From assembly GCA_023663225.1 (NCBI GenBank), contig JAMPHU010000024.1, positions 1-41,107 of the forward strand: a DNA stretch of 41,107 nucleotides, read 5' to 3'. Below the pieces are notes generated by a model, which was given only the letters and a program-made list of their open reading frames with translations, searched no databases and was not told the origin of the DNA. The stretch is from Candidatus Gastranaerophilales bacterium (GTDB taxonomy: Bacteria; Bacillota; Clostridia; Lachnospirales; Lachnospiraceae). A program made the position numbers and the translations under genes. Positions 1-41,107 of the stretch are shown here, one piece after another (the stretch's first letter is position 1; each line of letters opens with the position of its first letter).

Positions 1-2
1 TC

Positions 3-239
3 AGTACACAGGAAAAAGAAGTTTTGGTTCGGGAAGAACCATTGGTTTTTTATTCGGACGGGGATAATATCTTTTATGTCCCAAAGAGAGAATCCGTGAT
101 TTATGAGTTGGAGGCTGAAGGGGGCAATCCAAAGGAGGTAGGAACAAAAAAATCTGCGCTTATTTATCCGTTTTCATCTTATGAGTACATCTTCGTGCCG
201 GATATGGAGTCGGGAGGAGTGGTGGAATATATGAAATGA
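3..239 (+). CDS. C-terminal part of an unknown protein, cut by the left edge
   Basis: The reading frame is open from the first bases of the window to a TGA at 237-239, so only the last 78 or so residues are visible and the start lies outside. A TTG at 24 could serve as a start but has no ribosome binding site, so I treat the ORF as 5'-truncated. The fragment is rich in aromatic and beta-branched residues (FYSDGDNIFYVPKRE, VIYELEAEGGNPKEV). This resembles the blades of beta-propeller proteins such as the DUF5050 type, but the similarity is weak. No catalytic motif is visible. Function unknown. Confidence 0.5.
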   Translation, partial: STQEKEVLVREEPLVFYSDGDNIFYVPKRESVIYELEAEGGNPKEVGTKKSALIYPFSSYEYIFVPDMESGGVVEYMK

Positions 240-704
240 GAAATCAAGCAAGTGTGTTCTGAATACTGAAATACAATCAAAATGCGGGTTATGAAACATA
301 TGGAGACCCTTGCCTGCGCCGATATGGAGGCAGTGAGTGGTAAAATATCTGAAAGAGGAAAGGAAGGACAGAGATGAACGATAAAAAAATAGATGAGGTT
401 TTGCGACAGGTCTTGGTAGCTGACAAAGAGCCGGAAAGAAAACTTAATGAGGCAATTTTATGTAGAGTAGAAAAAATGGCAAGAAAAAGGAAACCAATGT
501 GTTCTAAATGATAAGGGATAATCTTTTCAGCCGGGTGTCCTTGTTGGAATCGTGTGCTAGAAACAGTCTACCTTGTAATTGATGAGCGTTAGAAGAGCGG
601 AAAAACGTTTATCATCACATCAAATCTCTCTTTGTAGTAATTACAGGGTGGATAAAGGCAGGGAAAATATGAAGAACGCTGCGAGCATTTTAAGGAAATG
701 AAAT
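240..704 (+). other. Gene-poor stretch with small decayed ORFs
   Basis: No convincing intact gene was found between the left-edge ORF and the terminator at 705-750. The stretch holds a roughly 31-codon ORF (ATG 282 to TGA 375-377), a 45-codon ORF at 374-511 (listed separately) and a 10-codon ORF at 669-701. The stop of the first overlaps the start of the second as ATGA, a coupling style common in sigma/anti-sigma gene pairs. The stretch looks like the residue of a lost regulatory pair, but this is inference. Confidence 0.35.
374..511 (+). pseudogene. Short remnant resembling an anti-sigma factor N-terminus
   Basis: ATG at 374 follows a good Shine-Dalgarno region (AGGAAAGGAAGGACAG) and opens a 45-residue ORF ending at TGA 509-511. 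The protein starts MNDKKIDEVLRQVL and continues with a charged helix and a basic tail ending in KMARKRKPM. A short acidic/basic N-terminal helix with such a basic stretch is typical of the cytoplasmic part of clostridial membrane anti-sigma factors, which continue into a membrane segment. Here the frame stops instead, and I found no membrane segment downstream. It may be a truncated pseudogene or simply a small ORF. The family assignment is a guess from composition. Confidence 0.35.
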
Positions 705-750
705 AAAGCAGGGAAATAACTGATTGTTCAGAAAGTTTCCCTGCTTTTTT
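705..750. terminator. Rho-independent terminator, possibly bidirectional
   Basis: GCAGGGAAA (708-716) pairs perfectly with TTTCCCTGC (736-744), and six Ts follow at 745-750 on the plus strand. Flanking AAA/TTT can extend the stem. On the minus strand the hairpin is followed by TTTATTTCATTT, so it may also end the hflKC transcript, whose last gene stops at 819. Confidence 0.75.
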
Positions 751-818
751 GCAGCATTTTAATAGTAACTTATGGATATGGTGTTGGCTTCCCTAAATTG
801 CTGATAAGTGTAGTAGAG

Positions 819-1688
819 TTATCTGCCATAAAAAATCTGAGCGATAGGAGAGTCGGGAGACAATATGACAGTCTTGTCATCTCCTTGCATGGAGGCCTTT
901 AGGGCGTCCAGACTTCTGACGAAGGAATAGAAATCCTGTCGGCTCTCATCGGCGTAGGCTTCCGAAAGGATCCGCATGTATTCGGCCTCGCCCTCTGCGA
1001 TCAGAATAGCGGCTTCTTTATCGGCGTTGGAGAGGAGGATGGTCACTTCCTGATCTGTGCTATTGCGGATCATCTGCGCCTCGGAACTGCCCTCTGCGGT
1101 ATAGGTGGCGGCGATGTTGTCGCGTTCAGAGATCATGCGCTCGTAGACGGCGGCTTTGTTGTCGCTGGGGAGATCTAATTGTTTGGTCTCAAAGGCCAGA
1201 AGCTCGATGCCGTACTGATCCAGCGTGTTTCCGATATTGGTGATAATGGCTTGGGACAGGGCGCCGTTTCTGCCGGAGATCACATCATCCTGCGTGGTGC
1301 TGCTGATGATATTTTTGGTGGAATTGTACACAATGGTATCCAACCTGCTCTCCGCATTGGTGATGGAAGAGTTGAGGGTCTGAGCGAATTTCAGGGGATC
1401 TGTGATGTGCCAGAGAATATAGCTGTCACAGATCATCGTTTTTTTGTCGCTGGTAATGACATCCGAAGGGGACAGATCATATAAAAGGATGTCTTTGGGC
1501 AGGGTGTCCACGCTTTGGATAAAGGGAATCTTAAAACTGATTCCGGCGGTATCCACGACATAGTATACTTTTCCAAACTGCCGTATCAGGCTGTATTCAT
1601 TTTCGTTGGTGATCACGATACTGGACGCGCCGACCACGAGGACGACAAACAGTAGCATGATCAAAATCACTTTGCGAAATGTTTTCAT
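819..1688 (-). CDS. hflC: HflC, SPFH/band-7 membrane protease modulator
   Basis: This 289-residue protein has one N-terminal membrane segment (about residues 7-27) followed by an SPFH/band-7 domain. Features include the FGKVYYVVDTAGISFKIPF strand region and a long Ala/Glu-rich helical stretch (EAAILIAEGEAEYMRIL) typical of the stomatin-like coiled coil. In bacteria HflC forms a membrane cage with HflK around the FtsH protease and modulates its activity; no ftsH lies in this window. The gene follows hflK by 12 bases, and its ATG has a GGAGG ribosome binding site (minus strand, near 1693-1698), so the two are co-transcribed. Length is slightly under that of the E. coli protein. Confidence 0.9.
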   Translation of the reverse strand: MKTFRKVILIMLLFVVLVVGASSIVITNENEYSLIRQFGKVYYVVDTAGISFKIPFIQSVDTLPKDILLYDLSPSDVITSDKKTMICDSYILWHITDPLKFAQTLNSSITNAESRLDTIVYNSTKNIISSTTQDDVISGRNGALSQAIITNIGNTLDQYGIELLAFETKQLDLPSDNKAAVYERMISERDNIAATYTAEGSSEAQMIRNSTDQEVTILLSNADKEAAILIAEGEAEYMRILSEAYADESRQDFYSFVRSLDALKASMQGDDKTVILSPDSPIAQIFYGR

Positions 1689-1700
1689 AATGGCGCCTCC

Positions 1701-2756
1701 TTATTCGTTGGTCGAGTCATTCTCGCCCGCACTATTTTCGTTTCTATTGTTATCGGTGTCAGAGCTGCCGCTGCCGGTAAAGGGTTCGATGGGGTAGATC
1801 GTCTGCATGTTTCCGCCAGGGCTTTCGATAATCACCTTTAGATCAGGCAGTACTTCTTCCATGGCCTCATAGAACATGCGCTCTTTGGTGACGGTAGAAT
1901 TTTTAATGTATTCCTCGTACATGGAATTGAAACGGGCAACCTGTGCGGTCGCTTCATTGATCCGCTCCGTCATCTGTGCTTCCGCCGCTTTGACGATACC
2001 GTCCGCCTGCGCCTGCGCCAAGGGAATCTGTTCGTTGCGGTACTTGTTGGCATTGTTTATGGCGGTTTCCTTGCCCTGCTTGGCGCTCTCTACTGCCATA
2101 AAGGCTTCCATGACTTCCGCGGTGGGAGGTTCCGAGTCCTGAATGGAGATGTTGACCAGTTGGACGCCGATATCCTGCGTGTCCAGTTTTTCCATGATCA
2201 TTTCTTTGATAGTGGCCTGGATCTCGTTTTTACCGGTAGTCAGCACATCGTCCACAGGGTAGCTGCCGATCACGGTACGAATACAGCTTTGGCTGATATT
2301 ATACAGAATTTCAGCCGGTTCTCTGGAGGCGTAAAGCGCTTTCACGGGATCGCTGTAGCGGTATTCCACGAAGAAGTCTACATTGACGAAATTGTAGTCC
2401 GAAGTGATCATAAGGGAATCGTTGGACAGGGACTCATTGGAGTCTGTGCTGTATCCGATGGCGAAACCCTGTATGGTGGTGTTGACTTTCCTCACCTGCT
2501 GGATAAAGGGGATTTTGAAGTGCAGTCCGGGTTCGGTCACAGCCTGCGCCCGCCCTAACGTGATCAGTACAGCCTGTTCCTGTTCTTTGATCTGGTAGGT
2601 GGAATTAAAAGCAAGCACAAGGACAATCATCACAAGACAGATGATGCCGATGCTTTTGCCGGCTGAAAAAGACCCTTTGGGAGAACCTTGAGAAGCCTCG
2701 CTATCCATGGTAGTAAAACCGTTTCGACGGTTTCGGGCAGAATCTTTTCTAAACAT
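1701..2756 (-). CDS. hflK: HflK, SPFH/band-7 membrane protease modulator
   Basis: The protein has 351 residues: a polar N-terminus, a membrane segment at about 34-51, then an SPFH domain with the TEPGLHFKIPFIQQV signature around residue 80. The second half is a helical region rich in Ala/Gln/Glu (QADGIVKAAEAQMTERINEA), ending in a low-complexity acidic/Asn-rich tail. It should assemble with HflC into the FtsH-regulating complex. The ATG at 2754-2756 is preceded by AAGGAGTT on the minus strand. It is the first gene of the hflK-hflC operon, with a well-placed promoter at 2806-2834. Confidence 0.9.
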   Translation of the reverse strand: MFRKDSARNRRNGFTTMDSEASQGSPKGSFSAGKSIGIICLVMIVLVLAFNSTYQIKEQEQAVLITLGRAQAVTEPGLHFKIPFIQQVRKVNTTIQGFAIGYSTDSNESLSNDSLMITSDYNFVNVDFFVEYRYSDPVKALYASREPAEILYNISQSCIRTVIGSYPVDDVLTTGKNEIQATIKEMIMEKLDTQDIGVQLVNISIQDSEPPTAEVMEAFMAVESAKQGKETAINNANKYRNEQIPLAQAQADGIVKAAEAQMTERINEATAQVARFNSMYEEYIKNSTVTKERMFYEAMEEVLPDLKVIIESPGGNMQTIYPIEPFTGSGSSDTDNNRNENSAGENDSTNE

Positions 2757-2805
2757 AGGGAACTCCTTTCCATCCGTGTCGGACGAGAGATGATATCATG
2801 TTTTT

Positions 2806-2834
2806 ATTGTACTAAATGCGGATGGAAGAAACAA
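2806..2834 (-). promoter_or_regulatory. Sigma-A-type promoter for hflKC
   Basis: Read on the minus strand: a TTGTTT -35 (2829-2834), a 17-base spacer, and a TACAAT -10 (2806-2811). It lies about 50 bases upstream of the hflK ATG with no other gene between. Confidence 0.7.
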
Positions 2835-2884
2835 TTAAAAAAGGATAAAAACAAATGAAAAAAAGAATGTGCGGATAAAAATAG

Positions 2885-2913
2885 TTGCGAGAACCGTAAA
2901 AAAGTACTACTAT
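2885..2913 (+). promoter_or_regulatory. Sigma-A-type promoter for the deacetylase-glpK segment
   Basis: TTGCGA (2885-2890), a 17-base spacer, TACTAT (2908-2913). It is divergent from the hflKC promoter and about 50 bases upstream of the deacetylase start. The block TTGCGAGAA-N2-GTAAAAA is shared with the fapA promoter near 37002. Confidence 0.55.
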
Positions 2914-2961
2914 TATAGGGAAAGTAAATAATTGGCGCCCAGGGCGCAGAATGGAGCAAAG

Positions 2962-3798
2962 ATGAAGGTATATATTTGTTTTCCGGAGGGAAAAGCAAAG
3001 GCTCTGACGATGAGCTATGACGACGGCAAAATAGAGGATGTCCGGCTGCTGGAGATTTTTAACAAATACGGGATCAAGGGAACATTCAACATAAATTATG
3101 GCATTATGTTACATGAGACGCCCGGGCAGAAGCATCCCCGCATTTTGAAGGAACAGGTGAAGGAGCTTTATGCGGGGCATGAGATTGCCACCCATACCAT
3201 GACGCATCCTACGATCGAGCGCTGTCCCCTCACGGAGGTCGCGGCGGAGATTTTGGAGGACAGAAAGGGATTGGAGAAACTGACCGGAGGATTGGTGCGA
3301 GGGCACGCTTATCCCAACGGTTCTTACAGCAAGGAGATCAAGCAGCTCTTTCATCAGCTTGGGATCGCATATGCTCGTGTGGTGGAGACGGTTCCGGACT
3401 TTGCGCTGCCCAGAGATCCTATGGAGTGGCATCCCACCTGTCATCATAACGATCCGGATTTGATGAAACACGCGGAATTTTTTGCAAATTTCCAGAAAAC
3501 ACAATATTTGAAGTTGATGTATGTGTGGGGACACAGCTATGAATTTGCAGATCGGGACAACTGGGAAGTGATCGAGGAGTTCTGTAAATATATGGGCGGC
3601 AGAGAGGATATCTGGTATGCGACCAACATTGAGATCATCGATTACATGGAGGCCGCGCACAGTCTGAAGTTCACGGCGGACAATGAATCGGTCTACAATC
3701 CGAACGCCATCAGTGTATGGCTGCAATTAAACGGCAAAAAATGCGTGGAGATTCCGGGCGGAGCTTTTGTGAATCTCAACACATTGTTGGAACAGTAG
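2962..3798 (+). CDS. Polysaccharide deacetylase family protein (cytoplasmic type)
   Basis: This is a 278-residue NodB/carbohydrate esterase 4-like protein that would remove acetyl groups from an N-acetylated sugar. Metal- and substrate-binding motifs are present: SYDDG (Asp20, Asp21), HTMTH (His78, His82, the zinc-binding HxxxH pair) and RGHAYPNG (about 113-120), equivalent to the family's RxPYG motif. There is no signal peptide or membrane segment, unlike peptidoglycan deacetylases, so it probably acts on a soluble substrate inside the cell. I chose ATG 2962 because GGAG lies 5-8 bases upstream; a TTG at 2932 in the same frame has no such site. It is followed 48 bases later by glpK. Confidence 0.8.
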   Translation: MKVYICFPEGKAKALTMSYDDGKIEDVRLLEIFNKYGIKGTFNINYGIMLHETPGQKHPRILKEQVKELYAGHEIATHTMTHPTIERCPLTEVAAEILEDRKGLEKLTGGLVRGHAYPNGSYSKEIKQLFHQLGIAYARVVETVPDFALPRDPMEWHPTCHHNDPDLMKHAEFFANFQKTQYLKLMYVWGHSYEFADRDNWEVIEEFCKYMGGREDIWYATNIEIIDYMEAAHSLKFTADNESVYNPNAISVWLQLNGKKCVEIPGGAFVNLNTLLEQ

Positions 3799-5343
<1,545 letters not shown>

Positions 5344-5426
5344 CGAAAAAGCGCGAAACGCTCAGAAAGCAAATGGAGAGATTAAGAGATTGAGATTAAG
5401 ATAGAGATAGAGGGAAGGTTTGTATT

Positions 5427-6611
5427 ATGCTTGTTCAAAAGTATAAAGATATGCTGTCGGGCAAATCTGTGATAAGGCAGTTGTCGGAGTTTGCCACGGC
5501 GAGAGGGCAGGAGATCGGTTATGAGAATGTGTTTGACTATAGTCTGGGGAATCCGTCTGTGCCGGTTCCACAGGAATTTACAGATGAGATGGTGAGGCTT
5601 TTGACAGAAGAGGATTCCGTGGCGCTGCATGGTTACAGTCCCACGCTGGGCATCCCCGCCGTCAGGGATGCGATCGCCGCATCCTTAGAAAAACGGTATG
5701 GGATTCCCTACCGCAGGGAGCATATTTTTATGGCGTCCGGTGCGGCAGGAGCGTTGTCACATGCCTTTCGTCTGGTGACGGAGCCTGGCGATGAGATTAT
5801 CTGCTTTGCTCCCTTTTTTCCGGAATATCATCCCTATGTAGATTTGACGGGAGCCTCGTTGAAAGTGGTACCTCCTGATACGGAGAGTTTTCAGATCAAT
5901 TTTGAGGCTTTTGTGGAGATGCTGACAGAGAAGGTGATGGCGGTGTTGATCAACACCCCGAACAATCCTTCGGGAGTGGTGTATTCTGCAGCCACCCTAC
6001 AGAGGCTTGCGGATATCCTTCGTGAGAAGTCCGCACAGTACGGACATGTGATCTACCTGATCTCCGATGAGCCGTACAGGGAGATTGTTTTTGAAGGGGT
6101 GGACGCCCCCTGTGTGTCCCGCTTCTATGACCATACGATCATGTGTTATTCCTTCTCGAAATCTTTGTCGCTTCCCGGGGAGAGGATCGGTTATGTGGCG
6201 GTTCATCCTGCATGCGAAGGTGCGGAATATATGGTAAATATGTGTGGGCAGATCTCCCGCGGCATTGGACATAACTGTCCGCCGTCCATCATCCAGTTGG
6301 CGGTGTCTAAAGTGCTGGACCGCACGGCGGATCTGCGGGTTTATGAGAGGAATATGAAGCTGATCTACGAGGAGCTGATAGCTTTGGGGTTCACTTGTGT
6401 AAAGCCGGGGGGAACCTTCTATATCTTCCCCAAAGCTTTGGAGGAAGATGCCAAGGTATTCAGTGAGAAGGCGAAAAAATATGATCTGGTGTTGGTGCCG
6501 GGGGATACCTTTGGCGCGCCCGGATATTTCCGCATGGCATACTGTATTAGCACCGAAAAGGTGGAACGGTCGTTGGAGGCTCTTCGGAAATTCGTGCGGG
6601 AGACCTATTAA
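5427..6611 (+). CDS. PLP-dependent class I/II aminotransferase
   Basis: A 394-residue fold-type I aminotransferase of the AspC-like group. The PLP lysine is Lys245 in SFSKSLSLPGERIGY. Other family marks are NTPNNPSG (cofactor binding Asn), SDEPYREI (Asp/Tyr), and FRMAYC near the C-terminus, where the Arg binds the substrate carboxylate. It should transfer an amino group between an amino acid and a 2-oxo acid; the substrate cannot be read from sequence. ATG 5427 follows a GGGAAGG site. It is separated from glpK by 83 bases of purine-rich low-complexity DNA and from the patatin gene by 26 bases. Confidence 0.9.
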   Translation: MLVQKYKDMLSGKSVIRQLSEFATARGQEIGYENVFDYSLGNPSVPVPQEFTDEMVRLLTEEDSVALHGYSPTLGIPAVRDAIAASLEKRYGIPYRREHIFMASGAAGALSHAFRLVTEPGDEIICFAPFFPEYHPYVDLTGASLKVVPPDTESFQINFEAFVEMLTEKVMAVLINTPNNPSGVVYSAATLQRLADILREKSAQYGHVIYLISDEPYREIVFEGVDAPCVSRFYDHTIMCYSFSKSLSLPGERIGYVAVHPACEGAEYMVNMCGQISRGIGHNCPPSIIQLAVSKVLDRTADLRVYERNMKLIYEELIALGFTCVKPGGTFYIFPKALEEDAKVFSEKAKKYDLVLVPGDTFGAPGYFRMAYCISTEKVERSLEALRKFVRETY

Positions 6612-6637
6612 AGGAAATAGAAAAGAGGGATAGGTTG

Positions 6638-7522
6638 ATGTATCAGGCTGGACTTGTTTTGGAAGGCGGGGCTATGAAGGGGGTTTATACCGCCGGCGTA
6701 CTGGATCTTTTTTTGGATAAGGGGATTTGGTTCTCCAGTGTCTATGGTGTTTCGGCGGGAGCGTGTCATATGTGCAGTTATCTGTCGGGGCAGCGGGGAA
6801 GGGCGCTGGATGTGGCCATTGATTACCTGGATACGGATCACTATTGCGGTGTCAAGAGTCTTGTGTCCACGGGGGATTTCTTCAATGTAAATATGTGCTA
6901 TCATCTGATACCGGAATATCTGTGGCCTTATGATTATGCGGCGTACGATCGATATGAAGGCAAGGCCTACAGTGTGGTGACGGATATTGTGACCGGCAGA
7001 CCGGTGTATTTTCGTATGCGGGATATGAAGGCGGACATCGACAAACTGCGCGCCTCTGCGTCTATGCCGTTGGTTGCCAGGAATGTGAAGATAGACGGAG
7101 GCTATTATTTGGACGGAGGTATCAGTGACGCCATTCCGCTGCAAAAATCCGTTATGGATGGCAATTTGCGGAATGTTGTGGTTATGACCAAAGAAGTGGG
7201 TTATGTGAGAAAGCCGGAGTCTTCTTTTAAGATGTCACTCATAAAGGCGCGTTATCTCAAATATCCTAAAGTGTATGAGCTGATGGAGGAGAGACATCTT
7301 CGTTACAATGAGACGCTGGATTATATAAAAAGGCAGCAGGTCAATGGTCAGGCATTTGTGATCAGGCCAGGAAAACCCGGAAATGTGGGGCGTATTGAGC
7401 GGGATAAAGAAAAACTTATGGCTTTGTATGAGGAAGGGTATCAAGACGCAGAGAATTGTTATGAGGATCTGATCGCGTACCTGGAGCAGGGAAAACCGCA
7501 GAAAGGAAAGAGTGATGATTGA
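6638..7522 (+). CDS. Patatin-like phospholipase family protein
   Basis: A 294-residue patatin-type lipid acyl hydrolase with a Ser-Asp dyad. The oxyanion motif is EGGAMKG (residues 9-15), the nucleophile is Ser39 in GVSAG, and the Asp is Asp159 in the DGG of LDGGISDAIPL. This composition matches the bacterial patatin/YjjU-type group, soluble enzymes thought to act on phospholipid acyl chains. ATG 6638 is preferred to TTG 6635, which sits directly against it. Its last eight bases overlap the start of uppP, indicating translational coupling and hinting at a shared role in envelope lipid turnover. Confidence 0.85.
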   Translation: MYQAGLVLEGGAMKGVYTAGVLDLFLDKGIWFSSVYGVSAGACHMCSYLSGQRGRALDVAIDYLDTDHYCGVKSLVSTGDFFNVNMCYHLIPEYLWPYDYAAYDRYEGKAYSVVTDIVTGRPVYFRMRDMKADIDKLRASASMPLVARNVKIDGGYYLDGGISDAIPLQKSVMDGNLRNVVVMTKEVGYVRKPESSFKMSLIKARYLKYPKVYELMEERHLRYNETLDYIKRQQVNGQAFVIRPGKPGNVGRIERDKEKLMALYEEGYQDAENCYEDLIAYLEQGKPQKGKSDD

Positions 7523-8366
7523 ATTTATCAAGGCGATTGTTTATGGAATTGTGGAAGGTGTCACGGAGTGGCTGCCGATCAGCAGCACCGGACACCTGAT
7601 CCTGGTGGAGCAGTTGATACCTTTTGACGGGACCAGCGAGAATTTTTTTGATATGTTTGACGTGGTCATTCAACTGGGAGCGATCTTGGCGGTAGTGGTG
7701 CTGTTCTGGAACCAAATATGGCCTTTTGCGCTGACAGGAAAAGAGCGCCGTAAGAATAAAGGGCCGGTGTCCTGGATCAAGATGGATATCATGCAGTTGT
7801 GGTTTAAGATATTGGTGTCCTGTGTGCCGGCGGCTGTGATCGGCGTGTTGTTTGACGATGTGTTTGACGCGCTGTTCTACAATTATTTCTGTGTGGCGAT
7901 GGCACTGGTGGTATTTGGCATTGCGTTTATCATTATCGAGAATTGGAACAAAGGGCGGCAGCCAAAGATCACGGCGCTGGCTGAGATCACCTATCAGACG
8001 GCGTTGATGATCGGCGTGTTTCAGTTGATCGCCGCGATCTTTCCGGGGACTTCCCGATCCGGTGCGACCATTGTGGGGGCGCTGCTCATCGGCGTATCCA
8101 GGACAGTGGCGGCGGAATACACCTTTTTTTTGGCGATTCCCGTGATGTTTGGGGCGAGCCTGCTCAAGCTGGTAAAGTTTGGTTTTGCTTTTGAAGGGTC
8201 GGAGCTGGCGCTTCTGGCGGTAGGAACGATCGTATCGTTTGTTGTGTCATTGTTTGTGCTGCGGTTTTTGATGAGTTATATCAAAAAGCATGATTTCAAG
8301 GTCTTTGGCTGGTATCGCATTGTGCTGGGGCTTATTGTGATCGGTTTTTCTATATGGGCAGCATAG
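7515..8366 (+). CDS. uppP: Undecaprenyl-diphosphatase UppP (BacA)
   Basis: A 283-residue polytopic membrane protein that dephosphorylates undecaprenyl pyrophosphate, recycling the lipid carrier for peptidoglycan and other wall polymers; overproduction in other species gives bacitracin resistance. Both family signatures are present: EGVTEWLPISSTGH (about residues 14-27) with its catalytic Glu and Ser, and PGTSRSGAT (from residue 177) with its Arg. About seven or eight hydrophobic segments are visible. The start ATG 7515 overlaps the patatin gene by 8 bases, with GAAAGGAAAG upstream. The next gene begins 19 bases after its stop. Confidence 0.95.
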   Translation: MIEFIKAIVYGIVEGVTEWLPISSTGHLILVEQLIPFDGTSENFFDMFDVVIQLGAILAVVVLFWNQIWPFALTGKERRKNKGPVSWIKMDIMQLWFKILVSCVPAAVIGVLFDDVFDALFYNYFCVAMALVVFGIAFIIIENWNKGRQPKITALAEITYQTALMIGVFQLIAAIFPGTSRSGATIVGALLIGVSRTVAAEYTFFLAIPVMFGASLLKLVKFGFAFEGSELALLAVGTIVSFVVSLFVLRFLMSYIKKHDFKVFGWYRIVLGLIVIGFSIWAA

Positions 8367-8385
8367 TCGGCCAAAAAGGAGGAGT

Positions 8386-9552
8386 ATGGACAAAATACGT
8401 GTTGGAGTGATTGGTGTAGGCAACATGGGGAGTAAGTACGCGCAGTTGATCGCGGACGGCAGCGTGGAGGGAATGGAGCTGGCCGCCCTGACCAGGGTGC
8501 GCGGAGAGTATAGAGAGCGGCTAAAGGCGGCGTTGGATGGCGGGCTGCCGTTGTACGATTCGGCGGATGCGCTGTTTGAGGCGGTAGAGAGCGGGCAGCT
8601 TTCTTTGGATGCGGTGGTGGTGGCAACGCCCCATTACGCCCATGAGGAACAGGTGGTGCGCGCTTTTGAAAACCTCTTGCATGTGTTGTGCGACAAACCC
8701 GCGGGAGTGTACAGCAGACAGGCCAGGCAAATTTCTGAGGCGCTTAAACAGGCAGATGGCGATTTGGTCTATGCCATGGTGTTTAACCAGAGGACGAACC
8801 CACTTTATGGGCGTATGAAAGAAATTGTGGAAAGTGGACGCTATGGGCGCATGAAGCGCGTCAACTGGGTGGTGACAGACTGGTATCGCCCTGATTTTTA
8901 TTATGCTTCCAGCGCGTGGCGGGCGACCTGGGATCAGGATGGAGGAGGCACATTGTTGAACCAGTGTCCACACAATTTGGATCTATTACAGTGGATCTGC
9001 GGCGTTCCGGCCAGAGTGCAGGGTTTTTGTCACGAAGGCAAGTATCATCCCATTCAGGTGGAGGACGATGTGACAGCGTATTTGGAATGGGATAACGGCG
9101 CGACAGGTGTTTTTATAGCTTCCACCGGGGAGGCTGCGGGTGTGAATCGGCTGGAGATTTCTTTGGAAGAGGCGTTGTTGGTCTGCGAGGGCGGAGAACT
9201 TCGCGTGTGCGAGATATCAAAAGAGTTGGGGATGCCGGAAGCAGAATACCGTAGGACGGCTACGGAATCTTTTCGAAAGATAAACGGCGCATGGCACAGA
9301 GAAGACTGTGGCAGAGAGGACGCACCTTATCTGAAAGTGCTGCAGGGTTTTGCGGATGCGATACGCAAAAAAGGAGAGCCTGTGGCATGGGGAGAGGAAG
9401 GCAGATACAGTTTGTATCTGTCCAATGCTATTTATCTCTCATCCTGGCAGCGGAGGATGATTGAGCTGCCAAAACCCGAATCTGCGGAGGAATTGCAGTT
9501 TGAAAAAGCCTTTGAGGAAGGTCTGCGGGAGCGAATTAAACACTATTCCTAA
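8386..9552 (+). CDS. Gfo/Idh/MocA family oxidoreductase
   Basis: A 388-residue NAD(P)-dependent sugar or inositol-type dehydrogenase. The N-terminal Rossmann fold starts with VGVIGVGNMG (residues 6-15). The usual EKP motif appears as DKP (Asp103-Lys104-Pro105), and the C-terminal domain has the conserved His in HNLDLLQW (His196). The family oxidises or reduces a hydroxyl on a sugar, cyclitol or related compound; the substrate here is unknown. ATG 8386 has an AAGGAGGAGT site and lies 19 bases after uppP, so it is probably the last gene of the same operon. A promoter for the next gene follows it directly. Confidence 0.88.
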   Translation: MDKIRVGVIGVGNMGSKYAQLIADGSVEGMELAALTRVRGEYRERLKAALDGGLPLYDSADALFEAVESGQLSLDAVVVATPHYAHEEQVVRAFENLLHVLCDKPAGVYSRQARQISEALKQADGDLVYAMVFNQRTNPLYGRMKEIVESGRYGRMKRVNWVVTDWYRPDFYYASSAWRATWDQDGGGTLLNQCPHNLDLLQWICGVPARVQGFCHEGKYHPIQVEDDVTAYLEWDNGATGVFIASTGEAAGVNRLEISLEEALLVCEGGELRVCEISKELGMPEAEYRRTATESFRKINGAWHREDCGREDAPYLKVLQGFADAIRKKGEPVAWGEEGRYSLYLSNAIYLSSWQRRMIELPKPESAEELQFEKAFEEGLRERIKHYS

Positions 9553-9571
9553 AACTATTCGCAGTTTTGAG

Positions 9572-9600
9572 TTGACATTTGGCGAAAAATAGAATAAACT
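9572..9600 (+). promoter_or_regulatory. Sigma-A-type promoter for the DUF6465 gene
   Basis: A perfect TTGACA -35 (9572-9577), a 17-base spacer and TAAACT -10 (9595-9600) in the 130-base gap before the next gene. This leaves a leader of about 75 bases, in which the 10-mer GCAATGAAAG is repeated in tandem (9648-9667). Confidence 0.7.
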
Positions 9601-9682
9601 AAGCAATATCAAGTAGAAAGCTTGTGAGGAGACAAATTTTATCTATTGCAATGAAAGGCAATGAAAGAAGGGAGAAGTCATC

Positions 9683-10138
9683 ATGGCAGCATCAAAAAAG
9701 AAAACATCCGATGTGACAACAGCGACTAAGGCTGTTGAGGATGCAGAGATTCAGGCAGTACCTTCGACAACCCCGGTTAAGACAGAAGAGAAAGAAGCAG
9801 TAAAGAAGGAAGAAGTAAAGAAAGAGGAAGCAGTTAAAAAGGAGTCTGCCAAGAAGACTCCGGGCAGGAAGCCTGCTGCAAAAAAGGCGACCGCTAAGGC
9901 CGCTCCCGTGCGGAGAGGCAGAGTGGCAAAGGACTCTATCAAGACGGACGTACATGTTCAGTTTAATGGGAAATCCTATTCTGAGGACGATCTGATGAAG
10001 ATCGCCAAGGATGTATGGAAGTTTGACTTAAAGCAGAAGGTCAATGCTTTGACGAGCGTTGAGTTGTATGTGAAGCCGGAGGAGAATGTTGTTTATTATG
10101 TGATGAACAAGGAGTTTACCGGTCATTTTAACATTTAA
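9683..10138 (+). CDS. DUF6465 protein with Lys/Ala-rich histone-like N-terminal half
   Basis: A 151-residue protein in two parts. Residues 1-90 are low complexity: Lys/Glu repeats, then a basic Lys/Ala/Pro segment (TPGRKPAAKKATAKAAP) like those in histone H1-like bacterial proteins. Residues 91-151 form a compact domain (VHVQFNGKSYSEDDLMKIA ... YYVMNKEFTGHFNI) that I recognise as DUF6465, a family of unknown function common in Lachnospiraceae. There is no membrane segment. The basic tail suggests nucleic-acid contact, but that is inference. GGGAG precedes the ATG, and a strong promoter stands alone in front of the gene, suggesting high, independent expression. Confidence 0.8.
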   Translation: MAASKKKTSDVTTATKAVEDAEIQAVPSTTPVKTEEKEAVKKEEVKKEEAVKKESAKKTPGRKPAAKKATAKAAPVRRGRVAKDSIKTDVHVQFNGKSYSEDDLMKIAKDVWKFDLKQKVNALTSVELYVKPEENVVYYVMNKEFTGHFNI

Positions 10139-10309
10139 TCTTGGGTACAGATCTTACTTCAAAGGAATGAATCTGAGAGGTGGGGCATATTTGTGTTGAA
10201 AGGCATGGGTATGTCCTTTTTATGTTTGTATGTAAGTAGATTATCTGAGAATGACAGGGGTCTGGGCTTGCCTACTGTGCGGGCGGCTGCGGATATGCAG
10301 GGAAATATT

Positions 10310-11902
10310 ATGAAACGCAAAATTACGTTTATCAGTTGTCTGATTGTGTTTGTCTTGTTGTTGGCAGGCATCTGGTTTTATCGGGACAATCTGGTTTATA
10401 AGGTGGTGCGTGCGGAGGCAGGGATGTTTGTGACCGCCTCTGATTTTTTGAGGGATCCGGACGGGACGGCTAGTTTTACGGGAGACAGCCCCGTGTTTGA
10501 TATCAAGGAACCGGATGAATACAGTGTTATAGTGAGAACGGGACTGTTCACCTACCACTGTACGCTGATCATTGAGGATACGATTCCGCCGAAGGCGCAA
10601 GCGTCCTCTGTCACGATCCGAATGGGCGAGAGCTGTGAGCCGGATGTGTTTGTGTCAAATATCGAGGACGCAACACAAGTTGCGGTCTCTTATGTGGATG
10701 AGCCGGACTATGACAAAGGCGGCGCACAAAATGTGTCGGTGCGTTTGACAGACAGGGGCGGCAACGAGACGATCGTGGAGGCGGAACTTTTGATTATTCC
10801 GGTGGTGGAGGAAGTGACGCTAGAGGCAGGAACGGGTCCGGTCGGTCTGGATAGCTTTGTTATCTCAGCAGAAGAAGCAAACTTTATCACACCAATAAAT
10901 CTTTTGGACGATACAGTTCCAGGAGACTATGAAATTTATATTAAGGTGGATGGATTGACATATACATCTATTTTGCATATTGTAGATACGGTTCCGCCCG
11001 AAGCGGTCGTTCACGATGTGGAAGGATATGCGCAACTGCCAAGGACTGCGGAGGAGTTTGTCACAGAGGTGTCGGATGTCACAGAGGTGGTGGTTGTATT
11101 TAGAGAAGAACCGGATCTGAACTTGATCGGCACACAGGAGTTGGAACTTCTTTTTACGGATCAAGGGGGAAATGAGGTCATAAAACAGGTTAATCTCACT
11201 TTGTGGGAAGATACGGAGGCGCCTGTGATCCATGGCGCAGCGGATCTGCAGACCTTTGTTGGCGATACGGTTTCGTACAGGAAACAGGTTTCGGTTACCG
11301 ATAACAATCCTGACGGATTAGAACTGACAGTGGACACTACCGGCGTTGATCTGCAAAAAGAAGGTGTTTATCCGATCACATACACAGCGACCGACGCGGC
11401 GGGAAATACCACCAGCGTGACGGTGAATCTCACGGTGTCTGTCAGAACGCATAGTCAAGAGGAAGTGTTTATTTTGGCGGATGCGGTACTGGCGGGAATT
11501 ATTACACCAGAAATGAGTGAGAGAGAAAAGGCGCAGGCCATTTATAATTATATCATCAGTCATGTAGGGTATCTGAGCCATTCGGAAAAAGGAGACTGGG
11601 TGCGGGCTGCCTATGAAGGATTGGCGCAGAGGCAGGGAGATTGTTATGTCTATGCGTGCACGGCAAAGGCCCTGCTGACCAGAGCGGGCATTTCCAATAT
11701 GGATATCGCCAAGATTCCCAGCAGGGTACAGCACTATTGGAATCTGGTGGATATCGGGGAGGGTTGGTATCATTTCGATACGACGCCCAGGACAGATCAT
11801 CCTGTCATTTTTATGTGGACGGATGAGGAATTGATGAATTATTCCGCGGCACATCACAACTCTCACAATTACGATCATACGGCTTATCCGCCGGTGAATT
11901 GA
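10310..11902 (+). CDS. Membrane-anchored transglutaminase-like protein with Ig-like repeats
   Basis: A 530-residue exported protein. An N-terminal membrane segment (MKRKITFISCLIVFVLLLAG) is followed by several beta-rich repeats of about 80-90 residues with recurring signatures (DTIPPKA, DRGGNE, DTVPPEA, DQGGNE, DTEAPVI, DAAGN), typical of bacterial Ig-like/DUF5011 domains. The C-terminal transglutaminase core has Cys445 in GDCYVYACTAKALL, His in VQHYWN and Asp in YHFDTTPRTD, giving an intact Cys-His-Asp triad. It probably acts on wall or surface polymers as a protease or cross-linker. I chose ATG 10310 (AGGGAAAT upstream); longer in-frame starts back to 10193 would place about 39 unrelated residues before the signal anchor. 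It lies 47 bases before the racemase gene. Confidence 0.82.
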   Translation: MKRKITFISCLIVFVLLLAGIWFYRDNLVYKVVRAEAGMFVTASDFLRDPDGTASFTGDSPVFDIKEPDEYSVIVRTGLFTYHCTLIIEDTIPPKAQASSVTIRMGESCEPDVFVSNIEDATQVAVSYVDEPDYDKGGAQNVSVRLTDRGGNETIVEAELLIIPVVEEVTLEAGTGPVGLDSFVISAEEANFITPINLLDDTVPGDYEIYIKVDGLTYTSILHIVDTVPPEAVVHDVEGYAQLPRTAEEFVTEVSDVTEVVVVFREEPDLNLIGTQELELLFTDQGGNEVIKQVNLTLWEDTEAPVIHGAADLQTFVGDTVSYRKQVSVTDNNPDGLELTVDTTGVDLQKEGVYPITYTATDAAGNTTSVTVNLTVSVRTHSQEEVFILADAVLAGIITPEMSEREKAQAIYNYIISHVGYLSHSEKGDWVRAAYEGLAQRQGDCYVYACTAKALLTRAGISNMDIAKIPSRVQHYWNLVDIGEGWYHFDTTPRTDHPVIFMWTDEELMNYSAAHHNSHNYDHTAYPPVN

Positions 11903-11949
11903 GAGGCAGACCAAGCGGATTGTAAAGGGAGACGCAAAAGAGGCAGAGT

Positions 11950-12666
11950 ATGAAAAAATTGGGTGTGATAGGCGGCTTGGGGCCGATGGCGACGGCATAT
12001 TTTTTGCAACTGATCACGCAGATGAGCGATGCAAAGACGGATCAGGAACATATAGAGATTTTACTCCACAGCAAGCCGCAGATTCCTGACCGCACGCGGT
12101 TTATTCTGGGGCAGAGTGCGGAGGATCCCGCCGGACAGATGGCGGAGATTGGGGAGGAACTGGTCGCGCGGGGGGCGGAATTGATCGCTATTCCCTGTAT
12201 TACGGCACATTTTTTTCAGAGACAACTGGAGAGGGCGATCCGCGTTCCGATCGTGGACGCCATTGAGGAGACGGCGGTCTATCTGAGAGAAGAGGGGATC
12301 AGCCAGGCAGGGATACTGGCCACGGACGGGACGGTTCAGAGCGAGCTGTTTCAAAAGGTGTTTCTTCGTCATGGGATACGCTGTAGTTTTCCGGATCAGG
12401 AAGGGCAAAAGCTGGTCATGCATCTCATTTATGAGAGAATCAAGGTGGGAAAGGCTGTGGAAATGCCTTTGTTTGAGCAGGTATCCGGACAGTTGTCTGC
12501 GCAGGGGGCACAGACGGTGCTTTTGGCGTGTACAGAGTTGTCTTTGATCAAAAGAGACCAGACTCTCCAGGCGGGTTTTTTGGACGTCATGGAGGTCTTG
12601 GCGCGAAGTGTGGTTCGTTCCTGCGGCCACTTGAAGGAGGAATATACATGTCTGATCACAGGTTGA
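11950..12666 (+). CDS. Aspartate/glutamate racemase family protein
   Basis: A 238-residue cofactor-independent racemase. The two catalytic cysteines are Cys83 in IPCITAH, where the family usually has CNTAH, and Cys194 in LLACTEL. The N-terminus (GVIGGLGPMAT) matches the aspartate racemase group more than MurI. It would interconvert L- and D-forms of aspartate, glutamate or a related amino acid. Its last 19 bases overlap the next gene, a DltA-like adenylating enzyme. This coupling suggests that its D-amino-acid product feeds that enzyme, which is inference. The ATG at 11950 is preceded by a modest AAGAGGCAGAG site. The Asn-to-Ile change beside the first Cys may shift substrate choice. Confidence 0.85.
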   Translation: MKKLGVIGGLGPMATAYFLQLITQMSDAKTDQEHIEILLHSKPQIPDRTRFILGQSAEDPAGQMAEIGEELVARGAELIAIPCITAHFFQRQLERAIRVPIVDAIEETAVYLREEGISQAGILATDGTVQSELFQKVFLRHGIRCSFPDQEGQKLVMHLIYERIKVGKAVEMPLFEQVSGQLSAQGAQTVLLACTELSLIKRDQTLQAGFLDVMEVLARSVVRSCGHLKEEYTCLITG

Positions 12667-14171
12667 ATGTCCTGAGTTACTTGGATACCACTGTTCAAAG
12701 GATGCCTGGAAAGGTGGCTTTTTCCGATGGAAAGGAGTCGCTTTGCTTTGAGGAGCTTTATCTACAGAGCCGCCGCGTGGGAAGTTATCTGGCAAAGGCA
12801 AAAATTTATAAAAAACCTGTGGTGGTTTTTATGCGTAAGTCGCCCAGAGAGGTTGCGGCATTTTTTGGTGTGATTGCCGGCGGAGATTTCTATGTGCCCA
12901 TCGACGAGGAGATGCCGGCGGGCAGGATTCAATTGATTTTGGATAATGTACAGTCGCCGCTTGTGATCTGCGATGAAAGCACGGCGGAAATGGCGAAGAC
13001 ATTTCAGTTAAATGGCGGAGAGATCGCATTGTATGATCAGCTCCTGGAGACGGGGATCGATGACGAGGGACTGGCGAAGATCCGATTGAACGCCATTGAT
13101 ACGGATCCGATCTATATTGTGTTTACTTCTGGTTCCACGGGAATCCCCAAAGGGGTTGCCGCCTGTCACAGATCGGTCATAGATTATATTGAGGAGCTGT
13201 CCGAAGTGTTGGAATTTGGAGAAGATACGGTGTTTGGCAACCAGGCGCCGCTGTATTTTGACGCCTGCTTAAAGGAACTGTATCCGACGATCAAGTTTGG
13301 CGCGACCACTTATCTCATCCCCAGGAATCTTTTTTCGATTCCGACACAGTTGGTGGAATACTTGAACCGGCACAAGATCAACACGATCTGTTGGGTGGTG
13401 TCGGCGCTCACCATGATAAGCGCGTTTGGCACCTTTGAAACGGTGAAGCCGGAATATCTTCGCACGGTGGCATTCGGCAGCGAGGTGTTTCCGATCAAAC
13501 AGTTTAAGCTTTGGAGAAAGGTTCTGCCCAATGCGGCTTTCACCAATCTGTACGGCCCCACGGAGAGCACCGGAATGTGCTGTTACTACAAGGTGGAGCG
13601 TGAATTTGCGGAGGATGAGGCAATCCCCATCGGACGTCCTTTTTCCAATCGGGAGATTTTGTTGTTGACCGAGGAAGGGCAGAGGGCGGCGGACGGCGAA
13701 GAGGGAGAGATCTGTGTCAGAGGTACTGCTGTAACCTTGGGATATTACAATGATCCGATCCGCACGGGGGAGGCATTTGTGCAGAATCCGTTGAACAAAG
13801 CCTATCCGGAGCTGATCTATCGAACCGGAGATATCGGGCGTTACAATGAAGCGGGGGAGTTGGTATTTGTGTCCCGCAGAGATTACCAGATCAAGCACAT
13901 GGGACATCGCATCGAGCTGGGCGAGATCGAGGTCAATGTGGATATGCTGCCGGGGATCCGCATGGCTGCCTGTATTTATGATACGGAGAGATCCAAGATC
14001 ATATTGTACTATGTGGGAGACCCTTCGGAGAAGGAGCTGGTGTCGGCGCTGCGGTCAAAATTGCCGCGCTATATGCTGCCTAACCGGACGATTCGGCTGG
14101 AGGAGATGCCGTTTACGGCCAATGGCAAGATTGACAGGGTCACTTTAAAGAAGAGATATGAAAGGATGTGA
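12648..14171 (+). CDS. DltA-like amino-acid adenylating enzyme (D-alanine-carrier ligase type)
   Basis: A 507-residue AMP-forming ligase with the adenylation motifs in order: FTSGSTGIPKGV (A3), YFDACLKELYP (A4, with the amino-group-binding Asp), NLYGPTEST (A5), YRTGDIGRY (A7), and the C-terminal catalytic lysine in TANGKID (A10). Size and layout match DltA, which activates D-alanine and loads it on DltC. However, the FCGE segment whose Cys shapes the D-Ala pocket in Bacillus DltA reads FGSE here (Gly277), so the substrate may differ. ATG 12648 has a strong AAGGAGG site inside the racemase gene; the longer reading frame from 12528 is out of register with the family. The carrier protein gene follows four bases later. 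Confidence 0.88.
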   Translation: MSDHRLNVLSYLDTTVQRMPGKVAFSDGKESLCFEELYLQSRRVGSYLAKAKIYKKPVVVFMRKSPREVAAFFGVIAGGDFYVPIDEEMPAGRIQLILDNVQSPLVICDESTAEMAKTFQLNGGEIALYDQLLETGIDDEGLAKIRLNAIDTDPIYIVFTSGSTGIPKGVAACHRSVIDYIEELSEVLEFGEDTVFGNQAPLYFDACLKELYPTIKFGATTYLIPRNLFSIPTQLVEYLNRHKINTICWVVSALTMISAFGTFETVKPEYLRTVAFGSEVFPIKQFKLWRKVLPNAAFTNLYGPTESTGMCCYYKVEREFAEDEAIPIGRPFSNREILLLTEEGQRAADGEEGEICVRGTAVTLGYYNDPIRTGEAFVQNPLNKAYPELIYRTGDIGRYNEAGELVFVSRRDYQIKHMGHRIELGEIEVNVDMLPGIRMAACIYDTERSKIILYYVGDPSEKELVSALRSKLPRYMLPNRTIRLEEMPFTANGKIDRVTLKKRYERM

Positions 14172-14175
14172 GGTT

Positions 14176-14406
14176 ATGGAAGAACTGTTGGAGATTTTAA
14201 AGGATTTGCACCCGGATGTGGATTTTGAGGCGGAAGAACATTTGATCGATGATGAGATTCTGGATTCTTTTGACCTAGTCAGTTTGATCGCGGAGATCAA
14301 CGAGGTGTTTGATGTGGTGATCACGGCCAAGGACATTATTCCCGCCAATTTTAATTCTGCAAAGGCTCTGTATGCGTTGATCCAAGAGCTGGATGATGAG
14401 GTCTGA
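14176..14406 (+). CDS. Acyl carrier protein (DltC-like)
   Basis: A 76-residue acidic four-helix carrier protein. Ser31 in the motif LDSFDLVSL is the predicted 4'-phosphopantetheine attachment site, matching the DSF/DSL pattern of carrier proteins. It would receive the activated amino acid from the preceding DltA-like ligase and deliver it to the membrane acyltransferase encoded next. ATG 14176 is preceded by a GGATGTGAGG site within the end of the ligase gene; the upstream in-frame ATG at 14158 overlaps the ligase and would add six residues. Size is typical for DltC or a stand-alone ACP. Confidence 0.9.
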   Translation: MEELLEILKDLHPDVDFEAEEHLIDDEILDSFDLVSLIAEINEVFDVVITAKDIIPANFNSAKALYALIQELDDEV

Positions 14407-14427
14407 AAGTTCAGGAGGCGTTGAGGT

Positions 14428-16020
14428 ATGCTCTTTACATCATATGAATTTTTGGGTTTTGTAGCGGTGTTGTTTGTCTTGTATTATGTGATACCCAAAA
14501 AGTGTCAGTGGATGTTGTTGCTGGCGTTTAGTTATCTCTTTTATTTTATTGCGGGAGCGGATTACCTGATCTACATTTTGGCGACAACCCTTACTGTCTA
14601 TTATGCCGCTCTCAGAATAGAGAAAAGTGCAAACGATCAGAGCGCCTGGCTGAAGGCGCACAAGAGTGAACTGACCAAGGAAGAGAGGAAGGCTTATAAA
14701 GATTCCAGGCAGAAGATCCGATTCAGGTGGAGCCTTGCCTGTATCCTGATCAACATCGGTATTTTGGCAGTCCTGAAATACACCAATTTTGCAATCTACA
14801 ATGTGAACAGTCTGCTGGGAGCGTTTGGCTGGACTGATCGACTGTCTTTCGTCACCCTGGCGCTTCCCATGGGGATTTCTTTCTATACCTTTCAGGCGGT
14901 GGGTTATCTCATCGATGTCTATAGGGGGACCATCGCCGCGGAGAAAAATCCATTTAAATTTGCGCTGTTTGTATCCTTTTTTCCACAGTTGGTACAGGGG
15001 CCGATCAGCCGCTTTGGAGATCTCGCGGCCTCGCTTTATGCCGAGCATCCCTTTGACGGCGAGACTGTGAGCCGCGGTCTGCAGAGGATTCTCTGGGGTT
15101 ATTTCAAAAAAATGGTTATCGCGGATCGGATCCTTTCGGGAGTCAATGTGATCATTGGAGACACGGATACCTATCAGGGCGCATATGTGTTGGTAGGGAT
15201 GCTGTTTTATGCGTTGGAGCTTTATGCGGATTTCACAGGAGGCATCGATATTACCATCGGTATCGCTGAGACTATGGGGATTGCGATAAAGGAGAACTTT
15301 ACTCTCCCCTACTTTTCCAAAAGTCTCAAGGAATATTGGCGCAGATGGCATATCTCCATGGGCACATGGTTCCGCGATTATATTTTTTATCCAATCTCTG
15401 TCTGCAAACCCATGCAGAAATGGACCCGATTTACGAGGAGTCATTTTGGAGAGGCGATAGGCAAGCGGCTGCCGGTGTACATGGCGTCTTTTGCCGTCTG
15501 GTTTGCCACCGGAATCTGGCATGGAGCCAGTTGGAATTTTGTGGTATGGGGATTGGGCAACTGGGCAGTATTGACAATCTCAGAGATAGCAGAACCCCTC
15601 TATGAGAAATTTCACAGAAGATTTTCCGTCAGGGAAAAGCTGGGATATCGGATTTTTCAAATCGCGCGCACTTTTATATTGGTGTCCTGCCTGAGAACCT
15701 TAGACTGTTATCGTTCCGTGTCGGTCACGTTTCGGATGTTCGGTTCCCTGTTTACGGCGGGTAACTGGAATGTCCTGTGGGACGGATCTTTGTTGGAATT
15801 GGGATTGACTGCGCTTGACTATTGGGTCCTTGCGGCAGGCGTATTGATTCTTGTGACGGTGAGTCTTTTTCAGAGGAGAGGGAGCGTTCGCGGGCAGATC
15901 GCAGGGTTGTGGTATCCGCTGCGGTTTGTGATCTGGTATGGCCTGTTTCTGATCGTACTTTTGATGGGAGCTTACGGTGTCGGGTATGACGCAAGCCAAT
16001 TTATCTATAATCAATTTTAA
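14428..16020 (+). CDS. MBOAT family acyltransferase (AlgI/DltB-like)
   Basis: A 530-residue polytopic membrane O-acyltransferase with about 10-12 hydrophobic segments. The invariant catalytic His lies in FATGIWHGASWNFVVWG, and the preceding conserved loop reads YWRRWHISMGTWFRDYIFYP. Both are closer to AlgI-type proteins (about 480-520 residues) than to classical DltB (about 400). In this context it should take the aminoacyl group from the carrier protein and pass it across or through the membrane to an extracellular acceptor. A GGAGG site precedes ATG 14428, 21 bases after the carrier gene. The acceptor is unknown: teichoic acid, lipid or polysaccharide are all possible. Confidence 0.9.
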   Translation: MLFTSYEFLGFVAVLFVLYYVIPKKCQWMLLLAFSYLFYFIAGADYLIYILATTLTVYYAALRIEKSANDQSAWLKAHKSELTKEERKAYKDSRQKIRFRWSLACILINIGILAVLKYTNFAIYNVNSLLGAFGWTDRLSFVTLALPMGISFYTFQAVGYLIDVYRGTIAAEKNPFKFALFVSFFPQLVQGPISRFGDLAASLYAEHPFDGETVSRGLQRILWGYFKKMVIADRILSGVNVIIGDTDTYQGAYVLVGMLFYALELYADFTGGIDITIGIAETMGIAIKENFTLPYFSKSLKEYWRRWHISMGTWFRDYIFYPISVCKPMQKWTRFTRSHFGEAIGKRLPVYMASFAVWFATGIWHGASWNFVVWGLGNWAVLTISEIAEPLYEKFHRRFSVREKLGYRIFQIARTFILVSCLRTLDCYRSVSVTFRMFGSLFTAGNWNVLWDGSLLELGLTALDYWVLAAGVLILVTVSLFQRRGSVRGQIAGLWYPLRFVIWYGLFLIVLLMGAYGVGYDASQFIYNQF

Positions 16021-16050
16021 TGGTAGGAATGTTTTTTTGAGGGAAAGAAT

Positions 16051-17109
16051 ATGAAGTGGGATAAAAGGCGGAAAGCGACATATATAAAATGGGTGATCTC
16101 TGCGTGGATCGCGTTGACGGGGCTGTTTTTACTGCAAAGATTGCTTGTGCCCAAGTATGTGGACAGTACGGTTGAAGGAGCGCTGATCGCGGAATACTAT
16201 GAAGAAAAGAAAGATTTTGATGTGATCTTTATCGGAGACTGTGAAGTATATGAGAATTTCTCTCCGGCGGTGCTCTGGGAGCAGTACGGCATCAACAGTT
16301 ATATTCGCGGCAGCGCCCAGCAATATATTTGGCAGTCCTATTATTTGTTGGAAGATACTTTGCGGTACGAGACGCCGGATGTGGTGATTTTTAATGTGCT
16401 GGCCCTGCAGTATGATGAGGCGCAGAGAGAGGCGTACAACCGTATGACTTTGGAGGGGATGGAGTGGTCTCTGCCCAAGGTCAAAGCTATTTTGGCTTCC
16501 ATGGGGCCGGAAGAAAACTTTTTGGATTATGTGTTTCCGATTTTGCGGTATCATACCAGATGGAGCGAGCTTGGACAAAGCGATGTGAAATATCTGTTTG
16601 ACACAGAGCAGGTCTCCCACAACGGTTATTATATGAGAGTAGATGTGAAGCCTGCGGAGAATGTGCCGGAGGGCAGGATTCTGGGAGATTACAGTTTTGG
16701 GGAAAACGTGTGGAAGTATCTGGACAAGATGACTGCGCTGTGCGAGGAAAACGGTATTCGACTGATCTTGATCAAAGCGCCCAGCCTGTATCCCTATTGG
16801 TATGAGGAGTGGGAAACCCAGGTGGAGGACTATGCCGCAGAGCATGATCTTTTGTATATTAATTTCTTAGAATTGACGGAGGAGACCGGAATAGATTACA
16901 GTCTGGACACTTATGATGCGGGACTTCACATGAATCTGTCCGGAGCCGAAAAGCTATCCGCCTACTTGGGTCGTTTGCTTGCGGAGGAGATGGGGCTTCA
17001 CGATCGTCGGGGCGAGGAGGTGCTCTGCGAGATATGGGAGAGAAAAATTACCGCATATGAGGAGGAGAAGCAGGAGCAGTATCGGGAGTATGGGATCTTG
17101 CAAGAATGA
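16051..17109 (+). CDS. SGNH/DltD-like protein with Cys in place of the nucleophilic Ser
   Basis: A 352-residue protein with an N-terminal signal anchor (about residues 11-33) and an extracytoplasmic SGNH-hydrolase-like domain. Block I reads FIGDCEVY, so residue 64 is Cys where the catalytic Ser of GDSL/DltD proteins usually sits. The C-terminal Asp-His pair is Asp289/His293 in YDAGLHMNLSGAEKLS. Position and fold suggest the DltD-like partner that completes transfer of the acyl group outside the membrane, acting on the MBOAT product; this is inference from the operon. The ATG at 16051 follows a GAGGGAAAG site 30 bases after the MBOAT gene. The C-terminus is a charged helix. Confidence 0.75.
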   Translation: MKWDKRRKATYIKWVISAWIALTGLFLLQRLLVPKYVDSTVEGALIAEYYEEKKDFDVIFIGDCEVYENFSPAVLWEQYGINSYIRGSAQQYIWQSYYLLEDTLRYETPDVVIFNVLALQYDEAQREAYNRMTLEGMEWSLPKVKAILASMGPEENFLDYVFPILRYHTRWSELGQSDVKYLFDTEQVSHNGYYMRVDVKPAENVPEGRILGDYSFGENVWKYLDKMTALCEENGIRLILIKAPSLYPYWYEEWETQVEDYAAEHDLLYINFLELTEETGIDYSLDTYDAGLHMNLSGAEKLSAYLGRLLAEEMGLHDRRGEEVLCEIWERKITAYEEEKQEQYREYGILQE

Positions 17110-17122
17110 GAGGAGAGAGAGT

Positions 17123-17719
17123 ATGAAAAAATTAATGGTAGTGTTTTTGGCGACAGGTTTGTTGACGGTGGCCGGCTGTGGAGACAGTGAGAAGGTTCTG
17201 GAGGGAGAGGTACAGAATATGGTGTCAAACGGAAGAGAAAGCGGGGAGGCGGAAACGCCGCAGACTTCTGGACAGACTTCAGGGCAGGGGGATTTGGAGG
17301 AAGCACAGATTGTACAAAAGGGATATTTGTTTGAAACGGAGGGTATTGTGATTGCGGTGGATGAGGATGCTGCGCCTCTGATCGAGCAGTTGGGAGAGCC
17401 GGTCTCCTATTTTGAGGCGGCCAGTTGCGCCTTTGAAGGCTTGGATAAAATGTACACTTACAGCAGTTTTGAGATAGACACCTACCCGATGGATGACAAA
17501 GACTATATTTCTTCTGTCATTCTAAAGGACGATTGCGTATCCACGGCGGAGGGCGTCTATATAGGAAATTCGATGGAGGCGCTGACGCAGGCTTACGGTA
17601 GTGAATACGCGGAAGAAGACGGGATGATTGTGTACGAAAAGGACGGGATGAAATTATGTTTTATCTTGCAGAATGGGGAAATTGTTTCTATAGAATACCG
17701 TTCCGGTGTGTTGGAGTGA
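17123..17719 (+). CDS. Lipoprotein of unknown function at the end of the dlt-like operon
   Basis: A 198-residue exported lipoprotein. The signal peptide ends in a lipobox LTVAGC, so the mature protein would be lipid-anchored outside the membrane. A Ser/Gly/Glu/Gln-rich linker (about residues 25-65) is followed by a compact domain with two similar halves in which acidic residues and Tyr are frequent. I do not recognise this domain with certainty. ATG 17123 has GAGAGGAGAGA directly upstream and lies 13 bases after the SGNH gene, so it belongs to the same transcript; the long upstream extension of the reading frame overlaps that gene and is not used. It may assist the acylation system. Confidence 0.75.
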   Translation: MKKLMVVFLATGLLTVAGCGDSEKVLEGEVQNMVSNGRESGEAETPQTSGQTSGQGDLEEAQIVQKGYLFETEGIVIAVDEDAAPLIEQLGEPVSYFEAASCAFEGLDKMYTYSSFEIDTYPMDDKDYISSVILKDDCVSTAEGVYIGNSMEALTQAYGSEYAEEDGMIVYEKDGMKLCFILQNGEIVSIEYRSGVLE

Positions 17720-17770
17720 CAGGTGGCGGTTTCTTTATATTTATTTTAGAAATATTTTTTATGAAAAGAG

Positions 17771-17799
17771 TTGACAACAAATGGGCATAGTGATATTTT
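17771..17799 (+). promoter_or_regulatory. Sigma-A-type promoter for the hrcA operon
   Basis: TTGACA (17771-17776), a 17-base spacer, TATTTT (17794-17799). The predicted transcription start falls near 17806, just ahead of the CIRCE repeat, so repressor bound there would block transcription. Confidence 0.75.
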
Positions 17800-17814
17800 A
17801 GGTTATGAAAGATG

Positions 17815-17841
17815 TTAGCACTCCATTAAGGCGAGTGCTAA
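17815..17841 (+). promoter_or_regulatory. CIRCE operator (HrcA binding site)
   Basis: Perfect consensus inverted repeat TTAGCACTC (17815-17823), nine bases, GAGTGCTAA (17833-17841). This is the classical HrcA operator of class I heat-shock genes. It ends 19 bases before the hrcA start, so the operon is autoregulated. Confidence 0.97.
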
Positions 17842-17860
17842 TAACTGAAGAGGTGACAGG

Positions 17861-18910
17861 ATGGAGCTGGATGAGAGAAAGACCAAAATTCTACAGGCTG
17901 TTATCCGCAATTATCTGGAGACAGGCGAGCCGGTGGGAAGTCGGACGATTTCCAAGTATACGGATTTGAACCTGAGCTCTGCCACCATCCGAAATGAGAT
18001 GGCGGATCTGGAGGAGATGGGGTATATCTTACAGCCTCACACTTCCGCAGGTCGTATTCCTTCCGACAAGGGTTATCGCTTCTATGTAGATGTGATGATG
18101 GAGGCCAAGGAGCGAGAAGTCATCGAGATGAAGGATATGCTTTTAGAGCGGCAGGATAAGCTGGAGACCATGCTCAAGCAGATCGCCCGGGTGCTGGCGC
18201 AGAATACCCAGTACGCCGCTATGATCTCCGCACCTCAAACGCACCGCAACAAGGTGAAATTTATTCAACTGTCCCGTGTGGATAAGGGACAGATATTGGC
18301 AGTCATCGTGGGAGAGGGCAATGTGATCAAGAACAATATTCTCACGGTGGCGGAAGAACTTTCCGACGAGACTCTGCTCAAGCTGAATATGTTGTTGAAT
18401 ACGCATTTAAATGGCTTGTCTATGGAGGAGATCAATCTGGGACTGATCTCGGCTATGAAGCAGCAGGCGGGCATCCACAGTGGACTGATCAGTTCCGTGA
18501 TCGACGCGGTGGCGGAGGCCATCAAGGCGGATGAGGATCTGGAGATCTACACCAGCGGCGCTAACAATATCTTTCGCTATCCGGAGTTGGCGGATCAGGA
18601 GCGGGCAAGCGAACTGATCAACACCTTTGAGGAGAAAAAACTTCTGACGGGGTTGATACAGGATGATACCGCAGAAAGCGGCACGGATATTCAGGTATAT
18701 ATCGGAGGAGAGGCGCCGGTACAGGGAATGAAGGACTGTAGCGTTGTCACGGCCACTTATGAATTAAGCGAAGGCATGAAGGGAACGATAGGAATTATTG
18801 GTCCCAAGCGTATGGATTACGATAAGGTTGTGGGGGCATTGAAGACCTTGCGCAGTCAACTGGATGAACTGTATAAGGATGGCGCCGGAGACGAGAAAGG
18901 AAATGATTAG
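17861..18910 (+). CDS. hrcA: Heat-inducible transcription repressor HrcA
   Basis: A 349-residue repressor of class I heat-shock genes. The N-terminal winged helix (RKTKILQAVIRNYLETGEPVG, then LSSATIRNEMADLEEMGYI) and the HTSAGRIPSDKGYR motif around residues 60-75 are diagnostic; the middle is a GAF-like dimerisation domain. HrcA binds CIRCE, needs chaperonin for full activity, and would repress its own operon here. ATG 17861 follows a GAAGAGGTGACAGG site. Length fits the family (about 340). grpE begins two bases after its stop. Confidence 0.97.
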   Translation: MELDERKTKILQAVIRNYLETGEPVGSRTISKYTDLNLSSATIRNEMADLEEMGYILQPHTSAGRIPSDKGYRFYVDVMMEAKEREVIEMKDMLLERQDKLETMLKQIARVLAQNTQYAAMISAPQTHRNKVKFIQLSRVDKGQILAVIVGEGNVIKNNILTVAEELSDETLLKLNMLLNTHLNGLSMEEINLGLISAMKQQAGIHSGLISSVIDAVAEAIKADEDLEIYTSGANNIFRYPELADQERASELINTFEEKKLLTGLIQDDTAESGTDIQVYIGGEAPVQGMKDCSVVTATYELSEGMKGTIGIIGPKRMDYDKVVGALKTLRSQLDELYKDGAGDEKGND

Positions 18911-18912
18911 TT

Positions 18913-19599
18913 ATGGCAGAGCAGGAAAAGGAAAATCTGGAAGAAGAGATCGAGAAAAAGGAAATGGCTGAAGAGGAGCCTGGAGAGGCGGCAGAAGAAC
19001 TTTCTGAGGGGGAAGCTTCTGATAGTGACAGCTTGGAAGGCGAGGCGGAGGGCGAGCCGGAGGCCGGAGAGGAAGAAGCCGGTTCCGGAGAGACGCAGGG
19101 CGGCAAGAGCTGGTCTGAGAGGAAGGCGGCCAAGAAACAGGCAAAGCAGGATAAAAAGGCGGACGCCTACAAGGAAAAGATCGAACAGTTGGAGGATCGG
19201 GTGAAACGCCAGATGGCGGAGTTCGAGAATTTCCGAAAGAGATCTGACAGAGAGAAGCAGGCCATGTTTGAAACAGGCGCAAAAAGTGTGCTGGAGAAGA
19301 TCCTTCCGGTGGTAGACAATTTTGAGCGCGGTCTGCAGACCGTTCCCGAAGAACAGATGGAAGATCCCTTTGTGGACGGCATGAACCGCATCTACAAGCA
19401 GCTTTTGACTGAGTTGGAGAATCTGGGTGTAGCGCCCATCGAAGCGGTGGGAAAAGAGTTTGATCCCAATCTGCACAACGCGGTCATGCAAGTGGAGAGC
19501 GAAGAGTACGAGTCAGGCGTTATTGCTCAGGAGCTGCAAAAAGGATATACCTATCGAGACAGCGTGCTTCGGCACAGTATGGTGGCAGTAGTAGAATAA
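18913..19599 (+). CDS. grpE: Nucleotide exchange factor GrpE
   Basis: A 228-residue DnaK co-chaperone that releases ADP from DnaK. A long acidic, Glu/Ser/Gly-rich N-terminus (about residues 1-60) precedes the coiled-coil dimer region (EKIEQLEDRVKRQMAEFENF) and the compact C-terminal beta domain, which contains GKEFDPNLHNAVM and ends SVLRHSMVAVVE. The acidic extension is longer than in E. coli GrpE but common in clostridia. ATG 18913 sits two bases after the hrcA stop and its ribosome binding site (GAAAGGAAATG) lies inside hrcA, so translation is coupled. Confidence 0.96.
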   Translation: MAEQEKENLEEEIEKKEMAEEEPGEAAEELSEGEASDSDSLEGEAEGEPEAGEEEAGSGETQGGKSWSERKAAKKQAKQDKKADAYKEKIEQLEDRVKRQMAEFENFRKRSDREKQAMFETGAKSVLEKILPVVDNFERGLQTVPEEQMEDPFVDGMNRIYKQLLTELENLGVAPIEAVGKEFDPNLHNAVMQVESEEYESGVIAQELQKGYTYRDSVLRHSMVAVVE

Positions 19600-21516
<1,917 letters not shown>

Positions 21517-21532
21517 AACATGAGGTGTCACG

Positions 21533-22708
21533 ATGGCAGAGCAGAAGCGGGATTATTATGAAGTACTTGGCGTAGATAAAAACGCGGATGAGGCGACGAT
21601 CAAAAAGGCGTATCGCGCCCTGGCAAAAAAATATCACCCGGACGTAAATCCCGGTGATGCGGAAGCCGAAAAGAAATTCAAGGAAGCGTCCGAGGCGTAC
21701 ATGGTATTGAGTGACGCCGAGAAGAAACGCCAGTATGACCAGTTTGGTCATGCGGCGTTCGACGGGGGCGCCGGCGGAATGGGTGGTTTTGATTTCAGCG
21801 GTGCGGATTTCACGGATATTTTCGGAGATATCTTTGGAGATCTCTTTGGTGGTGGACGAAGGAGCGCGCGCAGCAATGGCCCTATGAAGGGCGCCAATCT
21901 GCGAACCAGCGTCAGACTGACCTTCGAGGAGGCAGTGTTTGGCTGCAAAAAGGAGATTGAGCTGACCGTGAAAGAGACCTGTAAGACCTGTAACGGCAGC
22001 GGCGCAAAGCCGGGGACTACTCCGGAGACCTGTACGAAGTGCGGCGGCAAGGGACAGGTGATGTTTACCCAGCAGTCTTTCTTCGGAACGGTCCGCAACG
22101 TGCAGACTTGTCCCGAGTGTCAGGGAACCGGAAAGGTCATCAAAGAAAAATGTTCGGACTGTCGCGGAAGCGGATATATTCCTATGAAAAAACGCTATTC
22201 AGTGGATGTTCCCTCCGGTATCGATAACGGGCAATATGTAAATTTGCCCGGTCTGGGTGAGCCTGGCACCAATGGAGGCCCCAGAGGCGATGTGAGAGTA
22301 GAGGCGATCGTAGGGCGTCATCCCATTTTCCAGAGGCAGGACTTCAACATTTACTCTACCGTCCCCATGTCCTTTGCGGTAGCAGCATTGGGCGGTGAAA
22401 TTCTGATCGACACGGTGGACGGCAAGGTGATCTATGATGTCAAGCCCGGAACCCAGACGGACACCAAGGTCCGCCTGAAGGGTAAGGGCGTTCCTTCCTG
22501 GAGGAACAAGGATGTCCGCGGCGACCATTATGTGACCTTAGTGGTGCAGGTGCCCGACAAGCTCAAGCCGGAGGCAAAGGAACTTTTAAAGCAGTTTGAT
22601 GCCGTGGCCGGGGACACACTGAATGAAGTACAGAATGTCACCGACAAGCAGGATCATGGGGAAGCCAAAGAGCCGAAGGATAACAAGAAAAAGAAGTTCT
22701 GGAAATAA
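21533..22708 (+). CDS. dnaJ: Chaperone protein DnaJ
   Basis: A 391-residue type I Hsp40 that delivers substrates to DnaK and stimulates its ATPase. The J domain (residues 1-75) has the HPD triad in [12 protein letters not shown] Gly/Phe-rich linker follows ([19 protein letters not shown]), then four CxxCxGxG zinc repeats ([32 protein letters not shown]) and the C-terminal substrate-binding domain. All functional residues are present. It starts 16 bases after dnaK with a GAGGTG site, and a terminator follows at 22728-22752. Confidence 0.98.
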
Positions 22709-22727
22709 AGGTAAAAGGCGGATTGCG

Positions 22728-22752
22728 GCGGAAACGCAGCTTTCCGCTTTTT
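22728..22752 (+). terminator. Rho-independent terminator after dnaJ
   Basis: GCGGAAA (22728-22734) pairs with TTTCCGC (22741-22747) around a six-base loop, followed by five Ts. It ends the hrcA-grpE-dnaK-dnaJ transcript, though read-through into the next gene is possible because no separate promoter is obvious there. Confidence 0.75.
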
Positions 22753-22787
22753 CGCAGTTTCTACTTATAGGATAGATGAGGTGTGGC

Positions 22788-24326
22788 ATGGAGAATCGAG
22801 AGAGCAGCACAGGGGAATTTTTGGGTATTATGTGCAATTTGTACATTGTGGGGATCTTGGCAGTGCTTCCGCTTTATACGGGAGGCACTTATTATCAGAT
22901 TGGAGATACAAAATATGCTGTTTTTCGGAACATTGCGATATTTTGCCTGACTATATGGGCAATCTTTTCTCTGGGCGAAGGTGCATCGAAACTGTTTCGG
23001 CATAGAAGAGAATGGATGAAGTCGGCTGTTGCCGGACTCAGCTCTGTGGATTTGGCGATGTTAGCTTATGTCTTATGTGTTTTGATCTCAACCTGGCACA
23101 GTTCTTATACCAAGACGGCGTGGCTGGGATATTGGGAATGGTATATGGGAGCGGTGTCGCAGCTATTGTTTGTGGGCACATACTTTTTCCTGTCCAGATG
23201 TTACACGGGACAGAGATACCCGATCCTTCTGGGAGAAGCGGCCTTTCTGGCGGCGATCTTGTTAGGATTTGCCAATCGGCTGGGATGGGATCCGCTTGGG
23301 CTTTTTGCAACATACGGGGAAGAAGATTGGGCGTACAGTCATATGTTGTCCACGTTGGGAAATATCAACTGGCTCTGCGGTTATATGGGAGTGATGATCG
23401 CATTTCCTCTGACCGGTTTTTTGAGCGGCAAAGATGGGCGCAGAAGAGCAGCCTATTTTGTGTTCAGCGCGCTGGGGGTTACTATGCTGGTATTGCAGGG
23501 CAGCGATGTGGGCATCGTGCTGGCTTTGGTGGCTGTGGGGTTGTGCCTTCTGGCGGGGTATGATCCTCTGTACAAAAAGCATTTTCGCCAGTATGAGGAG
23601 AATGGTCTTTTCCTGGCGGCTTGTGTGAGTCTTTTGATCGGTGTGATGGGACAGATCACTGCGCTTAGAGGAACGATTCAAGCTATGCCCTCGGATAGTC
23701 CTCTGCAAGGAATACTCACATGGTACGGCTGGTGGGTGATCGCGCTGATTTTATTTTTGCTCTCCTGGGTGGTAAAGGTATTGCCGGAGAGACTATGCAA
23801 GATTGCCATGACGTCCCTGTTGGGGGTGTCTGCGCTGGTTCTGGCGGTTTTGGGCGTCTGGTATCTGTCGCGTCATCCTTTTGACGGAAATTGGGGGAGC
23901 GGGAGAGGCAGTCTGTGGAAGGCGGCTCTGCGAGGTTTTGGCGAAGCCGGATGGGTGCAAAAACTGATTGGAGCGGGGCCGGACTGCTATGCGGAATATA
24001 TCTACCGGATCATGCAAAGATGGGAGGTCTCGCAAATCGAAGGGCATTGGGAAGGCAGTGTCTTTACCAACGCGCACAATGAATGGTTGACGCAGTTGGT
24101 AAATCTGGGTGTGCTTGGATTGGGGGCGTATCTGGCGATCTTTGTGACTGCTTTCAAAAGATATCGCGGGATGTTTTTGGGAGTTTTTGCCTTGGCGTTG
24201 TATGGGGTAAATTCTTTGGTAAGTTTTCAACAGGTATTGAACGCGCCGGTTTTGTTTGTGATTCTGGGATTGTGTGAATATAAGGTACGTTGGACAGGAG
24301 AACAGAGAGATCGGCATCTCATTTGA
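22788..24326 (+). CDS. O-antigen ligase/Wzy-like polytopic membrane protein
   Basis: A 512-residue membrane protein with about 11-12 hydrophobic segments. The conserved Wzy_C-type region is visible late in the protein: VFTNAHNEWLTQLVNLGVLGLGAY, preceded by an extracytoplasmic loop with GSGRGSLWKAALRGF and AGPDCYAEYIY. Such proteins polymerise or ligate lipid-linked glycans on the outer face of the membrane. No glycosyltransferase genes are nearby, so the substrate is unknown. I chose ATG 22788 (GAGG about seven bases upstream) over ATG 22776. It sits between dnaJ and prmA, which are adjacent in B. subtilis, so it looks like an insertion into the ancestral operon. Confidence 0.8.
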   Translation: MENRESSTGEFLGIMCNLYIVGILAVLPLYTGGTYYQIGDTKYAVFRNIAIFCLTIWAIFSLGEGASKLFRHRREWMKSAVAGLSSVDLAMLAYVLCVLISTWHSSYTKTAWLGYWEWYMGAVSQLLFVGTYFFLSRCYTGQRYPILLGEAAFLAAILLGFANRLGWDPLGLFATYGEEDWAYSHMLSTLGNINWLCGYMGVMIAFPLTGFLSGKDGRRRAAYFVFSALGVTMLVLQGSDVGIVLALVAVGLCLLAGYDPLYKKHFRQYEENGLFLAACVSLLIGVMGQITALRGTIQAMPSDSPLQGILTWYGWWVIALILFLLSWVVKVLPERLCKIAMTSLLGVSALVLAVLGVWYLSRHPFDGNWGSGRGSLWKAALRGFGEAGWVQKLIGAGPDCYAEYIYRIMQRWEVSQIEGHWEGSVFTNAHNEWLTQLVNLGVLGLGAYLAIFVTAFKRYRGMFLGVFALALYGVNSLVSFQQVLNAPVLFVILGLCEYKVRWTGEQRDRHLI

Positions 24327-24351
24327 CAGGGAAAGCGGAATCGTATACTAT
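24323..24351 (+). promoter_or_regulatory. Sigma-A-type promoter for prmA-rsmE
   Basis: Perfect TTGACA (24323-24328), a 17-base spacer, TACTAT (24346-24351). The -35 overlaps the stop codon of the preceding membrane protein gene. The leader to prmA is about 65 bases. Confidence 0.78.
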
Positions 24352-24422
24352 GATAGAAAAGCCCCCGTTCGGGATGAAAAACAACAGATGACGAGAGATG
24401 GATAAGGAGAGCAGCGGCAGCG

Positions 24423-25406
24423 ATGAAATGGGTAAAATTTCGACTCAAAACAATCACAGAAGCAGAAGACATTATTATCAGCACACTTTATGATATCGGA
24501 CTGGAGGGCGCGCAGATTGAGGACAAGGTGCCGCTGACAGCGTTGGAAAAAGAGCAGATGTTTGTGGATATTCCGCCTGAGACTCCGGAGAATGACGGGG
24601 TTGCTTATCTGAGCTTCTTTGTGGAGCAGGAGGATGATAGCCTGAAGCTGCAGGGAGAGAAAACGGACAGGGAGACCGTTTTGGCGCAGATCTACAGTGA
24701 ACTGGAGGAGCTGAGACAATTTTGCGACATTGGCGAGGGGTCTGTCACGGTGGAGGAGACGGAAGATCTCGACTGGATCAATAATTGGAAGCAGTATTTC
24801 CATCAGTTTTATATCGACGATATTCTGGTGATCCCTTCCTGGGAGGAGATCGAGTCGAAGGACGCGGGGCGAATGATATTGCATATCGACCCGGGCACGG
24901 CTTTTGGCACGGGGATGCATGAGACGACGCAGCTCTGTATTCGCCAGCTCCGCAAACACATTACAGAGGACACCGAGCTGTTGGATGTGGGCACGGGCAG
25001 CGGGATCTTGGCGATTCTCTCCCTTATGTTCGGCGCGCGCTATGCGGTAGGGACGGATCTGGATCCCTGTGCGCTGGAGGCTGTAGCGCAGAATTGTCAG
25101 GCAAACGGTATTGCACCGGATCGATTTGAGATGATGATTGGAAATCTGATCACTGACAGCAAGGTACAGGATCGTGTGGGTTATGAGCGGTATGACATTG
25201 TGGTGGCAAATATTCTGGCGGATGTGCTGGTGCCTTTGACGCCTGTTATTTTGCGTCAGTTAAAGTCTGGCGGGATCTATATTACCTCCGGTATCATAAA
25301 TGACAAGGAACAGACGGTGGCGGATGCGGTGGAAGCCGCCGGCATGGAGATTGTCGAGCGGACTTACCAGGGAGAGTGGGTCAGCATTACCGCTCGAAAA
25401 AAGTAG
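24423..25406 (+). CDS. prmA: Ribosomal protein L11 methyltransferase PrmA
   Basis: A 327-residue SAM-dependent enzyme that methylates ribosomal protein L11 on several amino groups. The N-terminal substrate-recognition domain begins MKWVKFRLKTITEAEDII. The catalytic domain carries IDPGTAFGTGMHETT (about residues 156-170), the SAM-binding DVGTGSGILAI (about 187-197) and the NPPY-like motif VVANILADVLVPL, as in other PrmA proteins. Length is close to the B. subtilis homologue (YqeT). Its order relative to rsmE is conserved in Firmicutes. It has its own promoter at 24323-24351, and rsmE begins 22 bases after its stop. Confidence 0.95.
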   Translation: MKWVKFRLKTITEAEDIIISTLYDIGLEGAQIEDKVPLTALEKEQMFVDIPPETPENDGVAYLSFFVEQEDDSLKLQGEKTDRETVLAQIYSELEELRQFCDIGEGSVTVEETEDLDWINNWKQYFHQFYIDDILVIPSWEEIESKDAGRMILHIDPGTAFGTGMHETTQLCIRQLRKHITEDTELLDVGTGSGILAILSLMFGARYAVGTDLDPCALEAVAQNCQANGIAPDRFEMMIGNLITDSKVQDRVGYERYDIVVANILADVLVPLTPVILRQLKSGGIYITSGIINDKEQTVADAVEAAGMEIVERTYQGEWVSITARKK

Positions 25407-25428
25407 CTTTTGCATGGGGGAGACTGTC

Positions 25429-26175
25429 ATGTATCATTTTTTTGTTCCGTCGGAACAGATCAATATAACTGACAAGAGTGTCATTATAAACGGCAGCGAT
25501 GTCAACCACATTAAAAATGTATTGCGTATGAAGCAGGGCGAGGAGATTTCGGTCAGCGACGGGCAAGACGGCAGAGAGTACCGCTGCGGGATCGTGGAAC
25601 TGTCAGAAGAGCGTATTCGCTGCGAACTGCGCTTTATCAAGGAGGAAGGTGTGGAGCTGCCCGCAAAGGTGTATCTGTTCCAAGCTTTGCCCAAGGCGGA
25701 CAAAATGGAGTACATTGTTCAGAAAGCGGTGGAGTTGGGCGTTTACCGGATCATTCCGGTGGCGGCGAAGCGCTGTGTGGTGAAGTTGGACGAGAAAAAG
25801 GCGAAAAGCAAGATTGCCCGATGGCAGGGGATCGCGGAGGCGGCCGCCAAACAGAGCAAGAGAGCCATTGTCCCACAGGTTGCGGATGTTATGACTTTTG
25901 CACAGGCGGTGGAGTGTGCCGGCAGTCTGGATCAAAAGATGATTCCTTATGAGTTGGCGGAAGGCATGGACAAGACCAGGATATTGATCGACAAGGTGGA
26001 ACCCGGACAGAGCGTGGCGGTCTTGATCGGGCCGGAAGGAGGATTTGAGGAGGCGGAAATTGCGTCGGCGCTTGCCTGTGGAATAGAACCGATCACTCTG
26101 GGAAAGCGTATCCTGCGCACGGAGACGGCGGGACTTGTCGTGTTGAGCTGGCTTTTATACAAACTGGAAGAGTAG
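25429..26175 (+). CDS. rsmE: 16S rRNA (uracil-1498-N3)-methyltransferase RsmE
   Basis: A 248-residue SPOUT-class methyltransferase for U1498 of 16S rRNA. An N-terminal PUA-like domain (HHIKNVLRMKQGEEISVSDGQ-like region) is followed by the knotted SPOUT domain with IGPEGGFEEAEI (about residue 200) and LGKRILRTETAGLVVLS (about 224-240), the family signatures for SAM binding. I chose ATG 25429 because GGGGGAG lies 8-14 bases upstream and the protein then starts MYHFFVPSEQI; the long upstream extension overlaps prmA. It is the B. subtilis YqeU equivalent. Confidence 0.95.
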   Translation: MYHFFVPSEQINITDKSVIINGSDVNHIKNVLRMKQGEEISVSDGQDGREYRCGIVELSEERIRCELRFIKEEGVELPAKVYLFQALPKADKMEYIVQKAVELGVYRIIPVAAKRCVVKLDEKKAKSKIARWQGIAEAAAKQSKRAIVPQVADVMTFAQAVECAGSLDQKMIPYELAEGMDKTRILIDKVEPGQSVAVLIGPEGGFEEAEIASALACGIEPITLGKRILRTETAGLVVLSWLLYKLEE

Positions 26176-26233
26176 ATGGCAGGACAGGCCGCCTCTGCAT
26201 ATGATAGAATTAAGAAATACAAGGAGAAGCATC

Positions 26234-27403
26234 ATGGAAGTGTATTTGGACAATTCCGCCACTACGCGTGTATTTCCGGAGGCGGCGGAGTTGATGAAAA
26301 AGATAATGTGCGAGGATTACGGCAATTCGTCCAGTCTGCATATGAAGGGCGTCCAGGCAGAGCGTTATATTCGTTCCGCGAAGGAGACGTTGACCCGCAT
26401 TTTGAAGATCAATCAAAAGGAACTGTATTTCACTTCAGGGGGAACTGAATCTGACAATCTGGCGTTGATAGGCGGCGCGATGGCAAACAGCAGGCGGGGC
26501 CGTCATCTGATCACCACGCAGATCGAGCATCCGGCGGTATTACAGACCATGCATTACTTGGAGGGGCAGGGTTTTCAGGTGACTTACCTGCCTGTGGATG
26601 CCAGCGGGCGGATCAGCTTGGAAGATCTGAGGCAGGCTATCACGCAAGACACGATTTTGGTGTCTATCATGCATACCAACAACGAGATTGGATCCCTGCA
26701 GCCTATCGCGGAGGCGGGAGAGTTGATTAAACGGGCCAACCCGTCTATCTTGTTCCATGTGGATGCGGTACAGGGTTTTGGGAAGAGCCATATTTACCCC
26801 AAAAAGATGAATATTGACCTTCTTTCCGCCAGCGGTCACAAGATTCACGGTCCCAAGGGTGTGGGACTGTTGTACGCAGGGGAACGAGTGAAACTCCAGC
26901 CTATTGTGTATGGAGGCGGACAGCAGCAAAATCTGCGATCCGGCACGGAGAATGTGCCAGGCATTGCCGGTATGGCAAAGGCGGCGGAAATGCTGTATGA
27001 TCATCTGGATGCAGACCATGACAGACTGTGCCGGATGAAACATTCCTTTATAGAAGGTGTGAGCGGTTTGGAGAATGTGCAAGTCAACGGCCTTTTGCCG
27101 GGGAAGCCGGACGGCTCCGGAACAGCGGCTCATGTGGTCAGCGTATCTTTTGGAGGTGTGCGGAGCGAAGTACTGCTCCACGCTTTGGAGGAGGAAGGCA
27201 TCTATGTGTCCGCGGGGAGCGCCTGTGCGGCCCGCAAGCCACAGCCGTCGGCGACCTTGAAAGCGGTGGGTGTGGATAAGAGTATGTTGGAGTCCACCAT
27301 CCGTTTCAGTTTTTCGGTGTTTACCACGCCGGAAGAAATAGACTATACTTTGCGGGTGTTATATGATAAAATCCCTGTGTTGCGGAAATACACCAGGAGA
27401 TAA
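26234..27403 (+). CDS. Cysteine desulfurase (NifS/IscS family)
   Basis: A 389-residue PLP enzyme that takes sulfur from cysteine as a persulfide. The PLP lysine is Lys203 in SASGHKIHGPKGVG, and the persulfide-forming cysteine is Cys331 in SAGSACAARKPQPS; the N-terminus is the typical MEVYLDNSATT. It lies directly before thiI, matching the Firmicutes pattern in which a dedicated desulfurase (NifZ in B. subtilis) supplies sulfur to ThiI for 4-thiouridine in tRNA. That pairing is the likely role, by inference from position. ATG 26234 has AAGGAG eight bases upstream; the in-frame start at 26201 lacks one. Confidence 0.93.
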   Translation: MEVYLDNSATTRVFPEAAELMKKIMCEDYGNSSSLHMKGVQAERYIRSAKETLTRILKINQKELYFTSGGTESDNLALIGGAMANSRRGRHLITTQIEHPAVLQTMHYLEGQGFQVTYLPVDASGRISLEDLRQAITQDTILVSIMHTNNEIGSLQPIAEAGELIKRANPSILFHVDAVQGFGKSHIYPKKMNIDLLSASGHKIHGPKGVGLLYAGERVKLQPIVYGGGQQQNLRSGTENVPGIAGMAKAAEMLYDHLDADHDRLCRMKHSFIEGVSGLENVQVNGLLPGKPDGSGTAAHVVSVSFGGVRSEVLLHALEEEGIYVSAGSACAARKPQPSATLKAVGVDKSMLESTIRFSFSVFTTPEEIDYTLRVLYDKIPVLRKYTRR

Positions 27404-27413
27404 GAGGGAGACT

Positions 27414-28592
27414 ATGTTTACTGCTTTTTTGATCAAATATGCCGAGATCGGCATCAAAGGAAAGAACCGATATTTGTTTGAAGACGCTCTGGTGCGTCAG
27501 ATCAAGTATGCCCTGAAAAAGTGCGAGGGAGAATTTCTCGTGCACAAGACGGACGGGCGTATTTATGTAGACGCCCTTTCGGAATTTGATTTTGACGAGG
27601 TGGTCGGATATTTACAAAAAGTTTTTGGTATCTCCGGCATCTGTCCCGTTGTACACGTGGAGGACGAGGGCTTTGAAAAACTCTACGACACTGTGGTAGG
27701 GTATCTTGGGAAGGTGTATCCGGACTGCCATAAGACCTTTAAGGTATATGCGAGACGTGCGCGTAAAAACTACCCGAAGGAATCTCCTGAGATTGCCAGA
27801 GAGGTGGGTGAGGCCATCCTTAAGGCGTATCCTGAAATGTCGGTGGACGTCCATGAGCCGGAGATCATGCTGCATATTGAGGTGCGGGAGAAAATCTATA
27901 TTTATTCAAAGATCATCCCGGGACCGGGAGGTATGCCTGTGGGGACGGGCGGCAAGGCGATGCTGCTCTTATCCGGAGGGATCGACTCCCCGGTCGCGGG
28001 TTACATGATAGCCAAACGCGGGGTGAAAATAGACGCTGTCTATTTCCATGCGCCGCCTTATACCAGCGAGCGGGCAAAACAGAAAGTGGTGGATTTGGCG
28101 GAGACGGTGGCGCGTTACACGGGTCCGATCTATCTGCATGTGATCAATTTTACGGATATTCAACTCTACATTTACGAGAAATGCCCGCATGAAGAACTGA
28201 CGATCATCATGCGCCGATATATGATGCGGATCGCGGAGCATCTTGCCAAGGAGAACGGATGCCTGGGTCTGATCACGGGTGAGAGTATCGGACAGGTGGC
28301 GTCCCAGACCATGAATTCTCTGATTGCCACCAACGAAGTGTGCGAATTGCCGGTGTACCGCCCTCTGATTGGTTTTGACAAACAGGAGATCGTGAAGGTG
28401 GCGGAAAAGATCGACACCTACGAGACTTCCATTCAGCCCTTTGAGGACTGCTGTACGATCTTTGTGGCAAAACATCCGGTGACGAAGCCCAATGTCAATG
28501 TGATCAGACGCCATGAGCATAATTTGGATGAGAAGATAGAAGAACTGTTTCAGAAGGCGATCGAGACGGATGAACTGATCATCGTAGGATGA
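27414..28592 (+). CDS. thiI: tRNA 4-thiouridine synthase ThiI
   Basis: A 392-residue enzyme that adenylates U8 of tRNA and installs sulfur. The order is an N-terminal ferredoxin-like plus THUMP region (about 1-165, KTFKVYARRARKNYPKESPEI), then the PP-loop ATPase domain with SGGIDSPVAGYM from Ser187, ending near the ECCTIF-type motif (EDCCTIFVAKHPVTKP). The C-terminal rhodanese domain of E. coli ThiI is absent, as in B. subtilis, so sulfur must come straight from a partner desulfurase, probably the gene before it. ATG 27414 follows AGAGGGAG, 10 bases after the desulfurase stop. It may also serve thiamine synthesis, but no thi genes are present here. Confidence 0.95.
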   Translation: MFTAFLIKYAEIGIKGKNRYLFEDALVRQIKYALKKCEGEFLVHKTDGRIYVDALSEFDFDEVVGYLQKVFGISGICPVVHVEDEGFEKLYDTVVGYLGKVYPDCHKTFKVYARRARKNYPKESPEIAREVGEAILKAYPEMSVDVHEPEIMLHIEVREKIYIYSKIIPGPGGMPVGTGGKAMLLLSGGIDSPVAGYMIAKRGVKIDAVYFHAPPYTSERAKQKVVDLAETVARYTGPIYLHVINFTDIQLYIYEKCPHEELTIIMRRYMMRIAEHLAKENGCLGLITGESIGQVASQTMNSLIATNEVCELPVYRPLIGFDKQEIVKVAEKIDTYETSIQPFEDCCTIFVAKHPVTKPNVNVIRRHEHNLDEKIEELFQKAIETDELIIVG

Positions 28593-28604
28593 CAGCATCC
28601 GCTT
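28587..28604 (+). terminator. Weak hairpin after thiI
   Basis: GGATG (28587-28591) pairs with CATCC (28596-28600) around a four-base loop, followed by GCTTTTC. It overlaps the thiI stop codon and lies between two convergent genes. The T-run is short, so termination is plausible but weak. Confidence 0.35.
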
Positions 28605-28631
28605 TTCGCAAACCGATTCTGTGACAAAGAG

Positions 28632-28862
28632 CTATGCCATGTAGGGTTTTAAGACTTCCATAACTTCCTCGATGCCTTCCTCTGTATGGATATTCAATTC
28701 GATGGTCTTGGACAAATCCAAGCTGAAGATACCCATGATGGACTTGGCGTCGATCACATATCTTCCAGACACCAAATCAAAATCATAATCAAATCTGGTG
28801 ATGTCATTCACGAAGGACTTGACTTTGTCAATGGAATTGAGAGAAATTTGCACTGTCTTCAT
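28632..28862 (-). CDS. HPr-like protein lacking the phosphocarrier histidine
   Basis: A 76-residue HPr-fold protein. The regulatory serine motif of Gram-positive HPr is intact (AKSIMGIFSLDL, Ser41 equivalent to HPr Ser46). The active-site loop that normally reads LHARPA is replaced by NSIDKVK, so there is no His15 equivalent and it cannot act as a PTS phosphocarrier. It is therefore comparable to Crh of B. subtilis, which keeps only the serine site used by HPr kinase and works with CcpA; a regulatory role is inferred. The gene is on the opposite strand to its neighbours, with GGAGG before the ATG at 28862 and a strong promoter at 28898-28926. Confidence 0.85.
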   Translation of the reverse strand: MKTVQISLNSIDKVKSFVNDITRFDYDFDLVSGRYVIDAKSIMGIFSLDLSKTIELNIHTEEGIEEVMEVLKPYMA

Positions 28863-28865
28863 AAT
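28837..28865 (+). promoter_or_regulatory. Candidate promoter for mtaB
   Basis: TTGAGA (28837-28842), a 17-base spacer, CATAAT (28860-28865) on the plus strand, about 95 bases before mtaB. The -10 overlaps the start codon of the divergent HPr-like gene, so the two transcripts would overlap at their 5' ends. Confidence 0.45.
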
Positions 28866-28897
28866 AGCTACCTCCGTATTTTCTAATGATATCTTTC

Positions 28898-28926
28898 ATA
28901 TTACTGACAATGCGGTGAAAAGTCAA
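28898..28926 (-). promoter_or_regulatory. Sigma-A-type promoter for the HPr-like gene
   Basis: Read on the minus strand: TTGACT -35 (28921-28926), a 17-base spacer, TAATAT -10 (28898-28903). The leader to the ATG is about 30 bases. Confidence 0.75.
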
Positions 28927-28959
28927 GGAGAAAAGCGTACAAAAAAAGCGAGGAATCCT

Positions 28960-30336
28960 ATGAAGAATATAGCATTGCATAATCTTGGATGCAAAGTGAA
29001 CTCTTATGAATTGGAAGTAATGCGACAAAAATTGGAGGAAAAAGGATATCATATTGTGCCCTTTGATGAAGTTGCGGATGTTTATGTCATCAATACCTGT
29101 ACGGTGACCAACATTGCAGACAGAAAGAGCAGGCAGATGCTTCATCGGGCAAAGCAAAAGAACCCTGACGCCGTGGTGGTGGCGGTGGGCTGCTATGTAC
29201 AGACCGGCAGAGCAGATTTGGAGAAGGATGAGAGTATTGACCTGGCTGTCGGCAACAACAAAAAAGCACAGTTGGCGGAGATCTTGGAAGCGTATCTGGC
29301 AAAACGGGAGATTCTTGCCGAGAAACAGGATAAGACATTAGGAAACACTACTGTCATAGATATTGACCATACAGACGAGTATGAGGAGATGACGCTGAAG
29401 CGGCCCGCAGAACACAGCCGCGCGTACATCAAGATCCAGGACGGCTGTAATCAGTTTTGCACCTATTGCGTCATTCCCTATGCCAGAGGGCGGGTCAGGA
29501 GCAGGCGTGAGGAAGATATTCTCGCTGAAATACGGGGATTGGCCAAGAAGGGCTACAAAGAAGTGGTGTTGACCGGTATTCACATCAGTTCCTACGGGAT
29601 AGACTTTGAGGAAAAGCGAAAAGCGTATGTAGGATGGAGTCGTCTGATCGATCTGGTGGAACGTATCCAAGAGATCGAGGGGATAGAGCGTATCCGTCTG
29701 GGATCCTTGGAACCTCGCATCATTACGGAGGAGGCGGTGGAGCGATTGTCGGTTTTGTCGAAACTCTGCCCGCATTTCCATTTGTCTTTGCAGAGCGGTT
29801 GTGATGAAACACTGAAGCGTATGAATAGACATTACACCACAGGGGAATACTGTCACAGTGTCGAGCTGCTCAGGAAAGCGTTTCCACATCCGGCTATCAC
29901 TACGGATGTGATCGTGGGTTTTCCGGGGGAGACGGAGGAAGAGTTTGCCAGGACAAGAGAGTTTCTAGAGAAAATACAGTTTTATGAGATGCATATTTTC
30001 AAATATTCCAGACGGGAAGGAACCTACGCCGCCCACATGCCAAAACAGGTGGCGGACGCGGTCAAGACGCGGCGGAGCGAGGAACTCTTTTCGTTGGAGC
30101 GAAAGTCCTCTTTGGAATTTCGGAAATACTACATAGGAAAAGAAGTTGAAGTGTTGTTTGAGGAGAACAAGAAGATCGGAAATGCCAATTACCTGGTAGG
30201 CCATACAAAGGATTATGTAAAAGTAGCCGTCTCTGTGGACGATAACCTACAAAAACTCGGTTCGGGGCAGTTGGCGGTTGTTCGGGTGGAGGCCGCGCTG
30301 GCGGAGGATACGCTTTTGGGTATTGAATTTTCCTGA
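28960..30336 (+). CDS. mtaB: tRNA t6A37 methylthiotransferase MtaB
   Basis: A 458-residue radical-SAM enzyme that converts t6A to ms2t6A at position 37 of tRNAs reading ANN codons. The UPF0004 domain holds three cysteines for one Fe-S cluster (NLGCKVNSYE, NTCTVTNIA, VGCYVQ). The radical-SAM motif is DGCNQFCTYCVIP (Cys163, Cys167, Cys170). A C-terminal TRAM domain ends the protein. The HNLGCKVN start is characteristic of MtaB rather than MiaB. ATG 28960 has GAGGA upstream; the longer frame from 28798 runs through the divergent gene. In B. subtilis this gene (yqeV) directly follows rsmE in the dnaK region. Confidence 0.94.
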   Translation: MKNIALHNLGCKVNSYELEVMRQKLEEKGYHIVPFDEVADVYVINTCTVTNIADRKSRQMLHRAKQKNPDAVVVAVGCYVQTGRADLEKDESIDLAVGNNKKAQLAEILEAYLAKREILAEKQDKTLGNTTVIDIDHTDEYEEMTLKRPAEHSRAYIKIQDGCNQFCTYCVIPYARGRVRSRREEDILAEIRGLAKKGYKEVVLTGIHISSYGIDFEEKRKAYVGWSRLIDLVERIQEIEGIERIRLGSLEPRIITEEAVERLSVLSKLCPHFHLSLQSGCDETLKRMNRHYTTGEYCHSVELLRKAFPHPAITTDVIVGFPGETEEEFARTREFLEKIQFYEMHIFKYSRREGTYAAHMPKQVADAVKTRRSEELFSLERKSSLEFRKYYIGKEVEVLFEENKKIGNANYLVGHTKDYVKVAVSVDDNLQKLGSGQLAVVRVEAALAEDTLLGIEFS

Positions 30337-30416
30337 TAAATGAGGTAATATAAGAAATAATAGGTGTTTGCAAATGGTAGCTTGACGGAATATTGGATGC
30401 GAAATGAGAGGAGCTT

Positions 30417-30680
30417 ATGCAGGACTTAGGGAATACACAATACTTTAAAGTGGAATCGGAGCCGGAGACCGGAGTGAAGGTGGTATTGTCCACCGTTTAT
30501 GAGGCTTTGACAGAGAAAGGGTACAATCCTGTAAATCAGATCGTGGGATATATTATGAGCGGGGATCCGACCTACATTACCAGTCACAAGAGCGCCAGGA
30601 GTCTGATTATGAAAGTGGAGCGGGACGAGCTGGTGGAGGAGCTGTTGACGGAGTATATCAACAACAATAACTGGCAGTAG
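30417..30680 (+). CDS. ireB: IreB family regulatory phosphoprotein
   Basis: An 87-residue protein of the former DUF965 family (B. subtilis YrzL). The core [19 protein letters not shown] and [25 protein letters not shown] is almost invariant in the family. In Enterococcus faecalis IreB is phosphorylated on N-terminal threonines by the PASTA kinase IreK and affects cephalosporin resistance; here Thr7 lies in the corresponding short N-terminal segment. ATG 30417 follows GAGAGGAG. It is the first gene of the ireB-ruvX-DUF1292 run, 80 bases after mtaB, with ruvX 10 bases downstream. Confidence 0.93.
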
Positions 30681-30690
30681 GAGGACGCTC

Positions 30691-31149
30691 ATGCGCATTA
30701 TGGGTTTGGATTTCGGCTCTAAGACGGTAGGCGTAGCGGTGAGCGACAGTCTGCTTTTGACTGCACAGGGAGTGGAGATCATACGTCGGAAAGAGGAAAA
30801 TAAGCTGCGTCAGACGCTTGCCAGAATCGAGGCGTTGATCTTAGAGTACGAGGTGGAAGAGCTGGTATTGGGACTGCCCAAGAATATGAACGCTACAGAG
30901 GGCGTCAGAGCGGCGCTTACGGATGAATTTCGGGACAAGTTAGAGCGCAGAACCGGTCTGCCGGTTCATATGTGGGATGAGAGGCTGACCACCGTTGCGG
31001 CGGAAAAAGCCATGATGGAAGCGGGGATTCGCAGAGAGCGCCGCGGGGAATATGTGGACAAGATAGCGGCAGTATTGATCTTGCAGGGCTATCTGGATAG
31101 AAGGAATATGCAGAATGGGCAAGTTGGAGAAGATAACATTCCGTCCTGA
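30691..31149 (+). CDS. ruvX: Putative Holliday junction resolvase RuvX/YqgF
   Basis: A 152-residue RNase H-fold nuclease family member. [16 protein letters not shown] contains the first catalytic Asp (Asp7), [10 protein letters not shown] is the second motif, and MWDERLTT supplies the other acidic residues. YqgF proteins are linked to Holliday junction resolution and, in E. coli, to 16S rRNA 5' end processing. AGGAGG lies six bases before ATG 30691. Its end overlaps the start of the DUF1292 gene by 35 bases. Gene order matches B. subtilis yrzL-yrrK-yrzB. Confidence 0.94.
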
Positions 31150-31381
31150 TGGAGAGGAACCGGTAGAGTTTTACGTGTTGGAACAGACCAGGATCGGCGG
31201 CAGCAATTACATCCTGGTGACCGAACTTGAGGAAGAGGACGGAGAGGCGTTGATCTTAAAGGATACTTCCCAGGACGGCGATCCGGAAAGTGTTTTTACT
31301 ATTGTGTCAGATGACGACGAGCTGACGGCGGTGGCCGGCGTATTTGAGAATATGCTGGAGGACGTGGAGCTTGAGCGTTAG
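31115..31381 (+). CDS. DUF1292 domain-containing protein (YrzB-like)
   Basis: An 88-residue acidic protein of the DUF1292 family. The typical core is present: [21 protein letters not shown], then a Glu/Asp-rich stretch and [11 protein letters not shown]. The function is not known. Its conserved place after ruvX in Firmicutes supports the assignment. ATG 31115 lies inside the end of ruvX (35-base overlap), so translation is probably coupled. In several clostridia a fur-type gene follows; here a 161-base leader and rnjA follow instead. Confidence 0.9.
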
Positions 31382-31542
31382 TTTGTAAAAAGCAATACAT
31401 AGCGCCAACCTTCGATCTGTACAGGGCGCGGCGACGGTTTTCCCATACGGCATGGCGGAGTGCCGGGAAAGCTTACACAAAAGCCTTGTGACAGTTGTGA
31501 TTGGGGGACTGTGTTATTGCGTGAAAAATGGAGGATATTTGA
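31382..31542 (+). promoter_or_regulatory. Structured leader of rnjA with two hairpins
   Basis: This gap holds two GC-rich hairpins. The first pairs GCGCC (31402-31406) with GGCGC (31425-31429). The second pairs TTTCC plus CGGCA (31439-31452) with TGCCG plus GGAAA (31461-31470), with a four-base bulge on one side. Neither is followed by a T-run, so they are not terminators. The position suggests an mRNA leader or processing site for RNase J; RNase autoregulation through a leader is known for other RNases, and applying it here is inference. No clear promoter was found. Confidence 0.45.
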
Positions 31543-33219
31543 TTGAAGAAGAAAAAAGAGAATAACGGTGGTTCAGGGTTGAAGATCATTCCCCTGGGAG
31601 GGCTGGAACAGATCGGCCTCAACATTACTGCTTTCGAGTACGAAGACAGTATTGTTGTGGTAGACTGTGGCCTGTCTTTTCCGGCGGATGATATGTTGGG
31701 CATCGATCTGGTGATACCTGATGTGACTTACCTGAAAGATAACATTGACAGAGTGAAGGGCTTTATGATCACCCATGGACATGAGGATCATATCGGAGCC
31801 CTGCCCTATGTGCTCAGGGATGTCAATGTACCTATTTATGCGACTCGTCTTACCATGGGGATCATAGAGAATAAGCTAAAAGAGCACAATCTGATGAAGA
31901 GCACAAAGCGCAAGGTGGTCAAGTTTGGCCAGTCTATCAATTTGGGCCAGTTTCGTGTGGAGTTTATTAAGACCAACCACAGTATCGTGGACGCGGCGGC
32001 GCTTGCGATCTATTCGCCTGCGGGGACAGTGGTTCACACGGGAGACTTTAAGGTGGATTACACACCCGTGTACGGAGACGCCATCGATCTGCAGCGCTTT
32101 GCCGAGATCGGTAAAAAGGGAGTGCTGGCGCTGATGTGCGATTCTACCAACGCGGAGAGAGAAGGTTTTACCCCCTCGGAGAAGACGGTGGGCAAGACTT
32201 TTGACACACTTTTTGAGGAGCACAAAAATACCAGAATCTTTGTGGCGACTTTTGCTTCCAATGTGGACAGAGTACAGCAGATCATCAATACTGCTTACAA
32301 ATTTGGCAGAAAGGTGTGCGTAGAGGGACGCAGCATGGTTAATATTATCGAGACCGCCCGAAATTTGGAGTGTATCCAGATACCGGACGATGCATTGATC
32401 GATATTGACCAGATTAAGAATTATCCGGATGAGAAGCAGGTGATTATCACTACGGGCAGCCAGGGCGAGAGTATGGCGGCGTTGAGCCGCATGGCCAACA
32501 ACATGCACCGCAAGATCACAGTGGGGGCAGGGGACACGGTAATTTTCTCTTCTCACCCCATACCGGGCAACGAGAAATCCGTTACAAAGATCATAAACGA
32601 ATTGCTCCGAAAGGGTGCGGATGTGGTGTTCCAGGACGCCCATGTATCAGGGCACGCCTGCCAGGAGGAGATCAAATTGATCTACACCTTGATCCATCCC
32701 AAGTATGCGATACCTGTGCATGGAGAATACAAGCATTTGAAGGCGCAGGCCAAAATTGCAGAGAGTCTTGGCATTGACAAGGAAAATATCTTTATTTTAT
32801 CTTCCGGCGATGTGTTGGAAGTGAGTGAAAATCAGGCCAAAGTGACCGGTAAGGTGCCTGTGGGCGCGATCTTAGTGGACGGCCTGGGCGTTGGAGATGT
32901 AGGAAATGTGGTGCTCCGCGACCGTCAACATTTGGCGGAGGACGGCATTATGATTGTGGTCATGAGTCTGGACAAGGCGAGCGGACAACTGGTGGCGGGC
33001 CCCGATATCGTTTCCAGAGGGTTTGTCTATGTGCGCGAGTCGGATGAACTGATCGAGGAGGCCAGACATACCGTGGATGACGCCGTGCAGGCGTGCCTTG
33101 ACCGCGGCATCACGGATTGGGGCAAACTCAAGACTACCACCAAGGATGTGCTGGGCGATTACGTGTGGAAAAAGACAAAACGTCGTCCGATGATCCTTCC
33201 AATCATTATGGAAGTATAA
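31543..33219 (+). CDS. rnjA: Ribonuclease J
   Basis: A 558-residue metallo-beta-lactamase/beta-CASP ribonuclease with 5'-3' exonuclease and endonuclease activity, central to mRNA decay and rRNA maturation in Firmicutes. The metal-binding motif HGHEDHIG holds His78, His80, Asp82 and His83; further ligands are in VVHTGDFKVD. beta-CASP motifs include TTGSQGE, FSSHPIPGNE and PVHGEYKHL. The start is TTG 31543 with a strong GGAGG eight bases upstream; no ATG with a better site lies nearby and the N-terminus KKKKENNGGSGLKIIPLGG is typical. The non-ATG start may limit expression. Confidence 0.95.
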   Translation: MKKKKENNGGSGLKIIPLGGLEQIGLNITAFEYEDSIVVVDCGLSFPADDMLGIDLVIPDVTYLKDNIDRVKGFMITHGHEDHIGALPYVLRDVNVPIYATRLTMGIIENKLKEHNLMKSTKRKVVKFGQSINLGQFRVEFIKTNHSIVDAAALAIYSPAGTVVHTGDFKVDYTPVYGDAIDLQRFAEIGKKGVLALMCDSTNAEREGFTPSEKTVGKTFDTLFEEHKNTRIFVATFASNVDRVQQIINTAYKFGRKVCVEGRSMVNIIETARNLECIQIPDDALIDIDQIKNYPDEKQVIITTGSQGESMAALSRMANNMHRKITVGAGDTVIFSSHPIPGNEKSVTKIINELLRKGADVVFQDAHVSGHACQEEIKLIYTLIHPKYAIPVHGEYKHLKAQAKIAESLGIDKENIFILSSGDVLEVSENQAKVTGKVPVGAILVDGLGVGDVGNVVLRDRQHLAEDGIMIVVMSLDKASGQLVAGPDIVSRGFVYVRESDELIEEARHTVDDAVQACLDRGITDWGKLKTTTKDVLGDYVWKKTKRRPMILPIIMEV

Positions 33220-33255
33220 GAATATACACCAGCAAAAAGAGGAAACAGATACAGT

Positions 33256-33576
33256 ATGAGTAATGTGAACGATGCGGTAAAACAACTAATCACAGAGATC
33301 CTGCGTTCTGACACTTATCAGGAATACGACTCGCAGCGCAAGCGGGTCGGCAAAGTGCCGGGACTGAAGGAAAAGATTGACGAATACCGCCGCCGCAACT
33401 ATGAGCTGCAGAACAGAAGCGGCTTTGCGTTTGATAAGATCGACCAATTTGCAAAGGAACATGAAAATTTCAGGCAGGATCCCATGGTGTCGGATTTTCT
33501 GGAGGCGGAGCTGGCGTTTTGCCGAATGATGCAGAGAATCAATGTTGACATCACAGCAGCTTTGGATTTTGATTGA
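33256..33576 (+). CDS. YlbF/YmcA family regulator
   Basis: A 106-residue all-helical protein of the YlbF/YmcA (RicF/RicA) family. In B. subtilis YlbF, YmcA and YaaT form the Ric complex, which carries Fe-S clusters and helps RNase Y mature transcripts and steer competence, biofilm and sporulation. The family pattern (YQEYDSQRKRVGKVPGLKEKI, FRQDPMVSDFLEAELAFCRMMQ) is clear. Its place directly after the rnjA gene (36 bases) fits an RNA-processing role, though this is inferred. ATG 33256 is preceded by AGAGGAAAC. Confidence 0.88.
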   Translation: MSNVNDAVKQLITEILRSDTYQEYDSQRKRVGKVPGLKEKIDEYRRRNYELQNRSGFAFDKIDQFAKEHENFRQDPMVSDFLEAELAFCRMMQRINVDITAALDFD

Positions 33577-33607
33577 GAGCCGTTGCAGCGGCAGGATAGG
33601 AGGAGCC

Positions 33608-34012
33608 ATGAAAGCCGGTCGTTTCATTAGCGCCGTTCTGGGCATGATTGTTCGAGTGGTCTTTATTATCGGTGTCATATATGTGATCTACCGTGGAGCA
33701 ACCATTTGTTATGAGTATGGATATCGTATTTTTACGGAACCCGCCGTCTCCGAAGGAGAGGGCAGAACGGTCACACTGACTGTCACAGGCAATGAATCGC
33801 TTATGGAGTTGGGCGAGATGTTTGCGGACAAAGGTTTGGTGCGAGACAGCCGCCTGTTTGTGCTGCAGTACCTTTTTTCCGAGTATCGGGAGGATGTCGT
33901 GCCGGGGACTTTTGAGTTCAGCACAGCTATGACTGCGGAGGAAATGATGGCGGTGATGGCGGCTCCGGCGCAGGACGAAACCCAGGATGAAACCCAGGGA
34001 GGCACCCAATAA
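33608..34012 (+). CDS. Short MltG/YceG-like membrane protein without catalytic domain
   Basis: A 134-residue protein with an N-terminal membrane anchor (about residues 8-30) and one LysM-like/YceG N-terminal module: VTLTVTGNESLMELGEMFADKGLV, then DVVPGTFEFSTAMTAEEMMAVM. It ends in a repeated Gln/Glu/Thr-rich tail (DETQDETQGGTQ). Full MltG proteins exceed 330 residues and have a glycan-cleaving domain with a catalytic Glu; that domain is missing. The position matches B. subtilis yrrL (mltG), just before trmR, so it is the local representative. It may be a reduced, non-catalytic form. ATG 33608 follows ATAGGAGGAGCC. Confidence 0.75.
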   Translation: MKAGRFISAVLGMIVRVVFIIGVIYVIYRGATICYEYGYRIFTEPAVSEGEGRTVTLTVTGNESLMELGEMFADKGLVRDSRLFVLQYLFSEYREDVVPGTFEFSTAMTAEEMMAVMAAPAQDETQDETQGGTQ

Positions 34013-34015
34013 AAT

Positions 34016-34660
34016 ATGATAGTAGATGAAAGAATGGCTGCCTTTATCGATCTGTTAGATAAAGGCAACACTCCTTTTTTAGATGAAATAGAGCGGTTTG
34101 CCAGAGAGACGCAGGTGCCTGTCATCCGCAAATCCACCCAGAGTCTGCTGAAATTTTTATTGGCTTACGCGAAACCTCAGAAAATATTGGAGATTGGCAC
34201 GGCGATCGGTTTTTCCGCGCTGTTGATGAGCGAGTATGCACCGGCCGGATGCCGGATTACCACGATTGAAAAGTACGATAAGCGGATACCGATCGCAAGA
34301 GAACATTTTAAACGCGCGGGGAAAGAGGACGTCATTACGCTTTTGGAAGGTGATGCCGTAGATTGGCTGCATAAATTGGAGGATCATTATGATCTGATCT
34401 TTATGGATGCGGCGAAGGGACAATATATCCGCTTTCTGCCGGATGTGCTGCGGCTGCTGCAAACCGGAGGGCTTTTGCTCTCGGACAATGTGCTGCAGGA
34501 CGGTGATGTGGCGGAGTCGCGGTTTGCCGTCACCAGAAGAAATCGCACGATTCATGCCCGAATGAGAGAATATCTCTATGCATTGAAGCACCATCCACAG
34601 TTGGAAACGTGTATTCTGCCGGTGGGAGATGGTGTGGCGGTGAGCACAAAGTTGAGTTAG
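34016..34660 (+). CDS. trmR: O-methyltransferase, probable tRNA 5-hydroxyuridine methyltransferase TrmR
   Basis: A 214-residue class I SAM methyltransferase. SAM-binding motif I is LEIGTAIGFSALLMSEYAP (about residues 57-75), and metal-binding acidic residues lie in IFMDAAKGQY and LLSDNVLQDG, as in the COMT-like O-methyltransferase 3 family. In B. subtilis the syntenic yrrM (TrmR) makes 5-methoxyuridine from 5-hydroxyuridine at tRNA position 34. The adjacent U32 gene, whose family makes the hydroxyl, supports that role. ATG 34016 has AGGGAGG about 13 bases upstream, a slightly long spacing; ATG 34034 is an alternative. Confidence 0.82.
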   Translation: MIVDERMAAFIDLLDKGNTPFLDEIERFARETQVPVIRKSTQSLLKFLLAYAKPQKILEIGTAIGFSALLMSEYAPAGCRITTIEKYDKRIPIAREHFKRAGKEDVITLLEGDAVDWLHKLEDHYDLIFMDAAKGQYIRFLPDVLRLLQTGGLLLSDNVLQDGDVAESRFAVTRRNRTIHARMREYLYALKHHPQLETCILPVGDGVAVSTKLS

Positions 34661-34754
34661 ACTGCGAGCGGTTTGCGCTGTGTTCGCTGGCGGAAATGGT
34701 GTGGTAAAAGTCAGCGCAGGATGGAGATATAGAAAATAGGAGCGGGAGGCCAGA

Positions 34755-36032
34755 ATGAGCGGTGAGATGCGTAAGAAGCCGGAACTTTTAATGCCGGCGA
34801 GTAGTCTGGAAGTATTGAAAACGGCTGTTATTTATGGCGCGGATGCGGTATACATAGGCGGGGAGGCTTTTGGATTGCGTGCGAAGGCCAAAAACTTTTC
34901 GTTGGAGGAGATGGCGGAGGGAATCGCTTTTGCCCACGCCCATCACGTGAAAGTATATGTCACAGCCAATATCCTGGCCCACAATGAGGATCTGGAAGGC
35001 GCCAGAAAATACTTTGCAGAACTCAAAAACATGAAGCCGTTTCCCGCAGACGCATTGATTATCTCGGATCCCGGCATGTTTACTGTGGCCAGAGAGGTTT
35101 GGCCGGGGGCGGAGCTCCATATCTCCACGCAGGCGAATAACACGAATTATATGACTTATCTGTTTTGGTGGAACCAGGGGGCAAAGCGAGTGGTGTCAGC
35201 CAGAGAGTTGTCTTTGGCGGAGCTGCGCGTCATCAGAGAACACATTCCAAAAGAGATGGAGATTGAAAGTTTTGTACACGGGGCAATGTGTATTTCCTAT
35301 TCGGGCAGATGTCTTTTGAGTAATTATTTCACAGGCAGGGATGCCAACAGGGGAGCCTGTACGCATCCGTGCCGCTGGAAATATGCTTTGGTGGAGGAGG
35401 CCAGGCCGGGAGAGTATCTTCCCGTTTATGAGAACGAGAGGGGGACTTTTCTCTTTAACTCCAAGGATTTGTGCATGATCGAGCATATACCGGAATTGCT
35501 GGAGGCGGGTATCGACAGCCTGAAGGTGGAGGGGCGCATGAAGACCGCGCTGTATGTGGCCACTGTGGCGCGCGCATACAGGCGAGCCATCGATGACTAC
35601 TGTGAATCGGAAGAACTTTACCGTTCCAATATCGAATGGTATCGCGCGGAGATTGCCAAATGTACCAATCGTCAGTTTACCACTGGTTTTTATTTCGGGA
35701 GGCCGGACGAAACTTCGCAAATATACGATAATAGTACTTATATAAAAGAATATGTGTATCTGGGAACGGTACAGGAGATCAAAGAGCAGGCGTCTGCTCC
35801 CCTGGCTCATATTTATCAGCGGAATAAATTTTGTGTGGGCGACGTCATTGAGATTATGGAACCGGATGGAGAAAATCTGTCTGCGACGGTGGAGGCCATC
35901 TATACAGATGAAGGCGAAAATGTGGACAGTGCGCCCCATCCCAAACAATCTCTGTGGATAAAACTGTCCAGAGAAGCCAAGCAAGGGGACTTGCTGCGGG
36001 TCGCAGAGAAAGATGCAAAAATTATTGCTTAA
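34755..36032 (+). CDS. trhP: Peptidase U32 family protein, probable tRNA hydroxylation protein TrhP
   Basis: A 425-residue U32-family protein. The N-terminal TIM-barrel-like region starts ELLMPASSLEVLKTAVIYGADAVYIGG. The family signature ESFVHGAMCISYSGRC leads to GACTHPCRW, giving four cysteines (Cys179, Cys186, Cys202, Cys206) that bind a 4Fe-4S cluster in characterised homologues. Despite the name, B. subtilis YrrN/YrrO and E. coli TrhP act in prephenate-dependent hydroxylation of tRNA U34. The length matches YrrO (TrhP2); a YrrN-type partner is absent, so one protein may serve alone. ATG 34755 follows GGAGCGGGAGG, 94 bases after trmR. Confidence 0.88.
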   Translation: MSGEMRKKPELLMPASSLEVLKTAVIYGADAVYIGGEAFGLRAKAKNFSLEEMAEGIAFAHAHHVKVYVTANILAHNEDLEGARKYFAELKNMKPFPADALIISDPGMFTVAREVWPGAELHISTQANNTNYMTYLFWWNQGAKRVVSARELSLAELRVIREHIPKEMEIESFVHGAMCISYSGRCLLSNYFTGRDANRGACTHPCRWKYALVEEARPGEYLPVYENERGTFLFNSKDLCMIEHIPELLEAGIDSLKVEGRMKTALYVATVARAYRRAIDDYCESEELYRSNIEWYRAEIAKCTNRQFTTGFYFGRPDETSQIYDNSTYIKEYVYLGTVQEIKEQASAPLAHIYQRNKFCVGDVIEIMEPDGENLSATVEAIYTDEGENVDSAPHPKQSLWIKLSREAKQGDLLRVAEKDAKIIA

Positions 36033-36053
36033 TTGGAAATTATCGCCTATAAT
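36025..36053 (+). promoter_or_regulatory. Sigma-A-type promoter for the SDR gene
   Basis: TTGCTT (36025-36030), a 17-base spacer, a perfect TATAAT (36048-36053). The -35 overlaps the stop codon of trhP. A small hairpin, GGCGT-AA-ACGCC (36062-36073), lies in the leader. Confidence 0.75.
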
Positions 36054-36098
36054 ATTTTTGAGGCGTAAACGCCATTGATAGACTAGGAGGTATTTTTC

Positions 36099-36899
36099 AT
36101 GGGTTTTCTAACAGGAAAAACAGCAATCATCACGGGAGCCGGACGAGCAGTCTTAAGTGACGGCCGATGCGGTTCCATAGGTTACGGCATTGCCACCGCC
36201 TATGCGAAAGAGGGAGCTAACATTGTGATCACCGGACGCAATGTCCAGAAGCTTGCGGATGCAAAGGAAGAGCTGGAGCGTCTGCACGGGATTCAAGTGC
36301 TCACGGTTGCGGCTGATGTAAATGCACATGCTGACAATCAGGCTGTAGTGGAGGAAGTGGTCAGGCAGACTATGGAGAAGTTTGGAAGGATCGATGTGCT
36401 GATCAACAATGCACAGGCGTCCGCATCCGGCGTCACTTTGGTGGATCATACCACAGAACAGTTTGACTTGGCGCTTTACTCAGGGTTGTATGCAACCTTT
36501 TATTATATGAAGGCGTGCTATCCTCATCTTGTGGAGACCAAGGGAACCGTGATCAATTTTGCATCCGGCGCAGGACTTTTCGGTAACTATGGACAGTGTG
36601 CATATGCCGCTGCCAAAGAAGGCGTCCGCGGATTGACCAGGGTGGCAGCCACCGAATGGGCCAAGGACGGAGTCAATGTCAACATCATCTGTCCGCTGGC
36701 ATGGACGGCGCAGTTGGAGAACTTCGAGAAGACTTATCCCGATGCGTTCAAGGCGAACGTAAAGATGCCGCCTGCGGGACATTACGGCGACGCTGAGTTG
36801 GAGATCGGAAGAGTTTGCGTTCAACTTGCTTCACCGGATTTCAAGTATATGACGGGAGAGACCATCACGCTGGAAGGCGGTATGGGACAGAGACCATAA
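36099..36899 (+). CDS. SDR family NAD(P)-dependent oxidoreductase
   Basis: A 266-residue classical short-chain dehydrogenase. The catalytic residues are Ser156, Tyr169 and Lys173 (AYAAAKEGV). The C-terminus ends GETITLEGGMGQRP, typical of the family. Two departures stand out. The cofactor motif, usually TGxxxGIG, is stretched to TGAGRAVLSDGRCGSIGYGIA, with about nine extra residues reminiscent of the SIGxGIA motif of enoyl-ACP reductases. The usual NNAG reads NNAQ. The substrate cannot be deduced. Its own promoter and terminator make it a single-gene transcript; the AGGAGG before the ATG suggests strong translation. Confidence 0.88.
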   Translation: MGFLTGKTAIITGAGRAVLSDGRCGSIGYGIATAYAKEGANIVITGRNVQKLADAKEELERLHGIQVLTVAADVNAHADNQAVVEEVVRQTMEKFGRIDVLINNAQASASGVTLVDHTTEQFDLALYSGLYATFYYMKACYPHLVETKGTVINFASGAGLFGNYGQCAYAAAKEGVRGLTRVAATEWAKDGVNVNIICPLAWTAQLENFEKTYPDAFKANVKMPPAGHYGDAELEIGRVCVQLASPDFKYMTGETITLEGGMGQRP

Positions 36900-36907
36900 G
36901 AGAAAGC

Positions 36908-36950
36908 GAAGGGGCTGCTGCACTGATATTTGGTGGGCAGCTTCTTTTTA
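36908..36950 (+). terminator. Rho-independent terminator after the SDR gene
   Basis: GAAG-GG-GCTGC (36908-36918) pairs with GCAGC-TTC (about 36937-36944), followed by TTTTT. It contains a two-base bulge and a large loop. It starts nine bases after the SDR stop. Confidence 0.65.
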
Positions 36951-37001
36951 TAAAAAAATGGCAAAAAACAAGTTTCAACACACTAAAAAGGGCAATTCCT
37001 C

Positions 37002-37030
37002 TTGCGAGAAAAGTAAAAAGATGATATGCT
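37002..37030 (+). promoter_or_regulatory. Promoter for fapA-like and HD-GYP genes
   Basis: TTGCGA (37002-37007), a 17-base spacer, TATGCT (37025-37030), about 80 bases before the FapA-like gene. It shares TTGCGAGAA-N2-GTAAAAA with the promoter at 2885. Confidence 0.55.
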
Positions 37031-37109
37031 AAAAGTACTAGATAAAATTGAGCTTGTAGTTATAAGGCTGAATATTTGACAAAAAAACTCGGACAGGTGG
37101 TTGAGAGTT

Positions 37110-39314
37110 ATGAGTGTAGAGATGCCGAAAGAGCTGGCGGGATATGATTTTACGCCGGATCAGAAAAAGGAAATAGTGGAAGGACTCGAAGTCGGTGTGG
37201 ATACGTCCCTGTATGCCAGGCCGGAGTTTATGGCTATCCAGATGCGTCAGATTAAGATGGGGTTGATGGAAGGAGTGGATGTGACGATTTATGCAGACCC
37301 TGCGTACGACTGGTTTCAGATGGAACAGTTGCGCAAGGGGTTAAATTATGGCCTTGATGTGGAGTCGTACGCCTCTCCGGATATTCCCTATGACAAGATG
37401 CGGCAGGTGCGCAAGGGACTGCGTTATGGCATTGATATTTCGCCCTATCTGTCTTACAGTGCAGGTATTTTGAGGGAGATTCGCCGTTCCAAGAGGGATG
37501 ATGTGGATATTATGCCCTATGTGACAGGGGAATATGATGACGAGCAGTTGGAGCAGATCCGTCTGGCACTGAACAATGGCGTGGATCTGGGGCCGTATCT
37601 GGATTCCGGTTTCAGGGGAGTAACTTTGGAGGAGATTCGCCTGGGTTTGGAGAATGGCGTGGATGTGTCTCATTATGCCAAGATTACATATAATTGGATG
37701 CAGATGAAGGAACTGCGCATTGGGTTGGAGAAGCAACTGGATGTGTCCAAGTACCAGAATCCGCTGTATACCCACAAACAGATGAGGGAGATCCGCTTGG
37801 GACTGGAGAGCGGTCTGCCGGTGGACGGTTATTGCAGTATGCGCTTTTCTACCACCGATATGTACGTCATGCGCACGCATCTGCTGAAAGATATGAAAAA
37901 TCTGGAAAAGAGCATGGAGTCTGCGGAGAGGGATAAAGTGCTGTTACAGTCTTCCGAAAAAAAGGAAGAGCAGGATGTATTCGAGTTGGTGTTCACGCCG
38001 AACGATATGGAAGTGTATCTTGTGATCAAGGATCCGGAAAACATCCCGTCCGAGGAGAACATTCTCAGCTCCCTGTGGAGCAATAAGGTGCGAAAGGGGA
38101 TCCAGCGTAAGGTGATTTCCGATATCGCAAACGGTGTCAACAAGGAGCGCAATGTGCTGGTTGCAAGCGGCCAGCCCCCCAGAGTGGGCGAGGACGGCTG
38201 GTATGAGTTCTTCATTCGTATCGATATCGACAGAAAACCCAAGATGTTGGAGGATGGCACGGTAGATTATCAGAACATAGAATGGTTTGAGACCGTGTCT
38301 GCCGGAGATAAACTGGCATATTATCATGCCGCTGAAGATGGAGTGGATGGCTTTACCGTCAGAGGAGATCCTCTTCCCGCCAGAAAAGGGAAGGAGAAAG
38401 GGGTATTAAAAGGTTTTGGCTTTAATTTAGAGTCTGACAAGAAGACTTATGTCTCCGCCGTGGACGGCTGGGCCAACTATTACAACAACAGACTGGAGGT
38501 TTCCAGTATGTTGGAGGTGGAAGAGACCACCATGGCTACCGGCAATATTGTGTTTAACGGCAGCGTGCATGTCAAAGGGAACGTGGGGAGCCAGACGGAG
38601 ATCCGCGCTGACGGCGACATTCTGGTGGACGGTTTTGTGGAATCTGCAGTTCTTGAAAGCGGCGGCAGCATTATACTTCGTCAGGGCATGAACGCGGCAG
38701 GACAGGGCAGCGTAAAGGCGGGAGGCGACATTGTAGCCAAGTTTTTTGAGGCGACTACCATCCAGGCAGGCGGAAAGATAGAGGCTAACTACTGTATGAA
38801 CTGTGACGTTGAGACAGAGGACGTGATTCAGATCAACGGCAATCTGGTGGGCGGAAGGGCCCATGCAGTCAAAGGTCTCACAGTGAGGAACCTGGGCAAC
38901 CGTGCGGCGGTCAACACCTATGTACAGGTGGGAATCAGTGATGCCCTTTTGAATGAGCACGGCCAACTGACGGATGTCGAAAAGGGAATTGCGGAAGAGC
39001 TGGTGATGTTGAGCAATGCCCTCGTAGAATTTGATAAAAAGTATCCGATGGACGTCAAAAATGAGATGGAGGTCTACCGTAAGCTTAAAAATGCAATCTA
39101 TACCAAAGAGCAGCAAAAGAGTGAGATAGAGGAGAAGAAGAGAGAGATAGAGGAAGAGATCAAAGAAGTGGCCAACGCCAAAATAATTGTGTCCGGCAGG
39201 GTGTATGAGGGCGTGCTTGCGGAAGTTAACGGAAGGCGCTGGATATCCAGATTTATGATGGATATTACCATACGTAGGACGACGGATGACAAGATTGCAG
39301 TATATAAAAATTAA
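37110..39314 (+). CDS. FapA (DUF342) family protein with nine N-terminal helical repeats
   Basis: A 734-residue soluble protein. Residues about 15-250 are nine repeats of 26-29 residues with consensus QMrqIRlGLexGvDVsxYa. A linker follows, then a FapA N-domain (VFELVFTPNDMEVYLVIKD), a right-handed beta-helix-like core rich in Gly and alternating hydrophobics (GNIVFNGSVHVKGNVGS ... GGKIEANYCMNCDVE), and a coiled coil (about residues 640-700: EQQKSEIEEKKREIEEEIKE) before the C-terminus. FapA proteins are cytoplasmic or polar-associated polymers; one is linked to flagellar regulation in Vibrio. No flagellar genes lie nearby. I prefer ATG 37110 (AGGTGG about nine bases upstream) over TTG 37101. 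The HD-GYP gene follows after 31 bases. Confidence 0.85.
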   Translation: MSVEMPKELAGYDFTPDQKKEIVEGLEVGVDTSLYARPEFMAIQMRQIKMGLMEGVDVTIYADPAYDWFQMEQLRKGLNYGLDVESYASPDIPYDKMRQVRKGLRYGIDISPYLSYSAGILREIRRSKRDDVDIMPYVTGEYDDEQLEQIRLALNNGVDLGPYLDSGFRGVTLEEIRLGLENGVDVSHYAKITYNWMQMKELRIGLEKQLDVSKYQNPLYTHKQMREIRLGLESGLPVDGYCSMRFSTTDMYVMRTHLLKDMKNLEKSMESAERDKVLLQSSEKKEEQDVFELVFTPNDMEVYLVIKDPENIPSEENILSSLWSNKVRKGIQRKVISDIANGVNKERNVLVASGQPPRVGEDGWYEFFIRIDIDRKPKMLEDGTVDYQNIEWFETVSAGDKLAYYHAAEDGVDGFTVRGDPLPARKGKEKGVLKGFGFNLESDKKTYVSAVDGWANYYNNRLEVSSMLEVEETTMATGNIVFNGSVHVKGNVGSQTEIRADGDILVDGFVESAVLESGGSIILRQGMNAAGQGSVKAGGDIVAKFFEATTIQAGGKIEANYCMNCDVETEDVIQINGNLVGGRAHAVKGLTVRNLGNRAAVNTYVQVGISDALLNEHGQLTDVEKGIAEELVMLSNALVEFDKKYPMDVKNEMEVYRKLKNAIYTKEQQKSEIEEKKREIEEEIKEVANAKIIVSGRVYEGVLAEVNGRRWISRFMMDITIRRTTDDKIAVYKN
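37160..37845 (+). repeat. Coding repeats, nine units of about 80 bases
   Basis: Within the FapA-like gene, nine degenerate units encode the pattern QMrqIRlGLexGvDVsxYa plus a short variable linker. Unit five is the most divergent (REIRRSKRDDVDIMPY). Conservation is at protein rather than DNA level, suggesting an old, functionally kept array. Confidence 0.8.
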
Positions 39315-39345
39315 TGAACAAGAATAAAGTTCAGAAAGGATAGCT

Positions 39346-40440
39346 ATGCGTGACAAAGTACTGATTGTAGACGGAGTAGAGGCGGATCGGGAGAACCTGG
39401 TTCAGATTTTGTCGAGGGATTATATCATTTTGGAGGCAGAGGATGGCGAGCTGGCTCTGGAGTCGATCGATATGTGCAGCGATGATCTGGCGGCAGTTCT
39501 CTTAAAGTTGGCGATTCCCAAAGTGGACGGCTTCAAGGTGCTGGAAGTTATGAACGAGCAAAAATTGATCGGAAAGGTGCCGGTGATGATCATAGGAGCC
39601 GCCGGTTCGGAGGATGTGGAGGAGAATTGTTTCCGTTTGGGGGTATTTGATTTTATCCGCAAACCTTTCAATGAGAAATTGCTTAGACATAGGGTAAAGA
39701 ATGCTGCCAAACTGTTCCAACAACAGACGATGCTGCAGGATAAGGTTGTGGCGCAGAATAAGGCTGTGCGGAAACAGTACCAGCTATTGCAGCGGCAGAA
39801 CAAGGAGATAGAGAAGAACAAGCTGGATATGATGGATGTGTTCGGCGCGGTTGCAGAGTACCGCAATGTGGAGAACACGGCGCATATCAGGCATGTGAAG
39901 GATATCACCAAGATACTGGCGGAGGAAATGATGAGGCTGTATCCGGAATACGAGCTGGATGAGCGCAAGATCCGTGTGATCGTGGCAGTCAGCGCCCTGC
40001 ATGATATAGGGAAGATTGCAATTCGCGAGAATATCTTGTTAAAACCCACCAAGCTGACCGACGAAGAGTTTGAGTTTATGCGATCCCACACTACCAAGGG
40101 TTGTGAGATACTGGATGTCATTCAAAGCAGTTGGAGTGAGGAATATGCTCAGACCGCGGCAGAAGTGTGCCGCTGGCACCATGAGCGCTTTGACGGGCAA
40201 GGATATCCGGATGGCCTGAAGGGAGAGGAGATTCCAATCTCCGCACAACTGGTATCTCTGGCTGATGTCTATGATGCCCTGATCAGCGATCGCGTTTACA
40301 AGAAAGCGTATGACAAGGAGCAGGCGTATCACATGATTACCGTAGGCGAGTGCGGCGTTTTTTCTCCAAAGCTGATGGAATGTTTCCACAACACTAAGAC
40401 TCAGATTGAGAGGGTCGTTGCGGAGGATGAGAGCGAGTAA
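39346..40440 (+). CDS. HD-GYP domain protein with degenerate receiver domain
   Basis: A 364-residue protein. Residues 1-120 form a receiver-like domain in which the phospho-acceptor Asp is replaced by Lys54 (AVLLKLAIP) and the acidic pocket is reduced to Asp9-Gly10; the late Lys in FIRKPF is kept. A coiled coil (about 125-160) leads into an HD-GYP domain with intact motifs: HD at His219-Asp220 (LHDIGKI), RSHTTKG, WHHERFDG, GYP at 286-288, and ADVYDAL. HD-GYP domains hydrolyse cyclic di-GMP or related dinucleotides. The enzyme should thus be active but not controlled by phosphorylation. ATG 39346 follows GAAAGGATAGCT. It is paired with the FapA-like gene. Confidence 0.9.
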   Translation: MRDKVLIVDGVEADRENLVQILSRDYIILEAEDGELALESIDMCSDDLAAVLLKLAIPKVDGFKVLEVMNEQKLIGKVPVMIIGAAGSEDVEENCFRLGVFDFIRKPFNEKLLRHRVKNAAKLFQQQTMLQDKVVAQNKAVRKQYQLLQRQNKEIEKNKLDMMDVFGAVAEYRNVENTAHIRHVKDITKILAEEMMRLYPEYELDERKIRVIVAVSALHDIGKIAIRENILLKPTKLTDEEFEFMRSHTTKGCEILDVIQSSWSEEYAQTAAEVCRWHHERFDGQGYPDGLKGEEIPISAQLVSLADVYDALISDRVYKKAYDKEQAYHMITVGECGVFSPKLMECFHNTKTQIERVVAEDESE

Positions 40441-40512
40441 TTCTGTGTGGTATTTTTGAGATCTGTCTTTCATATGGTGTAGAGAGAAGGCAGATTGTGG
40501 AGTACAACGCAG

Positions 40513-41010
40513 ATGACAGTTTTGACACATATGTCAGATATTATCATACCCCTGCTGATCTTTTTTGTGGTGGGATATGGGATCGTTTCGGGAATCAAGG
40601 TATATGAAACCTTTTTAAAAGGTGCAAAGGATGGTCTGCGGATCGTAGTAGATATCATGCCAACACTGATCGGTTTGATGGTGGCGGTAGGAATCCTGCG
40701 ATCCTCAGGCTTTTTTACGTTTCTGGGAGGGATTCTCACACCGTTCACGGAGGCGGTGCATCTGCCGGCACAGTTGGTGCCGCTTTTGATCGTGAAGATG
40801 TTTTCTTCCTCGGCAGCCACGGGACTGGTGCTGGATATCTTCAAGGCAAGCGGGCCGGACTCTTATGCGGGGATGGTGACGTCCATTCTTATGAGCTGCA
40901 CGGACATCATGCTAATATTAAGGGGAAGCGAAGAATACCTGCAAAGACAGGGTTTGGAGTTTGTCCTTAATTTTTTTCATTTCGCTGGTCGCTCTGGACT
41001 GGCAGCGTAG
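40513..41010 (+). CDS. spmB: SpmB-like spore maturation protein with replaced C-terminus
   Basis: The first roughly 130 residues match SpmB, a nucleoside-recognition/gate-domain membrane protein needed for spore core dehydration: IIPLLIFFVVGYGIVSGIKVYETFLKGAKDG, then DIMPTLIGLMVAVGILRSSG and KMFSSSAATGLVLDIF. After LMSCTD (about base 40903) the expected continuation (a TIFY-type motif, another membrane segment and a basic loop) is missing, replaced by about 34 unrelated residues to a TAG at 41008-41010. I suspect a deletion or insertion. No spmA precedes it. ATG 40513 has GGAG about 10 bases upstream; TTG 40495 is an alternative with AGAAGG. Confidence 0.65.
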   Translation: MTVLTHMSDIIIPLLIFFVVGYGIVSGIKVYETFLKGAKDGLRIVVDIMPTLIGLMVAVGILRSSGFFTFLGGILTPFTEAVHLPAQLVPLLIVKMFSSSAATGLVLDIFKASGPDSYAGMVTSILMSCTDIMLILRGSEEYLQRQGLEFVLNFFHFAGRSGLAA

Positions 41011-41015
41011 CAAAT

Positions 41016-41049
41016 TGTCATGACAGTTAAACAATGGGGGCGCCCCCAT
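41016..41049. repeat. Two perfect palindromes downstream of the spmB-like gene
   Basis: TGTCATGACA (41016-41025, 10 bases) and ATGGGGGCGCCCCCAT (41034-41049, 16 bases) lie eight bases apart in a short gap. The second has no usable loop for a hairpin and no T-run, so it is more like a protein-binding or mobile-element site than a terminator. Confidence 0.6.
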
Positions 41050-41064
41050 AAGCTTTAAGAAAGG

Positions 41065-41107
41065 ATGGCAACGATACAGTACTGTAAACTAAGAGAGAGG
41101 CTTTCTG
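41065..41107 (+). CDS. Possible start of a gene cut by the right edge
   Basis: ATG 41065 opens a frame (MATIQYCKLRERLS) that stays open to the window end. The purine-rich stretch AAGAAAGG directly before it is closer to the ATG than is ideal. Only 14 residues are visible, so no function can be given. Confidence 0.25.
   Translation, partial: MATIQYCKLRERLS

Follow-up and report, generated by a model that had tools for sequence, protein, structure and literature searches.

A Dlt-like operon with its own aspartate-type racemase: a predicted system for surface aminoacylation with a self-made D-amino acid

The window analysed here (41,107 nucleotides, contig JAMPHU010000024.1 of Candidatus Gastranaerophilales bacterium, placed in the Clostridia by GTDB) carries an operon that we interpret, with moderate confidence, as a Dlt-like surface aminoacylation system with its own supply of a D-amino acid, for which D-aspartate is the most likely candidate. 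The first-pass annotation had proposed that a D-amino acid, perhaps not alanine, is made, loaded onto a carrier and passed to the outside. The comparative evidence fits this proposal and points to an acidic amino acid, likely D-aspartate; the gene content, the conserved catalytic residues, the altered ligase pocket and the racemase linkage are established, and from sequence comparison we infer the substrate, its enantiomer, every transfer step and the acceptor.

The six genes described before were all confirmed as open, tightly packed and located on a single strand at positions 11950-17719, and the reported overlap of the racemase and ligase genes by 19 bases (12648-12666) was correct as well. 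All six members are real, but the description had overlooked a transglutaminase-like seventh gene, a shuttle motif fused to the MBOAT and a Cys in the SGNH-like protein (Table 1). The transglutaminase-like gene is the first of the conserved set and ends 47 bp upstream of the racemase gene; its ORF was listed from a GTG at 10193, and the ATG at 10310 was judged the likelier start. With a presence at 64 of the 70 loci of the ligase clade, compared with 3 of 40 other Dlt-like loci, it belongs to the set as its seventh member. The 70 clade loci counted throughout are those with adequate flanks, and one frame-split ligase (L148) was placed with the clade. An Rfam search of positions 9000-20000 gave no matches. 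Scans for promoters (17 sites, 10.5 expected) and terminators (19 sites, 6.9 expected) were also run and neither was used.

Table 1. Features of the operon and their positions in the window.
Feature	Position	Strand	Evidence
Transglutaminase-like protein with Ig-like domain	about 10310-11902	+	PF01841 39.5 bits, PF16403 27.3 bits
Aspartate-type PLP-independent amino acid racemase	11950-12666	+	PF01177, TIGR00035, NF052483
Amino acid--carrier protein ligase (adenylation enzyme), DltA-like, altered pocket	12648-14171	+	TIGR01733 318.2 bits
Ligase codons Asp205-Lys209 (GrsA 235-239)	13260-13274	+	Pocket alignment
DltC-like carrier protein, Ser in DSF motif	14176-14406	+	PF00550 22.3 bits (cut-off 20.8)
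MBOAT (DltB/AlgI-like), 530 aa	14428-16020	+	PF03062 52.3 bits (cut-off 27)
MBOAT C-terminal shuttle motif FIYNQF	codons 16000-16017	+	FxYxxF motif
SGNH-like protein, DltD position	16051-17109	+	Weak GDSL match, PF13472 17.4 bits
SGNH-like Cys64, at nucleophile Ser position	codon 16240-16242	+	Alignment
Lipoprotein, domain without Pfam match	17123-17719	+	Lipobox Cys19 by eye

The ligase narrowly exceeds the cut-off of the amino acid adenylation domain model TIGR01733 (318.2 bits, cut-off 317.4) and lies below that of the DltA model TIGR01734 (277.3 bits, cut-off 559.85). Its pocket residues read D A K C [IV] F G S L G M K. Because gramicidin synthase (GrsA) was the only protein among the PDB alignments listed for the ligases, three DltA-like genes from the same phylum served for the comparison with DltA, two of them above the TIGR01734 cut-off and one at 545 bits. 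These genes have D-L-M/L at GrsA positions 235, 236 and 239 and a Cys at position 302, whereas the ligase has D-A-K and Gly. According to the available text of PMC8972799, Leu, Met and Cys268 of DltA line the cavity for the methyl group of D-alanine; the ligase contains Ala206, Lys209 and Gly277 instead, with Lys209 (GrsA 239) replacing the Met or Leu of DltA. This Lys was found in 113 of 114 relatives of at least 57% identity, the remaining one being unreadable, and also in 30 of 50 ligases below 57% identity, which are located outside the clade and lack the racemase, an observation that counts against our reading. In the NRPS codes, Lys at GrsA 239 is the rule for acidic substrates, and a pocket that holds an acidic side chain would be expected to keep Lys209.

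The racemase scores well above the cut-offs of PF01177 (118 bits, cut-off 31) and TIGR00035 (196.5 bits, cut-off 93), and its top PDB matches are aspartate racemases, with 1jfl as the best one (E 2.1e-49). Both catalytic cysteines of a PLP-independent aspartate racemase, Cys83 and Cys194, are kept in all 85 aligned sequences. Arg48 (85 of 85) and Lys165 (84 of 85, the remaining one unreadable) occupy positions to which, in the enzyme from Pyrococcus, we assign the binding of the side-chain carboxylate; a paper confirming this role was not found in the accessible parts of the open-licence PMC literature. The residue after the first catalytic Cys is Asn in four aligned racemases and Ile, Val, Met or Phe in 79 of the 85 relatives, which counts against our reading. 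The enzyme is of the aspartate type and is predicted to act on aspartate.

A racemase gene was located near 59 of the 70 clade ligases and near none of the 40 other Dlt-like ligases. This linkage is beyond chance, with a Fisher p of 3e-20 that is overstated because the relatives are not independent. The question raised by the first-pass annotation, whether the racemase is always linked, can be answered with usually, since 11 of the 70 loci have no racemase nearby; its concern that homologous operons might usually lack the gene was not borne out. Racemase and ligase distances are correlated over 82 pairs (Mantel r 0.64, maximum of 999 permutations 0.20), a correlation that could also come from shared host descent alone. 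At 21 clade loci no racemase lies nearby; 16 of these genomes (G002 and G087 among them) contain a homologue elsewhere, compared with 88 of 299 for the whole family; two of these homologues are fragments, one with a stop (G447) and one in two pieces (G460). Two genomes that have no clade ligase, G249 and G272, contain close relatives of the racemase as well. In the other five genomes of the 21 (G065, G219, G461, G462 and G463) no homologue was found at E 1e-10, an absence that is unsure for the latter three because these are MAGs, one of them of 1.3 Mb.

These five genomes bear on the alternative of a ligase for L-aspartate, or for aspartate of either configuration, and a racemase with another purpose, for example a separate pool of D-aspartate. 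Three of them (G461, G462 and G463) have a normal ligase pocket, and the ligase has Gly where DltA is taken to have its D/L-selecting Cys; both observations would agree with L-aspartate. The tight linkage of the racemase and the homologues elsewhere in the genome for 16 of the 21 unlinked loci argue against it. Furthermore, Val302/Gly303/Val331 was found in two lineages only, both among the five without the racemase, which weakly hints at a D/L switch (two of the five, with L051 as an exception that has Val302 yet an adjacent racemase). On balance we consider the L-aspartate alternative unlikely. A general tie between racemase loss and a changed pocket was mostly rejected, as the normal pocket is kept at 19 of the 21 racemase-less loci. 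In a quick ligase tree, in which 46 of 126 inner branches had less than 80% support, the other ligases group apart except for one long branch. L073, itself long-branched, is placed outside, and L069, which has Val302 and no racemase, clusters with the other ligases and may therefore not truly belong to the clade.

The first-pass annotation had counted a standard alanine racemase in the genome and the lack of a separate dlt operon among the arguments against its reading, and both were indeed found: the host genome has two Alr matches over the cut-off, and the next-best DltA scores are 69 and 63 bits. Together with one MurI, the Alr enzymes would already supply D-alanine and D-glutamate. The same machinery with D-glutamate as amino acid is quite unlikely, as a second racemase would be unneeded next to MurI and the best PDB matches of the racemase are aspartate racemases, although Lys at GrsA 239 is known from glutamate-activating NRPS domains and the racemase family takes in Asp/Glu enzymes. 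D-glutamate is also disfavoured by an asparagine-synthase-like gene, which is present at 16 of the 70 clade loci and at none of the 40 others; the proteins of two members reach 444 and 452 bits with TIGR01536 (cut-off 267).

The same gene would have no obvious role if the operon handled cysteate, in which a sulfonate replaces the side-chain carboxylate of aspartate, and if the racemase were a CuyB. Such a sulfonate would be well matched by a Lys in the pocket, and the NCBIfam model of the cysteate racemase CuyB (NF052483, cut-off 190) is passed by the window racemase with 204.5 bits and by 8 of 10 relatives. However, the asp_race model outscores the CuyB model in 8 of 10 relatives (in two by less than 1 bit), whereas the window protein favours CuyB; we suspect that NF052483 is broad and regard cysteate as very improbable. 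Least probable of all is an ordinary D-alanine dlt operon with the racemase as a chance neighbour, which would agree with the overall architecture and with the lack of another ligase near the DltA score in the genome, but not with the replacement of all three D-alanine cavity residues, a ligase at half the DltA cut-off, a racemase kept at 59 of 70 loci and the absence of an LtaS-family match from the draft host genome, an absence which also makes type-I lipoteichoic acid an improbable acceptor.

We return to D-aspartate as the preferred amino acid and to the genes that would handle it downstream of the ligase. The Ser of the carrier is kept in 89 of 90 aligned sequences. In classical dlt operons the FxYxxF motif is supplied by DltX. 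The MBOAT of the window combines a PF03062 score above the cut-off with both hallmarks of MBOAT-SGNH pairs, a conserved His (His365, 92 of 93 with one gap) and the FxYxxF motif (Tyr in 90 of 93 with three gaps), as this motif is defined for MBOAT-SGNH acyltransferases in the accessible part of PMC12148441. It is long compared with the DltB chains 8jem and 6bug in the PDB (440 and 425 aa), and with 147.8 bits it is below the cut-off of the DltB model TIGR04091 (375 bits).

The SGNH-like protein has an N-terminal anchor (read by eye) and stays below the cut-off of PF13472 (32.9 bits); the same model is matched weakly, with E values of up to 0.1, by 32 of 34 aligned relatives. A profile of the 34 relatives searched against the PDB gave an anti-sigma factor (E 0.0024), a next match at 0.37 and a GDSL-like lipase at 0.86, none of them trusted, and the term SGNH-like reflects a putative assignment from weak Pfam matches and motif alignment. 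At the nucleophile position we found Cys64 in place of the catalytic Ser in 87 of 88 clade members; where a cluster lacks the transglutaminase-like gene, the readable relatives have Ser there in 28 of 29 cases. The lipoprotein, encoded at 56 of the 70 clade loci, had no match in Pfam; the lipobox Cys19 and a further invariant Cys102 are both present in 73 of 73 sequences. Among 102 aligned transglutaminase-like proteins, 101 keep the Cys/His/Asp triad (the other has a gap); judged by eye, the N-terminal hydrophobic stretch of the protein is a membrane anchor.

In the proposed mechanism the racemase would convert L-aspartate to D-aspartate, which the ligase would adenylate, with Lys209 holding the side-chain carboxylate, and load onto the carrier as a thioester. 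The MBOAT would then pass the aspartyl group outward, onto the Tyr in its FIYNQF motif on the far side of the membrane, and the SGNH-like protein would accept it on Cys64, at the place of the usual Ser, and hand it to a surface acceptor, presumably a non-LTA one. The transglutaminase-like protein and the lipoprotein may have a role on the acceptor side. Ligase groups differ in the amino-acid-making enzyme that is encoded next to them. A wider reading is put forward here tentatively, and we hold it to be rather doubtful: the Cys-for-Ser DltD-like enzyme might, together with the transglutaminase-like protein, give an amide on an amine acceptor, not on a hydroxyl, and this thioester-based D-aspartylation system might be one branch of a Clostridia family of Dlt-like systems, whose ligase groups with their own racemase, PLP decarboxylase or glutamate 2,3-aminomutase would produce surfaces with D-aspartate, a decarboxylase product or beta-glutamate, and not with D-alanine.

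The operon resembles dltXABCD of teichoic acid D-alanylation in its adenylating ligase, small carrier, MBOAT with conserved His, FxYxxF motif and SGNH-like partner. It differs from it in the racemase of its own, in the pocket (Ala/Lys/Gly in place of Leu/Met/Cys), in the fusion of the shuttle motif to the MBOAT, in the Cys for Ser of the SGNH-like protein, in the additional transglutaminase-like protein and lipoprotein, and in a draft genome without LtaS-family match. The exosortase-A-associated NCBIfam models TIGR03098 (ligase), TIGR03099 (decarboxylase) and TIGR03108 (amidotransferase), whose genes form one set, are matched by the ligase, the group B decarboxylase and the AsnB-like proteins, in all cases below the cut-offs of these models. 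A C-terminal FxYxxF motif fused to the MBOAT is shared with the O-acetylating PatA/PatB pairs, as far as described in the available text of PMC12148441; unlike PatA/PatB, which use acetyl-CoA and a Ser SGNH enzyme, the operon contains a ligase and a carrier protein. In Lactococcus lactis, an aspartate racemase and a D-aspartate-activating enzyme are likewise encoded in one operon (RacD-AslA-AsnH) for the peptidoglycan D-aspartate cross-bridge, and the asparagine synthase amidates D-aspartate (available text of PMC4155827), a pairing that the asparagine-synthase-like gene at some of the clade loci resembles. AslA is an ATP-grasp enzyme that forms aspartyl phosphate, whereas our prediction for the operon involves an adenylate, a thioester carrier and an export relay. 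An operon of an aspartate racemase with dltA-type genes was not found in the accessible parts of the open-licence PMC literature, which does not show its absence from print.

Dlt is the textbook route by which Gram-positive surfaces receive positive charge in the form of D-alanine. If our prediction is correct, a self-supplied acidic D-amino acid would alter what is predicted for the surface chemistry of many Lachnospiraceae of gut and rumen and of their relatives, and caution would be needed before such genes are annotated as D-alanylation. Species that can be cultured, such as Pseudobutyrivibrio xylanivorans and P. ruminis, also carry the operon. Because the ligase groups are linked to differing amino-acid-making enzymes, they would also provide a test set for amino acid choice by adenylation enzymes. 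The Cys at the nucleophile position of the SGNH-like protein would be a mechanistic novelty, if the acyl group is carried there.

The six genes that the first-pass annotation had assigned to a Dlt-like operon were all found, open and in one direction, at distances of -19, 4, 21, 30 and 13 bases (the negative value is an overlap). A transglutaminase-like gene adjoins upstream and ends 47 bases before the racemase start. Downstream, hrcA, grpE and dnaK genes were read by eye and are taken as a separate unit; a CIRCE-like inverted repeat (TTAGCACTC/GAGTGCTAA), likewise seen by eye, precedes the hrcA-like gene.

Positions of the operon genes and of features in related ligase loci
Feature	Locus	Position	Strand
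Transglutaminase-like	window	10310-11902	+
Racemase	window	11950-12666	+
Ligase	window	12648-14171	+
Carrier	window	14176-14406	+
MBOAT	window	14428-16020	+
SGNH-like (DltD position)	window	16051-17109	+
Lipoprotein	window	17123-17719	+
CIRCE-like repeat	window	about 17813-17840	
LysA-like decarboxylase	L101	5929-7143	
Glutamate 2,3-aminomutase-like	L072	12036-13268	
Carrier-ligase-racemase stretch	L168	7350-12246	

In 299 genomes of the family the full-length ligase relatives split, among the matches listed, into sets with 58-100% and with at most 50% identity; the former was found in at least 32 genomes, plus two with partial genes. The racemase has 33 places with E < 1e-56 in the same genomes (own included), 31 of them in genomes that also carry a clade ligase, akin to the window ligase with a pocket starting Asp-Ala-Lys (DAK), if genome G245 (ligase with 48% identity and the same pocket) is counted as clade; the other two places are in G249 and G272, which have no clade ligase. 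Of 34 DAK-start ligases, 26 had a racemase on their strand no more than 9 kb away, versus none of 47 others (81 family ligases, part of those listed). A genome scan added 80 loci, which are biased to close relatives because they are the best 80 of 567. After pooling, with identical ligases counted once, 85 of 106 clade ligases have a racemase within the stretch available. Restricted to adequate flanks (3 kb or more upstream, 6.5 kb or more downstream), the comparison gave a racemase near 59 of 70 clade ligases versus 0 of 40 comparable other Dlt-like ligases. The transglutaminase-like gene, near 64 of these 70 versus 3 of the 40, belongs to the same conserved set as the six genes. The racemase is directly adjacent (<300 bp, same strand) in 67 clade loci and upstream of the ligase in 65. 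Gene order is not fixed, some operons reading ligase-carrier-MBOAT-SGNH-AsnB-transglutaminase-racemase-lipoprotein, so the racemase-ligase link survives rearrangement. Over 82 pairs, racemase distances rise with those of the ligases (r 0.64), a pattern that shared host descent could also produce. At two loci (L168, L170) carrier, ligase and racemase occur without the MBOAT set, a donor module perhaps serving a soluble acyltransferase. The L168 genes adjoin a DUF4910 protein and an Antibiotic_NAT-family protein.

Each of the 21 clade loci that had no racemase in the available stretch was traced to its whole genome. A homologue lies elsewhere in 16 (G002, G087 and 14 more; fragments in G447 and G460), where "elsewhere" may mean next door in a missing stretch, since several in a subset of eight of these loci are on short contigs; the baseline is any racemase homologue in 88 of 299 family genomes. 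At E 1e-10 none was found in five genomes, G065, G219, G461, G462 and G463, the absence being unsure in the last three because they are MAGs. The ligases of these three have a normal pocket. Those of G065 and G219 carry Val302, Gly303 and Val331 (GrsA numbering) where others have Gly, Ser and Met, so that a changed pocket coincides with racemase loss in two of the five; the G065 ligase recurs as L206 in G454, which likewise lacks a racemase homologue. Position 302 is taken as Cys268 of B. cereus DltA, described as the selector of D- over L-amino acids (PMC8972799). The ligase of locus L051 has Val302 and Val331, yet its racemase is still adjacent, and we regard the match as a lead, not as weighty evidence.

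The best PDB matches of the racemase are aspartate racemases, and both catalytic cysteines are present in 85 of 85 relatives. At residue 84, after the first of them, 79 of these 85 carry Ile, Val, Met or Phe; four racemases of the PDB comparison alignment have Asn there. By TIGR01733 (318.2 against a cut-off of 317.4) the ligase belongs to the amino acid adenylation enzymes. In an alignment to same-phylum DltA-like genes, it has Ala206, Lys209 and Gly277 (window ligase numbering) where these carry the D-Ala cavity residues Leu, Met (Leu in one) and Cys. Asp-Ala-Lys at 235/236/239 was found in 113 of 114 relatives picked by identity alone (at least 57%), the remaining one being unreadable; Lys239 also occurs in 30 of 50 less similar ligases. 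In NRPS codes Lys at 239 is expected with an acidic side chain. An asparagine-synthase-like gene is present in 16 of the 70 clade loci versus 0 of the 40 others, with proteins above the TIGR01536 cut-off in the members scanned. Together with the racemase type and with the Alr and MurI that the own genome has, this gene points to aspartate as the putative substrate. Lactococcus lactis follows the same logic with other chemistry: its racD and aslA, the latter encoding the D-Asp ligase, share an operon, and D-Asp is later amidated by AsnH (PMC4155827).

Elsewhere in the family, Dlt-like ligases are found linked to different amino-acid enzymes. With DVK pocket-start ligases a PLP decarboxylase is linked in 20 of 27, and its cluster in 0 of 54 others; a looser search gave a match in one of 70 clade loci (L061). 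The decarboxylase is LysA-like, its gene standing between ligase and carrier in L101 and other DVK loci. Asp-Ala ligases without Lys239 have a linked glutamate 2,3-aminomutase-like gene in three of five versus 0 of 76 others (TIGR04368 605 bits, below the cut-off of 650), suggesting beta-glutamate as substrate. This gene adjoins the SGNH gene (L072, L074, L098), and four of the five ligases have Arg at GrsA 278. A fourth group has Ser-Met at 235/236 (L076, L084, L090, L092, L094, L113, L114). Asp at 235 usually binds the amino group, and because it is replaced the substrate may be other than an alpha-amino acid. Beside the decarboxylase and aminomutase links, the racemase link looks like one instance of a rule.

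The carrier Ser is kept in 89 of 90 relatives. The MBOAT matches the DltB structures 8jem and 6bug and ends in FIYNQF, with the Tyr in 90 of 93 relatives and gaps in the other three. The FxYxxF motif serves as acyl shuttle, which the Dlt pathway has on DltX and other systems have as part of the MBOAT itself (PMC12148441); such a fusion explains the long "DltB" remarked on in the first-pass annotation. Four further MBOAT genes of the own genome (contigs C91, C34, C36 and C16) each score above that of the window on PF03062.

On the acceptor side, type-I lipoteichoic acid is unlikely, since PF00884 had no match in the host genome (draft, 94.5% complete). In the SGNH-like protein GDC stands in place of GDS. 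Of 88 clade members 87 have the Cys; the one that differs is a second SGNH-like protein at L162. Across the family set, this Cys and the transglutaminase-like gene occur together: clusters with this gene have Cys in 29 of 29 readable proteins, versus 28 Ser and one Cys among 29 without it (two further proteins were unreadable). The proposed role of the Cys is to hold the aminoacyl group in a thioester; an amine would then be the favoured acceptor. In the otherwise variable lipoprotein, which has no Pfam match, one Cys besides Cys19, Cys102, is invariant (73 of 73 relatives). Three Cys SGNH-like proteins stand with other ligase types and without a racemase (L092, L095, L110), so that donor and acceptor sides look exchangeable between systems.

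Neither the ligase (277 on the DltA model, cut-off 560) nor the MBOAT reaches the cut-off of its equivalog, DltA or DltB, and therefore they were not placed there. Taken together, the comparisons fit the earlier proposal of a Dlt-like function with a self-made D-amino acid, perhaps other than alanine, its identity being a prediction from sequence. By comparison, a Dlt-like function with a different, self-made and probably acidic D-amino acid is well supported, and we place the system, as a new form, within carrier-dependent acylation of the MBOAT-SGNH kind.
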